NCBI GenBank assembly: GCA_030037775.1
Contig: JASHQB010000338.1
Coordinates: 1 to 64,000, forward strand
DNA: 64,000 bases
DNA from: Candidatus Acidiferrales bacterium
GTDB lineage: Bacteria > Acidobacteriota > Terriglobia > Acidiferrales > UBA7541
Direction: 5' to 3'
Shown: piece after piece, positions 1-64,000 of the stretch
How the letters are laid out: each line of letters begins with the position of its first letter
How positions within the stretch are numbered: the first letter of the stretch is position 1
Notes under the pieces: model-generated
What the model was told of the DNA's origin: nothing
Seen by the model: only the letters and a program-made list of their open reading frames with translations
Databases searched by the model: none
Program-made: the position numbers and the translations under genes

Positions 1-2037
1 CAAGTTCGCGCGCAGAAAACCGATCACCGCTCGGACATTTTTTCCTTCGGCACAATTCTCTACGAAATGCTCTCGGGCAAACGCGCGTTCCACCGCGATT
101 CGAGCGTCGAGACGATGTCGGCGATTCTGAAAGACGAGCCGCAGGAACTTTCCTCCACGGCGCGCAACGTTTCTCCGGCGCTGCAGCGCGTGGTGGACCA
201 CTGTTTGGAAAAGGACCCGGAAGCGCGATTCCAATCCGCGCGTGATCTTGCGTTTGCGCTGGAAGCAGCGTCTGGAATTTCGGGCGCGACCGCCGCGGAA
301 AAGACTCTTGCGTCGACCGCAGTTTCGCGGCGAAAACGAAAGCTCATTCTTGCAACGGTGGGCACGCTCGGACTCATCGGTGTAGCCCTTGCAGCGTTTT
401 TTCTGGGCCGCAACAGCGCTGTGCAAACTCCATTTACTTTCCAGCGCCTGACCTTCCGGCGAGGGTACATCAATTCGGCGCGATTTGGCCCGGACGGCCA
501 GACCATCCTGTACTCTGCGGAATTGGAGGGCGCGCCGATGGACATCTTTTCGACGCGGCCCGACGGCCCGGGATCGCGCTCGCTGGGCCTGCCTCCTCCC
601 AACGACTTACTCGCGGTTTCGGCGTCAGGCCAAATTGCCTTGCTCCTCGGAACGCAGTTGTCCAAATCATTCCAGTTCGGGGGAACGCTGGCGGAAATGC
701 CTCTGGGCGGAGGCGCGCCGCGGGCACTCCTAAACGATGCTGTGGAGGCAGACTGGTCGCCGGATGGAAAAGGATTGGCCGTGGTGCGCTCTGAGCCCGG
801 AAAAGAAACGCTCGAATACCCCATGGGCAAAATCCTGGACCAAACACAAGGATGGTTCGGAAGTCTGCGGTTTTCTTCAGACGGCAAGTATCTCGCCTTC
901 GTCGATCACCCGCTCCCGGGGGACGATGGCGGGAGCGTTGCTGTGATCGACCTTGCCGGGCACAAGCAGACGCTGACGAAGGACTGGGCGACCATTCGCA
1001 ACCTCGCGTGGACGCCTCACAATGACGCTATCTGGTTCACTGCAAGCAGCACCCTGAGCCGCGCGCTTTATTCTGTGACGCTCTCGGGGCATCAGCGGCT
1101 CTTGGCGGACGTGCCCGGCAATCTGACCCTCTTCGATGTCGCCAGAGATGGCCGAGCCCTCGTCGAGCAGATCGATGAAGGGATGGAGATGTCCGCTTTT
1201 TCTTCAGAGGTGCAAGGCGAGCGGCGATTGACCTGGCTTGATTGGTCGCTATTCGAGGACATTTCGGACGACGGAAAAACCGTGCTTCTTACAGAAAGCG
1301 GCGCGGGCGGCGGACCTGGTTACTCGGTCTACCTGCGCAATATCGACGGCTCTGCCGCGGTACGATTGGGCGAGGGGCAAGGGCAGGCACTTTCCCCCGA
1401 TGGCCAATGGGTCCTGGTTGCTCATCCGCATGATTCCGGGCCCATCCAGCTTTTCCTTTTGCCTACGGGCGCAGGAGAATCGCGGCAATTGACCTCCGGC
1501 AATTTTGACCATCTCAGTGCGTCGTGGCTACCGGATAGCAAGAGTGTTATTTTCACGGGTCGCGAGCCGGGACATCGGCCACGGATTTACGCCCAGTCGC
1601 TCGATGCCGGGGAAGCGCGCGCCATCACGCCCGAAGGCTTCCAGAGTCCGCGCCATGCGGTTTCGCCGGATGGCAAATCGTTTGTTGCTGCTGAATTCGC
1701 GCCCGGGAAGGGTTTCGTCAGGGCAGTAATTTTCCCCATCATCGGCGGAGAGCCCCGTGTTCTTTCTGCCTGGTTGAAAGGCGATACATTTATCCGATGG
1801 GCTTCGGACGGCCGCTCGATGTACGCCTACAATCAAGGAACGACAACTTCGCCGTCGAGAATTTTCCGCGTGGATTTGGCGACGGGGCAGCGCACGCTGG
1901 TCAAAGAGTGGATGCCCCCTGAGCTCGCCGGTTTCGCCGCTTGGACTACCGTTGGAATCACGCCGGACGGAAAGACGATTGTGTATTCGTTCGGCCGCGC
2001 GCTGTCGACTCTGTATCTGCTGAGCCCCGCGCACTGA
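1..2037 (+). CDS. Ser/Thr protein kinase with C-terminal TolB-like propeller (5' end missing)
   Basis: The reading frame is open from base 1, so the N-terminal part of the kinase, including the ATP-binding and catalytic loops, lies outside the window. The first ~90 residues are the kinase C-lobe (DHRSDIFSFGTILYE, then CLEKDPEARFQSARDL). After it comes a basic stretch and one membrane segment (LILATVGTLGLIGVALAAFF, about residues 115-136 of the fragment). The rest, probably extracytoplasmic, carries repeated PD40/TolB blades with SPDGK-type motifs (WSPDGKG, FSSDGKY, LSPDGQW, VSPDGKS, ITPDGKT). Such kinase-propeller fusions are common in Acidobacteriota and are thought to sense envelope signals; the ligand is unknown. 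The track's ATG at 67 is internal to the kinase domain and is not the real start. Confidence 0.93.
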   Translation, partial: QVRAQKTDHRSDIFSFGTILYEMLSGKRAFHRDSSVETMSAILKDEPQELSSTARNVSPALQRVVDHCLEKDPEARFQSARDLAFALEAASGISGATAAEKTLASTAVSRRKRKLILATVGTLGLIGVALAAFFLGRNSAVQTPFTFQRLTFRRGYINSARFGPDGQTILYSAELEGAPMDIFSTRPDGPGSRSLGLPPPNDLLAVSASGQIALLLGTQLSKSFQFGGTLAEMPLGGGAPRALLNDAVEADWSPDGKGLAVVRSEPGKETLEYPMGKILDQTQGWFGSLRFSSDGKYLAFVDHPLPGDDGGSVAVIDLAGHKQTLTKDWATIRNLAWTPHNDAIWFTASSTLSRALYSVTLSGHQRLLADVPGNLTLFDVARDGRALVEQIDEGMEMSAFSSEVQGERRLTWLDWSLFEDISDDGKTVLLTESGAGGGPGYSVYLRNIDGSAAVRLGEGQGQALSPDGQWVLVAHPHDSGPIQLFLLPTGAGESRQLTSGNFDHLSASWLPDSKSVIFTGREPGHRPRIYAQSLDAGEARAITPEGFQSPRHAVSPDGKSFVAAEFAPGKGFVRAVIFPIIGGEPRVLSAWLKGDTFIRWASDGRSMYAYNQGTTTSPSRIFRVDLATGQRTLVKEWMPPELAGFAAWTTVGITPDGKTIVYSFGRALSTLYLLSPAH

Positions 2038-2090
2038 TTCCTGTAACCCTGGCTGGCGCGCCGCCGGGCACTTCCAGCGGGCCGCAAATG

Positions 2091-2459
2091 CTACTTTGCC
2101 GGCGGCGGTGGCAGCGGGTTGTCGTTGATGTACTTGCAGACGTCCTTGACGGCGTTGCTGAGCAGCACGGTGCGCGTGGCGTAAACGGCATCACCGTGAG
2201 GCTTGCTGAGCAACATAAAGCGGTACTCCTGCGGGTACCAGCGCGCGTCGAGCATATAGTCGGATTCCTTGGAATTGAGCGTCAGCGTCACGTTGGGACA
2301 CTTGTCCTCAAGATTCTTCATGATGTCCGCCGCGGGCACGCGCGACGCGGGCGACAGTACCAGCTTCACCGGCGGGCCCAGCTTCTGCTTCGCGTGTCCT
2401 GCGCCGGCTGCGAACAGCAACGCCATGACCGAAGCTGCAAGCACTAATTTCGTTTTCAT
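2091..2459 (-). CDS. small secreted protein of unknown function
   Basis: This encodes 122 residues with a clear Sec signal peptide (MKTKLVLAASVMALLFAAGAGHA). I placed the start at 2459 rather than the longer ORF start at 2603 because GGGAG sits just upstream and the signal peptide begins there. The mature part is predicted soluble; it contains NLEDKCPNVTLTLNSKESDYMLDARW and ends in a Pro-rich tail (NPLPPPPAK). The middle segment reads like a short alpha/beta domain, but I do not recognise a family. It is convergent with the kinase-propeller gene, so it is transcribed from its own promoter. Location is probably periplasmic. Confidence 0.75.
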   Translation of the reverse strand: MKTKLVLAASVMALLFAAGAGHAKQKLGPPVKLVLSPASRVPAADIMKNLEDKCPNVTLTLNSKESDYMLDARWYPQEYRFMLLSKPHGDAVYATRTVLLSNAVKDVCKYINDNPLPPPPAK

Positions 2460-2724
2460 CCGTTCTCTCCCTGTGCAATGTCTCGAAAATGCGCCCCGAG
2501 CCTCACATATTTTTCGACGGATTCTTTCTCCAGATGGTTGCATGCGCGGCCCGTAGAATTGACCTTTTCTACAACACGCCGTCACGCGCCGCTTTTCGCA
2601 CACCTATAGTGCGGCTACTCTGTTAAACACGGCGGGGCCGGAAAAGTCGCGCGAATCACAGGCGCGTACATGAATGAAATGCGGTCTGGACGCATCACAC
2701 TGTAGGAAAGCTCAGGAGGAAAAC

Positions 2725-3510
2725 ATGAAAAGGCCAGACTCCTCGCGTTCGGTTTTGTGCTTTACCGTTTTGTGCGCCGCGTTTCTGTGCGCGATTGCAT
2801 TGCCGGCCTTCGCGCAACAGAACGAGCAACCGAAATTCATTGCGGATGCGCTGGTGGTGCAAGCCAATGGAAGCTACGAAGCGCAGCCGGACCTGGCTAC
2901 GCTGACGTTCGACATTTCGTCGCAGGAGAAAGATTTGACGCAGGCGTACGCGAAAGCGACGCAGTCGATGCAACAGATCGTCGCTGTGGCGGAGAAAAAC
3001 GGCCTGACGAAAGAGGAAATTTCCACCGGCGTGCTGACGCTTACGCCTTACGCAGAAGGCAACAAGAAACCGAAAACATACCTCGTGCAGGGAGAAATTG
3101 TCCTGAAGGTACACGACTTTAGGACCATCGGCACGATTCTCAACGATTCGGTGGAGAACGGGCTGGCGAATTTTCGTTCGCTGACTTACTCGCTCGAGAA
3201 TCCGGAAGACGCGAAATCGCGCGCTGTTGCCGACGCGATGCACAACGCCGTGGAGCGCGCCAAAGCAGCGCTGGCGCAGAACGGACAGAAAGCGGGCGCG
3301 ATTCGCTACGCCAATCTGGATATCGGGCAGATCATGGGAATCGTGCAGTACAATGCGGCGCAACTGGGAAGCTTCAACGAGACCGATGGAGTGGTGTCTT
3401 CAGATAATGCGGGAGTGGCGCGACCCAGAGTGACTTATGTACCTCCGCCGGTGCAGCCGGGGAAAATCACGGTGAGCGCCACGGTGCAGTGCGCGTTTCA
3501 GATTCTGTAG
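2725..3510 (+). CDS. SIMPL (DUF541) domain secreted protein
   Basis: This 261-residue protein has a signal peptide (about residues 1-31, ending LPAFAQ) followed by a SIMPL/DUF541 domain. Family hallmarks are the opening strand VVQANGSYEAQPDLATLTFDIS, the ATQSMQQIVAVAEKNGLTKEEI helix, a YxVQGEIVLKVHD strand and the terminal ITVSATVQCAFQIL strand. Members are oxidative-stress or envelope-associated proteins (E. coli YggE is one) without a proven enzymatic activity. The start at 2725 is preceded by AGGAGG at good spacing; the track start at 2674 has no such site. It is monocistronic as far as can be seen. Confidence 0.9.
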   Translation: MKRPDSSRSVLCFTVLCAAFLCAIALPAFAQQNEQPKFIADALVVQANGSYEAQPDLATLTFDISSQEKDLTQAYAKATQSMQQIVAVAEKNGLTKEEISTGVLTLTPYAEGNKKPKTYLVQGEIVLKVHDFRTIGTILNDSVENGLANFRSLTYSLENPEDAKSRAVADAMHNAVERAKAALAQNGQKAGAIRYANLDIGQIMGIVQYNAAQLGSFNETDGVVSSDNAGVARPRVTYVPPPVQPGKITVSATVQCAFQIL

Positions 3511-3620
3511 TGGCGGCGCGGGCGCTTCGGCGGGGAGTTCGAGTTGCGCTTCGCCCTTGACTATGTTGGTCGCACAGGCATAGATTGCCGCAGCCTCTGC
3601 GAAAAGGGTGGTGCCTGCAC

Positions 3621-3938
3621 ATGGACATTGAACACAGACGCGAGCCTCGTCATCCGTTTTTCGCTTCCGTCGAGCTCCTGGAATCCAAGCTCGACACGCG
3701 AATTGACGCCCGCACGGGCGACCTGAGCCTGCATGGCTGCTACGTCGACACCATGAATCCATTTCCGTCCGGATCGAATGTCCGCGTGACCATCACCCAC
3801 ATGGAGGAAAAATTCACGACTTTGGGCAAAGTCGCGCATTCCAAGCCCAACGTTGGTATGGGCATTTCCTTCACTGCGATCGACCCTCAGCAGCGGCCCA
3901 TCCTCATGAAGTGGCTTTCCAACGTGCACGGAGACTAA
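3621..3938 (+). CDS. PilZ domain protein
   Basis: This 105-residue single-domain protein has the two signature motifs of c-di-GMP-binding PilZ domains: RxxxR near the N-terminus (RREPRH) and DxSxxG (DLSLHGCYV). Such stand-alone PilZ proteins usually act as c-di-GMP effectors on motility, exopolysaccharide or pilus function. I chose the ATG at 3621, which puts RREPR at the usual N-terminal position; the ORF could start 36 bases earlier. It converges with the S53 peptidase with only a 20-base gap. A partner cannot be assigned from context. Confidence 0.88.
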   Translation: MDIEHRREPRHPFFASVELLESKLDTRIDARTGDLSLHGCYVDTMNPFPSGSNVRVTITHMEEKFTTLGKVAHSKPNVGMGISFTAIDPQQRPILMKWLSNVHGD

Positions 3939-3958
3939 ACGAAAGCGCTGTCGAGTGC

Positions 3959-5539
3959 TTAGGCGCCACTTCCCCTGAGGGCGTTCAGCAACTTTGTTCC
4001 GTCCGGGCTTCCCAAGCCTGTGCACGGATCCCATCCCGGGCCCGCCGAATAAGCACCGTTAGTGCCAGCGGTAATGTCATGCATCGTGCTCTCGACATTC
4101 ATGGTGTACAGCAAGGGATTCATGTAGCCTGCATTCTTGCCGAGCGACTGATTGATCAGCGCAACCAGGCCGGCCCATAACGGCGCTACGGCGCTTGTGC
4201 CGCCAATGACAAGCTGTTGCCCGTCCACGACGACGTTGTAGCCCGTTTCCGGATCGGCGTCTGCTGCAACGTCGGGCACTCCGCGCCCGGCAAATCCATT
4301 CGGGGCCTTAGGCACGTCGGCATTTGCCTGAAAGGTTGGAATTGCGAAAAACTCGCTGACTCCTCCACCCGTGGCGCCTTCATTTTGGGATAAGTCATTC
4401 CATACCTCTTCATCCGTAATTGCATCTCCGGAGAGTTCGAGCTTCGTTCCGCCGCAACCGATCACGTAGGGGCTCGACGCGGGAAAATCCACCGTCGGCG
4501 TGCCGCTGGATACACCGTCCGACGAACCATCATCTCCCGAGGATGCGAGCACGGTCACGCCAAGTGTCGCTGCGTCCTGACACGCAGAGTTGAAGGAATC
4601 AAGCGCCTGCTGGGTCCAGGAGCTTTCCGGACCGCCCCAGCTGATGGAGATAATCGACGGCTTCAAGTTTGTGTCATGGATCGCCGTGGTTAGCGCATCC
4701 AGGAAGCCTGCGTCAGTATTCGGTGCGAAGTACATGGCAAGCTGCGCGCCCGGTGCGATGGCTCCAGCAACTTCAATGTCTAGTTCGACTTCCCCATCAG
4801 GACCATTAGCATCGCCCGTGGGCGAATTCGTCGCGCCGTCCACGGATACCGCGGTCACGTTTGGCGTGGCGATTCCCAACCCGCTGAAGAATGTTTGCAA
4901 ATCTTGCGCGTTGTATCCGCCGCCCAACTCCACAATTCCGATGCACTGCCCGCTTCCATTCTCGCCCGAGGGAAAATCGTACGCGTCCGCTACCTGCACC
5001 GGAGAATAGGAAACCGCGCCAGCCTGCGGACCCGTCTTGCGTATGCGAAAATGAGTTTTTGCCTGCGGACGATTGTCCAATCCGAATACGCCGAGGATGA
5101 TCCCCTCCAGCTCAACTGGAATCGTCAGCGTCCCTGTCCGGCAACGATACGTTCCGCCAGCATGGCGCCAACGGGTCAGGGTCGTCCCAAACGCTTTGCT
5201 GAAGGCCTGAACGGTCCCGCTCAAAATGACGTTTCGCGGCGGGCGGTTCTCGCTCAAGACCTCCAGTTCGAATTGCGCGGCGAATCTGCGAAGTGCCGCC
5301 AAATCCTCCAGCCGCGCACCATGCGCCGACGCGAAGTCGCCCCGCGACAGATACGTCCGGCTTCGCAAAGGGCGTGCGCCTAGCTCGTCGACCGCCGGGA
5401 ACGGCTTTCCTTCCCCGCGGCGCAAGAATACCGTCACTTGAATCCGCTCGTTCGGGTCGGCGGGCCCAACGCTGCGGGCGCCCGGCAGTGCTGTTCGCGC
5501 ACTTCCCTTCAACTCGACGCGTCCGTCTTGCTTTGGCAT
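3959..5539 (-). CDS. S53 family peptidase (kumamolisin/sedolisin type)
   Basis: This 526-residue acid-type serine-carboxyl protease has a pro-domain (about 30-165; FGTTLTRWRHAGGTYRCRTG) followed by the catalytic domain. The catalytic Glu and Asp are visible in DGEVELDIEVAG (E250, D254, the family's four-residue spacing), the oxyanion Asp in SSGDDGSS, and the nucleophile Ser in GGTSAVAPLWAGL (S450). The Ca2+ site is at the C-terminus (GWDPCTGLGSPDG). Length and order match full-length kumamolisins. No ordinary signal peptide is visible, which is not unusual for kumamolisin-like proteins. Probably secreted for protein degradation at low pH; substrate unknown. Confidence 0.95.
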   Translation of the reverse strand: MPKQDGRVELKGSARTALPGARSVGPADPNERIQVTVFLRRGEGKPFPAVDELGARPLRSRTYLSRGDFASAHGARLEDLAALRRFAAQFELEVLSENRPPRNVILSGTVQAFSKAFGTTLTRWRHAGGTYRCRTGTLTIPVELEGIILGVFGLDNRPQAKTHFRIRKTGPQAGAVSYSPVQVADAYDFPSGENGSGQCIGIVELGGGYNAQDLQTFFSGLGIATPNVTAVSVDGATNSPTGDANGPDGEVELDIEVAGAIAPGAQLAMYFAPNTDAGFLDALTTAIHDTNLKPSIISISWGGPESSWTQQALDSFNSACQDAATLGVTVLASSGDDGSSDGVSSGTPTVDFPASSPYVIGCGGTKLELSGDAITDEEVWNDLSQNEGATGGGVSEFFAIPTFQANADVPKAPNGFAGRGVPDVAADADPETGYNVVVDGQQLVIGGTSAVAPLWAGLVALINQSLGKNAGYMNPLLYTMNVESTMHDITAGTNGAYSAGPGWDPCTGLGSPDGTKLLNALRGSGA

Positions 5540-5995
5540 GGCGGTCTCCCTGGAGATTAAGGCGTGGGTAAGCTATCTTAGCGCGGCAAGGCGGCTCATA
5601 GTAGGGCTCTTTGCGCGACTCACGCCTTCTCTGCGGCCTTAGATTCCGGCGAACTTGTGCCCAGTGACGGTCGGTGCTTCGGCGGTACTAGAACGACGAC
5701 TTCTCCTAATCTCATTCGACCCATTTCGGACGATTTCAGTCGACAGAAAATCGCAGAGTTTTGCACAATCTGGACAGATGCCTTGCACATGCCGGTCGGG
5801 TGCCGTAGCGGAAGTGATTGTAAAGAAGCACCATACTGACCTAAACGATTGGCGTCGCACGTGCATACGACCGCCTAGCGTCTCGGTCTGGGTGCGGACC
5901 AAAACTGGGAAAACTCGACGACCGAGAAGTGTAAACCCGGCCCCTAGGACTTTCGGCTCTCAGATATTCGTTGACAAGGAGGTCAAACAAGAAAC
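5540..5995. other. intergenic region upstream of a PEP-CTERM gene
   Basis: This 456-base stretch separates the divergent S53 peptidase and PEP-CTERM genes. Short ORFs occur on both strands (5655-5999 plus, 5639-5902 minus), but neither has a ribosome site or recognisable product, and both look like chance. It should hold the promoters of both flanking genes. The only candidate I can point to is a weak sigma-54-like match at 5850-5864. An AAGGAGG ribosome site lies at about 5979, just before the next gene. Confidence 0.5.
5850..5864 (+). promoter_or_regulatory. weak sigma-54-like -24/-12 match
   Basis: The sequence TGGCGTCGCACGTGC has GG and GC at the exact spacing of a sigma-54 promoter (TGGCAC-N5-TTGC) but differs from consensus at three positions. 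It lies 131 bases before the PEP-CTERM start codon. PEP-CTERM genes in some bacteria are sigma-54 dependent, and the second such gene in this window has a much better match, which is why I list this one. By itself it could be chance. Confidence 0.25.
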
Positions 5996-6637
5996 ATGAA
6001 ATCCCTCATGAGATGGTCGTTCGGCATGGTTGCGGCCATGGCGCTGCTGACGCTCGCGGCTGCTTCCAGTTTCGCGGGCACCAGCTTTTCCCAGTGCCCG
6101 GCAACCGGAGCCGACATCAGTGGTTGTGAGTTTTTGATCACGGTGACGGCGGTAAACGGGAGCGGTGCGGCCACGGCATTCACCGTGGCAGTGTCGAGCC
6201 CGGATTATGGCCCGTTCGACGGTGAAGACGACACCTTGGTTGGAATCCAAAACGCTTCCGGTGCAACGTTGAATTCCATATCGCTGACCGGCGCAGGTGG
6301 GCTGGACATCTTTGGGTTCGACGGTGACGGCGCTTGCAGTGGAGAGTATTCTCCGCAGGTGGCTGCGTCAGAATGCTGGGGTGGCGTCTACTCAGAAGCG
6401 TCTGACTACACCTCGTACTTTAACAACACGGAAACCGCCACTGGAATTAACGCTGCCCAAACATCGGGGACGATAAATTTCATCGACGGTGTCGCCAACG
6501 GGGGTTCGAACTGGTTCAGCCTAGAGAACGCACTTACCGTCTCTTCGCTGCAATCCAGCACACCAGAACCGGCATCGCTCTTGCTGTTGGGCACCGGCCT
6601 GTTGGGTATTGGGTTCATGCTGTATCGCCGTGCGTAG
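5996..6637 (+). CDS. PEP-CTERM sorting domain protein
   Basis: This 213-residue exported protein has a signal peptide (MKSLMRWSFGMVAAMALLTLAAASSFAG), a Ser/Thr/Gly-rich beta-type ectodomain and a C-terminal sorting signal: PEPASLLLLGTGLLGIGFMLYRRA, that is the PEP motif, a hydrophobic helix and a terminal Arg cluster. In this family the tail is cut by an exosortase and the protein goes to the cell surface or the extracellular matrix. No exosortase is in the window. The ribosome site AAGGAGG lies about 12 bases before the ATG, and a strong terminator follows 21 bases after the stop, so it is a single-gene unit. The ectodomain has no family I recognise. Confidence 0.92.
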   Translation: MKSLMRWSFGMVAAMALLTLAAASSFAGTSFSQCPATGADISGCEFLITVTAVNGSGAATAFTVAVSSPDYGPFDGEDDTLVGIQNASGATLNSISLTGAGGLDIFGFDGDGACSGEYSPQVAASECWGGVYSEASDYTSYFNNTETATGINAAQTSGTINFIDGVANGGSNWFSLENALTVSSLQSSTPEPASLLLLGTGLLGIGFMLYRRA

Positions 6638-6658
6638 TTCGGGTTCCTGCTTTCTCGA

Positions 6659-6710
6659 CTGCAAAGGCAGCCTCACCTCACAGGAAGGCTGCCTTTGCAG
6701 TTTTTCTTTT
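6659..6710 (+). terminator. Rho-independent terminator of the PEP-CTERM gene
   Basis: A perfect 15-base-pair stem (CTGCAAAGGCAGCCT pairing with AGGCTGCCTTTGCAG) with a 12-base loop is followed directly by TTTTTCTTTT. It begins 21 bases after the PEP-CTERM stop codon. Confidence 0.95.
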
Positions 6711-6932
6711 CCGCAACGTCCGTTAGCGCCTCTCGACGCCGTAGTCTTCTTTCGATCTCACACGACCCTACGCCACGGGTAGGCCCGGCCTAACCGAACG
6801 ATTTTTGGACGCGATTGGTCGCGTGCAGCCCTGCAATGGCGCACGGGCTTCCCACAGAACCGCCGTAGCGCCGAGAGTTTGGGATATGTTGAAATTAGAG
6901 CGTGGACGAGGTGTGCAGAATCGAGTTGTGAC

Positions 6933-7280
6933 TTACGGATTTGTGCTGGGCGGGTGTTCCGGCTGAGAGGACTCGCCTAGGATGTCGTACTTCACTTCCC
7001 CACCCTTCAGCTTCTCGATGATCAGGTGAGTCTTGTCCACGCGGCACTGCACCTCTTCCCCGGCAGAAAAGTCCTGCTTCTTCGAGTAATTCGTCACCTT
7101 GTAGATTGTGGGGCCGATTTGCACCTGGTAGACGACGTCGGCCTTTGGAGGGTGCTTGGAATTCTTCGAGCCTTGCCCGGTGTCAAATCCCAGGATCTTT
7201 CCCGCTTGATAGTCGCGCGGGCCGGCGAGCAGCGGAACGGAGCAAAGCGCAGCGAGGCAAAAAGTCGCGAGAGTCTTCAT
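6933..7280 (-). CDS. small secreted protein of unknown function
   Basis: This encodes 115 residues with an N-terminal signal peptide (MKTLATFCLAALCSVPLLAG). The mature region is mostly beta (VVYQVQIGPTIYKVTNYSKKQDFSAGEEVQCRVDKTHLIIEKLKGGEVKYDIL) and ends in a polar, Pro-rich tail. Small periplasmic proteins of this look are frequent in Acidobacteriota, but I cannot assign a family. It stands alone on the minus strand between two plus-strand genes, so it needs its own promoter, which should lie in 7281-7413 together with that of the divergent amidase gene. Confidence 0.72.
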   Translation of the reverse strand: MKTLATFCLAALCSVPLLAGPRDYQAGKILGFDTGQGSKNSKHPPKADVVYQVQIGPTIYKVTNYSKKQDFSAGEEVQCRVDKTHLIIEKLKGGEVKYDILGESSQPEHPPSTNP

Positions 7281-7413
7281 ACCTCATTGTTTACCGCGCC
7301 CTAGCAGTCGGGTCAACGAGGAGCGCAAAATCGTCAACAAAGAGTAAACAGGAGCGCCGGGGCGAGCCCGCTTAGCGAAATGCTCACAGAGTATTTCTGC
7401 TATTCTCTCGTCC

Positions 7414-8259
7414 GTGCGCCGCGCTCTCATTTTCACTGGACTCCTCTCGCTCGCTGGCGCGTGCCTGCTGACGCAACTTCCGAAGGCTGCCGCGCAGGCG
7501 CAGCAGCCCCAAGCTCAAAAGCAGCCGGCCCCTCCGAACTCCGCGCAACAACCTCCCGCGCAACCGCCGCAAACGCTTCCGACGCTGCACACTGTGGTTA
7601 TCGACGCCGGACACGGAGGCGAAGATACGGGTGCCCGCGGTCCCACCGGCCTAGCGGAGAAAGATATCGTTCTCGAATTCGCGCAGGCTGTCGCCAGTTC
7701 ACTACGTTCGCAAGGATTTGAAGTTGTGATGACACGCACCGGAGACACTGATCCCTCTCTCGACGACCGTGCGACTATCGCAAACGCGCAACCCAATGCC
7801 ATCTTTATCAGCTTGCACGTGGGCTCAAGCGGGGCTGTGGGCACTGTCCGAACGTACACGTATCTCTTTCCGGCCACGCCACAACCGGCGCTCGCCGCAG
7901 TGCCGAGCGCATCCCCAAGCGCGGCGACCGCTGCCGCCGCGCCCCAGTCCACTGCCACGCCGGCGCCGGCCGGATTCCTGCTCTGGAGCGAAGCGCAAAA
8001 ACCGTACGTGGCGCAGAGCGTGAAGCTGGGAGACTTAGTTCAGGTCGAGCTGGCGCAAAAATTCAAAGGCTCGCCGGAAATCTCGAGCAGCGTGCCGGTG
8101 GCGGTGTTGCGCTCCGTGGCCGCCCCGGCTGTGGCCGTTGAAGTTTCAAGCGTCGCCGCCGACCAGCAGAAACTGGAATCGCTGACCGCCGATCTGGCGT
8201 CGAGCATCGCGCGCGCCGTGGCCGCCTACAAAACGATTTACCCGCCGGGAGGCAAATAA
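7414..8259 (+). CDS. N-acetylmuramoyl-L-alanine amidase (Amidase_3, AmiC-like)
   Basis: This 281-residue zinc amidase cleaves the bond between MurNAc and L-Ala in peptidoglycan. After an N-terminal hydrophobic signal and a Gln/Pro/Ala-rich linker (about 25-55), the catalytic domain starts at TVVIDAGHGGEDTGARGPTGLAEKDIVL. The zinc ligands H (AGHGG), E (LAEKD) and H (ISLHVGS) and the catalytic Glu (AVAVEVSS) are all present. The usual HAN around the third ligand reads HVG, and an Ala/Pro-rich insertion (about 160-190) interrupts the domain. The start is GTG. It is followed after three bases by the GerMN gene and lies upstream of rph-rdgB. Confidence 0.9.
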   Translation: MRRALIFTGLLSLAGACLLTQLPKAAAQAQQPQAQKQPAPPNSAQQPPAQPPQTLPTLHTVVIDAGHGGEDTGARGPTGLAEKDIVLEFAQAVASSLRSQGFEVVMTRTGDTDPSLDDRATIANAQPNAIFISLHVGSSGAVGTVRTYTYLFPATPQPALAAVPSASPSAATAAAAPQSTATPAPAGFLLWSEAQKPYVAQSVKLGDLVQVELAQKFKGSPEISSSVPVAVLRSVAAPAVAVEVSSVAADQQKLESLTADLASSIARAVAAYKTIYPPGGK

Positions 8260-8262
8260 ATC

Positions 8263-8883
8263 ATGACTCGGCAGGTGCAAGTTATTCTGATTTTCGTTTT
8301 GCTCGCGGTTCTGGTAGGGATCTTTTCTCTGCGTGCGTTGCACCGCCGGGTTGCACGGAGTGAGCCCGCTCGCGCCGTCGAAGAGCAGGAGCGCCGCGCA
8401 GTGATTGCGCCCCCGGTTTCCACGCCAACCGATGTGGCCGCAAGCGCGCAGATTTTCTGGATTTCACCGACGGTGCCGGACCAGCTTGCGCCCGTGACTG
8501 TGCAGTTGCCGCTCTCTGCAGACCCCGTCGAGCGGGCCAAGCAGTTGATTGATGCGCTTATCGCCGACCCGCCCTCTCCCGCGCAGCGCACTTTGCCCGA
8601 GGGCGCCACGCTCCTCGATTTCTACATTTTGTCCGACGGAAGCGCGATTGCCGACTTTTCCGACGAACTCTCGTCCGAGATGCCCTCGGGAATCCTGAGC
8701 GAATGGATGGCAGCCAGCTCCATCGCGCAAACGCTCGGCGCGAATGTGCCGTCCATCACGCGGCTGAAGATTTTGGTGCACGGCCATGAAACGGAAACGC
8801 TCGCGGGGCACATCGACTTGTCCGATTTTTTCAGCGTGCGCAGCCAGTCGGCGCCGACGCAGCCGGTCGCGTCTCCAAAGTAA
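8263..8883 (+). CDS. GerMN domain membrane-anchored protein
   Basis: This 206-residue protein has an N-terminal membrane anchor (VQVILIFVLLAVLVGIFSL) followed by a GerMN (sporulation and spore germination) domain. Typical elements are ERAKQLIDALIADPP, the LPEGATLLDFYILSDGSAIADFSDEL strand-turn region and LTRLKILVHGHETETLAGHIDLSDFF. In non-sporulating bacteria this domain is often encoded next to an amidase and is thought to work on the cell wall or envelope. The GGAGG ribosome site lies in the end of the amidase gene, which argues for translational coupling. The role is inferred from family and neighbour. Confidence 0.9.
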   Translation: MTRQVQVILIFVLLAVLVGIFSLRALHRRVARSEPARAVEEQERRAVIAPPVSTPTDVAASAQIFWISPTVPDQLAPVTVQLPLSADPVERAKQLIDALIADPPSPAQRTLPEGATLLDFYILSDGSAIADFSDELSSEMPSGILSEWMAASSIAQTLGANVPSITRLKILVHGHETETLAGHIDLSDFFSVRSQSAPTQPVASPK

Positions 8884-8932
8884 CGCGCCAGTCGTGCGGA
8901 AGGCCGCGGCACGCGAAAAGGCCAGCCGACGA

Positions 8933-8956
8933 TTGACAGACGGGAATGCCCCCGTC
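8933..8956 (+). promoter_or_regulatory. possible -35 box and inverted repeat before rph
   Basis: A perfect TTGACA is followed directly by the perfect 6-bp inverted repeat GACGGG-N6-CCCGTC. It lies 30-55 bases upstream of the rph TTG start in the only gap of the amidase-rdgB cluster. A convincing -10 box at 17 bases is missing (CACACT), so promoter activity is uncertain; the repeat could be an operator or an RNA hairpin. Confidence 0.3.
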
Positions 8957-8987
8957 ACACTGATACAGCAACTCTCGGCGGGGGAAT

Positions 8988-9725
8988 TTGCGAACCGATA
9001 GGCGAGCAACGAATGAATTGCGGCCGGTCAAGCTGACGCCGGATTTTGTCTCCACCGCGGAAGGTAGTGTCCTGATCGAGGCTGGGAAAACCCGGGTTGT
9101 GGCGACGGCTACCATCGAAGACGGCGTGCCACACTTCCTGAAGGGCCAGGATAAGGGGTGGGTGACCAGTGAATATGGCATGCTGCCACGCGCGACCGAC
9201 CGCCGAACTCCTCGGGAAGCGGCGCGCGGAAAACAATCCGGGCGCACACAGGAAATTCAGCGCCTGATTGGGCGCGCCTTGCGCGCGGTGACCGACCTGG
9301 AAGCACTTGGCGAACGCACCGTGTGGATCGATTGCGACGTCATCGAAGCCGATGGCGGTACGCGCACCGCGTCGATCTCCGGCGCGTTTGTGGCGCTCGC
9401 TCTGGCGTTCGAACGCATGAAGGCCGTCGGGATTTTGCCGAAGATTCCACTCGTTGATTCCGTAGCGGCGGTGAGCGTCGGGATTGTGAAGGACGAATTG
9501 CTGCTTGACCTGGCCTACGAAGAGGATTCCCAGGCGCAGGTGGACATGAACGTCGTCATGACCGGCACAGGGCAGTTGGTCGAGGTGCAAGCCACGGCCG
9601 AGGGGCGCCCATTCTCTTCCGACGAAATGCAGCAGCTTCTTCGGTTGGCCGCCGTCGGCATCCGCCAATTAACCGAAGTTCAGCAAGAACTGTTGCATCT
9701 GAATTTTCGCGCCCATGCGCGTTAA
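8988..9725 (+). CDS. rph: ribonuclease PH
   Basis: This 245-residue phosphorolytic 3'-5' exoribonuclease trims tRNA 3' ends using phosphate. Family signatures are clear: [38 protein letters not shown], the phosphate-binding region [29 protein letters not shown], and [23 protein letters not shown]. It starts with TTG, preceded by GGCGGGGG; no in-frame ATG lies early enough to keep the conserved N-terminus. It overlaps rdgB by 11 bases, the usual rph-rdgB arrangement, so the two are co-translated. Length is normal for the family. Confidence 0.97.
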
Positions 9726-10335
9726 GCTGCTGCTGGCTTCCTCAAACCAAGGCAAGCTTCGCGAGTATCGTTCCCTCGCTGTCGGACGACCCGAGATCGC
9801 CATCGACCTCCTGCCCGGTTTCGGCGAATACCCCTTGTTCTCCGAGGATGCTCCAACATTTGCCGAGAATGCCGCGGGGAAGGCCTTCCATTACAGCCGA
9901 TTCGCGGATGAAATTGTTTTTGCCGACGATTCCGGACTCGTAGTCGCATCGCTCAATGGCGCGCCCGGCGTGCGTTCCGCGCGATACGCAGGCGAGAAGG
10001 CCAGCGACAAAGAGCGCAACGCGAAATTGCTCGCCGAGATGCACGGAAAGTCTGACGGCTCAAGAGACGCGAAGTTCGTGTGCGTCATCGCCGCCGCAAA
10101 ACAAGGAAAGATGCTGGCCGTGGTGTCGGATTCCGTCGAGGGCGCGATCGCGAACGAGCCTCGCGGCGCGAACGGATTCGGATACGACCCGCTTTTTTAT
10201 TTCGCGCCCCTCCAGAGAACGTTTGGCGAGCTGAACGAGACCGAAAAAAATCAGCTGAGTCATCGGGGAAAAGCGTTTCGGCGTCTGCATGACGCCCTAA
10301 CTTCCATCAAAACGGCCAGCCCAAGCCGGACTTGA
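9715..10335 (+). CDS. rdgB: RdgB/HAM1 non-canonical purine NTP pyrophosphatase
   Basis: This 206-residue house-cleaning enzyme hydrolyses dITP, ITP and XTP to the monophosphates and keeps deaminated purines out of DNA and RNA. The motifs are [14 protein letters not shown] (N-terminal phosphate loop), [25 protein letters not shown], and GFGYDPLFY near the end, followed by [14 protein letters not shown]. It overlaps the end of rph by 11 bases and is the last gene of the amidase-GerMN-rph-rdgB cluster. Confidence 0.97.
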
Positions 10336-10451
10336 AACCCTCCTAGGGTCAAAGCTGTAGAATCCGCAAGACCGCCAGCTGAATCTAAGTTTAGGTTGTC
10401 GGACCCGTATGCCAAGGGGTAAAAGGGTCTGTCCCACCCCGAGGAGTTTCC

Positions 10452-11780
10452 ATGGCTACAGCGAAAATGGCCCCGGAGTCTCTTCAGCCGCTTTTGGATC
10501 GGCTGGACGACGCACGGAAACGAACCGACGCTCTCTTCGCATTGATTCGTTCCGAGACGCTCTACGAGCGGCCCATACCGGAGCGTCACAGGCTAATCTT
10601 TTACTTGGGCCATTTGGAAGCGTTCGACTGGAATTTGATCGCGCGCGACGCTCTGCACTCTCCGAGCTTTGACGCGGAGTACGACAAGCTCTTCGCCTTC
10701 GGCATTGATCCCGTAGATGGCCAGCTTCCGCATGACGTGCCGAGCGACTGGCCGCGAATCGAGCAGATTCGCGCCTATAACCAAAATCTGCGCGAACGAA
10801 TCGACAACGCCCTGCAAGCGCCGCCGAGCAAACTGCCGGAGACCGTCGCCGATGGAACCCTCCTCCACGTCGCGATTGAACACCGCTTGATGCATGCAGA
10901 AACACTAGCGTACTTGATGCACGGGCTGCCTCACGACCAGAAGAGCGCTCCCACAAATTACGAAACGGCTGTACAAAGCAAAGCACCATTCACGGCGGAG
11001 AGAACAGCGATTCCCGCTGGCACAGCGACGCTCGGCATGCAGCGCGAGAGCCGCCACTTCGGCTGGGACAATGAATTCGAAGAAAATCAGGTGACGGTGC
11101 CGAAGTTTCGCATCGGCGCGTATCCGGTGACCAATGGCGAGTTCGTGGAGTTCTTGCAGGCCGGCGGGTACGAGAACGAGCGACTATGGTCTGCCGAAGA
11201 CTGGGCGTGGAAGAATTCCGCAAAAATTTCCCACCCACACTTTTGGGAACAGAATGGTCGGGGCTGGAGCTATCGCGGCATGTTCGCAAACGTCCCGCTG
11301 CCACTGGATTGGCCGTCCTACGTGAGCCACGCCGAAGCATCGACCTACGCGCGCTGGAGAAATGGAGCGCTGCCCACCGAAGCGCAGTGGCACCGCGCTG
11401 CGTTCGGCACGCCCGCGGAAATCGAATGCGCGTACCCGTGGGGCGACGTTGCGCCCAGTGCGGAGCGCGGCAATTTCGACTTTGCCCGATGGGATCCCGC
11501 GCCCGTGAATGCTTACCCCGCCGGACAAAGCGCTTTCGGTGTGCACGACCTGCTGGGCAACGGCTGGGAGTGGACTTCCACTCGTTTTGCCCCTTTTCCC
11601 GGATTTGCAGCCTTTCCGTTCTATCCGGGCTACTCCGCGAATTTTTTCGACGGAAAGCACTTCGTGATGAAGGGCGGTTCGCTAAGCACCGCCGCGTGCA
11701 TGCTGCGGCGCTCGTTTCGAAACTGGTTCCAGCCTCATTATCCCTATGTCTACGCAAAATTCCGCATGGTGGAGGAATAA
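10452..11780 (+). CDS. egtB: EgtB-type non-heme iron sulfoxide synthase (ergothioneine synthesis)
   Basis: This 442-residue enzyme has the two EgtB domains: an N-terminal DinB_2-like helical domain and a C-terminal FGE-sulfatase/C-type-lectin fold. The iron-binding HX3HXE motif is H144-RLM-H148-A-E150 with an upstream His in LGHLEAFDWN (H54). The FGE part shows ALPTEAQWHRAAFG and GNGWEWTSTRFAPF. EgtB joins hercynine (trimethylhistidine) to a thiol donor with O2. The donor, gamma-Glu-Cys or cysteine, cannot be read from the sequence. GAGGAG precedes the ATG. The next gene, egtD, starts four bases after the stop, so they form one operon. Confidence 0.93.
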   Translation: MATAKMAPESLQPLLDRLDDARKRTDALFALIRSETLYERPIPERHRLIFYLGHLEAFDWNLIARDALHSPSFDAEYDKLFAFGIDPVDGQLPHDVPSDWPRIEQIRAYNQNLRERIDNALQAPPSKLPETVADGTLLHVAIEHRLMHAETLAYLMHGLPHDQKSAPTNYETAVQSKAPFTAERTAIPAGTATLGMQRESRHFGWDNEFEENQVTVPKFRIGAYPVTNGEFVEFLQAGGYENERLWSAEDWAWKNSAKISHPHFWEQNGRGWSYRGMFANVPLPLDWPSYVSHAEASTYARWRNGALPTEAQWHRAAFGTPAEIECAYPWGDVAPSAERGNFDFARWDPAPVNAYPAGQSAFGVHDLLGNGWEWTSTRFAPFPGFAAFPFYPGYSANFFDGKHFVMKGGSLSTAACMLRRSFRNWFQPHYPYVYAKFRMVEE

Positions 11781-11784
11781 TCCA

Positions 11785-12771
11785 ATGGCCAGTCCTGCAA
11801 GGCTCTACACGCATGGAGTCTCGGCCAGCGCCCGCGCTGATTTTGCCGAGGACGTTCGCGCCGGCCTGACGAAACATCCCCAGAAAGAACTGCCTTCGAA
11901 ATATTTGTACGATGAAGTGGGCTCGGCACTGTTCGAAGTGATCACCCTTTTGCCGGAATACGGTCTCTCGCGAGCGGGAGCGCGCCTGCTGAAACGGCAC
12001 GCCGAGGAAATCATCGACCGCTTGCCTTCCCCCGTCGCCGTGGCCGAATTGGGCTCGGGAAGCGGCGCGAAAACCCGCTGGATTCTCGAAGCCCTCTCAC
12101 GACGTCAGCCCGTCACTTACTATCCCATCGACATTTCGCGTACGGCGCTTTCGCGCTGTTGGCAAGAACTGGGGCGCATCGACTCGGTGAGCATCGTCGG
12201 CTTCGAGCGCGCGTATCTGGATGGGCTGCTCAACGTGGCCTCGCGCCGCAAACCCGGCGAACGGCTCTTGGTGCTTTTCCTCGGTAGCACCATCGGGAAT
12301 TTCGACCGGGCCGCGGCCGCAAAATTCCTGTGCGAAGTGCGCCGTATTCTGCATCCCGGGGACGCGTTGCTGCTCGCCACCGACCTCGAGAAATCCGTGA
12401 GCGATTTACTGCTCGCTTACGACGATCCCGCTGGGGTTACGGCGGCATTCAATCTCAACTTGCTGGCCCGGATCAATCGTGAGCTCGACGCCGATTTCGA
12501 CCTCTCCTCCTTCCAGCACGAGGCTCGCTACAACCCCGAGCACCGCCGCGTCGAAATGCATCTGCGCTCCGTGCGGCGCCAAACGGCGCACATCCCTGGC
12601 ACTTCGCAGGACGTCACTCTTGCGAGCGGTGAAACTATCTGGACCGAAAGTTCTCACAAATATCGCTGCGAAGAAGCAGCGCGAATGGGAGCAACTGCCG
12701 GATTTCGCTGCGAAGCTCAATGGGTAGACGCAGAATGGCCCTTTGCCCAAAGCCTGTTTCTGGCCGAATGA
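11785..12771 (+). CDS. egtD: L-histidine N(alpha)-methyltransferase EgtD
   Basis: This 328-residue enzyme makes hercynine from histidine with three SAM molecules, the step before EgtB. Conserved regions are KYLYDEVGSALFEVITLLPEYGLSRAG, the SAM-binding ELGSGSGAKTRWIL (about 88-100) and LVLFLGSTIGNFDR. I use ATG 11785, four bases after the egtB stop with GGAGG in the egtB end; the track start at 11746 overlaps egtB. No egtA or egtC is nearby, so either cysteine is the sulfur donor or those functions lie elsewhere. A hairpin follows, but its T-tract faces the opposite strand. Confidence 0.95.
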   Translation: MASPARLYTHGVSASARADFAEDVRAGLTKHPQKELPSKYLYDEVGSALFEVITLLPEYGLSRAGARLLKRHAEEIIDRLPSPVAVAELGSGSGAKTRWILEALSRRQPVTYYPIDISRTALSRCWQELGRIDSVSIVGFERAYLDGLLNVASRRKPGERLLVLFLGSTIGNFDRAAAAKFLCEVRRILHPGDALLLATDLEKSVSDLLLAYDDPAGVTAAFNLNLLARINRELDADFDLSSFQHEARYNPEHRRVEMHLRSVRRQTAHIPGTSQDVTLASGETIWTESSHKYRCEEAARMGATAGFRCEAQWVDAEWPFAQSLFLAE

Positions 12772-12784
12772 TCTCGCGAGTCGC

Positions 12785-12825
12785 AAAAAAAGAAACCCGG
12801 GCTTGCTGGGGTGAACAAGCCCGGG
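12785..12825 (-). terminator. Rho-independent terminator for the small-protein operon
   Basis: Read on the minus strand, CCCGGGCTTG-N10-CAAGCCCGGG forms a perfect 10-bp stem followed by TTTCTTTTTTT. It lies just after the stop of the 60-residue membrane protein gene. The stem could also act on egtD transcripts from the other side, but the plus-strand T-tract is absent. Confidence 0.9.
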
Positions 12826-12878
12826 ATTGGGGGCACTGAGGTTGGGCCGGAAGATCGTTTTCTAAGCGCGCGCCGTAA

Positions 12879-13061
12879 TCACCAGTTCATCGAACGCACC
12901 CACATCATCAATCGAAAAGCTTCTCGGTAAAGAAAGATCGTCACGATTCCCAAGAATCCTGCAAGCCAGGGCCAGGCGCCTTCAGCGATGCCGTGCGGAG
13001 CAGCTTCCGTGACCGCCGGTCTTATCGACCGTAAATCCCGCATTTTGGCGAAATCGCTCAT
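12879..13061 (-). CDS. 60-residue membrane protein of unknown function
   Basis: This tiny ORF encodes a soluble N-terminal part (MSDFAKMRDLRSIRPAVTEAAPHG) and one hydrophobic helix (AWPWLAGFLGIVTIFLYREAF). I believe it is real although it is only the end of a longer track ORF: the ATG at 13061 has AAGGAAGAG at ideal distance, it follows the upstream small gene by 14 bases, and a strong terminator comes after it. I recognise no family. The Ala/Trp/Gly-rich helix suggests an inner-membrane peptide, perhaps a partner of the upstream small protein. Confidence 0.7.
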   Translation of the reverse strand: MSDFAKMRDLRSIRPAVTEAAPHGIAEGAWPWLAGFLGIVTIFLYREAFRLMMWVRSMNW

Positions 13062-13075
13062 CACTCTTCCTTGAA

Positions 13076-13282
13076 CTATTGCACCATCATGAGCGGTGTA
13101 TCCTGCTCGATTGCCACAACCATGGACTTGAAAATGTCGACGTCCCAGTTTTCCGCGATACGAAGGCGAAGCACGTTGCTCGTTTCGCTCAGCAAACGGC
13201 CACGTACCGGCACACGAAGATTGCCGGCGACCACTCGAAGAATGACCGGCTGGCCCATCCAAACCGTGTAACTACCTTCCAT
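13076..13282 (-). CDS. 68-residue protein, probably a small beta-barrel
   Basis: This short protein (MEGSYTVWMGQPVILRVVAGNLRVPVRGRLLSETSNVLRLRIAEN...) is almost entirely alternating hydrophobic beta strands, like small SH3 or Sm-type barrels, though I cannot assign a family. The start at 13282 is supported by GGGGAGGAAGG just upstream; the longer ORF start at 13408 has no support. It is the first gene of a two-gene minus-strand operon with the 60-residue membrane protein and a terminator. Such conserved-looking micro-operons are easily missed by annotation. Confidence 0.68.
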   Translation of the reverse strand: MEGSYTVWMGQPVILRVVAGNLRVPVRGRLLSETSNVLRLRIAENWDVDIFKSMVVAIEQDTPLMMVQ

Positions 13283-13414
13283 AGCCTTCCTCCCCGTACC
13301 TGGCGTTGTCTGTGTCGCGGTTGCAAGTCTGGAGCTATGCGCCGCTCGGGCAAATGGTACGGGGGACCAATTCAGATAGGAGCAAAGTACTAACCGGAAA
13401 CGAACCACGCCTCC

Positions 13415-13434
13415 GCGGGGCGCAAGTCCCGCTT
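13415..13434 (+). repeat. short GC-rich hairpin (GCGGGG...TCCCGC)
   Basis: GCGGGG-CGCAAG-TCCCGC followed by TTTT lies between the small-protein operon and the DedA gene. A very similar hairpin (GGGCGGGGCTTCAGTCCCGCCC) lies at 47371-47392 before acs. It may be a dispersed repeat of this genome or a weak terminator. Confidence 0.45.
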
Positions 13435-13441
13435 TTCTGCT

Positions 13442-14164
13442 ATGTTAGTGGCATCTTCGGCCGGGGCGGGCTCGAAGGCCGCCGGCGCAAAAATCAGGGC
13501 ATTGCGGGTACTCATGGCTATCACTCTTTTCGGGAGTTCCTGGCAAGGGCTACTCCACAAGCTCTATAACGTTCAGAACCTGGTTCAGTCGGGCGGCTCT
13601 TTGATGGTCTGCTCGATTGTATTCGTCGAAACGGGCCTGTTTTTCGGCTTTTTTCTGCCAGGCGATTCTTTGTTGGTGACCGCAGGCGTATTTGCCGGAG
13701 CGGGCAAGGTAGGCTTAGCCTGGCTGCTATTTCCCGCGTCCCTCTGCGCCATCGCCGGGGATCAGTTGGGCTATTTTATTGGACGCAAAGCAGGCGAGAA
13801 CCTTTACCGTCGTGAAGATTCGCGATTCTTCAAGAAAAAGCATTTGTTGCGGGCGCACGAGTTTTATGAAAAGCACGGGCCAAAGGCCATTATCATCGCC
13901 CGCTTCGTTCCGATCATACGAACATTCTGCCCTCCGGTGGCTGGCGCCGCGCAAATGCGCTATTCGCGATACCTGATCTTTGACGTCGTCGGGGGATTCT
14001 TGTGGGTTTGCAGCACGGTTTTGACCGGTTATACCCTCGGCAGGAAAATCCCCAATATACAAAACGAGCTTCACCTAGTCATTGCTGTGGTGATTGTGCT
14101 GTCGCTCCTACCCGCAGGTATCGAGGCGCTGAAGGCGTTTCGGCGCAAACGGCAGTCCGCGTAG
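13442..14164 (+). CDS. DedA family membrane protein
   Basis: This protein of 240 residues (216 if the ATG at 13514 is used) has the DedA/VTT (SNARE-associated) fold: FVETGLFFGFFLPGDSLLVTAG, the amphipathic GDQLGYFIGRKAGENLY, and the conserved HGPKAIIIARFVPIIRTFCPPVAGAAQM motif. DedA proteins are inner-membrane flippases or lipid-carrier recyclers (undecaprenyl phosphate, phosphatidylethanolamine) needed for membrane homeostasis. Four to five hydrophobic segments are visible. The start is uncertain; the DedA homology only begins after 13514. It converges with the methyltransferase-like gene across a structured gap. Confidence 0.93.
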   Translation: MLVASSAGAGSKAAGAKIRALRVLMAITLFGSSWQGLLHKLYNVQNLVQSGGSLMVCSIVFVETGLFFGFFLPGDSLLVTAGVFAGAGKVGLAWLLFPASLCAIAGDQLGYFIGRKAGENLYRREDSRFFKKKHLLRAHEFYEKHGPKAIIIARFVPIIRTFCPPVAGAAQMRYSRYLIFDVVGGFLWVCSTVLTGYTLGRKIPNIQNELHLVIAVVIVLSLLPAGIEALKAFRRKRQSA

Positions 14165-14492
14165 GCAGTCATGCAGACGCCGCGCTTGGGTGCAATTACG
14201 CACAAAATGCAAACGGGGAACCTTACGGTTCCCCGTCTTGCTATTTCCTGAGGCCCGAACGGCGTCGCTTGGGCGCCTGACGGGCTCGCACCGCAAGAGC
14301 GGTGTGAATGTTTCAGGATTCTTGGCCCGGCGGATTCATACCCACGTCTCCTCCGTGTTCCAAGGCTTCCTTTCCGTCATACTCCGCCGTGTAGCCAAAC
14401 GCAAGAGGGGTTTCACTTACCAAGGGTATCCGAGGTTAGGCCTGTGGAAAACTCGGTGTTCCGTTCCACACCGATGCTGAAATTGGCGTGCG
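14165..14492. other. structured gap between convergent genes; possible small RNA
   Basis: No credible ORF is present in this 328-base gap. Several stems can be drawn: TCCTGA (14245) with TCAGGA (14313) enclosing GCCCG/CGGGC and the tetraloop hairpin CACCGC-AAGA-GCGGTG; and, on either strand, GGCGGA/TCCGCC enclosing CACG/CGTG. The end at 14213-14236 is a terminator-like hairpin. I compared it by eye with tmRNA, RNase P, SRP and 6S RNA features and found no convincing match, so no RNA family is assigned. Confidence 0.35.
14213..14236. terminator. bidirectional terminator-like hairpin
   Basis: ACGGGGAACC-TTAC-GGTTCCCCGT is a perfect 10-bp stem with a four-base loop, 49 bases after the DedA stop. 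The T-rich tracts on both sides (CTTGCTATTT on plus, TTGCATTTT on minus) are imperfect. It may end the DedA transcript, or a minus-strand transcript from the structured region. Confidence 0.65.
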
Positions 14493-15197
14493 CTAGCGGA
14501 TGAAGAGCCCTTCGCGGAGTTGGTCGCGCCCCACGAAGGTCTTGGCGGAGCGGAAACGACCAAAGAGATTCAGGATTTCGCGATTCTGGAATTTGTGGTC
14601 ATGCGTGGCAATGGGGCCGATTGGGATCGTTTCGATGGTCTGGTTGTCGACGATACGGTACCGATACGACCGCTCGGGCCTGCTGTGAAAAATCGCCAGA
14701 ACAGCTCCGCCTGGCTTCACGATGTCATACAGACGGTCCGAGATTTTAGGAAGCAGCTCACCGCCGAGATGGTCGAAAATATCCCAGAGTAGCACCGCGT
14801 TAAACGCCTCTTCCGAATATTGCAGGGAGTGATCCAAAAAGCGCTGTGCAATTTGCTCGGGCGAAAGCGGTTCGTAAAAATCGCTCTGCTCCTCGATGCG
14901 CTGTCTCTCTTCCTCCGCGATGCGAAACTCCTTCCACGAACGGACAAGGTCATCGGTGGTCACACGGAATCCGCGTTCGATGAAGAAATTCAGTGTGGCC
15001 TGGGAAACAGAACCCAGGTCCAGAAGGCGGCCGTTTTCGATGTCGCTTAGCAGCCACAGAAAGTCCTTCAATCCATTCGAAGTGCGGACGTTCGCAGAAG
15101 TATGGCTGGCGGCAACTGCGGCAGCAGGGATGGATTGGGGTTTTCGCGACGGCATTGTCGCCGTCGTGCTCAGCCGCGATTTCCCCATGAAATTCAT
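14493..15197 (-). CDS. SAM-dependent methyltransferase-like protein
   Basis: This 234-residue protein resembles a class I methyltransferase domain: RLLDLGSVSQATLNFFIERGFRVTTDDL looks like motif I, AFNAVLLWDIFDHL like motif II/post-II and DIVKPGGAVLAIFH like motif III. The glycine-rich loop is degenerate (DLGSVSQ instead of DxGxGxG), so SAM binding is not certain. The first ~40 residues are Ser/Ala-rich and probably disordered. Its ATG comes one base after the last base of the bactofilin stop region, so the two genes are translationally coupled, which suggests a role together with bactofilin. Confidence 0.72.
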   Translation of the reverse strand: MNFMGKSRLSTTATMPSRKPQSIPAAAVAASHTSANVRTSNGLKDFLWLLSDIENGRLLDLGSVSQATLNFFIERGFRVTTDDLVRSWKEFRIAEEERQRIEEQSDFYEPLSPEQIAQRFLDHSLQYSEEAFNAVLLWDIFDHLGGELLPKISDRLYDIVKPGGAVLAIFHSRPERSYRYRIVDNQTIETIPIGPIATHDHKFQNREILNLFGRFRSAKTFVGRDQLREGLFIR

Positions 15198-15200
15198 TGA

Positions 15201-15788
15201 CTAACGCCGCTGTGGCTCCAGTGCAACCGGCGAACCCGCCTCCGGCTCAACCGACGAAGCTTCCCTTGAAACCAAGCTCTGAGCGCTCCTCTTGTTCTGC
15301 CGCTCGCGGGCATCTGCCGCAGGGCCCATTTCGACGCGCCCATTGAACCGCGCACCATCCTCGATGGCGACGCGGGGCGCCTCCAAGTCTCCCACGACTT
15401 CGCACGAACTGCCAAGCACCACACGCTCGCGTCCGCGAAGATCGCCTTCCACCTGGCCACGCACGAAAATCTCGGAGGCCTCGATATCGGCCTGAATGTG
15501 CCCGGACTGACCGATCGTCAGCCGCGACTCGCCCAGCCGGATGCTTCCTTTGACGTCTCCGTCGATCACCAGGTCAGCCTTGCCCGTCAGTTCGCCCTTG
15601 ATGCAAATTCCGCGGGTCAGGATGGCTGCATTCGGGGACGCAATCGGTGCATACGAGGCTTGAGGAACGGAAGACGGTGCACTCCCGGCGCTAGACGCGG
15701 GCCTCTGCTCAGGCAGACCGTACGACGAGTCACGCATGCCAGGATTAATCGGCGAAGATGGCTTCGCTTCAGGCTGTTTCCGCCACAT
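15201..15788 (-). CDS. bactofilin (polymer-forming cytoskeletal protein)
   Basis: This 195-residue protein has a central DUF583/bactofilin domain built of right-handed beta-helix repeats: GICIKGELTGKADLVIDGDVKGSIRLGESRLTIGQSGHIQADIEASEIFVRGQVEGDLRGRERVVLGSS. Flanking Pro/Ser/Ala-rich tails are disordered, as in other bactofilins. These proteins self-assemble into filaments on the inner membrane and organise cell-wall enzymes or polar complexes. I use the ATG at 15788, preceded by GGAGG; the track start at 15893 is unsupported. The methyltransferase-like gene follows directly. Confidence 0.93.
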   Translation of the reverse strand: MWRKQPEAKPSSPINPGMRDSSYGLPEQRPASSAGSAPSSVPQASYAPIASPNAAILTRGICIKGELTGKADLVIDGDVKGSIRLGESRLTIGQSGHIQADIEASEIFVRGQVEGDLRGRERVVLGSSCEVVGDLEAPRVAIEDGARFNGRVEMGPAADARERQNKRSAQSLVSREASSVEPEAGSPVALEPQRR

Positions 15789-15911
15789 GGAAACCTCCAA
15801 CGCGGTGAGATGGTCGCAACAGCTCAAACCAACGCACAGGCGAATACTAGCAGTCCAGGGACTATAGTACAGAGGCCGGTAGATGTAAACCAAGCATAAA
15901 TCTAGGGAAGA

Positions 15912-16625
15912 TTACGCGAAAGGAACGTCCAACCTCGGGCCCACAACCAGCTCCGCCTGGGACCTTTCGTCTTGATGATGCACTTCCCAAAACGCCACAA
16001 AGATGCCCACAAACTCGTGGAGGAAAGTCTTCACGCCAACACGTGTCCTCCACCATGAATCCGGATCGTAATCGTGATCCGGCGCAGCTTCAACCAACAC
16101 GTGAATATCCGCCGGGAAAATATGCCGGCAAAGATATCGGGTGCGCCGCGTGTGATAATTAGACGTAACGATCATCACCCGTTTCCATGCGTGCTGCTCC
16201 ACGAATCCGCGAATGCCCTTCAACTCCTCCAGCGTATCGGGAGCCCCGTGTGCAAACGGAATGATCGCCGGGCGTGGAACTCCTCTAGCCTCCAAATCCC
16301 GCTGCATCAAATCCGCAATGCTTATGTAGGGGCGCAGCCATCGGCCGCTGCCGACCACCCGAGGCGCCCACCTGTCATGGTAAAGATCCGCAGCGCGCGT
16401 GGCGCGGTCGGCGGTGAAGTCATCGTCGCTCAGAATCACGATGACATCCGAGGCTGCCGGGGGATCAGGTCTCACCCAAAAGTTGCCTGCCACTCGAAGC
16501 AGCGGCGCTCGCACAAGATAAACGAGGAAAAGCAGGATGACCAAAACAACCAGCACCATGAGCTTCGTGAAAATCCCGCCGCGCTGGTCTGATCCTCGAA
16601 AGTCTGCGTCCGAGGCACCGTTCAT
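15912..16625 (-). CDS. YdcF/SanA-like (DUF218) membrane protein
   Basis: This 237-residue protein has an N-terminal membrane helix (LMVLVVLVILLFLVYLV) and a DUF218 domain: SDVIVILSDDDFTADRATRAADLYHDR, then MIVTSNYHTRRTRYLCRHIF, a core family motif. Relatives (SanA, YdcF, ElyC) act in envelope biogenesis, probably on a polyprenyl carrier or peptidoglycan precursor; the exact reaction is not established. Its start overlaps the galT stop by four bases (ATGA), so it is co-translated with galT. Confidence 0.88.
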   Translation of the reverse strand: MNGASDADFRGSDQRGGIFTKLMVLVVLVILLFLVYLVRAPLLRVAGNFWVRPDPPAASDVIVILSDDDFTADRATRAADLYHDRWAPRVVGSGRWLRPYISIADLMQRDLEARGVPRPAIIPFAHGAPDTLEELKGIRGFVEQHAWKRVMIVTSNYHTRRTRYLCRHIFPADIHVLVEAAPDHDYDPDSWWRTRVGVKTFLHEFVGIFVAFWEVHHQDERSQAELVVGPRLDVPFA

Positions 16626-17599
16626 GAGCCGGAGCTGACCTGGCGCAATCTTTCCGCGGCCTGCTCGGGCGTGAGACCGTTGAAATACACCTCTTTGATG
16701 ACGTATGACTTTTCGCTTGTCGGAACCACCGGGAGGATCTCGATGTGCCAGTGATAATCATCGGCGATGGTGCGCCAGTACTCGCTCAACTCGCCCTTCG
16801 TTTGTAGTGAATTTGGCGAAGTGTGCACCACCATGTGATACCCCTGCGAAATGGCTGGAAGCCGCCGGAGCAGGCGCGCGAGAAGCGAACCCAGGGAGCG
16901 GAAGTCCTCCGTTCCAGCGGCTTCGAATTCATGGTTGTGATGGCGCGGCATGATCCAGAGCTCAAACGGCACGCGCGAAGCGTAGGGACAGAACGCCACA
17001 TAATTCCCTTGCGAATCAACGACGCGCTTCTCTTGCTTTTCTTCCTGCCGCAGGATGTCGCAAAAAACGCAGCGTTCCCGCTCGCGAAACCAATCGCGCG
17101 CCGCCCGCAACTCGTACAGCACCCGTCGCGGAACAAATGTCGTCGCGGTAATCTGAGAATGCGAATGCGGCCATTCCTGCCCCGAGTTCGAACCATGATT
17201 CTTGAAGACGGTGACGTATTTGAATCGCGGGTCACCTTTCAGGTCATGAATGCGCCGCGCATACGCCTCCAGCACTAATGCCAAGTGTTCCGGCGTTTCC
17301 GCGGCAATGCCCAGCTCATGGTTCGGTGTCTCGACCACAATTTCGTGCGCGCCAACGCCGCTCATGCGATCATAAATTCCCTCCGCAGACCGTCCCGGTT
17401 CTCCTTCGATACGGTACAACGGGCGAAAGTGCGGAAAAACGCGAACCTGCCATGGGTCTTGCGCGGGAAATTGTAGAATCGTCCGCGTGTCGCCCTCGTT
17501 GCCGGGACACAAAGGGCAGGGCTGCAAAGGCAGTTCACCCAGATCGGAATGTCCGATTACCACCCAACTTCGTGTAATCGGGTCTTTTCGCAGCTCCAT
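16622..17599 (-). CDS. galT: galactose-1-phosphate uridylyltransferase
   Basis: This 325-residue HIT-fold transferase exchanges UMP between UDP-glucose and galactose-1-phosphate (Leloir pathway). The zinc motif CPLC (28-31) and the active-site HSHSQI (H145, H147; usually HPHGQ) are present, and the start MELRKDPITRSWVVIGHSDLGELPLQPCPLC is typical. The second-domain motif CxxC-like CVFCDIL and FCPYASRVPFELWIMPRHH also fit. The middle residue of HxH is Ser instead of Pro, so the nucleotide donor may differ. I start at ATG 17599; the track adds unsupported upstream codons. It overlaps the YdcF-like gene by four bases and is divergent from tadA. Confidence 0.93.
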   Translation of the reverse strand: MELRKDPITRSWVVIGHSDLGELPLQPCPLCPGNEGDTRTILQFPAQDPWQVRVFPHFRPLYRIEGEPGRSAEGIYDRMSGVGAHEIVVETPNHELGIAAETPEHLALVLEAYARRIHDLKGDPRFKYVTVFKNHGSNSGQEWPHSHSQITATTFVPRRVLYELRAARDWFRERERCVFCDILRQEEKQEKRVVDSQGNYVAFCPYASRVPFELWIMPRHHNHEFEAAGTEDFRSLGSLLARLLRRLPAISQGYHMVVHTSPNSLQTKGELSEYWRTIADDYHWHIEILPVVPTSEKSYVIKEVYFNGLTPEQAAERLRQVSSGS

Positions 17600-17727
17600 G
17601 AGTCCAGAACCCCAAAATAACGAACATCCGAATTTATACCCCAGCGGGAAGACGGGAGCAAGGCAGCGATTGCCGCCCCTGCAGCGCAGCAATCCGCTCC
17701 TGAGTGCTCGTGCTATTCTGGTGCGCC

Positions 17728-18207
17728 ATGAACGACATTCCCGACGCGAAAGCTCTAGTGGCACTGGACGAAAGGCACATGCGATTGGCCCTGGAAGAAG
17801 CCCGACTGGCCGCGCTCGCCGGGGAGGTGCCCGTAGGCTGCATCATCGCCCGCGAGGAACAAGTGATTTCGCGAGCTGCGAATCGCACGATTGCTGATTG
17901 CGACCCCACCGCTCACGCGGAAATGGTTGCGCTACGCGCGGTCGCCGCCGCGATCGGAAATCACCGCCTGACAGGGCTTACACTCTACGTCACCATCGAA
18001 CCCTGCGCGATGTGCGCGGGCGCAATGCTCCAAGCGCGCATCGACCGGCTCGTCTACGGTGCGGACGATCCCAAAGGCGGTGCCGTGCGCTCTTGCTTCA
18101 CCCTATTCGATCATCCGCAAGTCAATCATCGCATCGCAGTCACGTCCGACGTGCTCGCCGAAGACGCCGCCACTCTTCTTCGAAATTTCTTTGCCGCCCG
18201 CCGGTAG
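17728..18207 (+). CDS. tadA: tRNA-specific adenosine deaminase TadA
   Basis: This 159-residue zinc deaminase converts adenosine-34 of tRNA-Arg(ACG) to inosine. The zinc motifs are H63-A-E65 (TAHAEMVALRA) and P-C93-xx-C96 (EPCAMCAGAML); MRLALEEARLAALAGEVPVG and DDPKGGAVRS are family regions. I start at ATG 17728 (MNDIPDAKALV); the track start at 17704 adds eight residues. It is divergent from galT with about 130 bases between, which must hold both promoters. Confidence 0.96.
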   Translation: MNDIPDAKALVALDERHMRLALEEARLAALAGEVPVGCIIAREEQVISRAANRTIADCDPTAHAEMVALRAVAAAIGNHRLTGLTLYVTIEPCAMCAGAMLQARIDRLVYGADDPKGGAVRSCFTLFDHPQVNHRIAVTSDVLAEDAATLLRNFFAARR

Positions 18208-18335
18208 CACAGGCCATACGTTGCATCCGATTCGCAAGGTTGAAAGCAAGCAGCAAAGCGACTATACTGCGCGCTCTGCGCGACGAAACAATCGTTTCAA
18301 AAGTAAGTGGCGAGCGACGAATGGGAGGAGTTTTC

Positions 18336-20498
18336 ATGAAGATTCGCGAGAAGGCGATGTGCTGCGGATTTGCGCTCTTGATACTCGGCTTGGCTGTGAC
18401 GCTGGCGCCCTTCACAGCGTTGGCGCAGGATTCATCCGATCAGGCGATGGCAGCCCCAAGCCAGCAAGCGCCTGCGCCGCGCAGCAAAGATGGCAAGAGA
18501 CTTTTTGGCACGCGGGAAGCCCTGGAGGTTGCCCGCGTCAGCTCTCCGCGAATCTCTCCGGACGGCTCGACGGTCGCTTATCTCGTCTCCTCGCTGAAAA
18601 TGGAAAAGGATGACCCTGGAAAATCCGTGACGAATCTGTGGATCGTTCCCGCTGCCGGCCCGGCCAGCGCTGCCCGGCAATATACCCGCGGCGATAAGAG
18701 CATCTCCGATATCGCATGGTCTCCTGACGGAAAAATCATTGCCTTCGCGATGGCCGGTGAAGATGAAAAGAACGGCCCGCAGGTCTGGTTCATGTACGCA
18801 GACGGCGGCGAGCCGTGGCAGGTCACCAAACACAAATCCGGCGTGCGCGGCTTCGAGTTTTCTCCCGACGGCAAAATGCTTCTTTTGGTCGCCACCGCGG
18901 CTCCGGACCCGGATGCGGAAAAGCGCGACAAGCTTCATGACGACGCCGTCGTTGTCGACCATGATTTCAAGCTGGCGCAGCTGTGGACCTGGAACATTGC
19001 CACTAGCGACGAGAAAGAAATCACCAAGGGCGACTTCACCGTCAGCGACCCGCGTTGGTCTCCGGATGGCTCACACATCACTTTCACCACCAATCCCACG
19101 CCGCTGCTCGACGATATTAGTTTGCAGACGGCTTGGATACTCGATGTCTCCACCGGTGAAGAGCGCAAGGTTGTGGATACGACCGGCTATACGCACACCG
19201 CGCGATGGTCGCCCGACGGCAAATGGATCGCCTATCTCAGTGATCGCGGAATGATCGAGCAGGTGAATCTGTCCGTGGTCAGTGCCGACGGCGGCGAGCC
19301 GCGGAAACTGACCGCCTCGTTCGAATTGAACGCCGGCACGCCCGTTTGGGCGCCTGATGGCAAGACGATTTATTTCAGCACAGATACGCGCGAGTCCATT
19401 GATGTCTTTGCAGCCGATGTTGCCGCCGGCACGGTCCGTCAAGTGACCGACAAGCCCGCGATGATCAGCCTCGACGAAATCAGCGCAAACGGCCAAACCG
19501 CCGTCGGCACATGGACCGATCCATCCCATCCCGCCGAAGTCTTCCATTCCGATCTCAGCTTTGATTCCATCTCGCCCATCACCAACCAGAATGCCTGGCT
19601 CGCCGAGTATGCCCTGGGCGACACCGAAGTGGTTCGCTGGAAGAGCAGCAAAGACGGAATCGAAATTGACGGTATCCTCACCAAGCCAGTCGATTTCGAT
19701 CCTTCGCGCAAATATCCTTTCCTGCTCAATCCCCACGGCGGCCCCACCGGCGCATCGCCGCTCGCTTTCAATGCACAAGAGCAGATCATGGCTGCCAATG
19801 GCTACCTGATTCTCGAGCCAAACTTCCGCGGCTCCTCAGGGCGCGGCGAAAAATTCGCCATGGCAAACCAGAATGACTGGGGCGGCGGAGATTACAAAGA
19901 TGACATGAGCGGCGTTCAGGCCATCGTGGACAAGGGTTGGGCGGATCCCAGTCGCATGGGGGCGTTCGGCTGGTCCTACGGCGGCTTCATGACTTTCTGG
20001 ATCGATACGCAAACCGACCGCTTCAAGGCCATTTCACCGGGCGCTGGCTTGCCGGATCTTTATTCCATGTATTCCCAAACCGACATTCATCGCTACCTCA
20101 CCAACTTCTTCGACATGAAAGCGCCCTGGGATAATTTTCAGGAATACTGGGATCATTCGCCGATGAAATACATCGAGAACGTCAAGACGCCAACGATGAT
20201 TCTCCACGGCATCGCCGACACGCGCGTGCCGATTCCTCAAGCGGAGGAATTCTATGAGGCGTTGAAAGAGCGGCATGTGCCCGTGGAATTCGTCAAATAT
20301 CCTCGCGAAAACCACGGCTTCATCGAGCCGCGCCACATTCAAGACCGCTGGCAGCGCTACTTGGTTTTCTTCGGTAAGTACTTGGACAATCCTCCGCTCA
20401 CCGAGCCAAAGGACGTGCTCGACCGTATGGCAAAAGATTTGCCGCAAGGAAACGCCTCTTCGGAAACGCAGAGTGGCGCCGTAGGATATCAACCCTAA
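18336..20498 (+). CDS. S9 family prolyl-oligopeptidase-type peptidase (DPP IV/acylaminoacyl type)
   Basis: This 720-residue exported serine peptidase has a signal peptide (CGFALLILGLAVTLAPFTALAQ), a beta-propeller with repeated SPDG motifs (ISPDGSTVAYLVS, WSPDGKIIAFA, FSPDGKMLLLV, WSPDGSHITFT, WSPDGKWIAYLS) and a C-terminal alpha/beta-hydrolase. The catalytic triad is visible: Ser in GWSYGGFMT, Asp in HGIADTRVP and His in NHGF. I start at ATG 18336 with GGGAGGAG upstream; the track ORF runs into unrelated sequence overlapping tadA. It probably degrades short peptides in the periplasm. It ends about 85 bases before tRNA-Ser. Confidence 0.95.
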   Translation: MKIREKAMCCGFALLILGLAVTLAPFTALAQDSSDQAMAAPSQQAPAPRSKDGKRLFGTREALEVARVSSPRISPDGSTVAYLVSSLKMEKDDPGKSVTNLWIVPAAGPASAARQYTRGDKSISDIAWSPDGKIIAFAMAGEDEKNGPQVWFMYADGGEPWQVTKHKSGVRGFEFSPDGKMLLLVATAAPDPDAEKRDKLHDDAVVVDHDFKLAQLWTWNIATSDEKEITKGDFTVSDPRWSPDGSHITFTTNPTPLLDDISLQTAWILDVSTGEERKVVDTTGYTHTARWSPDGKWIAYLSDRGMIEQVNLSVVSADGGEPRKLTASFELNAGTPVWAPDGKTIYFSTDTRESIDVFAADVAAGTVRQVTDKPAMISLDEISANGQTAVGTWTDPSHPAEVFHSDLSFDSISPITNQNAWLAEYALGDTEVVRWKSSKDGIEIDGILTKPVDFDPSRKYPFLLNPHGGPTGASPLAFNAQEQIMAANGYLILEPNFRGSSGRGEKFAMANQNDWGGGDYKDDMSGVQAIVDKGWADPSRMGAFGWSYGGFMTFWIDTQTDRFKAISPGAGLPDLYSMYSQTDIHRYLTNFFDMKAPWDNFQEYWDHSPMKYIENVKTPTMILHGIADTRVPIPQAEEFYEALKERHVPVEFVKYPRENHGFIEPRHIQDRWQRYLVFFGKYLDNPPLTEPKDVLDRMAKDLPQGNASSETQSGAVGYQP

Positions 20499-20584
20499 GG
20501 AAGCGTCCTAACTGCAGGCGGCCGAGCGGTCAGCGTTGTCCCTTCGCCGCCGCTCTGGTAATCTTTTTCCTACGCAACTCACGC

Positions 20585-20677
20585 GGAGAGGTGTCTGAGC
20601 GGTTGAAAGAGCCCGCCTCGAAAGCGGGTAGCCTGGCAAAACCGGGCTCGTGGGTTCAAATCCCACCCTCTCCGCCA
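20585..20677 (+). tRNA. tRNA-Ser (anticodon CGA)
   Basis: The acceptor stem GGAGAGG pairs with CCTCTCC, followed by discriminator G and an encoded CCA. The anticodon stem-loop CCCGC-CTCGAAA-GCGGG has anticodon CGA, which reads UCG serine codons. The long variable arm and the T-arm GTGGG-TTCAAAT-CCCAC are typical of class II tRNA-Ser. Its 3' end is copied twice downstream. Confidence 0.97.
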
Positions 20678-20910
20678 TTGAGACGGAATTCGGAGCCTAC
20701 CCAGTCAGTCTCTTTGCCAGGCACCACAGCCTGGAACTTTCTTAACTGGCACGCAGCGCGTGCGGCGGGCTCTCAAATCCCACCCTCTCCGCCATTGAGC
20801 CAGAGTTTGGAGCTCTTGCCCGGCAAGCCGTTTGCCCGGCACCGTAGCCGGGAACTCTCTTAACTGGCACGCAGCGCGTGCGGCGGGCTCTCAAATCCCA
20901 CCCCCTCCGC
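20656..20910 (+). repeat. tandem repeat of the tRNA-Ser 3' end, unit 117-118 bases
   Basis: The T-arm/acceptor sequence TCAAATCCCACCCTCTCC (inside the tRNA at 20656) recurs at 20773 and, as TCAAATCCCACCCCCTCC, at 20891. The 117 and 118 base spacers share the block TTAACTGGCACGCAGCGCGTGCGGCGGGCTC exactly. Each spacer also holds a hairpin: CCAGGC/GCCTGG in the first and CCCGGC/GCCGGG in the second, where one pair changed on both sides. The copies lack the 5' tRNA half, so they are not tRNA genes. The third copy is partial and runs up to the APC permease stop. Confidence 0.9.
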
Positions 20911-20924
20911 TCCGCGAAGATCCA

Positions 20925-22790
20925 TCAAGACTTCAGGTACCAGGGCGCGCTGATCACTACGATCCTCTGCGTACGCTTGAGCAGCAGTGCCGCTTTCAAC
21001 CACGTCGCGCGCTGGTTGTGTAGGAAATATTCATACCAGTGCTTTTGCACCAGTTCCGGAATGATTACCGCGATTTGCCGCTTAGGGTTTCGTTTCTCAA
21101 GGTCGAACACATAATCCACAATCGGATTGATCACAAAGCGAAACGGCGACTCCAGCACGGTCATGTGCGGCACGGGCAAGCCTGCTTTTTTCATCGGCCT
21201 TTCCACGTATTCGACCCACTTCTTGTACACGTTTTCTTCGTCTTCACCGCAATCCACGTGCAGCACGTGCAGCTCGGAAGACAGATTGATGGCGAACTGC
21301 AATCCTTCGCGGCTGATTTTATTCCACGAGCTCGCTGGCAGCACTACGATGGGCGCCCCCACCTCAGTCAAATCGATGGGATGCGGATCGGCAATTTCTT
21401 TTTGAACTCTCGTGTAGTGCCGTCGAATCGAATACATCAAAGCGATCATCAACGGAATCAGCACCGTTACGATCCAAGCGCCTTCGACAAACTTCGTGAC
21501 CGTAACCACGACTACGGTGCCCCCGGTCATCGCCGCTCCAAAACCATTGATGAACATCGCCGCCCGCGACCTCTTCTTGCCGGCGCGCCTCCAATGCATC
21601 ACCATGCCGGCTTGAGAGAGCGTAAATGCGAGAAACGCTCCGACGGCGAACAACGGGATCAGACGGTCCGTTATGCCTCCGAACGCAATCAGCAAAATGC
21701 CGCAAAGCAGCGCGAGAACCGTGATGCCTAAGGTGTAGACCAGCCGCCTTCCTTGTATCGCCATGGGATACGGAAGATAACCATCCTGCGCCAGCAGCCT
21801 GCAGAGCCTCGGAAAATCCGCGAAGGCCGTGTTCGCGGAAAATGCCAACACCAGCAGAATCGATGCGATAGTGACGTAGTAGAAGACATTCCTGCCCACG
21901 ACCGCGGCGGTGAGTTGCGAAAGCACGCTCTGGTAGCCTGAACCCGGATCCGTCGCGCCGACATGATATGCCCGGCAGAGCACGGCGATTCCGGCCAGTA
22001 AAATCACCAACAACCCGATGATGATGCTCAGCGTGCGCTGTGCTGTTTGCACCACGGGTTCACGAAACGCGCGGACGCCATTGCTGACCGCCTCCACGCC
22101 GGTCATCGCCGTGCATCCGCTCGAAAATGCTTTCAAGATGAGCCATACGCTAACCGCGGCCGTCGCCCCTCCCAAAGAAGGCGGAGCCGTCACCGCCGTT
22201 GGATGGCCCCCTGCAGCGATGGCCTTGAAAATTCCTATCGCTAGTGTGATCAGAAGCGTTCCGGTAAAAAGGTACGTCGGAATCATGAAGATCGTTCCTG
22301 TTTCACGTACCCCGCGCAAGTTAATCACCGTGATCAGAACCAGAATGGCGACGCACAACACGACGGTATGTGGCTGAAGAGAAGGAACCGCGGAAATCAG
22401 CGCGCCCACTCCTGCCGAGATTCCGACCGCCGCGGTCAGCACGTAATCGATCATCAGTGCCGCAGCGGCCAACAGTCCAGCGGCGGGCCCCAGATTTGTC
22501 CCTGCGACCGTGTAGGATCCGCCGCCGCCAGGATAGGCATCGATCGTCTGACGATAGGAAAAGAAAACGATCAATAGAAGAATGATGATGCTAATCGTGA
22601 TGGGAACAATGTAGGCGACGCTCAACGCCCCCAACGAAATCAACAGTGCCAGCGCTGCTTCAGGTCCGTATGCCGCAGAGCTCAGTGCATCCAATCCGAA
22701 GACGGGAATGCCGCCCAGCGCCCCCAGTTTCTCGCCGCGTTCTTCTGAGGAACGCAGTGGCCGCCCGAACAAGAAATCTATGATCGACAT
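20925..22790 (-). CDS. APC superfamily permease (amino acid or cation transporter)
   Basis: This 621-residue protein has about twelve membrane segments in the first ~450 residues (DALSSAAYGPEAALALLISLGAL, AYPGGGGSYTVAGTNLGPAAGLLAAAALMIDYVLTAAVGISAG, and others) and a ~170-residue cytoplasmic C-terminal domain (PIVVLPASSWNKISREGLQFAINLSSELHVLHVD) that looks USP-like. This architecture occurs in APC permeases often annotated as amino-acid or potassium transporters; the substrate cannot be read. The ATG at 22790 has GGAG upstream and is preferred over the track's TTG at 22805. It is divergent from the pilin operon. Confidence 0.88.
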   Translation of the reverse strand: MSIIDFLFGRPLRSSEERGEKLGALGGIPVFGLDALSSAAYGPEAALALLISLGALSVAYIVPITISIIILLLIVFFSYRQTIDAYPGGGGSYTVAGTNLGPAAGLLAAAALMIDYVLTAAVGISAGVGALISAVPSLQPHTVVLCVAILVLITVINLRGVRETGTIFMIPTYLFTGTLLITLAIGIFKAIAAGGHPTAVTAPPSLGGATAAVSVWLILKAFSSGCTAMTGVEAVSNGVRAFREPVVQTAQRTLSIIIGLLVILLAGIAVLCRAYHVGATDPGSGYQSVLSQLTAAVVGRNVFYYVTIASILLVLAFSANTAFADFPRLCRLLAQDGYLPYPMAIQGRRLVYTLGITVLALLCGILLIAFGGITDRLIPLFAVGAFLAFTLSQAGMVMHWRRAGKKRSRAAMFINGFGAAMTGGTVVVVTVTKFVEGAWIVTVLIPLMIALMYSIRRHYTRVQKEIADPHPIDLTEVGAPIVVLPASSWNKISREGLQFAINLSSELHVLHVDCGEDEENVYKKWVEYVERPMKKAGLPVPHMTVLESPFRFVINPIVDYVFDLEKRNPKRQIAVIIPELVQKHWYEYFLHNQRATWLKAALLLKRTQRIVVISAPWYLKS

Positions 22791-23135
22791 CAGTTTTCTC
22801 CGCAATATCGAAGGCCATGCATTATGAGCTAAGGTCCAATCTCATGCATGGACAAAACCGCGAATTGCGCGGCCATAGTCCTCGAACCACGGCCGCGCGC
22901 CTCCGTGGCGCTTATCCAGGCGCGCGCCCGCCAATTATGGTCTGGGTGGGAGTTTTGGTCACTATTTAACCCCGGCCCGCTTCTCACTCGTCATCCACAA
23001 CGCATCGACACTAGACTAACTGTCGCTACATCAATAGGATACGGGCTTTGGTGCGATGGCCGTCCTCATGCTCTTACACTTGTGGTTGCTAGCTTCACCT
23101 GCCAATTGCCGGTGGTTAAGGGAGTGGCGTTGAAA
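22791..23135. other. regulatory gap between permease and pilin operon
   Basis: This 345-base gap separates the divergent permease and the pilin operon. The track ORF extends the first pilin gene into it (from 22848), but that extension has no signal or family match. It contains the inverted repeats at 22815-22872 listed separately. I see no clear sigma-70 or sigma-54 promoter. Confidence 0.5.
22815..22872. promoter_or_regulatory. two inverted repeats, possible operator
   Basis: CCATGCAT (22815) and ATGCATGG (22844) form a perfect 8-bp inverted repeat, extended by GAG/CTC after a three-base offset. It is followed by a second hairpin CCGCG-AATTG-CGCGG (22858-22872). They lie 25 bases upstream of the permease start and 260 bases before the pilin start. 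An operator is an inference from position and symmetry only. Confidence 0.35.
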
Positions 23136-23723
23136 ATGAGAACGAAAAATCCGTCCAGCGGCTACACCATGCTTGAGCTCCTGGTCTCGGTTTTGGTCAT
23201 GGGGGTCATGGTCGCCGCGACGCTCGCGGAAATGCAACCAACCCTTCAGCAATTTCACGCCAACTCCGCCGCTTACTTAGTAGAAGGCCAGATGCGTCTA
23301 GCGCGGCAGACCGCTATCGCCCAACGCCGCGACGTCGTTTTGGCCTTCGTCGGCAACAACGAAATTACTCTGACCATCCAGAACATTCCGGCCGGCACTA
23401 CGGTCCTAAGCAACGTATTTCTCCCGCCGACCGTGACATTCCTACAGTTCGCTGGCAATGGCGACACACCGGATGCCTTTGGCGACTCGGGGGCGACCTG
23501 CTTCAATTATGTACCGCCGCCAACAGGAAGTTGCTCGAATCCTCCGATCATTCAGTTTCAAAGCGACGGGACCCTCATAGATGGCAACGGGAATCAGCTC
23601 GACGGCTCCATCTTCATCGGTGTGACCAACATGTCCACGACCGCGCGGGCGGTCACGATACTCGGTGCTACCGGACAGGTCCGCATGTATCACGGAACCG
23701 GAGCGGGATGGGTACAACAATGA
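23136..23723 (+). CDS. FimT/GspH-like minor pseudopilin
   Basis: This 195-residue prepilin has the type III cleavage motif SSG|YTMLELLVSVLVMGVMVAATLAEM, in which the expected Phe is Tyr, followed by the GspH/FimT domain (YLVEGQMRLARQTAIAQRRDVVLAFVGNNEITLTI). Minor pilins of this type prime assembly of type IV pili. I start at ATG 23136; the track ORF starts far upstream. AAGGGAG lies 11 bases before it. It is the first of four pilin-related genes and overlaps the next by four bases. Confidence 0.9.
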   Translation: MRTKNPSSGYTMLELLVSVLVMGVMVAATLAEMQPTLQQFHANSAAYLVEGQMRLARQTAIAQRRDVVLAFVGNNEITLTIQNIPAGTTVLSNVFLPPTVTFLQFAGNGDTPDAFGDSGATCFNYVPPPTGSCSNPPIIQFQSDGTLIDGNGNQLDGSIFIGVTNMSTTARAVTILGATGQVRMYHGTGAGWVQQ

Positions 23724-24292
23724 GCTTTCATCGGCGCATAGCGAGCCCTAAAGCAATTCGCTCTTCCGCTGGATTCACCATGATTGAAGCAGCGATCTCC
23801 CTGCTCGTGCTCTCCATTGGCATCATGGGCCTCGCCGCCATGATGACCAACGGAGTTGCCTTCATGAGCATGTCGGAGGCCGACTATATCGCGCAACAAA
23901 AGGCCGAAGAAGCAGTGGAGAGCGTTTTCTATGCGCGCGACTCCCAGCTCTACACTTGGGCCCAAATTCAAAATGTTTCCAACGGTGGCATCTTCCTAAA
24001 CAACCCGGAGGTGTTGTGCGACCCCGGACCCGACGGAATCATCGGCACCGCCGATGACAATACTGCCGACCTGGACGCCATTTATACCCCCGGTCCCAGC
24101 GGCACTTTGGATGGTTCTGACGCCATCAAACAATATCTCAGCACCTATACCCGGACGATCGCGATCACCAACGTCGTAGAGCCGGGCGTAGCCACGACCG
24201 TTCTTCGCCAAATAACCGTAACCATTAATTACACTGTGGGCAGATTCCAGAGACAGTACGTGCTGACCAGCTACATTTGTCAGTGGTCATAA
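23720..24292 (+). CDS. PilV-like minor pilin
   Basis: This 190-residue prepilin has the cleavage motif SAG|FTMIEAAISLLVLSIGIMGLAAMM, typical of the PilV family (type IV pilus modification protein). An acidic stretch DPGPDGIIGTADDNTADLDAIYTPG in the middle looks like a surface loop that could bind calcium. The ATG overlaps the stop of the previous gene (ATGA), indicating coupled translation. An upstream in-frame ATG at 23708 is possible. Confidence 0.88.
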   Translation: MSFHRRIASPKAIRSSAGFTMIEAAISLLVLSIGIMGLAAMMTNGVAFMSMSEADYIAQQKAEEAVESVFYARDSQLYTWAQIQNVSNGGIFLNNPEVLCDPGPDGIIGTADDNTADLDAIYTPGPSGTLDGSDAIKQYLSTYTRTIAITNVVEPGVATTVLRQITVTINYTVGRFQRQYVLTSYICQWS

Positions 24293-24312
24293 GGTTGGCC
24301 GAGGCGCATAAC

Positions 24313-25416
24313 ATGAGACGAAACTCAGGTTTCAGCCTAATCGAACTGATGGTGGCAGTCGCCATCACCGTGACTATTGTCGGCGTTTCCCTGGATGCCC
24401 TCAATCAGGGCCAACGCGCCGCGCAGGCCATCTCGTTGATGAGCGACATGAACGAAAACCTTCGCGCGGGTATGGATCAACTCCAGCACGATTTGGTTCT
24501 GGCCGGTTCAGGCATTCCTGTCGGCGGCATTTCGATTCCCAACGGAAGCGGCGTAGCGGTCAATGAACCGTCGCCCACGGGCGACGCCTATACCTTCGCG
24601 GTCGGCGCGACTTCCATTTCCGCCATCACCCCTGGCCACGGTTTGGGACCGCTGATCTCCGGCGCCGTCAATTCCGATATGGTGACCATCATTTATGCGG
24701 ACAACGACACTTTCCCGCCTGACACGGCCACGTATCCAGAGGGTCAGGCCCTAAACGCCAACTTCATCAACGACCCTGCCGCAGTGGCCCCGGACACACC
24801 TTGCGCTGGCACCATCAACGCCGCCGGAACTTCGGTGACTTTTGACGCCAATTGCGTCGTCTTCAACACCGGCAACGGCGCCGTTGCTGTCGGCGACCTG
24901 ATCATGTTCAGCAACGCGCAAGGCAACACCTTGCAGTATGTGACTGGGGTGGCCGGCCAAGTCATGAGCTTCGCCAAAGGCGATCCCTACGACCTCAACG
25001 GTCGCACCGATCCCGCTGGCACCATAACCCAGCTTCAGTCCCCCGCCGGCAGCGGTACCTATCCGCCCACGACGGCGACGCGCATCTGGATGGTCACCTA
25101 TTATCTCGACAATACCAATCCCGCTGGCCCTCGCCTGATGCGCCAAGTCAATTTTTTCACTGCTGAGCCGGTCTCCGAGTCCATCGAGGCGTTTTGGATC
25201 ACCTACAACTTTGTCAACGGCGCTGCCTGCGGTGCAACATGCTCCAATCAGCCCATTCCGCCCGCAGGCATGAACGCAAATCAGATGATGAGCACAAATA
25301 TATTCTTGGGAGCGCGCTCCGATGCGCCGTTCTCTTGGACGAAACAGACCTTCCGCGACAACCTGATCTCTCAAATCAGCCTTCGCGGTTTGGCCTTCAC
25401 CAATCAATTCCAGTGA
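24313..25416 (+). CDS. PilW-like minor pilin
   Basis: This 367-residue prepilin has the motif NSG|FSLIELMVAVAITVTIVGVSLDAL followed by a long extracellular domain as in PilW. Early conserved region: LRAGMDQLQHDLVLAGSGIP. Two Cys pairs (CAGTINAAGTSVTFDANC and CGATCSNQ) may form disulfides. The start at 24313 has GAGG upstream; the track start (TTG 24277) overlaps pilV. It is the third gene of the operon, 25 bases before the PilX-like gene. Confidence 0.87.
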   Translation: MRRNSGFSLIELMVAVAITVTIVGVSLDALNQGQRAAQAISLMSDMNENLRAGMDQLQHDLVLAGSGIPVGGISIPNGSGVAVNEPSPTGDAYTFAVGATSISAITPGHGLGPLISGAVNSDMVTIIYADNDTFPPDTATYPEGQALNANFINDPAAVAPDTPCAGTINAAGTSVTFDANCVVFNTGNGAVAVGDLIMFSNAQGNTLQYVTGVAGQVMSFAKGDPYDLNGRTDPAGTITQLQSPAGSGTYPPTTATRIWMVTYYLDNTNPAGPRLMRQVNFFTAEPVSESIEAFWITYNFVNGAACGATCSNQPIPPAGMNANQMMSTNIFLGARSDAPFSWTKQTFRDNLISQISLRGLAFTNQFQ

Positions 25417-25441
25417 GTTTGCAGTCTCGAGGATAAATGCC

Positions 25442-28384
25442 ATGAACAACAAATCCCAGTCCGGTATGGCGCTCGCAACGAGCCTTATCGTCGTTTTCTT
25501 AATCGTTGCGCTCGTCATTGGTTTCTCGTGGATGGTCCTAATCGATCAGCGCCTCGGCGGCGTCAACGGCACCGAAACATACACTTTCTACGGCGCCGAA
25601 GCCGGTCTAGAGAAACTCACCGGCGACCTCGGCAATCTTTTTGCCAACAACTCCTCGCCTTCCGGGGCGCAAGTGAACGCCCTCGCGGTCGCGGCCAATG
25701 AACCGAACGTCCCGGGCGTCAACTACGTCATTCCGTCCGGCGCCATCGGCTATAACATCACTTTCCCGGTCGATGGTTCAGGCAATCCTGAGGCCACCGA
25801 CCATGTCATCGAGTCAGGAAACTACCAGGGCATGACCGGCTTGCTGACTCCCTACACGCTCACCGTCACCGCGCACAATGCGGTTTCAAATGCCGAAGTC
25901 CGCCTCACCCGCACGGTTCAGACCGTCGCCATTCCCGTCTTCCAATTCGGCATGTTTTCACAAACGGACTTGAGCTTCTTCCCCGGCCCCAATTTCGATT
26001 TCGGCGGCAACGTGATGACCAACGGCAACCTTTTCCTCGCCGGCGGTTCTGACCTGGTGTTTAACGGCAAGGTCTTGTCCGCCAAGGACATCATCGTCAC
26101 CAACCTTTCCAATGGCTGGCCCACCAGCAACAATTACACAGGGCAAATCTACGCTCCGACGACCTCCGGCGGATGCCCGTCCGGCACTTGGCCCACTGGC
26201 AGCACGGCAGGATGCCAGCAATTGACCCAGGGAAGCCTGGTAGGCACCATAGGCTCGGCTCAAAATGCGGCATTCCCGAATTTGGCGAAGAGCACCTACA
26301 ACAGCTACATCGGCAGCACGGAAACCGGCGTCAAGCCTGTCAACCTTTCGATCACGCTGGCCCCGGGCGCGAACCCCATCGATTTGATTCGCCGTCCTGT
26401 GGCCGGTGAAAACGCATCGAATCCCGACCTTTATTCGCAACGTTACTATGCTCAGGCCAGCATGCGCATCATGCTCTCGGACAACCAAGCCGATCTGGAC
26501 AGTTTGCCCTGCGTAGATACAACACATAACGCTCTTCAGCTCAGCGCTCAAACCACGGGCACTCTGGGCGGCGTGCCTATCGCCGAGTCAGGTGCCGTCA
26601 ATTCCGCTCACACGGCTCTTGCGGCTGGGGCCAACTACGTTAACTCAAGTAACGGATACTGGGAGGCCAATGGGCAAGCATTAATCACCGGTTACATCAA
26701 GATCGAAATCCAAACATCCTATCCCACCACGGCGGGATCATGCGGCACATGGAAAGATGTGACCTCCACGGTACTCGCCCTTGGAATCGCTGGCCGCAAT
26801 CTCAATCCCAATAAGAACTTCACGCTCGGCACGAATAGCTACTACTCTCTGCCGGCGCTCTTTCCACAGCCGGGCTCAAGTCCATCTTCGACAGGTCAGA
26901 TCGCGGCTTCGACCTGCGCCGATCCGAGCTCGACCGCCATCATCCGGCTCGAGCGCTTGCGGGACAATCCGTCGACCGGAACTGCTGCCGCCCCTTGCGG
27001 AACCACCAGCACCGTTGCTTTCGATTATTGGCCGAACCTGCTGTTCGACACCCGCGAAGGCAATCTGCGCGATCTGGAGCCTTCTGCTACTACAGTTGCT
27101 GACAGCGGCGGTACGAAGGGAACATTCGCCTATTACCAAATGCCCACGCTTGGCGGCGTCATGAACTATACAGAACTCGACATCAACGATTTGGCAACTT
27201 TCTTGACCACCAACGCCACTGGAATGCTCGCCAAAGACTCCGTCAATAGCACCAACGATTTCACCATTTACTTCTCCGATCGCCGCGGCAATTACACGCC
27301 GGCCGCCATGCCCGGAGGATGGCCTCCTCTTTCCCCCGGCGGCTACGAAACCGGCGAATACGGCTTCGAAGATTCCATCAATCCATCCAGCGGATACGGA
27401 TGTCCGGATGGAACCCTGGACAACGGCGAGACCTTCGACATGGTCGAAAATCCCGGCAACCAAGTCGTCGGTGGCACGCCCGAGGATTACGGCGAAACCA
27501 GCCCCTCGTGGCCTGTAATCACGACCAACGGTAACGCGGTTTACACAACCTACTTCACCGATCTGTGGACGAACAAGGGCATCATTGCAAATCCAAATTG
27601 CAACCCTTCGGCTGGCTTGTCTACTAGCGCGCCCTGGCCCGGTGCCTATATTGTGAATCCGCAGGAAGCTCGCGAAAACCCGCCGATGTTCTTCCGTCGT
27701 GCCCTGAAGCTTGTGAACGGCAGCAGCATCAGCCTCGGCACTTGCCCCGACGGCGTGGTTTGCGGCCTGACTATCGTCTCGGAGAATCCTGTTTACGTCC
27801 AAGGTGACTTCAACGCGGCGGCTGGCAGCGACGTGAACTCCACGCCAACGCAGGCGCACGTGGCCACCTCCGTTATCGCCGACTCAGTCACTCTGCTGTC
27901 CGATAGCTGGAACGACGTCAACTCATTCATCTTCCCCTACTACTCCGGCAGCTGTCCGAATGCCACGGGGCCGCCACAAGGCGGAGCGTGGGGTACCTGC
28001 GGCCGGAATTCCACCACGACCAACTACCGCCTTGCGGTCGTCGCTGGCAAGGGCATTTCCTTCCCTCAGCCTTCGACTTGCGGAACCGGAGCCTGCTATG
28101 ACGACTTCGGCACCGACGGTGGTGTTCACAACTTCTTGCGCTACGTCGAAGATTGGGGCGCCGCCACGCTCTATTACCGCGGCTCCGTCGTCAGCTTCTA
28201 CTACAGCCGCCAGGGCATCGGCGTGTACAAGGATGGCTTGAACAATACCGTGTACTCACCGCCGACCCGCGGCTATCAATTCGACTCCGACTTCCTGACG
28301 CCGAGCCTTTTGCCGCCGCGAACTCCGATGTTCCGCGACGTCAACACCGTCGGCTTTACGCAAGTTGTCCTGCCATCGCCATAG
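25442..28384 (+). CDS. giant PilX-like pilus assembly protein
   Basis: This 980-residue protein starts like PilX (QSGMALATSLIVVFLIVALVIGFSWMVLIDQRLGG) with a single N-terminal hydrophobic helix, then TFYGAEAGLEKLTGDLGNLF. PilX proteins are usually 150-250 residues; here the extracellular part is several times longer. It is rich in Asn, Gly, Ser and Thr, with strands such as FDFGGNVMTNGNLFLAGGSDLVFNGKVLSAKDIIV and GLTIVSENPVYVQGDFNAAAGSDVN that resemble a beta-helix or adhesin-like domain. It probably sits at the pilus tip or surface with FimT-, PilV- and PilW-like proteins; adhesive function is inference. It is the last gene of the operon and a terminator follows. Confidence 0.85.
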   Translation: MNNKSQSGMALATSLIVVFLIVALVIGFSWMVLIDQRLGGVNGTETYTFYGAEAGLEKLTGDLGNLFANNSSPSGAQVNALAVAANEPNVPGVNYVIPSGAIGYNITFPVDGSGNPEATDHVIESGNYQGMTGLLTPYTLTVTAHNAVSNAEVRLTRTVQTVAIPVFQFGMFSQTDLSFFPGPNFDFGGNVMTNGNLFLAGGSDLVFNGKVLSAKDIIVTNLSNGWPTSNNYTGQIYAPTTSGGCPSGTWPTGSTAGCQQLTQGSLVGTIGSAQNAAFPNLAKSTYNSYIGSTETGVKPVNLSITLAPGANPIDLIRRPVAGENASNPDLYSQRYYAQASMRIMLSDNQADLDSLPCVDTTHNALQLSAQTTGTLGGVPIAESGAVNSAHTALAAGANYVNSSNGYWEANGQALITGYIKIEIQTSYPTTAGSCGTWKDVTSTVLALGIAGRNLNPNKNFTLGTNSYYSLPALFPQPGSSPSSTGQIAASTCADPSSTAIIRLERLRDNPSTGTAAAPCGTTSTVAFDYWPNLLFDTREGNLRDLEPSATTVADSGGTKGTFAYYQMPTLGGVMNYTELDINDLATFLTTNATGMLAKDSVNSTNDFTIYFSDRRGNYTPAAMPGGWPPLSPGGYETGEYGFEDSINPSSGYGCPDGTLDNGETFDMVENPGNQVVGGTPEDYGETSPSWPVITTNGNAVYTTYFTDLWTNKGIIANPNCNPSAGLSTSAPWPGAYIVNPQEARENPPMFFRRALKLVNGSSISLGTCPDGVVCGLTIVSENPVYVQGDFNAAAGSDVNSTPTQAHVATSVIADSVTLLSDSWNDVNSFIFPYYSGSCPNATGPPQGGAWGTCGRNSTTTNYRLAVVAGKGISFPQPSTCGTGACYDDFGTDGGVHNFLRYVEDWGAATLYYRGSVVSFYYSRQGIGVYKDGLNNTVYSPPTRGYQFDSDFLTPSLLPPRTPMFRDVNTVGFTQVVLPSP

Positions 28385-28412
28385 GCCCAGCTGCATCAAT
28401 CCCGCAGCACGA

Positions 28413-28446
28413 GCGTCCCGGCCCCAGCCGGGACGCTTTTTTTTCG
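28413..28446 (+). terminator. Rho-independent terminator of the pilin operon
   Basis: GCGTCCCGGC-CCCA-GCCGGGACGC forms a perfect 10-bp stem directly followed by eight T residues, 29 bases after the PilX-like stop codon. Confidence 0.97.
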
Positions 28447-28463
28447 TCGGCCGCGCTGCATCG

Positions 28464-29318
28464 TCAGCGCTTTTCCTGCCTTCCCACCGCATACCGCGTC
28501 ACCGTAAATTCCCCTTCGCGAACCTCTGCCAGCCCCTTCCGTGCGCGAATCTCTCCCGCCGCCTGCGCCTCCTGAATCCGCGCGCTATCGCTCTCGAACG
28601 TCCCCACACGCACTTCATGCGTCAGGTGGTATTCGATCAATTTGTTGCGCAAGCACCGCACCCCCATGCCGTTCCGCCGCAGCCGCAGATCGATGTCCGT
28701 ATCTTCGCCGCCGCGTCCCAGGAACTCCTCGTTGAATCCGTTCACCGCCGCGAAATCCTTTTTCATGATGGAAAAATTACAGCCCAAAATCCCATTGTTC
28801 TTTGACTCATACAAAATCGGCAGCTCAAACCCGTGCTCGATCACCCGCGCGCGCCCTCTCAGCCATTCCAGGATTAACTTCCCTGCCCGTAAGTCGAGCC
28901 CGCGTTCGTAAATCACTTCTGCAGGCTGCAGGATTTCCCGCCGGATATGCACGCGCCGCCCCGTCAGCGCCACCCGCGGCTCCAAAAAGGCCAAATGATT
29001 GTGAACGAAATTCCGGTGCGGCAGGCAATCGATATCGACAAAAATCAAGCGTTCGGTTCGCGCCACCGAAACCGCGCGGTTCTGGATCCGCGTCTTGCGG
29101 AAATCGCACCTTTCGTGCCGCACATGCACGATTTCACGCGCGAATCTCCCCACCCATTTCCGCAGGATCGGTTCGTAATCCTCCCTCGAGCCGTCATCGG
29201 CGAGGATCAATTCGAAATCCGCAAAACTCTGCCGCGCGAACGCCGCCAGGCTCCATTCCAGAATGTTCGCGTCGTTGTACGTCGCCAGAATGACCGAGGC
29301 AGGTTCCAGCTGTTTCAC
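28464..29318 (-). CDS. family 2 glycosyltransferase
   Basis: This ~284-residue GT-A glycosyltransferase has the N-terminal VILATYNDANILEWSLAAFARQSFADFELILADDGS nucleotide-binding region, the DxD motif in RLIFVDIDCLPHRNFV and the acceptor-side GFNEEFLGRGGEDTDIDLRLRRNG, which carries the ED catalytic base. The sugar and acceptor are unknown; enzymes of this type build surface polysaccharide. I start at GTG 29318 (VKQLEPASV), 26 bases after the upstream methyltransferase stop; the track start at 29453 overlaps that gene. Confidence 0.9.
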   Translation of the reverse strand: MKQLEPASVILATYNDANILEWSLAAFARQSFADFELILADDGSREDYEPILRKWVGRFAREIVHVRHERCDFRKTRIQNRAVSVARTERLIFVDIDCLPHRNFVHNHLAFLEPRVALTGRRVHIRREILQPAEVIYERGLDLRAGKLILEWLRGRARVIEHGFELPILYESKNNGILGCNFSIMKKDFAAVNGFNEEFLGRGGEDTDIDLRLRRNGMGVRCLRNKLIEYHLTHEVRVGTFESDSARIQEAQAAGEIRARKGLAEVREGEFTVTRYAVGRQEKR

Positions 29319-29343
29319 GCGCGTTCTTCTGCGCCGGCGCTCT

Positions 29344-29955
29344 TCACTTCGCGCGTACCGGCATTCGATGGGGAATAAATCGCGGCACACGCCGGCAGTA
29401 TTCGATGTAGGGAGGGCCCAGCCGCGCGCGCAACTCGCGCTCTTCAAATCCAATGACCATCAACACCAGCACCAGCCACACGCCGCAAATCGCCCACATC
29501 AGCGTCGTCGCCGCCAGCAGGCACGCTCCCAGTACCGACGCGATCATTCCCACATATCGCGGATTCCGCAAATACGAATAAATCCCCGTATCCACCACTT
29601 CGCCGCCGCCCGCTAGCTCCGTCTTGCCAATCAGCCGCGACGTCCCCAGGTCCTGCCTCGCGCGCTCGAAAAGCCAAATATCCGCTGCGATCAGCAAGAG
29701 CCCCATCCCAATTTGCAAATCGCCGGGGCGCGCTTGCGCAAGAATAGCGCGGCGAGACACAATCAGCAAAATCGTCATCACGCCCCACGAAGTTACCAGC
29801 GCAGTAATGTACGCCGCACGCAGCCGGCCTCTCCAGTAGCCGATCTGCGGATGCACTACCAGCCAGAAAATCGGGTTGGGCAATTGGAGGAAAAAAACAA
29901 TCGCCGCCGCCCACCGGAAAATGTTCACGGATTCCCCACCGCCGGGATTCGCCAT
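29344..29955 (-). CDS. isoprenylcysteine carboxyl methyltransferase family membrane protein
   Basis: This 203-residue integral membrane protein has about four to five hydrophobic helices and the ICMT/PEMT signature near the end: GGGEVVDTGIYSYLRNPRYVGMI and FEERELRARLGPPYIEYCRRVPRFIP. Bacterial members methylate lipids or other small acceptors with SAM; the substrate here is not known. An alternative GTG start at 29925 has GGTGGGG upstream and could be the real one, since the ATG at 29955 has no ribosome site. It is upstream of the glycosyltransferase gene in the same direction. Confidence 0.85.
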   Translation of the reverse strand: MANPGGGESVNIFRWAAAIVFFLQLPNPIFWLVVHPQIGYWRGRLRAAYITALVTSWGVMTILLIVSRRAILAQARPGDLQIGMGLLLIAADIWLFERARQDLGTSRLIGKTELAGGGEVVDTGIYSYLRNPRYVGMIASVLGACLLAATTLMWAICGVWLVLVLMVIGFEERELRARLGPPYIEYCRRVPRFIPHRMPVRAK

Positions 29956-30103
29956 CCCGAATGCGCCCGCACCTACCGCGAATTCTAATCAAACGACCAG
30001 CCGGCCGCAATCGAGCTTCCCGATCGCCGAACAAACGCCCATTGACGCCCAACCCATTTCGTTGGAGGATTCTCATTCTCGTTTTTCTTTGACGGAGGGC
30101 CCG

Positions 30104-30460
30104 ATGCCCGAAAAGAACTCATGGAACAAGCTCGAATCCGAAAAGCTGAATGACAAAGTCTCGCGCCAGATGATTTATGGCGAGAGCGCCATGCTCGCGC
30201 GCATCCTTCTTGCCCGCGGCGCGATTGTTCCTCGCCACTCGCACATGAACGAGCAGATCACCTGGATTATTTCTGGCGCGCTCAAGCTGATCTTCGACGA
30301 CGGGGAAAAAATCCTGCGTGACGGCGAGTTTTTGCTCATTCCCGCTAACCTGCCACATGCCGCCGAGGCCCTCGAAGACACGGTGGACATCGATGTCTTC
30401 GCCCCTCCGCGCCAGGATTGGATCAAGAAGACCGATACGTATCTGCGCCGCTCAATTTAG
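30104..30460 (+). CDS. cupin domain protein
   Basis: This 118-residue small cupin has the metal-binding motif GAIVPRHSHMNEQITWIISGALKLIF (H, H, E) and DGEFLLIPANLPHAAEALEDT (third His). Cupin families of this size include dioxygenase-like, isomerase and unknown-function members; the substrate is not predictable. The ATG at 30104 has GGAGGG upstream; the track ORF start at 29876 overlaps the methyltransferase gene on the other strand. An SDR gene follows 34 bases later, so the two may be one operon. Confidence 0.85.
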   Translation: MPEKNSWNKLESEKLNDKVSRQMIYGESAMLARILLARGAIVPRHSHMNEQITWIISGALKLIFDDGEKILRDGEFLLIPANLPHAAEALEDTVDIDVFAPPRQDWIKKTDTYLRRSI

Positions 30461-30494
30461 CTTTCGCGCTGCGCAAAAACGGGAGAGTGAAGCC

Positions 30495-31286
30495 ATGGAT
30501 CTCGGTCTGAAGGGGCGTGTCGCCATAGTTGCCGCTGCCAGCAAAGGCCTCGGTCGCGCGGTTGCTGAAGAATTCGCCCGCGACGGCGCGGAAGTCGCCA
30601 TCTGCGCCCGTTCCGCCGCCAATCTCAAGAACGCGGCGGACGCCATCCGCAAATCGACCGGCCGCCAAGTATTTTCCCAAGAGCTCGACGTCACCCGGGC
30701 TGACGCCGTTCATGATTTCGTCGCCGCCGTTCAAAAGCGCTTTGGCCGTATCGACATCTGCGTGACCAACGCCGGGGGCCCACCTTCCAAGAAATTCCTG
30801 GATATTTCGCTCGAAGACTGGCGCAACGCATTCGAACTGACCCTCATGAGCGCTGTCTATTTTGCCCGCGAAGTTCTCCCGCTCATGCGCCAGCGCCACT
30901 GGGGCCGCTTGATCGCCATCACTTCCGTTTCCGTCAAGCAGCCCATCGACAACCTGCTGCTCTCCAACTCCCTCCGCGCTGGCGTCACCGGACTGATGCG
31001 CAGTCTCGCCAATGAATTCGGCCCCGAAGGCATCACCGTCAACTGCGTCTGTCCCGGCTACACCCTCACCGAACGCCTCGACGAGCTCGCCGAAATCCAA
31101 GCCAAGAACGCCGGCCTCAGCCGCGAAAAAATCTTCGAACGCTTGGGTGCCCACGTGCCCCTCGGGCGTGTCGGCAAACCAGAGGAGCTTGCCGCCGTGG
31201 TCGCCTTCCTGGCCTCCGAGCGCGCCAGCTACGTCAACGGCTGCTCCATCGCTGTCGACGGCGGCTATGTGAAAAGCTTGTTGTAA
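30495..31286 (+). CDS. SDR-fold protein lacking the catalytic Tyr/Lys
   Basis: This 263-residue protein follows the 3-oxoacyl-ACP-reductase branch of the SDR family: AIVAAASKGLGRAVAEEFARDGAEVAICAR, VTNAGGPPSKKFLDISLEDW, ITVNCVCPGYTLTERLDELAE and the C-terminal FLASERASYVNGCSIAVDGGY. However, the catalytic region reads SVKQPIDNLLLSNSLRAGVTG, so the usual Tyr-x-x-x-Lys is Ser-x-x-x-Arg or absent. The nucleotide loop is AASKGLG instead of TGxxxGxG. This matches an atypical SDR subgroup related to FabG that lacks the tetrad. It follows the cupin gene and may work with it. Confidence 0.88.
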   Translation: MDLGLKGRVAIVAAASKGLGRAVAEEFARDGAEVAICARSAANLKNAADAIRKSTGRQVFSQELDVTRADAVHDFVAAVQKRFGRIDICVTNAGGPPSKKFLDISLEDWRNAFELTLMSAVYFAREVLPLMRQRHWGRLIAITSVSVKQPIDNLLLSNSLRAGVTGLMRSLANEFGPEGITVNCVCPGYTLTERLDELAEIQAKNAGLSREKIFERLGAHVPLGRVGKPEELAAVVAFLASERASYVNGCSIAVDGGYVKSLL

Positions 31287-31315
31287 AAAAAAACGGCCGC
31301 CGCCTCCAGGACGGC
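31285..31315 (-). terminator. Rho-independent terminator after the DHFR-like gene
   Basis: On the minus strand GCCGTCC-TGGA-GGCGGC (six pairs with one bulged T) is followed by GGCCG and a run of nine T. It lies just after the minus-strand DHFR-like gene and overlaps the end of the convergent SDR gene. Confidence 0.75.
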
Positions 31316-31325
31316 ATCGGTTCCA

Positions 31326-31898
31326 TCATTTCTTGGTACGCCGCGCCAGTCTCCGCTTCTTGCCGGGTCGGTTCGTGACGTCAAGCTCGTATTCGCTCTG
31401 CACCAACCCGCTCTTGTAACAACGTGTCGCGACGTGACGAAGACGGATGTCCTGCGGCACTGAACCAAACAGCGGAATGCCCGTTCCAATCAGCACCGGC
31501 ACGCGCGTGATCACCATTCGGTCGATACAGCCGGCCGCGAGAAATCTCTGAATCGTGATGCCTCCGTCTATGTAAGCGTGTTTGAAGTCGCGGGACTTAA
31601 GCTGCTCTACGATTTCCCTCGGTTCGCCGGACATCTGCTCGACAACCCCACCTTTGATTGCTGAGAAATCGAGCTTACCGCTGCTCAGCACGACCACCGG
31701 CTTCTTTCCGTAAGCCCACTGCCCGAAGCCCAGCACGACTTCGAATGTTTTCCGGCCAATCACCACGACGTCCACACTGGCATAGAATTCGTCGTAGCCG
31801 TGCGACTCCGTCCCGCCGGCGTCCAAGAAATCCAGCGCATGGTTCGGCCGGGCAAGAAACCCATCGACGCTGACTCCACAGAAAACCGAGGTTTTCAC
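31326..31898 (-). CDS. dihydrofolate reductase family protein (RibD C-terminal-like)
   Basis: This 190-residue protein has a RibD-C/DHFR-like fold: VFCGVSVDGFLARPNHALDFL, VVVIGRKTFEVVLGFGQWAYGKKPVVVLSS and HAYIDGGITIQRFLAAGCIDRMVITRVPVLIGTGIPLFG. Such YwjB/YyaP-like proteins are NADPH-binding reductases of unknown substrate. It starts with GTG at 31898, preceded by AGGAGG. A basic tail (GKKRRLARRTKK) ends it. A terminator follows. Confidence 0.9.
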   Translation of the reverse strand: MKTSVFCGVSVDGFLARPNHALDFLDAGGTESHGYDEFYASVDVVVIGRKTFEVVLGFGQWAYGKKPVVVLSSGKLDFSAIKGGVVEQMSGEPREIVEQLKSRDFKHAYIDGGITIQRFLAAGCIDRMVITRVPVLIGTGIPLFGSVPQDIRLRHVATRCYKSGLVQSEYELDVTNRPGKKRRLARRTKK

Positions 31899-32031
31899 AC
31901 CACGCCTCCTGCCCCGGGACTATCCCGCGAGCAAAATTCGCAAATCCCTCAGATTATTCGCTGCCGGCCCGGTCACATGAAAAAACCTGCCGCGCGATAT
32001 GTTTTCGATCCGCCATTCAATTTTGCACGAC

Positions 32032-32370
32032 CTATCCCTTCGACTTCCACAGTCCTACGGTGTTCCCCTCCGGATCCTGCATCCACGCAAAAGTCCCGCC
32101 CGGAATGTCCGTAGGTGGCACCAAGATTTTTCCACCGAGCGAACTCGCCTGGTCCAAAGACTTCTGGACGTCATCCACTTGCACATAAAAAATCGTGTAG
32201 TGGTGGGGCTCGTGTCCCAACGTCGTGAAGTGGCCCGTCAGCAGGCCACCGGTGTCAATCATTCCCGCGGGACCCATCTGCGTGATTTTCCAGTCGAACA
32301 GCTTCGCGTAGAACTCCTGAGTCTTCGCGCTGTCCCTACATCCGATTTCGAAATGCACGACGGGATGCAT
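32032..32370 (-). CDS. VOC family (glyoxalase/bleomycin resistance-like) protein
   Basis: This 112-residue protein is a typical stand-alone VOC domain: HFEIGCRDSAKTQEFYAKLFDWKITQMG, HYTIFYVQVDDVQKSLDQASSLGGKILVPPTDIPGG and FAWMQDPEGNTVGLWK. Metal ligands are probably the first His, the central His and the Glu/Trp region, but the metal and substrate are not predictable. AAGGAG precedes the ATG. It lies upstream of the DHFR-like gene with about 130 bases between. Confidence 0.9.
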   Translation of the reverse strand: MHPVVHFEIGCRDSAKTQEFYAKLFDWKITQMGPAGMIDTGGLLTGHFTTLGHEPHHYTIFYVQVDDVQKSLDQASSLGGKILVPPTDIPGGTFAWMQDPEGNTVGLWKSKG

Positions 32371-32544
32371 GTTTTTCTCCTTGCGTCATTCGCTGACCAA
32401 CACTTCAGGTTTCAAGATATTTGGCGGTCTTCGTCTCTAAAGAATGTTCCTAGGTGGATTTACGGGTTTTACGACCGAAACGCGCAAAGCTACGGGACAA
32501 CCGGCTCCGCGGAGCATTTTCTACCCGCAACCGAATTCCCTGCG

Positions 32545-35061
32545 CTACCCCGCCGCCAGCAAGTCGCGTTGGCGCGTTAAGCGTTGGGTTCGCTCCCGCG
32601 CGAAGCGTTCAACACCCTTGAGAATCGAGGCCTGATCCAAATGGGCCTCCGCGATCACCTCCGCCTCCAGGCCGCCGGACAGCCATTGATCGTCCCAGTC
32701 AGACGTAAGGGAATATTCGTCGGTGAGAGGCCCAACGTTGCGTAACGGCCAGACGCGGCGTGTGCCGGTACTGACCACCATCAGGTCATAGACGGCTTCG
32801 GGAGGCAGCACCGTTCGGCGGTAGCTCTCGGGCTGCCTGTCGAACAATTCCTCGCTTACGGCAGAAATAATTCTTACGTTGATGCCTCGCTCGTCCAAAT
32901 TGGGAAGCCCTCTTACGACGTTCATAGTCGCGCTCGCTCCCTGGACGATCACGTAGCCCTGGCGGGGCCGGCGCGGCGCAAAATCGCGAATCACATAAAA
33001 TCCCTTGGCCGCGGCAGTGATATCGGGATCGGCAAAGCCGCTGCGGTCGACTACGGGAAAATCGGGCCGCGCTACCTCAATAATGATGATGCCGACCTTG
33101 GGGTCACGCGCAGCGATCTCCGCGGCGGCAAAATACCCGGGCGCCACGTCGTTGTAATCCCAGAAACTCAGGTTGATAGTCTGTCCCCGCGGAAAGAGTT
33201 TCCATACCTGCGGCGCGAAAATGCCGAAGTGCGTGCGGGCATCCGCAGCCGTTTCCGGCCCGGAATGCGCGGCCAAAATGTGAAGCACGCCCACGCGAAA
33301 CTTGCTGTCCTGATTTTGTTGACTCCACACACGGGCGGGCGTGTACATCAGCGGCGTGAAAGCGCCATACGTGCCGCTGAGGGCCCACACTCCCGCAAAT
33401 TTTGTGGGATCGACAGAAGCACTCTGGCTCACAAGCCCGATGGCCGTCGAAGCATTGCCTGCTTCCTGAATGGCGGCCTTCAGACGCGTGCCGAGCGGAT
33501 TTTTTTCAGGATCATAGTGGCCCCACAAACTGCCGTGCTCGACGTTGATCGACTCCGATAGATCAGCGGCCAAGGTCAAGAAGCGGTGATCCGTCACATA
33601 GTTCATCCACTTGATGACTTCCGAGATCGCGCGCCTCGCTCCGGCAACTTCCCCAGGTTTGCGAAATAGAGCAATCCCTAATTCCTTCTGCTTTCCGGAA
33701 ATTGCATTCGTTATCGTGAGCTTCTGCGGCTCGCGCGGCAAATTCGCGACTCGCAAGCGGTCATCCAGAAAGGGATCGTGCTTAACATCGATGCGAAGAG
33801 GAACGTCGTCCTTCACTGTGTCGCCAATCGCCACCAGTCGGTCGGCCAGCCAGTCGCCCAAGCCATTGCGGTCAAGCACCGACATGACGACATCAATGTT
33901 CGTTTTGAATTGAATCAGGCGCTCCCGGGGATCCGTCACCGGACCCTGCCGGATGCCCTTGAATTCAACACCATAGTGGCGCTCGAAGGTCGCCGCCAGA
34001 GCGACAAAATATTCCGAGTTCATTTTGAATGCATAAGGATGGCTCGCATAGCCAAGCACCTGCGGGCCATTGTTGGGAATCTCACCGTGAACCGCGCCGG
34101 GCCAGTAGCCCTTGAGAGTCTTGCCAATCGCTATCATGGGACGCCGGTCCGCCGGATCCCATTTGTCCATGGCTTTCAGCACGCCGACGATTTGCCCGTA
34201 ATCGTGGCCGTCTTCCATCGTAAACACGTTCCAACCGTACGAAGTCCACTGATCGATGATTCTGTAGCCGTCGTACTTTTCGGCAATAACGCCGCCAAGC
34301 AGCGAATCATCAATGCCGCTATTATTGTTGGAGAAGAGAATCCGCAAGCGTTTGCCAACCTGAAGTGCAACGGCCTGTGTCTTTAACTCCTGCGCATGGC
34401 CCTCGGTCATGGCAAATTCGCCTTCGAAGGCGATGACCTTGGGAGAACTTGGGGCGCCGATGAAATTCCAGAACGCGGCTTTTCCGGCGGCTGTCGCCAC
34501 GCCAATGCCGGAAGGGCCCCCATTCACATCATTGGTGAGATCCGTCGACTCGGAATGCCCGGCCAAGGCTCGAATACCGCGCCCTTTGGCTTGGGCAAAC
34601 AGGGGATCATTTTCCAATCCCAGGCTTGGCAACAGCGTTCTCAGTGCTTCCGCGTTTCTGCGAAATCCAAGAGCGTCCACCGGCAACATAGCGACACGCG
34701 GATCGACTTTGTAGAGCGAGTCGCCGGTCAGCTCGAACTTTCGCGCCAAAGCCTGACCCATGATCATCCACAGGGCATAGGACGTTGGAACACAATGGCC
34801 GCCGGCCAGCATGAATTTATCCGCGTAAGGATGCTTGGGTCGCCGGTAGTCATAACGTAGACCGCCTAGCTCCGGCCCAGCGAGGTGCACGGCTACGTTA
34901 TACGGAGTGTAGGCGAGAGGCCCCCCAAAATGGCCCGTTTGCGCGTAATTGCCAAGCAGCACGAGGGTCATGCAGGTCATGTAACCGATATCTTCCATGT
35001 GGCGGTCATATGCCGCACGAGCTGGAGATATGGGTGATAGCTGTGTGTCGGTGGTTGCCAC
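32545..35061 (-). CDS. transketolase-like thiamine-diphosphate enzyme (838 residues)
   Basis: This large protein has the transketolase layout: an N-terminal ThDP domain (DKFMLAGGHCVPTSYALWMIMGQAL, then VIAFEGEFAMTEGHAQEL...ILFSNNNSGI, equivalent to GDG-x(n)-N), a middle pyrimidine-binding domain (DLSESINVEHGSLWGHYDPEK, LMYTPARVWSQQNQDSK) and a C-terminal domain. The usual GDGE reads EGEF. The length exceeds ordinary transketolase (~670) and is near phosphoketolase (~800), but phosphoketolase hallmarks are not evident. The reaction is likely two-carbon ketol transfer from a sugar phosphate, but the donor is uncertain. GTG start at 35061 with AGGAG upstream. Confidence 0.82.
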   Translation of the reverse strand: MATTDTQLSPISPARAAYDRHMEDIGYMTCMTLVLLGNYAQTGHFGGPLAYTPYNVAVHLAGPELGGLRYDYRRPKHPYADKFMLAGGHCVPTSYALWMIMGQALARKFELTGDSLYKVDPRVAMLPVDALGFRRNAEALRTLLPSLGLENDPLFAQAKGRGIRALAGHSESTDLTNDVNGGPSGIGVATAAGKAAFWNFIGAPSSPKVIAFEGEFAMTEGHAQELKTQAVALQVGKRLRILFSNNNSGIDDSLLGGVIAEKYDGYRIIDQWTSYGWNVFTMEDGHDYGQIVGVLKAMDKWDPADRRPMIAIGKTLKGYWPGAVHGEIPNNGPQVLGYASHPYAFKMNSEYFVALAATFERHYGVEFKGIRQGPVTDPRERLIQFKTNIDVVMSVLDRNGLGDWLADRLVAIGDTVKDDVPLRIDVKHDPFLDDRLRVANLPREPQKLTITNAISGKQKELGIALFRKPGEVAGARRAISEVIKWMNYVTDHRFLTLAADLSESINVEHGSLWGHYDPEKNPLGTRLKAAIQEAGNASTAIGLVSQSASVDPTKFAGVWALSGTYGAFTPLMYTPARVWSQQNQDSKFRVGVLHILAAHSGPETAADARTHFGIFAPQVWKLFPRGQTINLSFWDYNDVAPGYFAAAEIAARDPKVGIIIIEVARPDFPVVDRSGFADPDITAAAKGFYVIRDFAPRRPRQGYVIVQGASATMNVVRGLPNLDERGINVRIISAVSEELFDRQPESYRRTVLPPEAVYDLMVVSTGTRRVWPLRNVGPLTDEYSLTSDWDDQWLSGGLEAEVIAEAHLDQASILKGVERFARERTQRLTRQRDLLAAG

Positions 35062-35415
35062 TTTAGCTCCTGATTTTCAGCATCATGCGGGATCCAGGGA
35101 AGGCCGCAATCGGCTTGGATTGCCAGCTGCCGTACTCCATACGAAGAGGAACTCCGCGATTAATCTTCGAAATCTAACGTATGGCGCCGACAGTATACTA
35201 TGGGAGCGATTATCTATGCACATCTCGCCCGCTTGGACGAAGGTGTTCGCATCCGTCAAGCCGGCCCACATCGAACACGGTGCAATCTCAGTTCTCACCT
35301 TGCAGGCTAGATCACTGAAGTGGTCACCCAGCCTTCATGCAGTGAATAGACATGGAAATCACCCGTGCCGAAGTTTCATTGCGCCGCTGTAGGTTCCAGT
35401 TTATATTTGCTCGCA
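35062..35415. other. intergenic region, no gene seen
   Basis: This 354-base gap lies between the divergent transketolase-like gene and a small membrane protein gene. Short ORFs on either strand have no ribosome site or family. It must carry the transketolase promoter near 35080-35200, where TATACTATGG at about 35195 could be a -10-like element for the plus strand, but I see no matching -35. Confidence 0.45.
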
Positions 35416-35703
35416 ATGCACGATCCTCTGGTTCAATACCTCGTTGGCGCTGGCATCCTGAGCGTGGGCTTGATGATTCTGCTCTCCTCGGCGGAGATCG
35501 CCCACAGCCTCGGCCGTTTCTGGGAGCGCTGGACCAGCAGGCGCCCGCCCGGCGCCTCCGCGACGAATATCGATCCTCCTCCGCCTCTTTACCGCGCGCG
35601 CCTCATCATCTGGCGCACCCTCGGCGTTTTGATCATCGCCGACGGCCTGATCTGGCTCGCCCTCGCCACCGCCGGGATTTTCCGTCTTTTCCCGCGCCGC
35701 TAA
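35416..35703 (+). CDS. small two-helix membrane protein
   Basis: This encodes 95 residues with two hydrophobic helices: LVQYLVGAGILSVGLMILLSSAEIAHSL and LIIWRTLGVLIIADGLIWLALATAGIF, separated by a polar, Pro-rich loop (RRPPGASATNIDPPPPLYR). It could also start at 35365. I recognise no family. It lies 90 bases before the DUF2252 gene in the same direction. Confidence 0.6.
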   Translation: MHDPLVQYLVGAGILSVGLMILLSSAEIAHSLGRFWERWTSRRPPGASATNIDPPPPLYRARLIIWRTLGVLIIADGLIWLALATAGIFRLFPRR

Positions 35704-35793
35704 ACTCATTTCGTCCGTGCCAGAATGCCGGCTGCGCGTTCACGCCACAAATCGCTTCGGCCGCCGCATTCATCAGTTGTAGACTCAACGCGA

Positions 35794-37167
35794 ATGTTCC
35801 AATACGCCGCAACGCTTCATCACACCACCGAGCAGCGCCTGGCCGCCGGCAAGAAGCTCCGAGAAAAAGTCCCGCGCTCGGCCCACGCGAAGTGGCTTCC
35901 TCCTCGGAATCGCCGCGACCCGATTGAGCTCCTGAAAGCCTCCGACCGTGGGCGCCTTCCCGCGCTGCTTCCTATCCGCTACGCCAGGATGCGCCGATCT
36001 CCCTTCGCCTTTTTCCGTGGCGCCGCGGCCATCATGGCCGCCGACCTCGCTGCCACTCCTGTCAGCGGCGTTCGCCTTCAAGCCTGCGGCGATTGCCACG
36101 TCGCCAATTTCGGCGGATTCGGCACTCCCGAAAGAAATCTCGTCTTCGACATCAACGACTTTGACGAAACCCTCCCCGCTCCTTGGGAATGGGACGTCAA
36201 ACGCTTGGCCACCAGCATCGTGCGCGCCACGCGAGACGTTGGCATCCACGAGCACAACTGTTCCAGCGCTGCCCGTGCTTCCGTCGAATCCTACCGCAAG
36301 CATATGCGCGAATACGCCGCGATGACCGCCATCGAAGTTTGGTACTCGCACCTCGACTTGAAAATTCTCGCCCAAAACGCCACATCCGCTGCCGCCAGAA
36401 AGCACTGGCTGAAAACTATAGACAGGGCCGTACACCATACGCTGGGACATGACTTCCCGAAAATCACCGCCATTCGCAACGGCCGCCCGCGCATCGCCGA
36501 CCGCCCGCCTCTCATCTACCATCCGCGTGAAATTGCCGCCATCGGCAAACGCGTGTCTGACATGTTTCAGAAGTATCGCCAGACTTTGGCCGATGAACGC
36601 CGCATCGTTCTCGACCGCTACGAGCTCGTCGACGTCGCCCGCAAGGTCGTCGGCGTCGGCTCCGTCGGAACACGCTGCGCCGTTGCTCTTTTGATGGCCG
36701 GCCCGCACGATCCGCTGCTGCTTCAATTTAAGGAGGCCCGCCGCTCTGTCCTTGAGCCATATGCCGGCAAGAGCGCCTATGAGAATCAGGGTGAGCGCGT
36801 CGTCGCCGGACAGCGCATGCTCCAATCCGCCAGCGATGTTTTTCTCGGTTGGACCCGTGATGATGCTGGCCACGACTACTATTTCCGCCAGCTTCGCGAC
36901 ATGAAAATGAAGGTAGACGTCGAATCAATGTCCAAGGGCGATTGGTTCGAGTATGTCGAGCTTTGCGGATGGGCGCTGGCGCGCGCTCATGCTCGCACCG
37001 GCGATCCTGCGCTCATCGCCGGCTACCTGGGTAAGAGCGGCGCCTTCGACGACGCTATCGAGAAATTCGCTCTCGCTTACGCCGACCAGACCGAGCGCGA
37101 CCACGCCGCGTTGCTCAAGGCCATTCGCGCCGGCGCCATCCAAGCACGCTCCAAAACCCCCGCCTGA
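35794..37167 (+). CDS. DUF2252 family protein
   Basis: This ~457-residue protein contains the full DUF2252 domain: RMRRSPFAFFRGAAAIMAADLAATPVSGVRLQACGDCHVANFGGFGTPERNLVFDINDFDETLPAPWEWDVKRLATSIV, and later LYHPREIA and YYFRQLRDMKMKVDVESM. The GDCHVxNFG and FDINDFDE motifs resemble the catalytic and metal-binding parts of aminoglycoside-phosphotransferase-like kinases, so a kinase-like fold is likely; no substrate is known. I prefer ATG 35794; ATG 35725 gives 480 residues. Confidence 0.9.
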   Translation: MFQYAATLHHTTEQRLAAGKKLREKVPRSAHAKWLPPRNRRDPIELLKASDRGRLPALLPIRYARMRRSPFAFFRGAAAIMAADLAATPVSGVRLQACGDCHVANFGGFGTPERNLVFDINDFDETLPAPWEWDVKRLATSIVRATRDVGIHEHNCSSAARASVESYRKHMREYAAMTAIEVWYSHLDLKILAQNATSAAARKHWLKTIDRAVHHTLGHDFPKITAIRNGRPRIADRPPLIYHPREIAAIGKRVSDMFQKYRQTLADERRIVLDRYELVDVARKVVGVGSVGTRCAVALLMAGPHDPLLLQFKEARRSVLEPYAGKSAYENQGERVVAGQRMLQSASDVFLGWTRDDAGHDYYFRQLRDMKMKVDVESMSKGDWFEYVELCGWALARAHARTGDPALIAGYLGKSGAFDDAIEKFALAYADQTERDHAALLKAIRAGAIQARSKTPA

Positions 37168-37256
37168 CGCCAAATCACCGCCAGCCTCTCGCGCCTAGCT
37201 CGAAGCCATGAGCACGCCTCTCATCCTGCTCAGGGGCCAGCCCTAACGGAGATTCC

Positions 37257-37652
37257 CTACTTGTTTTGCGACTTAATCATCTCGTGCACCGCTGCTTTCC
37301 ACTCGGCGCACTTCTTCTCCCCGTCTGCGGAATGCGGGTTTGTTACCACCATGCCAACGGGCTGGCCGTTTCCGGCCGATTCAGCGTTATGGCTTGTAAC
37401 CGCTTCGGTGCCACGAAACGTCCCGAGGGATTTTGACCAGTAGCGCTTGTGTTCATGGCCGTATTCGGCGAAAGCCAGAACACTCCAATAATCGACCATC
37501 GCGACTTGTGAAGCTTCGTTGAAAACGCAAGCATAGTTGCTTATTGGCTGTCCATGGGATACGAGGGGCGGCATGGGCAACGGTTTCGGTTCTTTCCCCG
37601 ATGCCGCGACGCAAGGAAACACGAGCAGCAAACCCAATATCCAACGTCCCAT
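37257..37652 (-). CDS. secreted protein of unknown function
   Basis: This encodes 131 residues with a signal peptide (MGRWILGLLLVFPCVAASG). The mature part contains YACVFNEASQVAMVDYWSVLAFAEYGHEHKRYWSKSLGTFRG and a C-terminal KKCAEWKAAVHEMIKSQNK; the two Cys could form a disulfide. ATG 37652 has AAGGAG upstream; the track start at 37712 is weaker. I recognise no family. It is convergent with the DUF2252 gene. Confidence 0.72.
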   Translation of the reverse strand: MGRWILGLLLVFPCVAASGKEPKPLPMPPLVSHGQPISNYACVFNEASQVAMVDYWSVLAFAEYGHEHKRYWSKSLGTFRGTEAVTSHNAESAGNGQPVGMVVTNPHSADGEKKCAEWKAAVHEMIKSQNK

Positions 37653-37885
37653 CAAGGTCTCCTTTCCGAGTCCGCCGGGCGTAACACACCTCGCCCGTTT
37701 TGACCGCCGCATTAACGGAGCTGCTCCTTAACTCTGACTTATATTCCAGTTGACGGGAGAAACACAACTAGCATCATTGCGTAGGTGTGACTGCTCACTT
37801 TTGCAGGTGCGTATCTCTTACCCCGGCCTTTCATTGACCAACCCTTGCAGCACGACTATATTGGCTCTATCACGTCTAAGCGCCC

Positions 37886-39343
37886 ATGAACCAACAACTC
37901 ATTCTCGATCTCGAGCACCTTCTCACCCGTGAACATGTCTTGAGCCGTCCCGAAGATCTGCTCCTTTACGAATACGACGGCTCTGTCGAAGTCGCTCGCC
38001 CGAACTGCATCGTTTTTCCGCGCGACGCTGCCGACGTCGTCCGCATTGTCGAAATCGCCAATCGCCATGACGTGCCCATCGTCGGACGCGGCGCCGGCAC
38101 CGGCCTCTCCGGCGGTGCGCTCGCCCGCCACGGCGGCATCATCGTCTCTTTCGCGCGCATGAACCGCATCCTCGAAATCGACATCGAAAATCAGCGCGCC
38201 GTCGTCCAGCCCGGCGTCGTTAATTCCGACTTATCCGCCGCCGTCGCCCACGCCGGACTGCACTTCGCGCCCGACCCTTCCAGCCAGAAAGCGTGCACCA
38301 TCGGCGGCAACGTTTCCGAAAACGCCGGCGGCCCGCACACCCTCGCTTACGGTGTCACCACCAATCACGTCCTCGGCATGCAGCTGGTTCTGTGCGATGG
38401 CCAGCTCATTCGCATCGGGGGAAAATCGCTCGACGCGCCCGGCTACGATCTTTGCGGCCTCTTCGTCGGCTCCGAGGGCACCCTTGCCCTGGTTACCGAA
38501 ATCACCGTGCGTCTCACGCGCCTCCCCGAAACCATCAAAACTCTGCTCGCCATCTACGATCGCATCGACGGTGCCACAGAAACCGTCGTCGAAATCACCG
38601 CGCGCGGCATCACTCCCGCCGCCTGCGAAATGCTGGATGGCTGGACCCTTCGCGCCGTTGAAGCCTGGGTCCACGCCGGATTCCCTCTCGACAGCGCAGC
38701 CGTCCTGCTTATCGAAGTCGACGGTATGCGCGAAGCCGCCGAAGAGCACGCCGCCCAAATCACCGAAGTCTGCAAGCTTCACGGCGCGCGCGAAGTCCGC
38801 CTGGCCCGCGACGCCAAGGAGCGCGATCTTCTCTGGAAGGGCCGCAAGAATGCCTTCGGCGCCGTCGGCCGCCTCTCGCCAACCTACTACGTCCAAGACG
38901 GCGTCATCCCGCGCACCAAGTTGCCGCAAACCCTCCGCGAAATCGACCGCATCGGCAAGGAGAACGGCTTCGAGATCGGCAACATTTTCCACGCCGGTGA
39001 CGGCAACCTGCATCCCATCATTCTTTTCGACGCCCGCGACGCCCAGCAATTCCAGCGCGCCGTTTCCACTGCCGACGCCATCATTCGCTTCTGCATCGAA
39101 ATGGGTGGCGCCATCACCGGCGAACACGGCGTAGGCATGGAAAAAGATCGCTTGATGCCTTTGCTTTTCACCGACGCTGATCTCGCGCTCATGCGCACCG
39201 TTCGGGACGCTTTCAATCCCGTGGGCCGCTTCAATCCTGGCAAAATCTTTCCCACTGGCAAAGGCTGCGGCGAAGTTCGCATCAATCCTCTGCCGCTCTC
39301 CGGCAGCGCCGGCGCGCCTCCATCAGGACCAACCCCCTCGTGA
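37886..39343 (+). CDS. glcD: glycolate oxidase subunit GlcD (FAD-linked oxidase)
   Basis: This 485-residue flavoprotein oxidises glycolate to glyoxylate. The VAO-type FAD-binding domain shows VPIVGRGAGTGLSGGALARHGGIIVSFARMNRI and GGNVSENAGGPHTLAYGVTTNHVLG; the C-terminal half has the FAD-oxidase-C domain with IFHAGDGNLHPIILFD and GGAITGEHGVGMEKDRLM. It is the first gene of glcD-glcE-glcF; glcE starts inside its last codons (GTGA overlap). Length matches E. coli GlcD (499). Confidence 0.95.
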   Translation: MNQQLILDLEHLLTREHVLSRPEDLLLYEYDGSVEVARPNCIVFPRDAADVVRIVEIANRHDVPIVGRGAGTGLSGGALARHGGIIVSFARMNRILEIDIENQRAVVQPGVVNSDLSAAVAHAGLHFAPDPSSQKACTIGGNVSENAGGPHTLAYGVTTNHVLGMQLVLCDGQLIRIGGKSLDAPGYDLCGLFVGSEGTLALVTEITVRLTRLPETIKTLLAIYDRIDGATETVVEITARGITPAACEMLDGWTLRAVEAWVHAGFPLDSAAVLLIEVDGMREAAEEHAAQITEVCKLHGAREVRLARDAKERDLLWKGRKNAFGAVGRLSPTYYVQDGVIPRTKLPQTLREIDRIGKENGFEIGNIFHAGDGNLHPIILFDARDAQQFQRAVSTADAIIRFCIEMGGAITGEHGVGMEKDRLMPLLFTDADLALMRTVRDAFNPVGRFNPGKIFPTGKGCGEVRINPLPLSGSAGAPPSGPTPS

Positions 39344-40722
39344 GCGCGCCCGCAACAGTTCACCATCCTCGCATCGCCGACATTGTCGGCGCGCGCAACA
39401 TCATCACCGATCCGCAGGGCCTCGCCGCCTATGCCGTCGACGCCATTGAGCCGCAAGTCGCCGCCCGCCCGGCAAACGCACAAGAAGTCGCGCAGCTCGT
39501 CGCATTTGCCGCCTCCGAAAACCTTGCCGTCATTCCCACCGCCGCGCGCACCCAACTCTCCATCGGCATGCCTCCCGCGCGTTACGATCTCGCCATCGAC
39601 ATGACTCGCCTCGACCGCGTCATCTCCTACGATCCCGGCGACCTCACCCTCAGCGTCGAGCCCGGCATCCGCCTCGCGCGCCTCGCCGAAACGCTCGCCA
39701 AGCACAATCAGTTTCTCCCGCTCTCCGTTCCCTTCTACGAACGCGCCACCGTCGGCGGCACGCTCGCGAGCGGCCTCGATTCCCCGCTGCGCCAGGCTTA
39801 CGGCACCGCGCGCGATTTCGTCCTCGGCATGGAGTTTGTCTCCGGCGACGGCGCGCTCACCAAGAGCGGCGGCCGCGTCGTCAAAAACGTCAGCGGCTAC
39901 GATTTGCATAAACTTTTTATCGGCTCTATCGGCTCTCTCGGCGTCATCACCCGCATCAACTTCAAGACCTTCCCGCTCCCCTCCTCCGAGCGCCTTTTTG
40001 TCGCCTCGCTCCCCTCATCTGACGGCGCCCTGGCGCTCCGCCAAAGAATCGCCGCTTCGCCGATCTCGCCCTCTACCCTGGAAATCCTCAGCCCGGAAAT
40101 CGCGTCTCTGCTTTTTCCGTCGAAGGCAAAATTCCCGTCGCTCGACGCTGCGCGCTCCTCCCCCTCCGACTGGCTCTTGCTCGCCGGAATCTCCGGCTCC
40201 AGCGCCGTTCTTGACCACTGCTCGAGCGACCTGTCCCAATTGGCCGACCAGTGCGATGCCAAGAGGTCTGAGATGCTTTCCGGCTCCGAACGCGAAGGCG
40301 TCTCCTCCGTCGTGCGCGAAGCCGTTCCGCTCATCATTCAATCCTCGCCGTCTGCAATCGTCTTGAAAATCACCGCGCTCCCTTCCGACGTCCATGATGT
40401 TCTGCAGTTCGTCGCATCGGAATCCGAACGCTACGACGTGCGCCCCTCGGCTCTCATTCGCGGCGTCGGCGTGCTCTACCTCTTCGTCCTTCCTGATTCG
40501 CCGGAAGCACAGAAGGAAAGAGCCGTCGTCCGCCAGGACATCCTGCAAGCCGGCGAGCGCCACAATTTTCGCGCCACCGTCATCACCTGCCCGTCGGAAT
40601 GGAAGCGCGAACTCGGCGTGTGGGGTCCGTTGCACGATGATTTTCTCTTGATGCAGCGTGTCAAGCGCGCCTTTGATCCGCGCAATATCTTCGCGCCCGG
40701 CCGTTTCGTCGGAGGCCTCTGA
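39340..40722 (+). CDS. glcE: glycolate oxidase subunit GlcE (FAD-binding)
   Basis: This 460-residue second flavin subunit has an N-terminal FAD-binding PCMH-type domain: VAFAASENLAVIPTAARTQLSIGMPPARYDLAIDMTRLDRVISYDPGDLTLSVEPGIRL and SVPFYERATVGGTLASGLDSPLRQAYGTARDFVLGME. The C-terminal half is Ser/Ala-rich and ends with the typical RVKRAFDPRNIFAPGRF. GTG start at 39340 overlaps the glcD stop, and the glcF ATG follows five bases after its stop, so the three are co-translated. It is longer than E. coli GlcE (350). Confidence 0.92.
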   Translation: MSAPATVHHPRIADIVGARNIITDPQGLAAYAVDAIEPQVAARPANAQEVAQLVAFAASENLAVIPTAARTQLSIGMPPARYDLAIDMTRLDRVISYDPGDLTLSVEPGIRLARLAETLAKHNQFLPLSVPFYERATVGGTLASGLDSPLRQAYGTARDFVLGMEFVSGDGALTKSGGRVVKNVSGYDLHKLFIGSIGSLGVITRINFKTFPLPSSERLFVASLPSSDGALALRQRIAASPISPSTLEILSPEIASLLFPSKAKFPSLDAARSSPSDWLLLAGISGSSAVLDHCSSDLSQLADQCDAKRSEMLSGSEREGVSSVVREAVPLIIQSSPSAIVLKITALPSDVHDVLQFVASESERYDVRPSALIRGVGVLYLFVLPDSPEAQKERAVVRQDILQAGERHNFRATVITCPSEWKRELGVWGPLHDDFLLMQRVKRAFDPRNIFAPGRFVGGL

Positions 40723-40726
40723 TAAA

Positions 40727-42133
40727 ATGTCCTCCGCCTTGCCGCCCATAACTCATCAAGAAGCGCAGCGCGAATTCGCCGAAACGCTCAGCGGCTTCAC
40801 CGCCGGCGACAAGCCCGATTACGCCGACTATTCCCGCTGCATTCATTGCGGCCTCTGCCTCAACGCCTGCCCCACCTATCGCCTCTGGCACAACGAAGCC
40901 GATTCGCCGCGCGGCCGCATTCGCCAAATGGCCCTCGTCGATCAAGGCCGCCTCGAAGTCGGCGAAAGTTTCGTCACTCACATCGATCGCTGCCTTGACT
41001 GCCGCGCGTGCGAAACCGCCTGTCCCTCCGGCGTCGAATACGGCAAGCTCGTCGAACTTGCCCGCGCACAAATCGCCCGCAATTTCGAGCGCCCCCGCGT
41101 CTCGCGCTGGACGCGCAATTTCGTCTATCGCCGCTTGCTCCCCGACCCGCGCCGCATCGCGCGCCTGGCGCGCCTCGTTCGCTTGTATCAGCGCTCTGGG
41201 CTCGAAACGCTCGTCCGCGCCAGCGGCGCTCCGCGCCTTCTCGGCATGCAACAGCGCGCCGCGCTGCTTCCTCGCATCGATTCTGACTTCTTCTTTTCAC
41301 GTCTCGGCAAAACATTCCCCGCGCGCGGCCAGCGTCGCGCCCGCGTCGCCTTTTTCGCCGGCTGCGTCGCCCAGGTCACTTTCACCGCGCTCAACGACGC
41401 CACCATCCGCGTCCTGCAAGCCAACGGCTGCGAAGTCGTCGTCCCTGCGAACCAGTTCTGCTGCGGCGCTCTCGCCGCCCACGCTGGCGTCCGCGACGTC
41501 GCTCGCGAGCTTGCGCGAAAAAACATGGAAGCCTTCTTGGCCGAGCCATTCGACGCCGTCGTCACCAACGCCGCCGGCTGCGGCTCTACTCTCAAGGAAT
41601 ATACGGAACTTTTCGCCGGGAGCGATCCCGCGCAGGAAGGAGCCTCCCGCAACGTCCTCGACGCCAAGAATGCCGCCGAATTTTCGCCCAAAGTCCGCGA
41701 CGTCACCGAGTTTCTCGCTGGCCTCGGCTTGTCTTCCCCGCTTCGCAAGACGCGTATGCGCGTCACCTATCAGGATTCCTGCCATCTCCTGCACGGCCAG
41801 AAAATCCGCGAAGCTCCGCGCACTCTGCTCCGGGCCATCCCCGGTTTGGAATTGGTCGAAATGCCCATGGCGGATCACTGCTGCGGTTCGGCGGGAGTTT
41901 ACAACGTCACGGAAACAGACACGTCCATGCAGCTTCTGCAGGAAAAAATGCGGCACGCGTCATCCAGCCGCGCTTCCGCGATTGTCACTGCCAATCCGGG
42001 ATGCATCTTGCAGTTGCGCGCCGGAACCAAGCTTTACAACACGCGCCAGGAGGTTTTCCACGTCATCGAACTTCTTGACCGCGCCATCTCCAGCGAGAAC
42101 ATCGGGCGAAACTCAGCTCAGGCCGGGGCGTAG
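40727..42133 (+). CDS. glcF: glycolate oxidase iron-sulfur subunit GlcF
   Basis: This 468-residue subunit has two [4Fe-4S] ferredoxin motifs (CIHCGLCLNACPTYR and CLDCRACETACPSGVEY) and two CCG domains (FCCGALAAHAG and DHCCGSAGVYN) that pass electrons from the GlcDE flavins to the quinone pool. Starts at ATG 40727, five bases after the glcE stop, with GGAGG in the glcE end; the longer track start is within glcE. The membrane acceptor is not encoded here. Confidence 0.95.
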   Translation: MSSALPPITHQEAQREFAETLSGFTAGDKPDYADYSRCIHCGLCLNACPTYRLWHNEADSPRGRIRQMALVDQGRLEVGESFVTHIDRCLDCRACETACPSGVEYGKLVELARAQIARNFERPRVSRWTRNFVYRRLLPDPRRIARLARLVRLYQRSGLETLVRASGAPRLLGMQQRAALLPRIDSDFFFSRLGKTFPARGQRRARVAFFAGCVAQVTFTALNDATIRVLQANGCEVVVPANQFCCGALAAHAGVRDVARELARKNMEAFLAEPFDAVVTNAAGCGSTLKEYTELFAGSDPAQEGASRNVLDAKNAAEFSPKVRDVTEFLAGLGLSSPLRKTRMRVTYQDSCHLLHGQKIREAPRTLLRAIPGLELVEMPMADHCCGSAGVYNVTETDTSMQLLQEKMRHASSSRASAIVTANPGCILQLRAGTKLYNTRQEVFHVIELLDRAISSENIGRNSAQAGA

Positions 42134-42168
42134 CCGCAGAGCCTCGCACCTTCGATTTCTGCGGCCTT

Positions 42169-42435
42169 TCACTTCTCCCCAATCAAATACCGGCATCCCC
42201 GCGGCCCCATTTCCGCCGCATGAACCTCGCCCGCTGGCACGTCGCAGCGTTCCCCCGCGCGGTACGTCCGCGATTTTCCTTCCATCGTCAGCGTCATTTC
42301 CCCGTTCAAGATAATATGCGCTGTCTCCGTTCGGTGGATGTGCTCCGGATACTGCGCGCCCGGCTCATCCTGCCACACGTATGTCCGCGAGAACCCTTCT
42401 TTCACCAACTGGCTCGCCAGAGCTTTTTCATCCAT
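42169..42435 (-). CDS. small cupin protein
   Basis: This 88-residue cupin contains WQDEPGAQYPEHIHRTETAHIILNGEMTLTMEGKSRTYRAGERCDVPAGEVHAAEMGP, giving the two cupin motifs with metal ligands H, H, E and H. The reaction is unknown. The ATG at 42435 has GGAG upstream; the track start at 42555 overlaps serA upstream DNA. It converges with glcF and is divergent from serA with 101 bases between. Confidence 0.82.
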   Translation of the reverse strand: MDEKALASQLVKEGFSRTYVWQDEPGAQYPEHIHRTETAHIILNGEMTLTMEGKSRTYRAGERCDVPAGEVHAAEMGPRGCRYLIGEK

Positions 42436-42536
42436 GGTCTCTGCTCCGAGTTCGAAGCCTTCCGTCGATCCTTCCCGTCGACTTCTCGCCAACTCCTGGC
42501 TTTTTACATGTAATATCTCTTCTCGCGCCGGCGCAA

Positions 42537-43748
42537 ATGAAAAATCAAAAACCAAAAGCCCTGCTCGTCGAAAACGTCCATCCCGACGCTGCGGCCCGCT
42601 TCCGCGCCGCTGGCTACGACGTGGAATCCCTGCCGCAGAGTCTCGACGAAGACGCTCTCTGCCAAAAGCTCCCGCGCGTTTCCGTTCTGGGCATTCGTTC
42701 CAAAACCCACGTCACCCCACGCGTCCTCTCCTGCGCCCCCGGTCTCATCGCCATCGGAGCTTTCTGCATCGGCACTGACCAAATCGATCTCCAAGCATCC
42801 GCGCGCCGTGGCGTCGCCGTTTTCAACGCGCCCTATAGCAGCACGCGCAGCGTCGTTGAAATCATTCTCGGCGAAATCCTCCTTCTCGCCCGCGGCGTCT
42901 TCGCCAAAAGCCAGAAACTGCACCGCGGCGTGTGGGATAAATCCGCCACGGGCAGCAACGAAATTCGCGGCAAGAAACTCGGCATCGTCGGTTACGGAAA
43001 AATCGGCTCGCAACTTTCCGTCCTCGCCGAATCCCTCGGCATGGAAGTCTATTTCTATGACCTCGAAGTCAAGCTCGTCCTCGGCAACGCCAGGAAGTGT
43101 CGCTCGCTCTCCCAGCTCCTGTCCGCCGCCGATATCGTCACCCTCCACGTCGACGGCCGCTCGGAGAATCGCGGCCTCTTCGGCAAGAAAGAATTCAGTC
43201 AGATGAAACCCGGAGCCATCTTTTTAAATGCCAGCCGTGGCTTCGTCGTCGACGACGAAGCCCTCGCCGCCTGCCTCAAATCCGGCAAAATCCGCGCCGC
43301 CGCCCTCGACGTCTTCCCGCGCGAGCCCAAGGCCAACAGCGAAAAATTCTCTTCTCCTTTGCAGGGCATGGATCAAGTGATTCTGACGCCGCACGTCGCC
43401 GGCAGCACCGAGGAAGCCCAGCAGGATATTGGCTCCTTTGTTTCAGAGCGGATTGTCGACTACGCCCGTGACGGTAGCACTCTTTACAGCGTCAATTTTC
43501 CCAACGTCCAGTTGCCGAAAATCAAAAATGCCCACCGCCTCATTCACATCCATGAAAACATTCCCGGAATGCTCGCCCAGATCAACCATGTCTTCGCCAC
43601 GCATCAGGCCAACATCCTCGGCCAATATTTGAAGACCACCGAAACCATTGGTTACGCTATCACCGACATTGGCACCGCCTACCGCGAAAAAATCCTCGGT
43701 GATTTGCGCGAAATTCCTCACACCATTAAATTCCGTGTCTTGTACTAA
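42537..43748 (+). CDS. serA: D-3-phosphoglycerate dehydrogenase (SerA type)
   Basis: This 403-residue enzyme catalyses the first step of serine synthesis (3-phosphoglycerate to 3-phosphohydroxypyruvate, NAD-linked). It shows the NAD Rossmann motif LGIVGYGKIGSQLSVLAESLGMEVYFYD, the catalytic RGFVVDDEALAACLKSGKIRAAALDVFPREP region, TPHVAGSTEEAQ with the active-site His, and a C-terminal ACT domain (LIHIHENIPGMLAQINHVFATHQANILGQYL) that suggests serine feedback inhibition. It resembles E. coli SerA in size. I start at 42537 (MKNQKPKALL). A terminator follows. Confidence 0.94.
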   Translation: MKNQKPKALLVENVHPDAAARFRAAGYDVESLPQSLDEDALCQKLPRVSVLGIRSKTHVTPRVLSCAPGLIAIGAFCIGTDQIDLQASARRGVAVFNAPYSSTRSVVEIILGEILLLARGVFAKSQKLHRGVWDKSATGSNEIRGKKLGIVGYGKIGSQLSVLAESLGMEVYFYDLEVKLVLGNARKCRSLSQLLSAADIVTLHVDGRSENRGLFGKKEFSQMKPGAIFLNASRGFVVDDEALAACLKSGKIRAAALDVFPREPKANSEKFSSPLQGMDQVILTPHVAGSTEEAQQDIGSFVSERIVDYARDGSTLYSVNFPNVQLPKIKNAHRLIHIHENIPGMLAQINHVFATHQANILGQYLKTTETIGYAITDIGTAYREKILGDLREIPHTIKFRVLY

Positions 43749-43850
43749 GTGCTGAGCGAGCGCTCTTCAGTTTGTATACTTACCGTGAGTTTCTTGATAG
43801 TGGCACAACCAGTGAAGATTCAAACTAACTCGTCCCCCTCTTAAAGCAAG

Positions 43851-43885
43851 AAAGGGGCACGCGGGAGCGTGCCCCTTCTTCCCCG
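43851..43885 (+). terminator. Rho-independent terminator after serA
   Basis: AAGGGGCACGC-GGGA-GCGTGCCCCTT forms an 11-bp stem with a four-base loop, followed by CTTCCCC. The T-tract is weak, but the position about 100 bases after serA and before a convergent gene fits a terminator for either side. Confidence 0.75.
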
Positions 43886-43975
43886 TTGCACCGAGTAGGA
43901 GTCGCCCGGGGCTTGCGTGGCGGCCGGATGCGCAGCCGCGCTTGCAAGTTCGTGTACCTCAAAGAATCTGATTCG

Positions 43976-44800
43976 TTAGTTCTGGCTGTCCGGTGGCCTG
44001 GTCACTTGCCCGACATGAAACCGCATCGGCGCGGCCGTATAGTCCGACGGCACCGCAAACAGCGTCTGCGCCGGCTCGCCGCGATTGATGCTCGTCAATT
44101 CAAACGTGGTCGTGCCGAACCGCGGATCCGTTCGCGTGCTCGACACCACCATCTGCAAATCCGATGAATACCACTCGTCTCGCGTAATCACGATCGCCGC
44201 GCTATTGCCGATCTGTCCCGCGGGAATCGTTCGCGTGTAGCGCGTGCCTTGCACCGTCAGCCCATCCATCACTTTCGTGCCCAACGACGTGGTCTGCACG
44301 TTGGCATTCTGGTTCTGGCGCATTTCCTCGCGCATACCCTCGCGATTTTGCCCATTTGCGCCCGCTGGCCGGTTGAGCGTCAGCGCCGTCTTCCTGTCCT
44401 CATCCAGAATATAATTCTTGCCGGCCACAGGATCCCGGATAAACGCCAGGTGCGGCACTTGTCCCGACGCCGCCAGCGGCCCGATCGCCGGCAGGGTCAT
44501 TTCCTGCCGCGTCCGTCCCACGCTATCGCGCGCGACCGTGCCCGTCTCTTTCTGGTCGAGCTTCGTTCCATTCGACAGCACCTGCACCGTCTCGCGCGTC
44601 ACTTGCGCCGAGAACGGCGAGCCTGTCACCACTTTTCCGCCGAATCCGCCCACCAATCGCTCGAACGCGAAGCTCCCGGGCCCCATGCCTCCGCCGTGCG
44701 GTCCCGGTCCCGGCATCCCCGGACCCTGCGCTCGCGCCGCCAGGCTCATGCCCGCCGCAACCAGCGCCACCACAGCGTACTTCGCAATTCTGCCGATCAT
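43976..44800 (-). CDS. secreted protein of unknown function in the sigma/anti-sigma cluster
   Basis: This 274-residue exported protein has a signal peptide (VVALVAAGMSLAARAQ) followed by a Gly/Pro/Met-rich linker (GPGMPGPGPHGGGMGPG) and a soluble domain with TRETVQVLSNGTKLDQKETGTVARDSVGRTRQEMTLPAIG and DPVAGKNYILDEDRKTALTL. Similar proteins are common in Acidobacteriota near anti-sigma factors. It is the last gene of the minus-strand cluster sigma factor - anti-sigma factor - this gene (62 bases after the anti-sigma gene), so it is probably a target or modulator of that sigma factor. No known family. Confidence 0.75.
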   Translation of the reverse strand: MIGRIAKYAVVALVAAGMSLAARAQGPGMPGPGPHGGGMGPGSFAFERLVGGFGGKVVTGSPFSAQVTRETVQVLSNGTKLDQKETGTVARDSVGRTRQEMTLPAIGPLAASGQVPHLAFIRDPVAGKNYILDEDRKTALTLNRPAGANGQNREGMREEMRQNQNANVQTTSLGTKVMDGLTVQGTRYTRTIPAGQIGNSAAIVITRDEWYSSDLQMVVSSTRTDPRFGTTTFELTSINRGEPAQTLFAVPSDYTAAPMRFHVGQVTRPPDSQN

Positions 44801-44862
44801 CGTAGAACTCCTCTCTTCTTTCTGTTGGCGCTAAGCCGCCAACCAAAAACTCCCTCTGCTAC

Positions 44863-45561
44863 TTACTGCTCCTGTTGCACCAAACGCACCGCGCGCGGCC
44901 AGCCGTCTTCGCCGACCAGCAAATCCGCCTGAATCACGTCCGCACCATTCATCTCGTCCACTGGATAGCCCAAACTGCCCAGCGCGCTGCGCGTCATCGA
45001 AACGCGCACCACCAATCCCGATTCATCCGCCGAGAGTCCTTCGCCATACGGCACCGGCACAAAACCGGCATCCTCCGCCGCGGCCGTTTCCACGCCGGCC
45101 GCCTGCTGCGCTCCCCCTTCCGCGCCATTCGTTCCCGAATTTACCGCGTTCGTCACCACCGTGCTCGAACTCGTCTTCGTCACGCGCGCATGCCCGCGCG
45201 AAAAGCTCCACGCGCCAACACCCACCAGCACCACCGCCGCCGCGGCCAATCCCATCCACTCCGCCCAACGCAGCCGCAACCGCCGTTCGCGATATCGCTC
45301 GCGCTCCAGGCTCCGATGGTGCTCTCGAAACGCCGCCACCAGCTTCGCTTCCAGCCGCTCCGGCGCTTCCAACCCTCCCGCGTCCTCCCTGGCATCTCGA
45401 AGCGCCTGCGCCAACACGCGCGCCTCCGCCAGCCGCGCCGCGCAGGCCTCGCACGTTTCCGCATGGAAACGCGCCATCACCGTTGCCGCGTCGCCCAGCA
45501 CCTCGCGCGCATCCTCGCGCGCCAGGTCATGAACCACGTTCTCGAAATCCCCGCAATTCAT
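44863..45561 (-). CDS. zinc-finger anti-sigma factor
   Basis: This 232-residue protein has the N-terminal zf-HC2 anti-sigma motif RFHAETCEACAARL (HxxxCxxC), a cytoplasmic helical region, a single membrane helix (WMGLAAAAVVLVGVGAWSF) and a periplasmic part with VSMTRSALGSLGYPVDEMNGADVIQADLLVGEDGWPRAVRLV. It should hold the upstream ECF sigma factor inactive at the membrane. The start at 45561 (MNCGDFENVV) follows the sigma stop by 28 bases with GGAGAGA upstream. The trigger signal is unknown. Confidence 0.88.
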   Translation of the reverse strand: MNCGDFENVVHDLAREDAREVLGDAATVMARFHAETCEACAARLAEARVLAQALRDAREDAGGLEAPERLEAKLVAAFREHHRSLERERYRERRLRLRWAEWMGLAAAAVVLVGVGAWSFSRGHARVTKTSSSTVVTNAVNSGTNGAEGGAQQAAGVETAAAEDAGFVPVPYGEGLSADESGLVVRVSMTRSALGSLGYPVDEMNGADVIQADLLVGEDGWPRAVRLVQQEQ

Positions 45562-45589
45562 CTTCTCTCCGCCTTCTCTTGCTCGCCTG

Positions 45590-46210
45590 CTATCTTCCAC
45601 CCACTGGCTTTTTCGCGTCCGCCCACGCTGGCCTCAACCGTTCCGCCAGCATGTCTCTCGCCCGCGCCAGCCGCGATCGCACCGTCCCGATCGGACATTC
45701 CAGCATCTTCGCTGCGCCCGCATAATCCCGGCCCTGCAGGTCGCACAGCGTCACTACTTCGCGGTAGTGCTGCGGCAGCGCCATCACCGCCCGCCGTACC
45801 TGCTCGGCGGTCTCTCCGCGCGTCAACTCGCCCAGCGCCGCTTCCCGTGCATGGTGCGCCGCATGCCCGTTCCGTCCGCCCGCTGCCGCGCCTTCCAGAT
45901 TCCCTTCCTCGTCCAGCGGCTCGTAACGCCTTTCCCGCTCCAGCATCCGTCGCACGTGCATTCGTGCGATCCCGTACAAGAAAGCCTGCGGCTCGCCTCG
46001 CTGCGGCTCGAACTTCCCGGCCTTCTGAATCAGCGTCAGGAACGCGTCCTGCACCACTTCCTCCGCCGCCTCGCGCCGACCGGTCATGTGCAGTGCAAAC
46101 CGGTAAATCGCTCCCTGGTGGCGCGCGTAAAACAGGCGAAACGCCTCTTCATCGCCTGCCGCCATCCGCCGCAGCAGATGGTCGTCTCGGGGTTCGACCC
46201 TCTCCGGCAT
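45590..46210 (-). CDS. ECF-type RNA polymerase sigma factor
   Basis: This ~206-residue extracytoplasmic-function sigma factor has region 2 (DDHLLRRMAAGDEEAFRLFYARHQGAIYRFALHMTGRREAAEEVVQDAFL) and region 4 (VMALPQHYREVVTLCDLQGRDYAGAAKMLECPIGTVRSRLARARDMLAERL). The track ORF is 363 residues because the frame stays open upstream; that extra part is arginine-rich and unlike any sigma factor. I place the start at ATG 46210, 11 residues before region 2; ATG 46312 is an alternative. It forms an operon with the anti-sigma factor. Confidence 0.92.
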   Translation of the reverse strand: MPERVEPRDDHLLRRMAAGDEEAFRLFYARHQGAIYRFALHMTGRREAAEEVVQDAFLTLIQKAGKFEPQRGEPQAFLYGIARMHVRRMLERERRYEPLDEEGNLEGAAAGGRNGHAAHHAREAALGELTRGETAEQVRRAVMALPQHYREVVTLCDLQGRDYAGAAKMLECPIGTVRSRLARARDMLAERLRPAWADAKKPVGGR

Positions 46211-46688
46211 CCCTGTCCATTCGACGTATCCGCCGCGTTTCTCGATACGTATTCCTCGCTCGGAGTCAAAAAGTTCCAGAAAATCGCCCCTACGACGCCT
46301 CCGAGCAAGCATCGGCGCGCGGCCCAGGACCGTCCTATTGCCGTAATCATAACCCACCTTGCCTCGCCAAGTTGCTTCTCTTCCGTCCTGCTCCGTTTTG
46401 AACACTCTTTGTGTACCTTTCGTACACTCGCGCCGCCTCCCCCTCATAGGGCGGGCTTTATACCCGTCCGCTCGCTGCCATTCCTGCTCGCTTTCCCGAG
46501 CGTGGCGTCTTTCCTCTTTCGGAATGCCTCGGATCGGCGCCGTTTTGTCACCCGCCCATCCCACCATGCCGCCGCAGGCCCCGGCTCGCGCGGTTGGTAC
46601 GGGCGCTGCCTGCCCGGCCAGCGGCATGCCCCAAACACCTTGCCCAAAAATGTAAATACTTGCATATAAATTTCTGGACAATTAAAGT

Positions 46689-46720
46689 AACTCATGTGGT
46701 ATCAATGAAAACTCATGTGG
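46689..46720 (+). repeat. two 11-bp direct repeats AACTCATGTGG
   Basis: AACTCATGTGG occurs at 46689-46699 and again at 46710-46720, exactly 21 bases apart, i.e. two helical turns. The second copy overlaps the -24 element of the sigma-54 match. The arrangement suggests a protein-binding site on one face of the helix, but its function is inference. Confidence 0.6.
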
Positions 46721-46732
46721 CAGCTCAATTGC
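46718..46732 (+). promoter_or_regulatory. sigma-54 (-24/-12) promoter for the PEP-CTERM gene
   Basis: TGGCAG-CTCAA-TTGC matches the RpoN consensus TGGCAC-N5-TTGC at nine of the ten fixed positions with correct spacing. It lies 58 bases before the PEP-CTERM ATG, giving a short leader. PEP-CTERM genes in several bacteria are RpoN/PrsR-dependent, so this is likely a real promoter. Confidence 0.65.
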
Positions 46733-46790
46733 CTACGTTCTTCCGGGGTAGTCCTCCTCTGCGCTTGAGCATCACACGAGAGGTAAAATC

Positions 46791-47321
46791 ATGAAAATCG
46801 CGAAATTCGCCCTTGTGGCGCTGGCTTTGCTTGTTCTTCTGCCCGCACGCCCAGCTTTGGCTAGTCCAGTAGAATCCTTTGATTTCAATGGCGACTTTGC
46901 GAATCCCTATTTCCCGGCCTGGCCCCTTCCCTATTTCTACTTCGTAGGCTCCTTCGACATAAATACCACCTTCAACGTCGCCCAGCAGGAGTACACCGTC
47001 ACACAGTGGGGTCTGTGGATTCCAATCTTCAACGAACTCTTCAACTCATCGCCAGGACAAGTAGCGTATCTGTTTGCCAATTACGGCGGTGGCGAGGAGT
47101 TATCCACACCAGAGTTCGACATGTATTTCAACGCTCCCAGTTTGCAGGCGCTCCTGCAATCGGGCGCAGGCATCTATAACATCGTTAACTTGAATGCAGA
47201 CCTTGGTTTTGTGTCCGGCACCGCCTATCCCAGCCCCGAACCGTCCACTTTGCCGCTCTTAGCCATTGGCCTGCTCGGCCTCGCCGGCCTCGGCGTGATC
47301 CGCGGCAAACACCTGGCTTAG
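46791..47321 (+). CDS. PEP-CTERM sorting domain protein
   Basis: This 176-residue exported protein has a signal peptide (KFALVALALLVLLPARPALA), an aromatic-rich ectodomain (FDFNGDFANPYFPAWPLPYFYFVGSFDINTTF) and the C-terminal sorting signal SPEPSTLPLLAIGLLGLAGLGVIRGKHLA. An exosortase encoded elsewhere should cut at the PEP motif. The gene follows a sigma-54-like promoter and an AT-rich leader, and GAGAGG precedes the ATG. The ectodomain family is unknown. It may be part of a surface or matrix programme together with the other PEP-CTERM protein at 5996. Confidence 0.92.
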   Translation: MKIAKFALVALALLVLLPARPALASPVESFDFNGDFANPYFPAWPLPYFYFVGSFDINTTFNVAQQEYTVTQWGLWIPIFNELFNSSPGQVAYLFANYGGGEELSTPEFDMYFNAPSLQALLQSGAGIYNIVNLNADLGFVSGTAYPSPEPSTLPLLAIGLLGLAGLGVIRGKHLA

Positions 47322-47370
47322 GCCCTCGGCGTAGCAGCGCCGCTCGCTGGCCCGCCGCTGATTTTCGTGA

Positions 47371-47392
47371 GGGCGGGGCTTCAGTCCCGCCC
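47371..47392 (+). repeat. GC-rich hairpin GGGCGGGG-CTTCAG-TCCCGCCC
   Basis: A near-perfect 8-bp stem (one G-T pair) with loop CTTCAG lies between the PEP-CTERM gene and acs. It resembles the hairpin at 13415-13432 (GCGGGG...TCCCGC). No T-tract follows, so it looks like a dispersed palindromic repeat more than a terminator. Confidence 0.5.
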
Positions 47393-47406
47393 GGTGTGAC
47401 CCTCTC

Positions 47407-47448
47407 CTTGCCTCTTGCCTCTTGCCTCTTGCCTCTTGCCTCTTGCCT
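47407..47448 (+). repeat. six tandem copies of CTTGCCT
   Basis: The heptamer CTTGCCT is repeated six times without error. It lies in the non-coding gap 69 bases before acs and should be prone to copy-number change by slippage. Confidence 0.95.
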
Positions 47449-47516
47449 TGCACCGCCTCCGTTTCGTACCTTAGACACGCACTTTTAGCAGCAATCTCGC
47501 ACCGCGCGGAGGCCCC

Positions 47517-49466
47517 ATGCAGGAATTCGATCCCAAAATCCTCAACGAAAAACCGATTCCTCCACCGGCCGAATTTCAACGCCGCGCCCGCCTCCGCTCC
47601 CTCGACGAATACCGCAAGCTCTACGACCGTGCCAAAATCGACCCCGAAGGCTTCTGGGGCGAGCAGGCCAAAATGCTCGACTGGTTCGCGCCGCCGAAGA
47701 AAATCCTCGAATGGAACGTCCCGCACGCCAAATGGTTCCTCGGTGGCAAGCTCAACGTCTCCCACAACTGTCTTGACCGCCATCTTGCGAAAAGCGCCAA
47801 TAAAATCGCGCTCTACTGGGAAGCCGAAGACGGCAAGCATCTCAAATTCACCTACGCCCAGCTTCACGAGCGCGTCTGCAAATTCGCCAATGCCCTGCTC
47901 GGCCTCGGCGTGAAGGATGGGGACAGCGTCGCCGTTTACATGCCCATGATTCCCGAGCTGCCCATCGCTCTGCTCGCCTGCGCGCGCATCGGCGCGATTC
48001 ACTCCGTCATTTTCGGAGGCTTCAGCGCTACCGCTCTCTCCGACCGCATCTCCGACGCAAAATCCAAACTGCTCATCACCGCCGACGGCGGCTATCGCCG
48101 CGGCCACGTTGTCCCGCTTAAGGAAACTGCCGACAAAGCCGCCGAGGCCTGCCCCTCCATCGAAAAAATTGTCGTGGTCAAACGCACCGGCGAAAACGTC
48201 GCGTGGAAAAACGGGCGCGATCTCTGGTGGCACGACCTCGAGGCAAAAGCCTCCTCAAACTGTCCCGCGCCTTCGTTCGACGCCGAGCATCCGCTCTACA
48301 TTCTTTACACCAGCGGCACCACGGGAAAACCGAAGGGCGTTTTGCACACTTCCGCCGGCTATCTGCTCGGCGCCATGTACACCACGCAGCTCGTTTTCGA
48401 TTTGCGCGACGACGACATTTACTGGTGCACTGCCGACATCGGCTGGGTCACCGGCCACAGTTATCTGGTCTACGGTCCGCTCGCGAATTGCGCCACTTGC
48501 GTGATGTACGAAGGCGCGCCCGATTTTCCCAAGAAGGATCGCTTCTGGGAAATCATCGAACGCTACAAAGTCTCGATTTTTTACAGTTCCGCCACCGCCG
48601 TCCGCGCCTTCATGGCCTGGGGCAACGATTGGATCGCGAAACACGATCTCTCGAGCCTGCGTCTGCTCGGCACCGTCGGCGAGCCGATCAATCCGGCCGC
48701 GTGGAAATGGTATTTCGAAGTCATCGGCGGCAAGCGTTGTCCCATCGTCGACACGTGGTGGCAAACAGAAACCGGCGCGATGATGATTTCTCCGCTGCCG
48801 GGCGCGACGCCGACAAAACCAGGCTCCGCCACACTCCCGCTCCCCGGCGTGGTCGCGCGCGTGGCCACGCTCAAGGGTGAAACCGTCAAACCCGGCGAAA
48901 CCGGCTACCTCATCATCGAAAAGCCTTGGCCTTCCATGCTGCGCACCATTTTCGGTGACGATGAACGCTTCAAGCGGGATTACTGGAGCCGCATTCCCGG
49001 CGTGTATTTCACCGGGGATGCCGCGCAGTGCGACGCCGACGGCTACATCTGGGTGCTCGGGCGCGTCGACGACGTTATCAAAGTCGCGGGTCATCGTTTG
49101 AGTTCCATGGAAATCGAAAGCGCGCTGGTCAGTCATCCCGCGGTCGCCGAAGCCGCCGTGGTGGCGCGTCCTGACGAAATCAAAGGCGAAGCTATCGTTT
49201 GTTTTGTCACTCTGCGCTCGGGCCACAATCATTCCGCGGCGCTGCGCGTGGCGCTCATCGAACACGTCGCGGTCACCATCGGCAGCATCGCGCGTCCCGC
49301 CGAAGTGCGCTTCGCCGATCTGCTTCCCAAGACGCGCAGTGGAAAAATCATGCGCCGCCTCTTGCGCGAAGTCGCCGAGAAAGGCGGCGTCTCTGGCGAC
49401 ACGACCACGCTCGAAGACATGGCCGTCATCCAGAAACTCGCCGCCGCGGCCATCGACGAAGACTGA
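47517..49466 (+). CDS. acs: acetyl-CoA synthetase (AMP-forming)
   Basis: This 649-residue enzyme activates acetate to acetyl-CoA with ATP via acetyl-AMP. Motifs: [24 protein letters not shown] (P-loop), [39 protein letters not shown] and the C-terminal lysine motif [14 protein letters not shown], where the Lys is usually controlled by acetylation. Length equals E. coli Acs (652). The ATG has GGAGG upstream. The AhpD-like gene follows in the same direction about 110 bases later. Confidence 0.97.
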
Positions 49467-49577
49467 CGCGAGACGCCGCAAAACGTGCAGGAACAATTTC
49501 GCGCGAAAAATAATCTACGAAAAAGTTGATTCCGGAGTGGCGCCTCGCGCATCCGTATGGATGAGGAGAAAAATCCG

Positions 49578-50066
49578 ATGCAACCCAGACTCGACATTAC
49601 GAAAGTAGATCCGAAAGCGTATCAGGCCATGTTCGCGCTGGAAAATTATGTGCACAACTCCGGAATCGAAAAGCCTTTGCTGGAACTCGTGAAGATGCGC
49701 GCCTCACAAATCAACGGCTGCGCGTATTGCATCGACATGCACACGAAAGATGCGCGCGCCGCGGGGGAAACCGAGCAGCGCCTCTACGAGCTGGACGCGT
49801 GGCGTGAAACGCCGTTCTACTCCGATCGCGAGCGCGCGGCTTTGGCCTGGACCGAATCGCTCACCCTCGTTTCACAAACGCACGTGCCCGACGATGTTTT
49901 CGAAGAAGTGAAAAAATATTTCAGCGAAGCGGAAATCGTCGCCCTGACGCTAGCGGTGGTGGCCATCAACGGCTGGAACCGCATCGCCATCTCCGTGCGC
50001 GCCGTCCCGGGCACTTACCAGCCGCAGACGCACACGCAGCAGCCCGCAGCGCACAAGACTGCCTGA
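49578..50066 (+). CDS. AhpD-like carboxymuconolactone decarboxylase family protein
   Basis: This 162-residue protein carries the alkylhydroperoxidase-type CMD domain: KPLLELVKMRASQINGCAYCIDMHTKDARAAGETEQRLY, with the redox-active CxxC pair (CAYC) and downstream His. Such proteins remove peroxides or use the CxxC in other redox reactions. The start at 49578 has GAGGAG upstream. It is followed by a gene-free gap. Confidence 0.9.
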   Translation: MQPRLDITKVDPKAYQAMFALENYVHNSGIEKPLLELVKMRASQINGCAYCIDMHTKDARAAGETEQRLYELDAWRETPFYSDRERAALAWTESLTLVSQTHVPDDVFEEVKKYFSEAEIVALTLAVVAINGWNRIAISVRAVPGTYQPQTHTQQPAAHKTA

Positions 50067-50412
50067 ACTAGCGAGTACTAGAACGGGCCAAATTGTCTCT
50101 TTGCCGAGGCAAAATTCGGGAAAATTGGCCTGGTAGAGCAGGCCATCGAAAAATGCGGTTTTTCGCGTTTTTCGCGAGGCGCGTTTTGCAGAAAATGGGA
50201 ATTCCTTAGGAAATACGCGGATTTGTGGACCATGGTTGCCGCCGGACTGTGTCGCCGCGAGACGCCATCAACCAGGCCAATTCCGAAAAAACGGGCAAAA
50301 AGCGGGTTACAGGACCAGGCCATTCTTGTCGACAATCGACAGGAGAGAAATTGCGCGGAATCCTCGCTGAAGGCGCGGGCGCAGAAGACCAGTGGTCCGT
50401 GCACTCGACGCG
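50067..50412. other. gene-free gap between convergent genes
   Basis: This 346-base gap between the AhpD-like gene and convergent msrB has ORFs on both strands (50078-50461 minus, 50223-50477 plus) but no ribosome site or family. It is slightly more AT-rich than its flanks. I see no clear terminator hairpin. Confidence 0.5.
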
Positions 50413-50817
50413 CTACTTTTTGTCGCGGGGCTTCAGGTCGAGGGCGGCGGAGTTCATGCAATAGCGCAGACCGGTAGGCGCCGGGCCGTCGTCAAATACG
50501 TGGCCGAGGTGGGCGCCGCACTTGGAGCAGCGTGCTTCGGTGCGCGCCATGCCGTAGCTCGAATCTTTGTGCTCCTCGATTTTGCCGGCGTCGGCGGGCT
50601 GATAGAAGCTGGGCCAGCCGGTTCCGGAGTCGAATTTCGCCGAGGAATCGAAGAGCGGCTCACCGCAACAAACGCAGTGGTACGTTCCCGCGTCATGGTT
50701 GTCCCAATACTTGCCGGTGAAGGGCGGCTCGGTTCCGGCTTCGCGAGTGACGTGATATTGCTCGGGCGTGAGCTGGCGCTTCCAATCCGCTTCGTTTTTT
50801 TTCGTTTTCTCTGCCAT
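50413..50817 (-). CDS. msrB: peptide-methionine (R)-S-oxide reductase MsrB
   Basis: This 134-residue enzyme reduces methionine-R-sulfoxide in proteins. Family features: [43 protein letters not shown], zinc cysteines CVCC and [39 protein letters not shown] with the catalytic Cys. I start at ATG 50817 with GGGAG upstream; ATG 50832 is possible. The protein lacks a signal peptide, so it is cytoplasmic. Confidence 0.96.
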
Positions 50818-50998
50818 GTGCCATGCTCCCATTTTCAAGATGCCAGTCGAAGTTTCTGGGCTGGTATCGTGCAACGTCCGGAGAACAATTCTAGCCCAGA
50901 TTTCCAATTTGAGCTTGCACCAACGAATATTTGACGACACGAGTTTCGGCGAGGCGGGGTTACAATGCGTGGAACTTCAATTGGAAGGAGGTCAAGCC

Positions 50999-51829
50999 AT
51001 GTCCCCGCTTGACAACTCGCACTATCGTCGCAGTCGCAGAGATGTTCTGAAGTCGAGTACACTGGCCCTGCTTCCTCTCGCGATCCCTTCGGCGAATGTT
51101 TCTCGGCCATCCGAGCAGCCAATGACCGCGAATGGCGGCACCGATCCCTACCCAATTCCCTGGCTGGACAAGTTTGGCGATCACAACCAGGCCGCCGGCC
51201 CGAACAGCGAACCGATTCACATCTTTCATTTCAAAGGCCGAGTCGTCCGCTGCAACGCGTTCACAGGAATGGGAACCGACAACCACGGAAACCGCATCGC
51301 GTTTGGCGCTCCGTCCACGGACTACGCGATCATGCACGGAGCGTATTGGGCGGCGCGGACGGAACAGCACGGCAGCTTCGTGCACATATGACACACGATG
51401 TTTCGGGGACAGGTCGTCCCCGCCAACGAAGTGCATGATTTTCACCCGGCTATCTCGCCTTCAGGGCTTTTCTGGACCGTCCCGATTCCCGCCGGCGGCC
51501 TGACAATCAGTGGCGACGGCAATTCCATGACGGTCGAAATGCGAAATGTCCACCTGATCGATCAGCCGAAATTTCCTGCTCTGGATTCCATCGGCACTCC
51601 GGCAAGGATGAGCTTTAAGCTTGTCTGCAAATCAACCGGGGAGCCCGTTAAGTATGAGGACGCATCGAAACATTTTCGCTTCACAGGGTATAAGGCCGCG
51701 TGCCAGCTGGAAGCGCAAGTCGAAGTGCCTTCGCTCGGCTTTTCCTGGAAGTCCGATCCGCTCAGCACGTCGAAGTCCGGCTTCGGGATTATTGGGGAAG
51801 AGGTCAACGGGCGCTACTACGACGGTTGA
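50999..51829 (+). pseudogene. Tat-signal secreted protein split by an in-frame TGA
   Basis: The frame starts at ATG 50999 behind an excellent AAGGAGGTC site and encodes a twin-arginine signal (YRRSRRDVLKSSTLALLPLAIP) and a beta-rich domain up to FVHI, then TGA (51389-51391), then continues in the same frame (HTMFRGQVVPANEVHDFHPAISPSGLFWTVPIPAG) to the stop at 51829. Without the TGA it is a single ~276-residue protein. A single change from TGG (Trp) would explain it. The downstream part has no ribosome site of its own, so the gene is probably inactive, unless TGA is read through or it is a sequencing error. No known family; no selenocysteine genes are seen nearby. Confidence 0.72.
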
Positions 51830-52102
51830 TGCATGTAACATACGTCTTCAAACGAACGAAGAATCTTGAGCCCTCTCTACGAGCTGTGATCCTACAGCGT
51901 TCGCAGTATTGACCTGCGTTCGCTGCAAGACTAGGCTGCAGCGGCCCGGTTTCTTCTCCTATCTGTTGCGTTTCAACCAAGTTCTGCAAAAGCGCGGTAC
52001 CATGCGGCGTGGCCGGGAGCGGCACGCGGCGGAAAGCGAAACGTCAGGCAGCTCCCAACTCCTGCGGCGATATATCCAATAAGCTCAGAAGCGAGGTGTT
52101 CG

Positions 52103-53836
52103 ATGGCACAGAACGTTGCGGACTTGATGTGGGAGATGCTGGAGAAGGCGGGGGTGAAACGCTGTTACGGGATCGTGGGGGACGCGCTGAATCCGGTGAT
52201 CGACGCGCTGCACCGAAACGGCAGGATCGAATTTGTACACGTGCGGCACGAAGAATATGGAGTGTTCGCAGCGGTGGCCGATGCATATTTCACGGGCAAG
52301 CCAGTGGCGGTGTGCGGGACCGCAGGCCCGGGAGTGACGCACCTATTCAACGGACTGATGGACGCGAGGAAGGAAGGCGCGCCGGTGATTGCGATAGCGG
52401 GCGACGTGGAAACGAGCGTGATGGACACGGCGGCGCTGGAAGAGCTGAACCCCTACAAGTTCTTCGACACGGCAAGCCTTTACGTCGGCCGCATCGTGAA
52501 TGCGAGTCAGGCGCGCGTGGTGATCCATACGGCGATCATGACCGCGGTGATCGACAGCGGCCCGACGGTCATTTCCCTGCCGGGCGACGTGGCGGAGTCG
52601 GATGCGGACTTCCGCGTTCGTGAGGTCGCGATTCCGGTCGCGCCGGTTTTTCGCCCAGGCGACGCGGACATGGACAAGCTTGCGAGGATGATCGCGGACA
52701 CGAAGAGCGTGGCGATCTTCGGAGGGGACGGCTGCCGAGACGCACGCGATGAGGTCATCGCACTGGCGAGCAAGTTGAAAGCCCCGGTCGGCTACTCGTT
52801 TCGGGGCAAGCAATGGCTGGAACATGACAACGCGTTCGCTGTGGGGATGACGGGGCTTCTCGGATACGGCGGAGCGTACAAAGCGATTCACGACGCGGAG
52901 CTCTTGCTGATGCTGGGAACGGATTTTCCTTTTTCCGAGTTTCTGCCGGGCGACAAAGTGAAGAAGGTGCAGATCGACAGGAAGCCGAAGCATCTGGGAC
53001 GGCGCACGACGGTCGATTTGGCATTGGTGGGTGATGTGAAGGCAACGCTGGGCGCCCTGCTGCCGAGAGTGTCCGAAAAAAGCGAGACGCGCTTTCTCGA
53101 GCAGCAGCTCGCGGAGACGCGCGACTTTGAGGAGCTGCTGAACCACTATGTGGAGAAGGGGCCGGACATAAAACCGATACGGCCGGAGTTTTTGGCGGCA
53201 ACGCTGGACAAACTTGCGGCGGACGATGCGATGTTTTTCGCTGATACCGGCACGGCATGCATCTGGGCGGCGCGGCACATCAAGGGCGGCAGGAATCGGA
53301 GAATTTTTGGGTCGTTTTCCTGGGCGTCGATGGCCAACGCGGCGCCCAACGCGTTTGGAGCGCAACTGGCGTACCCGGGCCGGCAGACGATCGCGCTCTG
53401 CGGCGATGGCGGGTTCACGATGCTGGGAATGGGCGATCTGGCGACGCAAGTACAGAGGAAAGCGCGCGTGGTTCAGATCGTTCTGAATAATGAATCGCTG
53501 GACTTCGTCAATATCGAGCAGCAGGAGGCAGGGCTGGTTCCGTTCGGCGTGGAATTCAAGAACCCGAACTTTGCCCGAGTGGCCGAGGCGTTCGGCGCGA
53601 AGGGCATTCGCTTGGAAGAACCTGGCGACGTGAAAGAGGCTATCGCGGAAGCTCTGGCCTACAAGGACGGGCCGACTGTCGTCGATGCCGTTGTGGATCC
53701 ATTTGCGCTTTCCCTGCCGTCGCACGTGCCGTTCCATACGGCCAAAGGGTTCACGCTGAGCATGGCCAAGCAGGTGCTGTCTGGCCGAATGGACGCGGTG
53801 ATCAAGACGGTCGAGCGGAACACGCGATTGATTTGA
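52103..53836 (+). CDS. poxB: pyruvate dehydrogenase (quinone)/ThDP-dependent oxidase, PoxB-like
   Basis: This 577-residue ThDP flavoenzyme has the three POX domains: GVKRCYGIVGDALNPVIDALHRNGRIEFVHVRHEEYGVFAAVADAYFTG (PYR, with the catalytic Glu), a central FAD domain (FGGDGCRDARDEVIALASKLKAPV) and the PP domain with the ThDP signature ALCGDGGFTMLGMGDLATQVQRKARVVQIVLNNESL. It oxidatively decarboxylates pyruvate to acetate and CO2, passing electrons to quinone. The N-terminus MAQNVADLMWEMLEKAGV and length (572 in E. coli) fit. The very C-terminal membrane-binding helix of E. coli PoxB is not obvious. Confidence 0.93.
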   Translation: MAQNVADLMWEMLEKAGVKRCYGIVGDALNPVIDALHRNGRIEFVHVRHEEYGVFAAVADAYFTGKPVAVCGTAGPGVTHLFNGLMDARKEGAPVIAIAGDVETSVMDTAALEELNPYKFFDTASLYVGRIVNASQARVVIHTAIMTAVIDSGPTVISLPGDVAESDADFRVREVAIPVAPVFRPGDADMDKLARMIADTKSVAIFGGDGCRDARDEVIALASKLKAPVGYSFRGKQWLEHDNAFAVGMTGLLGYGGAYKAIHDAELLLMLGTDFPFSEFLPGDKVKKVQIDRKPKHLGRRTTVDLALVGDVKATLGALLPRVSEKSETRFLEQQLAETRDFEELLNHYVEKGPDIKPIRPEFLAATLDKLAADDAMFFADTGTACIWAARHIKGGRNRRIFGSFSWASMANAAPNAFGAQLAYPGRQTIALCGDGGFTMLGMGDLATQVQRKARVVQIVLNNESLDFVNIEQQEAGLVPFGVEFKNPNFARVAEAFGAKGIRLEEPGDVKEAIAEALAYKDGPTVVDAVVDPFALSLPSHVPFHTAKGFTLSMAKQVLSGRMDAVIKTVERNTRLI

Positions 53837-53869
53837 GAGGCGGGCGCGACGGGAGTGCAGAGTTTGGTG

Positions 53870-55456
53870 CTAGGGCGATGGGGCGACGGCGGGTGGTGAG
53901 GGAGGCAGAGTGGCGGCGTTGGATTTGATGATGCTGGCGTACCAGTGGGCGGAATCCTTCAGGATGCGGTTCTGGGTCGGAAAATCGACGAAAATCATGC
54001 CGAAACGCTGGGTGTAGCCTTCCTGCCATTCGAAATTATCGAGCAAAGACCAGTGGAGATAGCCGCGCAGGGGAACGCCGTCGGCGGCGGCGCGGGCGAG
54101 CGCCTGCAGATAACGCGCGGCGAAATCGATGCGATTGGGGTCGTGGACCTGGCCGTCGAGCGAGGGCCAGTCGCGGCAGGAGCAGCCGTTTTCGGTGATG
54201 AAGACGGGAAGCTTGTAGCGTTCGTAGAGCCACTTGGGGCCCCAGTACATGGCGTCGGGGGTGACTTCCCAGCCGTTGGCGGTGCGGGGGAAACCGGCGG
54301 GAAAGTCGACGAGCTGACCTTTGCCGTCGGGAGTGGCGCGGACGATGCGGCCGCCGTAGATATTTGTGCCGAGAAAATCGAGGGGCTGGCGAATGGTTTC
54401 GAGGTCGCCAGGGCGGATTTCCGGGGCGTCTTCGGCGAGGGCGGAGAGCGCGTCCTGCGGATAATTGCCGGTGTAAACGGGATCGAGCCACCAGGCGTTT
54501 TCGCGCCACCAGAAGTCGGCGGTGAAATGATCGATGGGGCTCGAGAAAGTGCCAGCCTGGGCGGCGGCGATGTCGGCGGCGGAGGAGGTTTCGGGCAGGC
54601 AGGGCGAAACGTCGCAGGGATAGCCGATTAGCACGGGCTTCTTGGCATTGGCGCGGATGGCCTGAACGGCGCGGCCGTGGGCGATCAGGGTGATGTGCGC
54701 AGCGCGCATGTACTCGTTGCGGGGGAGCTTGTCGCCGGGGGCTTGCAGGCCGGTGACGTAGCCGCCGCCGATGAAGGAGCGCGGCTCGTTGATGGTGAGC
54801 CAGTATTTCACGCGGTCGGAAAAAGCGCGGGCGAGCACGGCGGCGTAGTCGGCGAACCAGCCAGCCATGTCGCGAGCTTCCCAGGCGCCGCGCTGGACGA
54901 GGGCAAGAGGCGTATCCCAGTGGAAGAGAGTGAGGATGGGAGCGATGTTGGCGGCAAGGAGGGCATCGACGAGATGGCTGTAGAAGTCGAGGCCCTTGGA
55001 ATTCACCTGGCCGGTGCCTTCCGGGATGATACGCGGCCAGGAGACGCTGAAGCGAAAAGCTTGCAGGCCGATGGATTTCATCCGGGCAATGTCTTCGGGG
55101 TAGCGGTGATAAAAGTCGCAGGCGATGTCGCCGGTCTGGTTGTCGCGAATGGCGCCGGGCAGGCGGACAAATTCGTCCCAGACGGAAAGGTCTTTGCCGT
55201 CGGCGCGAGGCGCGCCTTCGATTTGATAGGCGGAGGTAGCCGCACCCCAAAGAAAATTCGCGGGAAATGGAGACTTGCGGGGCGCAGGGGTTGCGGGCTG
55301 ATGCTGCGGCAGCGCTGGCTTTTGTTGCGGCTGCTGTGCGGCCGAGCTTTGACGAAGCGCGGCCAGAGAAAATGCCGAGCCGGCGGAAGTGGCGAGAAAC
55401 TCACGGCGCGAGAGCGGGCGAGCGGCGTTGGGCGGTTTCCGTTCGTCAGGAGACAT
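53870..55456 (-). CDS. GH1 family beta-glycosidase with Tat signal
   Basis: This 528-residue enzyme is a glycoside hydrolase family 1 beta-glucosidase-type protein: NFLWGAATSAYQIEGAPRADGKDLSVWDEF, FRFSVSWPRIIPEGTG, acid/base Glu in LTINEPRSF and nucleophile Glu in FITENGCS, plus HWSLLDNFEWQEGYTQRFGMIFVDF. The N-terminus PLSRREFLATSAGSAFSLAAL is a twin-arginine signal, so it is exported folded. A Gln/Pro-rich linker (QQPQQKPALPQHQPATPAP) precedes the barrel. Substrate probably a beta-glucoside or cellobiose. Confidence 0.95.
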   Translation of the reverse strand: MSPDERKPPNAARPLSRREFLATSAGSAFSLAALRQSSAAQQPQQKPALPQHQPATPAPRKSPFPANFLWGAATSAYQIEGAPRADGKDLSVWDEFVRLPGAIRDNQTGDIACDFYHRYPEDIARMKSIGLQAFRFSVSWPRIIPEGTGQVNSKGLDFYSHLVDALLAANIAPILTLFHWDTPLALVQRGAWEARDMAGWFADYAAVLARAFSDRVKYWLTINEPRSFIGGGYVTGLQAPGDKLPRNEYMRAAHITLIAHGRAVQAIRANAKKPVLIGYPCDVSPCLPETSSAADIAAAQAGTFSSPIDHFTADFWWRENAWWLDPVYTGNYPQDALSALAEDAPEIRPGDLETIRQPLDFLGTNIYGGRIVRATPDGKGQLVDFPAGFPRTANGWEVTPDAMYWGPKWLYERYKLPVFITENGCSCRDWPSLDGQVHDPNRIDFAARYLQALARAAADGVPLRGYLHWSLLDNFEWQEGYTQRFGMIFVDFPTQNRILKDSAHWYASIIKSNAATLPPSPPAVAPSP

Positions 55457-55466
55457 GGCGCAGCAC

Positions 55467-56288
55467 CTATTCCCTGCTCTCTTTTGCCGAAGGCGCGAAC
55501 ATGCTGGCCGCGACCCGGCTGACCAAGCCGCGCGGCGCGAGGCGCTGGCCTTCGACGCTCATCGTATTTTTGAAACCGGAGATGACGCTGCTCTTGCCGG
55601 CGGCAAGGGCACGCAGTCCAGTGCGCGCGACCTTCTCGGCGGTTTCGGCGCCGCGAAAAGTGCGCTCGGGCTGGCCAGCAACGACGCGAAATTCAGTTTC
55701 TGTCGAGCCGGGGCAGAGCGCGCAGACGTGCACACCATAGCGCCGCACTTCCTCGGCGATACCTTCTGCGAAACGCAAATCGAAGGCCTTGGTGGCGGCG
55801 TAGGTGGAGATATAGGGCACGGCCTGGAATCCGGCGACGGATGCCAGGATGAGAATATCACCGTGGCCGCGCGCCACCATATCCGACAAGTAAAGATGCG
55901 TGAGATGTACCACAGCGGCGCAGTTGACCTGGAGCATTTCGAGCTGGCGCTTCAGGTCGGACTGGTAAAAAGGGCCGTAAGCGCCGAAGCCGGCGTTGTT
56001 GATCAGAAGCTCGATTTCGAGAAACTTGGCCTGGGTGAAGGTACGGATATGGTCCGGCGCGCCTGGATTGGCCAAATCGGCAGAGAGGATTTCCACTTTG
56101 ACGCTATGGTTTGCGCGCAGACGCGAGGCCAAGGATTCGAGGCGGTCCTTGCGCCGGGCACTGACGACCAGGTTAGTGCCAGCGGAGGCGAGCTCCTCGG
56201 CAAGGGCCAAGCCGATGCCGGCACTGGCACCGGTAATCAGGGCCCACTTGCCAGACCATCTCGCTGCGAATGCATTTCTCGAATTCAT
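55467..56288 (-). CDS. short-chain dehydrogenase/reductase
   Basis: This 273-residue classical SDR has the NADP motif ALITGASAGIGLALAEELASAGTNLVVSAR, LLINNAGFGAYGPFY and the catalytic Ser-Tyr-Lys (ILASVAGFQAVPYISTYAATKAFDLRFAEG). The last region (VAASMFAPSAKESRE) resembles DltE/YqjQ-like SDRs. Substrate unknown. I start at ATG 56288; the track start at 56378 is less supported. It ends 10 bases before the start of the GH1 gene, so the two are probably one operon. Confidence 0.9.
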   Translation of the reverse strand: MNSRNAFAARWSGKWALITGASAGIGLALAEELASAGTNLVVSARRKDRLESLASRLRANHSVKVEILSADLANPGAPDHIRTFTQAKFLEIELLINNAGFGAYGPFYQSDLKRQLEMLQVNCAAVVHLTHLYLSDMVARGHGDILILASVAGFQAVPYISTYAATKAFDLRFAEGIAEEVRRYGVHVCALCPGSTETEFRVVAGQPERTFRGAETAEKVARTGLRALAAGKSSVISGFKNTMSVEGQRLAPRGLVSRVAASMFAPSAKESRE

Positions 56289-56429
56289 GCCGCGGCCCTC
56301 AGCGCGGAAAATCAGAAAACAATGAAAACATAGCAAAGGTACCGCTGAACAGGGGAAAAAAACAGTCAAACCATGCAAACTGAGGGGGGTTGATGAGAAT
56401 TGGAAAGGGCTTCCAGAAATGGAAGCCGG

Positions 56430-56702
56430 TCAGGTGCCGGGGGCCTGGCTGCGGTTGAAGACGAAGTTCCGGAAGCGAACGCCCTCTTGCTTCATGCGGT
56501 CGAGGAGGCGGCGGGCCCAAACGAACTCAGCCGCCAACAGCCCCAGGCCGAGCAAAATGACCAGCCAGCCGGGACCCGGACCCACCAGCAAAACTACGCC
56601 GAGAGCGAGCAGCGCGAAGCCGCCGGAGATCCGGAGGACGCGGCGCGTGTGGTGCAAGGTCTTGAAGAAGACTGGGGCCATAACTTTCAATTTACCGTCC
56701 AT
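56430..56702 (-). CDS. PGPGW-motif transmembrane protein
   Basis: This ~90-residue membrane protein has two hydrophobic stretches around the motif LLVGPGPGWLVILLGLGLLAAEF, the signature of a family of putative transmembrane proteins (PGPGW). Function unknown. The start is uncertain: ATG 56702 gives 90 residues, and ATG 56681 or 56744 are also in frame. It lies alone between the SDR and a plus-strand VTT gene. Confidence 0.8.
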   Translation of the reverse strand: MDGKLKVMAPVFFKTLHHTRRVLRISGGFALLALGVVLLVGPGPGWLVILLGLGLLAAEFVWARRLLDRMKQEGVRFRNFVFNRSQAPGT

Positions 56703-57079
56703 TTCGTTTGCCGGCTTCGTTGAACGATGCCAGGTTGAAACCAAGAATCACTTTCTCCCTTTTGATGCGCGCGAGCCGTCGATGGACTCTGAGCACGCGA
56801 AAAGCCAACTCGCGGGACACCGACGGATGGGGCAAACCCCGCATTGCTAATCGGTTCGCGCCGGAGGCGATGGCAGGCAGTAGCGAAAGAATGCCCAAAT
56901 GGAAAGAAATTGCTAGGCAAGGTGAAAAAATGGGGATAATCGACGCGGGCGGCGGTTCGCTTTCTCTCAGGCAAGAATTGGAAGTCACCAAAGCCGCGCG
57001 CCGCACGTCGAAATTCATGCGGTGCGGGCCTGTAGCAGGCCGTAATAGAAACGTGAGCAAGGACTGAGCTGCTGAAAGC
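56703..57079. other. intergenic region, no gene seen
   Basis: This 377-base gap between the divergent PGPGW and VTT-domain genes has only overlapping short ORFs without ribosome site or family (56692-57102 minus, 56708-57067 plus). No hairpin terminator or recognisable promoter stands out. Confidence 0.45.
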
Positions 57080-57727
57080 ATGTTTGCCCGGACCATCGTC
57101 AAGAAGGCAACACCAACCGCGCGGCGAAGATTATGGGTGTGGCTATATCACTTGGGCGGTCCAGGGCTGATTGTTCTGGGCGTGGTGGACAGCTCTGTGA
57201 TTCCAATTCCCGGGAGCCTGGACGCGCTGACAATCGTGCTGGCGGCGCATACGCGGCAACTATGGGCGTACTACGCGGCGATGGCGACGTTCGGTTCGGT
57301 TTTGGGAGGGTACTTCACGTTCCGGCTGGCGCGAAATCAAGGGGAGAAACGACTCCGAGAACCTCTGCGGCGCGGTTGGAAGAAAACGGCCGCGGATTTT
57401 TTCAGGAAGTGGCGCTTCTGGGCGGTCGCGGTGCCAGCGATACTGCCGCCCCCGTTCCCCATGGTGCCTTTCATTCTGGCTGCGGGCGCAACGGACTACC
57501 CGTGGAAGAGGTTCGTTGGAGCCATGACGCTGGGGCGCGCGGTTCGCTATGGGCTCCTTGCATATCTTGCCAGTCTGTATGGACGGCGGATCATTGCGCT
57601 TTTTTCAAGGTACGGCTGGCGGATTCTTTACGCGCTGATTGCGCTGGCAATTGTCAGCGGGCTGACCGGTTTCCTCCTGGGCCGCATGGAGAATGGCAAA
57701 TCGAATGCCAGGGCGAAAGCCGCTTAG
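57080..57727 (+). CDS. VTT/DedA-like membrane protein
   Basis: This 215-residue membrane protein has the VTT (SNARE-associated) fold: GPGLIVLGVVDSSVIPIPGSLDALTIVLAA, ATFGSVLGGYFTFRLARNQGEKRL, and FRKWRFWAVAVPAILPPPFPMVPFILAAGATDYPWKRFVGAMTLGRAVRYGLLAYLA. YqaA- and DedA-like proteins translocate lipid carriers or phospholipids. Compared with the DedA protein at 13442 it is more distant. It lies about 170 bases before the response regulator gene. Confidence 0.85.
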   Translation: MFARTIVKKATPTARRRLWVWLYHLGGPGLIVLGVVDSSVIPIPGSLDALTIVLAAHTRQLWAYYAAMATFGSVLGGYFTFRLARNQGEKRLREPLRRGWKKTAADFFRKWRFWAVAVPAILPPPFPMVPFILAAGATDYPWKRFVGAMTLGRAVRYGLLAYLASLYGRRIIALFSRYGWRILYALIALAIVSGLTGFLLGRMENGKSNARAKAA

Positions 57728-57898
57728 CGAGACAAAGAACGCACGAGCGGTTTGACTTGATGGGGCTCACGACGGATTTGCCCGAACCGCAGTAGGGTAT
57801 CCGCCCGATTTACGACGTGGCGGAAATGGACCAGGATGAGGGCCGTAGAATTCCTCAGCCGGACACGAGCTGTCACGCTGTCCCCGTTTGTTTTGCCG

Positions 57899-58351
57899 AT
57901 GGCGACCCGGATCCTGATTGCCGACGACCACGAAATGATGCGCGCGGCGTTGCGCGACCTGATCAATTCCCATGCCGACTGGCGGATTTGCGCAGAGGCC
58001 AATAACGGCCGCGAAGCCGTGGAGCAGGCGAAGCAACTGCAGCCTGATCTGATCGTCCTAGACCTGGCAATGCCGGTGATGGATGGCATGGCAGCGGCAC
58101 GAGAAATCACGAGGAATAGGCCCGAGGCGCGGGTGATCCTATTCACGCTGCACGGCACCAAGGAAGTGGAAGAGCATGCGAAACAAGCCGGCGTGAGGCG
58201 AGTGGTCTCCAAGGTGAAAGACGGCGGCAGGCTGGTGATGGCGATGGAAGAGGTGCTCCGCGAGCCGCAGACGCATGTGGCCGATCCGAGAGGGCCGCAG
58301 GACGGGGCATCGGCGGCTGGACCGTCCGTTCGCACTCAAGCCCCGAAGTAA
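57899..58351 (+). CDS. receiver-only response regulator
   Basis: This 150-residue protein is a single REC domain: acid pocket Asp9-Asp10 (LIADDHE), phospho-acceptor Asp55 (IVLDLAMPVMDG), Thr83 (LFTLHG) and Lys105 (VVSKVKDGG). The ~25 residues after it (HVADPRGPQDGASAAGPSVRTQAPK) are disordered and no DNA-binding domain follows, so it acts by protein contact, like CheY or a phosphorelay Spo0F, or it lost its HTH. No kinase lies nearby. ATG 57899 is preferred; the track start at 57836 adds 21 residues. Confidence 0.88.
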   Translation: MATRILIADDHEMMRAALRDLINSHADWRICAEANNGREAVEQAKQLQPDLIVLDLAMPVMDGMAAAREITRNRPEARVILFTLHGTKEVEEHAKQAGVRRVVSKVKDGGRLVMAMEEVLREPQTHVADPRGPQDGASAAGPSVRTQAPK

Positions 58352-58805
58352 TCATTCCCACCCAGAGCGACCAACCCTCCGCGACTTAAGTGAATCTCCT
58401 GACATCTTACAAGTAACCACGAAAAGGGCGTCCGCGTCGCATAGAGAGAGAGGCGGTGAGTCCGTTTGTGAAGCCGAGAGCGACTTTGGAGAATGGGCGC
58501 CGCCATTGTACTTCCGCTGGAAGGCCAGTAGATGGCGTTAGGCATCGCCCAGACAATTCCTGAGGAGCGGGCGGTCTACAGCGCCTGTGGAAATCCCCGA
58601 GACAGAAGGAACGGTTGTGAGGCGGAGGAAAGGAGTTGCATATCCAAGGAATGCTCCGGAGCGCAGGCTTCGATATGCAACGACCTAGAACGAATTCTTG
58701 GGCTTCCGGTAACTGCCAAGGCAGGGTAGGCGTCCTATCACGGAGGGGTATTTAGGAAAGATAAAGGCGGCGGCGCGAAAAGCCGAGCCTTCATGGTCAT
58801 CGAAA
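58352..58805. other. regulatory gap before the RND operon
   Basis: This 454-base gap precedes the RND efflux operon. Short ORFs (58532-58729 plus and others) lack supporting features. The notable element is the perfect 10-bp inverted repeat at 58635-58681, listed separately. Confidence 0.55.
58635..58681. promoter_or_regulatory. inverted repeat GTTGCATATC/GATATGCAAC before the RND operon
   Basis: Two perfectly complementary 10-bp arms are separated by 27 bases that contain the palindrome GCTCCGGAGC. It lies 125 bases upstream of the RND adaptor start and could be an operator for an efflux regulator or an RNA hairpin. No regulator gene lies beside it. Confidence 0.45.
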
Positions 58806-60059
58806 ATGCGAGACGACAAGACAACACGAACGACGACGGACACACCGTCGGAGCAGTATTTGCCTTCGGAAACCGCCAATGGCCAGCCGAAACGGCGGCA
58901 CTGGTGGGTGTGGATTGTGGTTCTCTTGGCGTTTGGGCTGGTGGCCTACGCCGTTTTGCGACCGGGCGCACAGACGACGCAAACGGCTCCGACGGGCGGA
59001 CGCCGAGGGATGATGACCGGGCCGGTGCCGGTGACAACCTCGACGGCGAAAACGGGGAGCATCGGCGTCTATCTACAGGCGATCGGGACGGTGACGCCGG
59101 TGTACACAGACTCGATTACAGCGCAGGTGACCGGGGTGATCACTGCAGTCCATTATCGCGAAGGACAGTACGTGCACAAAGGCGATCCGCTGATCGAACT
59201 GGATTCGCGGCCATACGACGCGCAACTGGTGGAGGCCCAGGGCGCGCTCGAGCGCGATCAGAACCTGCTGTCGGAAGCGCAGATGGATGAGGGGCGTTAC
59301 CAGACGGCGTGGCAGCGGAATGGAATTCCGCGGCAAACGCTGGAAGACCAGCAAAAGCTGGTGCTGCAATATCAGGGCACGGTGAAGAACGACCAGGGCA
59401 CGGTGCAGTACGACCAGGTGCAGGTGGGATACTGCCACATTGTCTCGCCCATCGACGGGCGCGTGGGGCTGCGGCTGGTGGACCCGGGCAATCTGGTGAC
59501 GGCGAACGGCTCGACGCCGTTGGTGGTGATTACGCAGATCGCGCCGATCACAGTGATTTTCACCCTGGCCGAAGACAGCCTGGACGAAGTGCTGGAGCAG
59601 ACGAGGCACGGAGCCAAGCTGCAGGTAGAAGCATGGGACCGGGCAAACCAGAAACTGATCGACAAGGGCGAACTGGCGACGATCGACAACCAGATCGATC
59701 CGACGACGGGAACGGTGAAGCTGCGCGCGACGTTTACGAATAAGGACGGAGTACTGTTTCCGAACCAGTTCGTGAATACGCGATTGCGCGTAACAACTCT
59801 GGAGAACCAAGTCGTGGTGCCCTCCTCGGCGGTGCAGCACAATGGCGACACGGCGTTCGTCTACGTGATTGCAAACGACCAGGCGAAAATGACCACTGTG
59901 AAAACCGGCGCTTCCGACGGAGGCATGGTGGCCGTTCAAGGAATAAAAGTCGGAGATGTGGTAGCGAACAGCAGTTTCGAGAAACTGCAGGACGGCTCAA
60001 AAATCACAATTTCAAAAATCAAGCTTCCGGCTACATCGAGCGAAGGGAATGTCCCATGA
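58806..60059 (+). CDS. RND efflux periplasmic adaptor (MdtA-like)
   Basis: This 417-residue membrane-fusion protein has an N-terminal membrane anchor (HWWVWIVVLLAFGLVAYAVL), the biotinyl-lipoyl-like domain (GVITAVHYREGQYVHKGDPLIELDSRPYDAQL), a helical hairpin (LVEAQGALERDQNLLSEAQMDEG) and beta-barrel/membrane-proximal domains (KLRATFTNKDGVLFPNQFVNTRLRVTTLENQVVVP). It connects the inner-membrane pump to an outer-membrane channel, which is not encoded here. The permease start overlaps its stop by four bases. Confidence 0.94.
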   Translation: MRDDKTTRTTTDTPSEQYLPSETANGQPKRRHWWVWIVVLLAFGLVAYAVLRPGAQTTQTAPTGGRRGMMTGPVPVTTSTAKTGSIGVYLQAIGTVTPVYTDSITAQVTGVITAVHYREGQYVHKGDPLIELDSRPYDAQLVEAQGALERDQNLLSEAQMDEGRYQTAWQRNGIPRQTLEDQQKLVLQYQGTVKNDQGTVQYDQVQVGYCHIVSPIDGRVGLRLVDPGNLVTANGSTPLVVITQIAPITVIFTLAEDSLDEVLEQTRHGAKLQVEAWDRANQKLIDKGELATIDNQIDPTTGTVKLRATFTNKDGVLFPNQFVNTRLRVTTLENQVVVPSSAVQHNGDTAFVYVIANDQAKMTTVKTGASDGGMVAVQGIKVGDVVANSSFEKLQDGSKITISKIKLPATSSEGNVP

Positions 60060-63000
60060 GTCCGTCCCGGCCGTTCATTCTGCGGCCAGTTGCTACTTCG
60101 CTCCTGATGGCGGCCATTCTGCTGGCCGGCATGGTGGCGTTCACGCAGTTGCCGATCTCCGCGCTTCCCGAAGTTGACTACCCGACCATTCAGGTGCTGA
60201 CGCAATATCCGGGCGCGAGCCCGGACGTGATGGCGAGCACGGTGACGGCTCCGCTGGAACGGCAATTTGGCGAAATGCAAGGTCTAAGCCAGATGACTTC
60301 GACCAGCGCGGGCGGAATCTCGGTACTGGTGCTGCAGTTCAGTCTGGCGTTGAACATCGACGTAGCAGAAGAGGAAGTGCAGTCGGCGATCAACGCGTCA
60401 CAGAGCTACCTACCCGCCGATTTGCCGGTGCCACCAGTGTACAGCAAAACCAATCCGGCGGATGCGCCGATTTTGACGATGGCGGTGACGTCGGACTCGA
60501 TGCCGCTCTCGCAGGCGGAGGACCTAATCGACACGCGCCTGGCGCCGAAGATCTCGCAGATGAACGGCGTGGGGCTGGTCAGCATCAGCGGAGGGCAGAA
60601 GCCAGCGATCCGCATTCAGGTGAATCCGGTGGCGCTGTCGGCGTACGGAATCAATATGGAGGACGTGCGCACGGCGCTGACGGAAGCGAGCGTGAACGCG
60701 GCGAAGGGAAATTTCGACGGGCCGCGCCAGGACTACCAAATCGACGCCAACGATCAGATCACGCTGGCGAACGATTACAAGAACGTGTTGGTGGCGTGGA
60801 AGAACAACGATCCGGTGTTCGTGAAGGACATCGCGAACGTTGTGAACGGCGTGGAGAACCGCACGGAAGCAGCATGGATGAACACAACGCCGGCGGTTAT
60901 CCTGAATATTCAGAGGCAGCCAGGCGCGAACACCATCAGCGTGGTGAAGAGCATCAAGAAAATCCTGCCGCAGCTGGAGGCGAACCTGCCGGCATCGATC
61001 CAAATCACGACGCTGACGGACCTGACGACGAGCATCCAGGCGTCGATCAGCGACGTGGAGTTCGAGCTGATGCTGACGGTGGGCCTGGTGGTGCTGGTGA
61101 TTTTCCTGTTCCTGCGCAGCTTGTACGCCACGATTATTCCCAGCGTCGCGGTGCCGCTCTCGCTGGTGGGGACGTTCGCGGTGATGTACCTGCTGGGGTA
61201 CAGCTTGGACAACCTGTCGCTGATGGCGCTGACGATTTCGACGGGGTTTGTCGTGGACGACGCCATCGTGATGATCGAGAACATTTCGCGTTTCCTGGAG
61301 GAGGGCGACTCGCCGCTGCAAGCGGCGTTGAAAGGAGCGGAACAGATTGGCTTCACGATCGTTTCGCTGACGGTATCGTTGATCGCGGTGCTGATACCGC
61401 TGCTGTTCATGGGCGACGTGGTGGGGCGGCTCTTCCGCGAATTTGCGGTAACGCTGGCGGTGACCATCGTGATTTCGGCGATCGTTTCGCTGACGCTGAC
61501 GCCGATGATGTGCTCGCGCATTTTGCGTTATACGCCGGAGGCGCAACAGGGGCGGTTCTTCCGGATGTCGGAAGAGGCGTTCGACCGGATGATCGCTTTT
61601 TACGGGAAGACGCTGAAAGTAGTGCTGCGGTATCAGAACATCACGCTGCTGGTGGCGCTGGGTACGCTGGTGCTGACGATTTATCTTTACATTGTCATCC
61701 CCAAGGGGTTTTTCCCGACGCAGGATACAGGCGTGATTCAGGCGATTTCGCAGGCTTCGGAGTCGATTTCGTTCGCGGCAATGGCGGCGAAGCAGCAGGA
61801 AGTGGCAAAAGTGATCTTGGCGGACCCGGCGGTGGAGAGCTTGTCGTCTTTCATCGGCGCGGACGGCACGAACACGACGCTCAACAGCGGAAGATTGTCG
61901 ATCAATCTGAAGCCGCTCGAGGTGCGCAGGATCGGCGCGGCGGACGTGATCCGCAGGCTGGCAAAGAAGCTGCGTGAAGTGCAAGGCATCGATCTTTATA
62001 TGCAGCCGGTGCAGTACATCACCGTGGACGACCGGGTGAGCCGCACGCTCTACCAGTACACGCTGGAAGACCCGGACAGCAGCGAGCTGAACGAGTGGAC
62101 CGACAAATTCGTGGCGAAACTGAAACAGCTGAAAAGCATCGAGGACGTGGCGACGGATGAGCAGACGAATGCGCGGGCGCTATTTCTTTCCATCGACCGA
62201 GTGACGGCGTCGCGGCTGGGAATCGCGCCCTCGACGATCGACAACACGCTGTATGACGCGTACGGCCAGCGGCAAATCAACACGCTTTACACGCAGCTCA
62301 ATCAATATCACGTGATTCTGGAAGCGCAGCCGCAGTGGCAGCAAGATCCGGCCAATCTGAGCGACCTGTACATCCAGGCGAGCACGTCGACAGGAGCCTC
62401 GGGCGCCAGCGCGGTGGCATCTTTTGCGGCCTCCGCTTCGGCAACGGCGGGATCGAACGCCACGACAACATCGGTGCTGTACACGCCCTCCGCCGGAACG
62501 CTAACGCCGCCGGCCAACGCGCTCTCGGGCAGCAGCACGACTTCCAATGCGACGACCAGCTCCGCGCCGGCGAATGCGGTTCCGCTGAACGCGTTCACCC
62601 ACCTGACCACGACTACCGAGGCGCTGACGATCAATCATCAAGGGCAATATCCGTCGGTGACGATTTCGTTCAATTTGGCGCCAGGGGCCGCGCTGGGAGA
62701 CGCCATCGCAGATATTTCGGAGGCGGCGGACAAGATGCACTTCCCCGCGAGTTTACAGTCTGACTTTCAAGGAACCGCTGCGGCTTTCAAGAATTCGCTC
62801 TCCAATGAACCGTTGCTGATTCTGGCGGCCCTGGTGACGGTGTACATCGTGCTGGGAGTGCTGTACGAGAGCTTCATACATCCGGTAACGATCCTTTCGA
62901 CGTTGCCTTCGGCCGGAGTGGGCGCGCTGCTGGCGCTGATGCTGTTTCGACAAAATCTGGATGTGGTGGCGATTATCGGAATCATCCTGCTCATCGGTAT

Positions 63001-63352
63001 CGTCAAGAAAAATGGAATTTTGATCGTGGACTTCGCGCTCGAGGCAGAGCGGGAGCGGGGCAAGAATTCGACGGACGCGATTTACGAAGCGAGCCTGCTG
63101 CGGTTCCGGCCGATCATGATGACGACCATGGCGGCGCTGCTGGGCGGACTTCCGCTGGCGCTGGGCCAGGGGCTGGGTTCGGAATTACGCCGGCCGCTAG
63201 GCATTGCGATCGTGGGCGGGCTGCTGGTCAGCCAGGTGCTTACGCTTTACACCACTCCGGTGATTTACGTGTTTTTTGACAGGCTCGGCCAGCGGTTCGC
63301 AAGGAACAAACAGGCGGCGGAAGAGCCCTTGACGGGTTCGGAGCAAGCATGA
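60056..63352 (+). CDS. RND efflux permease (MdtB-like) with inserted low-complexity segment
   Basis: This 1098-residue proton-driven RND pump has the expected order: N-terminal FILRPVATSLLMAAILLAGMVAF, two periplasmic loops, LSLMALTISTGFVVDDAIVMIENISRFLEEG (proton-relay Asp pair) and RFRPIMMTTMAALLGGLPLALGQGLGSELRRPLG. It is about 55 residues longer than MdtB-type pumps because of a Ser/Thr/Ala-rich insertion (residues ~776-841, STSTGASGASAVASFAASAS... to SSAPANA) in the second periplasmic domain, before VPLNAFTHL. The gene overlaps both its neighbours (ATGA), so the operon is co-translated. Confidence 0.95.
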   Translation: MSPSRPFILRPVATSLLMAAILLAGMVAFTQLPISALPEVDYPTIQVLTQYPGASPDVMASTVTAPLERQFGEMQGLSQMTSTSAGGISVLVLQFSLALNIDVAEEEVQSAINASQSYLPADLPVPPVYSKTNPADAPILTMAVTSDSMPLSQAEDLIDTRLAPKISQMNGVGLVSISGGQKPAIRIQVNPVALSAYGINMEDVRTALTEASVNAAKGNFDGPRQDYQIDANDQITLANDYKNVLVAWKNNDPVFVKDIANVVNGVENRTEAAWMNTTPAVILNIQRQPGANTISVVKSIKKILPQLEANLPASIQITTLTDLTTSIQASISDVEFELMLTVGLVVLVIFLFLRSLYATIIPSVAVPLSLVGTFAVMYLLGYSLDNLSLMALTISTGFVVDDAIVMIENISRFLEEGDSPLQAALKGAEQIGFTIVSLTVSLIAVLIPLLFMGDVVGRLFREFAVTLAVTIVISAIVSLTLTPMMCSRILRYTPEAQQGRFFRMSEEAFDRMIAFYGKTLKVVLRYQNITLLVALGTLVLTIYLYIVIPKGFFPTQDTGVIQAISQASESISFAAMAAKQQEVAKVILADPAVESLSSFIGADGTNTTLNSGRLSINLKPLEVRRIGAADVIRRLAKKLREVQGIDLYMQPVQYITVDDRVSRTLYQYTLEDPDSSELNEWTDKFVAKLKQLKSIEDVATDEQTNARALFLSIDRVTASRLGIAPSTIDNTLYDAYGQRQINTLYTQLNQYHVILEAQPQWQQDPANLSDLYIQASTSTGASGASAVASFAASASATAGSNATTTSVLYTPSAGTLTPPANALSGSSTTSNATTSSAPANAVPLNAFTHLTTTTEALTINHQGQYPSVTISFNLAPGAALGDAIADISEAADKMHFPASLQSDFQGTAAAFKNSLSNEPLLILAALVTVYIVLGVLYESFIHPVTILSTLPSAGVGALLALMLFRQNLDVVAIIGIILLIGIVKKNGILIVDFALEAERERGKNSTDAIYEASLLRFRPIMMTTMAALLGGLPLALGQGLGSELRRPLGIAIVGGLLVSQVLTLYTTPVIYVFFDRLGQRFARNKQAAEEPLTGSEQA

Positions 63353-64000
63353 ACATCTCGGGTCCGTTTATCCGGCGCCCCGTGGCAACGACGCTGCTGA
63401 CCATCGGCCTGTGCATCGCAGGAGCGATCGGCTTCATGGTTTTGCCGGTCTCCCCCTTGCCTCAGGTGGACTTCCCGACCATCTCGGTAAGCGGCAGCCT
63501 GCCAGGAGCGAGCGCCCAGATCATGGCGTCTTCCGTAGCGACACCGCTGGAGCGGCAGTTCGCACACATTGCTGGCATCACGGAGATGACTTCGTCGAGT
63601 TCGCTGGGGAGCACGTCGGTCACGTTGCAGTTTGATCTGAGCCGCAACATCGACGGAGCAGCACGAGATGTGGAGTCAGCCATCAACTCGGCGCGGACTT
63701 ATCTTCCCGCAAACCTCCCACAGAATCCGTCGTACCGCAAAGTGAATCCGGCGGACGCTCCGATCATGCTGATCAGCTTGACGTCGCAGAAGTACGACAT
63801 CACCAGCCTGTACGACAAAGCTTCGACCATCCTGGAACAGAAACTTTCGCAGATTCAGGGCGTGGGGCAAGTTTTCGTCGGCGGTGGGGCGACGCCTTCA
63901 GTGCGCGTGGAGATCAATCCCACAAAACTGGAGAGCTACGGCCTGACGTTACCGAGCGTGCAGTCCATTCTGAGTTTGCAAAACACGCTGCAGCCACGCG
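63349..64000 (+). CDS. second RND efflux permease (MdtC-like), cut by the window end
   Basis: The ORF track omits this gene because its stop lies beyond the window. It starts with ATG 63349, overlapping the previous stop, and encodes 217 residues of a second RND permease: FIRRPVATTLLTIGLCIAGAIGFMVLPVSPLPQVDFPTISVSGSLPGASAQIMASSVATPLERQFAHIAGITEMTS and later KVNPADAPIMLISLTSQKYD. Two different permeases after one adaptor is the MdtABC arrangement, in which the pair forms a heterotrimer. The rest of the gene, and possibly an outer-membrane factor, lies downstream. Confidence 0.95.
   Translation, partial: MNISGPFIRRPVATTLLTIGLCIAGAIGFMVLPVSPLPQVDFPTISVSGSLPGASAQIMASSVATPLERQFAHIAGITEMTSSSSLGSTSVTLQFDLSRNIDGAARDVESAINSARTYLPANLPQNPSYRKVNPADAPIMLISLTSQKYDITSLYDKASTILEQKLSQIQGVGQVFVGGGATPSVRVEINPTKLESYGLTLPSVQSILSLQNTLQPR

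Follow-up and report, generated by a model that had tools for sequence, protein, structure and literature searches.

Tandem units ending in a tRNA 3' tail behind tRNA-Ser(CGA) of an uncultured acidobacterium

The locus and its two tail-ending units

The window, the whole 64,000-nucleotide stretch of an uncultured acidobacterium that was analysed (contig JASHQB010000338.1), carries an intact tRNA-Ser(CGA) gene with encoded CCA at 20585-20677 on the forward strand (ARAGORN; Rfam tRNA, 57.6 bits). The gene is flanked upstream by an S9 prolyl oligopeptidase-family gene (18336-20498, forward strand; Pfam PF00326) and downstream by a convergent amino-acid permease gene (20925-22805, reverse strand; Pfam PF13520), the latter showing 82% identity to 'Candidatus Acidiferrales bacterium' isolate JOPF102 (JASHRN010000027.1). 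Ahead of the tRNA gene, TTGTCC (20536-20541) and TAATCT (20559-20564), separated by a 17-nt spacer, were read from the sequence as a candidate promoter (20536-20564, forward strand). A consensus promoter scan did not flag this element; the same -10 and spacing precede tRNA-Ser(CGA) in three congeners, and the element is likely the promoter of the gene.

Two units, each ending in a copy of the tRNA 3' tail, lie between the tRNA and permease genes. Unit 1 (117 nt; 20678-20794, forward strand) consists of a spacer and the middle tail TCAAATCCCACCCTCTCCGCCA (20773-20794), which matches the tRNA tail at 22 of 22 positions, and unit 2 (118 nt; 20795-20912, forward strand) consists of a diverged spacer and the decayed last tail TCAAATCCCACCCCCTCCGCTC (20891-20912), which matches at 19 of 22 and ends 12 bp from the permease stop codon. 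The two tails are offset by +117 and +235 from the tail of tRNA-Ser(CGA), in agreement with the initial annotation, which had placed two further T-arm/acceptor copies at 117-118-base steps. The exact block that it had reported in both spacers also exists, but at a length of 46 bases (20740-20785; the longest exact block common to the units), of which approximately 33 precede the tail, rather than 31. When the units were aligned, 21 of 118 columns differed, 17 in the 5' half and four in the 3' half (p = 0.003).

Both tail copies lack the GTGGGT of the 5' strand of the T-arm, and the last tail lacks CCA. ARAGORN and Rfam gave a single tRNA and no complete cloverleaf in the units, and functional tRNA duplicates were ruled out on account of the missing T-arm strand and cloverleaf. 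No protein frame analogous to tpr was kept in both units, and a protein product was rejected, since each of the frames either covers part of the tRNA gene or is interrupted by the 118-base step.

In the alignment, the tail region of tRNA-Ser(CGA) is GGGCTCGTGGGTTCAAATCCCACCCTCTCCGCCATTGAG, compared with GGGCTC------TCAAATCCCACCCCCTCCGCTCCGCG for the last tail and GGGCTC------TCAAATCCCACCCTCTCCGCCATTGAG for the middle one. The latter (20773-20794, forward strand) is a chimera: its left side, GCGGCGGGCTC------TCAAATCCCACCC, is that of the last tail, including the same 6-base gap, and its right side, TCTCCGCCATTGAG, is the sequence behind the tRNA, so that it resembles the tRNA tail (CTCTCCGCCATTGAG) on that side. 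The exchange can thus be placed within a shared stretch of 13 bases. Judged from this alignment, the chimeric tail records an unequal crossover in which a tRNA tail and a unit tail paired out of register and exchanged within TCAAATCCCACCC. A single crossover between tails accounts for both the doubling of the unit and the perfect 22-of-22 match, which therefore needs no selection, and the chimera implies that the ancestor carried one unit with a decayed tail, as the congener G004 shows.

Hairpins and folding of the units

Hairpin 1 of unit 1 (CCAGGC-ACCACA-GCCTGG; 20717-20734, forward strand) is followed by a weak T-rich stretch and has its counterpart in hairpin 1 of unit 2 (CCCGGC-ACCGTA-GCCGGG; 20835-20852, forward strand), in which one pair has changed on both sides, A-T in unit 1 against C-G in unit 2. 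A 6-bp hairpin kept in both spacers with this one pair swapped, as first described, is thus confirmed. Hairpin 2 of unit 1 (GCACGC-AGC-GCGTGC; 20749-20763, forward strand) is identical in unit 2. The nominal chance of a compensated pair with an intact hairpin is approximately 0.005-0.012, calculated for random placement of five local substitutions and for a hairpin chosen afterwards. In unit 2, TTGCCCGGCA is present twice, 16 bases apart (window 20815-20845), and unit 1 differs there. Local templated copying via this doubled sequence could lie behind part of the change in hairpin 1.

In an alignment of four units including related sequences, the hairpins paired in 85.4% of cells, compared to 78.5% after shuffling (11/500), and two pairs were changed on both sides (61/500). 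The consensus covariation term was unfavourable, and several of the pairs retained in relatives are G-U. These results hint, weakly at most, that the hairpin structure may have been kept in relatives. Unit 1 folded somewhat better than its shuffles (z -2.3), whereas neither unit 2 (z -0.7) nor the unit of G004 (z +0.8) did so, and the T-arm cannot form in any of these three units because the 5' strand of its stem is missing. Shuffle tests of hairpin strength over the last 50 nt before the tail were mixed (p from 0.01 to 0.55), and the idea of a strong hairpin always standing directly before the tail was rejected on these tests.

The unit in its own genome and in relatives

The unit was not found elsewhere in its own genome, where the other matches were short and the best were tRNA tails, and no tail repeats were detected in the 1.5-kb flanks of the 30 other tRNA genes examined of 45. 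The tail is thus not repeated at those genes, as the initial annotation had proposed to check, and a dispersed tRNA-derived repeat family was rejected because the unit occupies a single locus. The tRNA-derived nature of the repeats, the other part of that suggestion, holds at the window locus and in relatives.

Among the congeners, the unit is found at the same tRNA in G004 and G003 and is absent from G001. G004 carries one degraded unit 116 bp downstream (+116), with a tail matching at 17 of 22 positions and a spacer similar to that of the window unit (p about 0.002-0.008). G003 keeps the order tadA, S9 peptidase, tRNA and permease, and its homologous unit (p < 0.001 for the spacer) is inverted and lies between the S9 gene and the tRNA. 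The tail of the G003 unit matches that genome's own tRNA variant GGCCTC and was therefore converted or copied from that tRNA. At this locus (L031, 4129-4440), the upstream inverted unit creates inverted tail repeats around the promoter and the tRNA. In G005, a tail copy (21/22) at +6220 from the tRNA bounds a segment with transporter- and glycosyltransferase-like frames (L113).

Three units at +98, +197 and +296 lie behind the tRNA-Ser gene of G014, which belongs to another genus of the same family. Their similarity to the tRNA begins at the anticodon arm (p <= 0.001), and ahead of the T-arm they contain an inserted hairpin. The G014 and window arrays are alike in lying behind the same tRNA gene, in having tandem copies of its tail and in the hairpin before the tail; however, from the anticodon arm onward the G014 spacer can still be recognised as derived from the tRNA, and its direct similarity to the window spacer is not significant (p = 0.11). 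The spacers of G004 and G014 are similar (p about 0.005), and outside its tail window unit 1 shows no significant similarity to the tRNA (p = 0.85). We thus infer through the relatives that the whole window spacer may be derived from the tRNA. The window units were not accepted as partial tRNA copies with a variable-arm insert of the G014 kind, AGCCTGG being well placed and not significant alone.

A strict pattern of two tails 80-110 bases apart was found in four of 399 genomes of the class, in all cases at serine tRNAs, and the reversed pattern used as a control gave no matches. A looser tail copy lies at +68 in G008, and in G064 (L116) the layout recurs at another serine tRNA, tRNA-Ser(GGA), which is followed by an exact 20-base copy of its tail at +91.

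Origin and possible roles of the array

Considering these results, we propose that the array probably represents a partial tRNA-Ser copy that was doubled by recombination between tails and has since been decaying and drifting, which is the best and least demanding account of the locus. A partial copy of tRNA-Ser(CGA) would have adjoined the gene before the split of the genus. In the window lineage, the real tRNA tail and that of the copy would then have recombined out of register and doubled the unit, after which the spacers would have drifted while the tail-proximal part was kept alike by later exchange or mild constraint. In favour of this account are the repeats themselves, the chimera seen in the middle tail, the occurrence of single units beside the same tRNA in congeners, the loss of the T-arm, the partial-tRNA units of G014 and the confinement of the unit to one locus of its genome. 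Against it stand the nominally unlikely compensated pair, the above-shuffled pairing of the hairpins in the four-unit alignment, the non-significant likeness of unit 1 to the tRNA outside the tail, and the much closer agreement of the units in their 3' halves than in their 5' halves, which could reflect constraint. The doubling alone does not explain this uneven divergence; any one of three processes would, namely subsequent exchange between the two copies, a doubling that involved diverged alleles, or constraint near the tail. The initial annotation had suggested selection on a structure and not a decaying duplication. Its exclusion of a decaying duplication found no support: the T-arm is destroyed in both units, decay is evident in the last tail, unequal crossing-over accounts for the perfect middle tail, and hairpin 1 is no more than weakly preserved in two relatives of the same genus. 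The first copy may have arisen at a recombinase attachment site or by slippage.

The tails may alternatively be att remnants, in which case the unit would be one of the short scars, bounded by att sites, that integrases targeting the tRNA 3' end had left behind. Such an origin is compatible with later doubling by recombination, and we regard it as a possible though doubtful reading. Tyrosine recombinase genes are found immediately behind tRNA-Ser(CGA) in two relatives, G031 and G034 (L012 and L021), which gives this gene the look of an integration site within the family. The direct tail copy 6.2 kb downstream in G005 also speaks for the att reading. The window shares with the attL/attR duplications of tyrosine-recombinase elements a direct tail repeat that reaches the tRNA 3' end, at a tRNA adjoined in relatives by recombinase genes. 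However, it differs from them in its tandem multiplication and its spacings of approximately 100 bp, which would require heavy deletion of any element, and the G005 segment contains no recognised integrase. No element is present at the window locus, no integrase was found between or beside the repeats, where the flanks are the S9 peptidase and permease genes, and none of the own-genome PF00589 matches listed was on the window contig. Attachment-site remnants, one of the first suggestions for this locus, are thus conceivable as an origin, given the recombinase genes in two relatives, but neither an integrase nor an island accompanies them in the window. A phage or viral origin was rejected: in searches of 50,697 phage records and of IMG/VR, at the sensitivities applied, nothing other than the tRNA was matched. 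A role in termination was also considered, in which hairpin 1 would act as an intrinsic terminator for the tRNA and would have been copied along with the unit, the changed pair then reflecting selection on termination. A scan flagged CCAGGCACCACAGCCTGG followed by AACTTTCTTA, and G001, which has no unit, shows a clear terminator-like hairpin and T-run approximately 30 nt behind the same tRNA. However, 0.7 such sites are expected in shuffled sequences, the run of T residues is poor and poorer still in copy 2 (CTCTCTTA), and there is no convincing equivalent in G003 or G004, making this role improbable.

In Escherichia coli, the RNA rtT has been reported to be freed from tRNA transcripts and to be connected with the stringent response (as cited in PMC4986893). 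The nearest known counterpart of the window array, the E. coli tyrT/tyrV array (rtT/RttR; RF00391), likewise consists of tandem units that follow a tRNA gene and each close with a tRNA 3' tail including CCA, and has a hairpin-rich spacer. Our own reading of the tyrV locus gave three additional tails spaced by 178 bases (+178, +356 and +534), with rttR and tpr annotated. In contrast, the window has a serine instead of a tyrosine tRNA, a unit of 117 instead of 178 bp, two units, an unrelated sequence, and no tpr-like frame kept in both units. The RF00391 covariance model gave no match to the window region even at E <= 5, whereas the E. coli locus, used as a control, gave four matches of 133-138 bits. 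The window array is therefore like the rtT array in layout and not a member of it, because the layout is common to both and the sequence family is not. By analogy, the units might be co-transcribed with the tRNA and, once excised as the tRNA matures, yield a small structured RNA. The shared layout, the weakness of the terminator-like site between tRNA and units, the hairpins with one compensated pair and the folding of unit 1 point in this direction. However, neither unit 2 nor the G004 unit folds better than shuffles, the RtT model is unmatched, and the unit has been lost, inverted or moved in congeners, so that this scenario appears unlikely. It is still harder to credit that the serine-tRNA genes in this group of acidobacteria would carry their own rtT-like system, with tail units that share the tRNA transcript and give rise to small hairpin RNAs, having evolved separately from the E. 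coli tyrosine array.

The decaying, doubled partial copy thus remains our preferred account. The feature is real and probably without strong function, though some function of the units is possible, and transcription through them from the tRNA promoter is plausible; the order of events, this co-transcription and the absence of a strong function are all inferred. The locus provides a readable case of how arrays like E. coli tyrT can start, with a partial tRNA copy followed by unequal crossing-over between tails, and its relatives allow the stages to be compared, since they variously carry one degraded unit, an inverted one or further arrays. If any of the units is transcribed and processed, tRNA-tail RNAs would arise repeatedly in bacteria.
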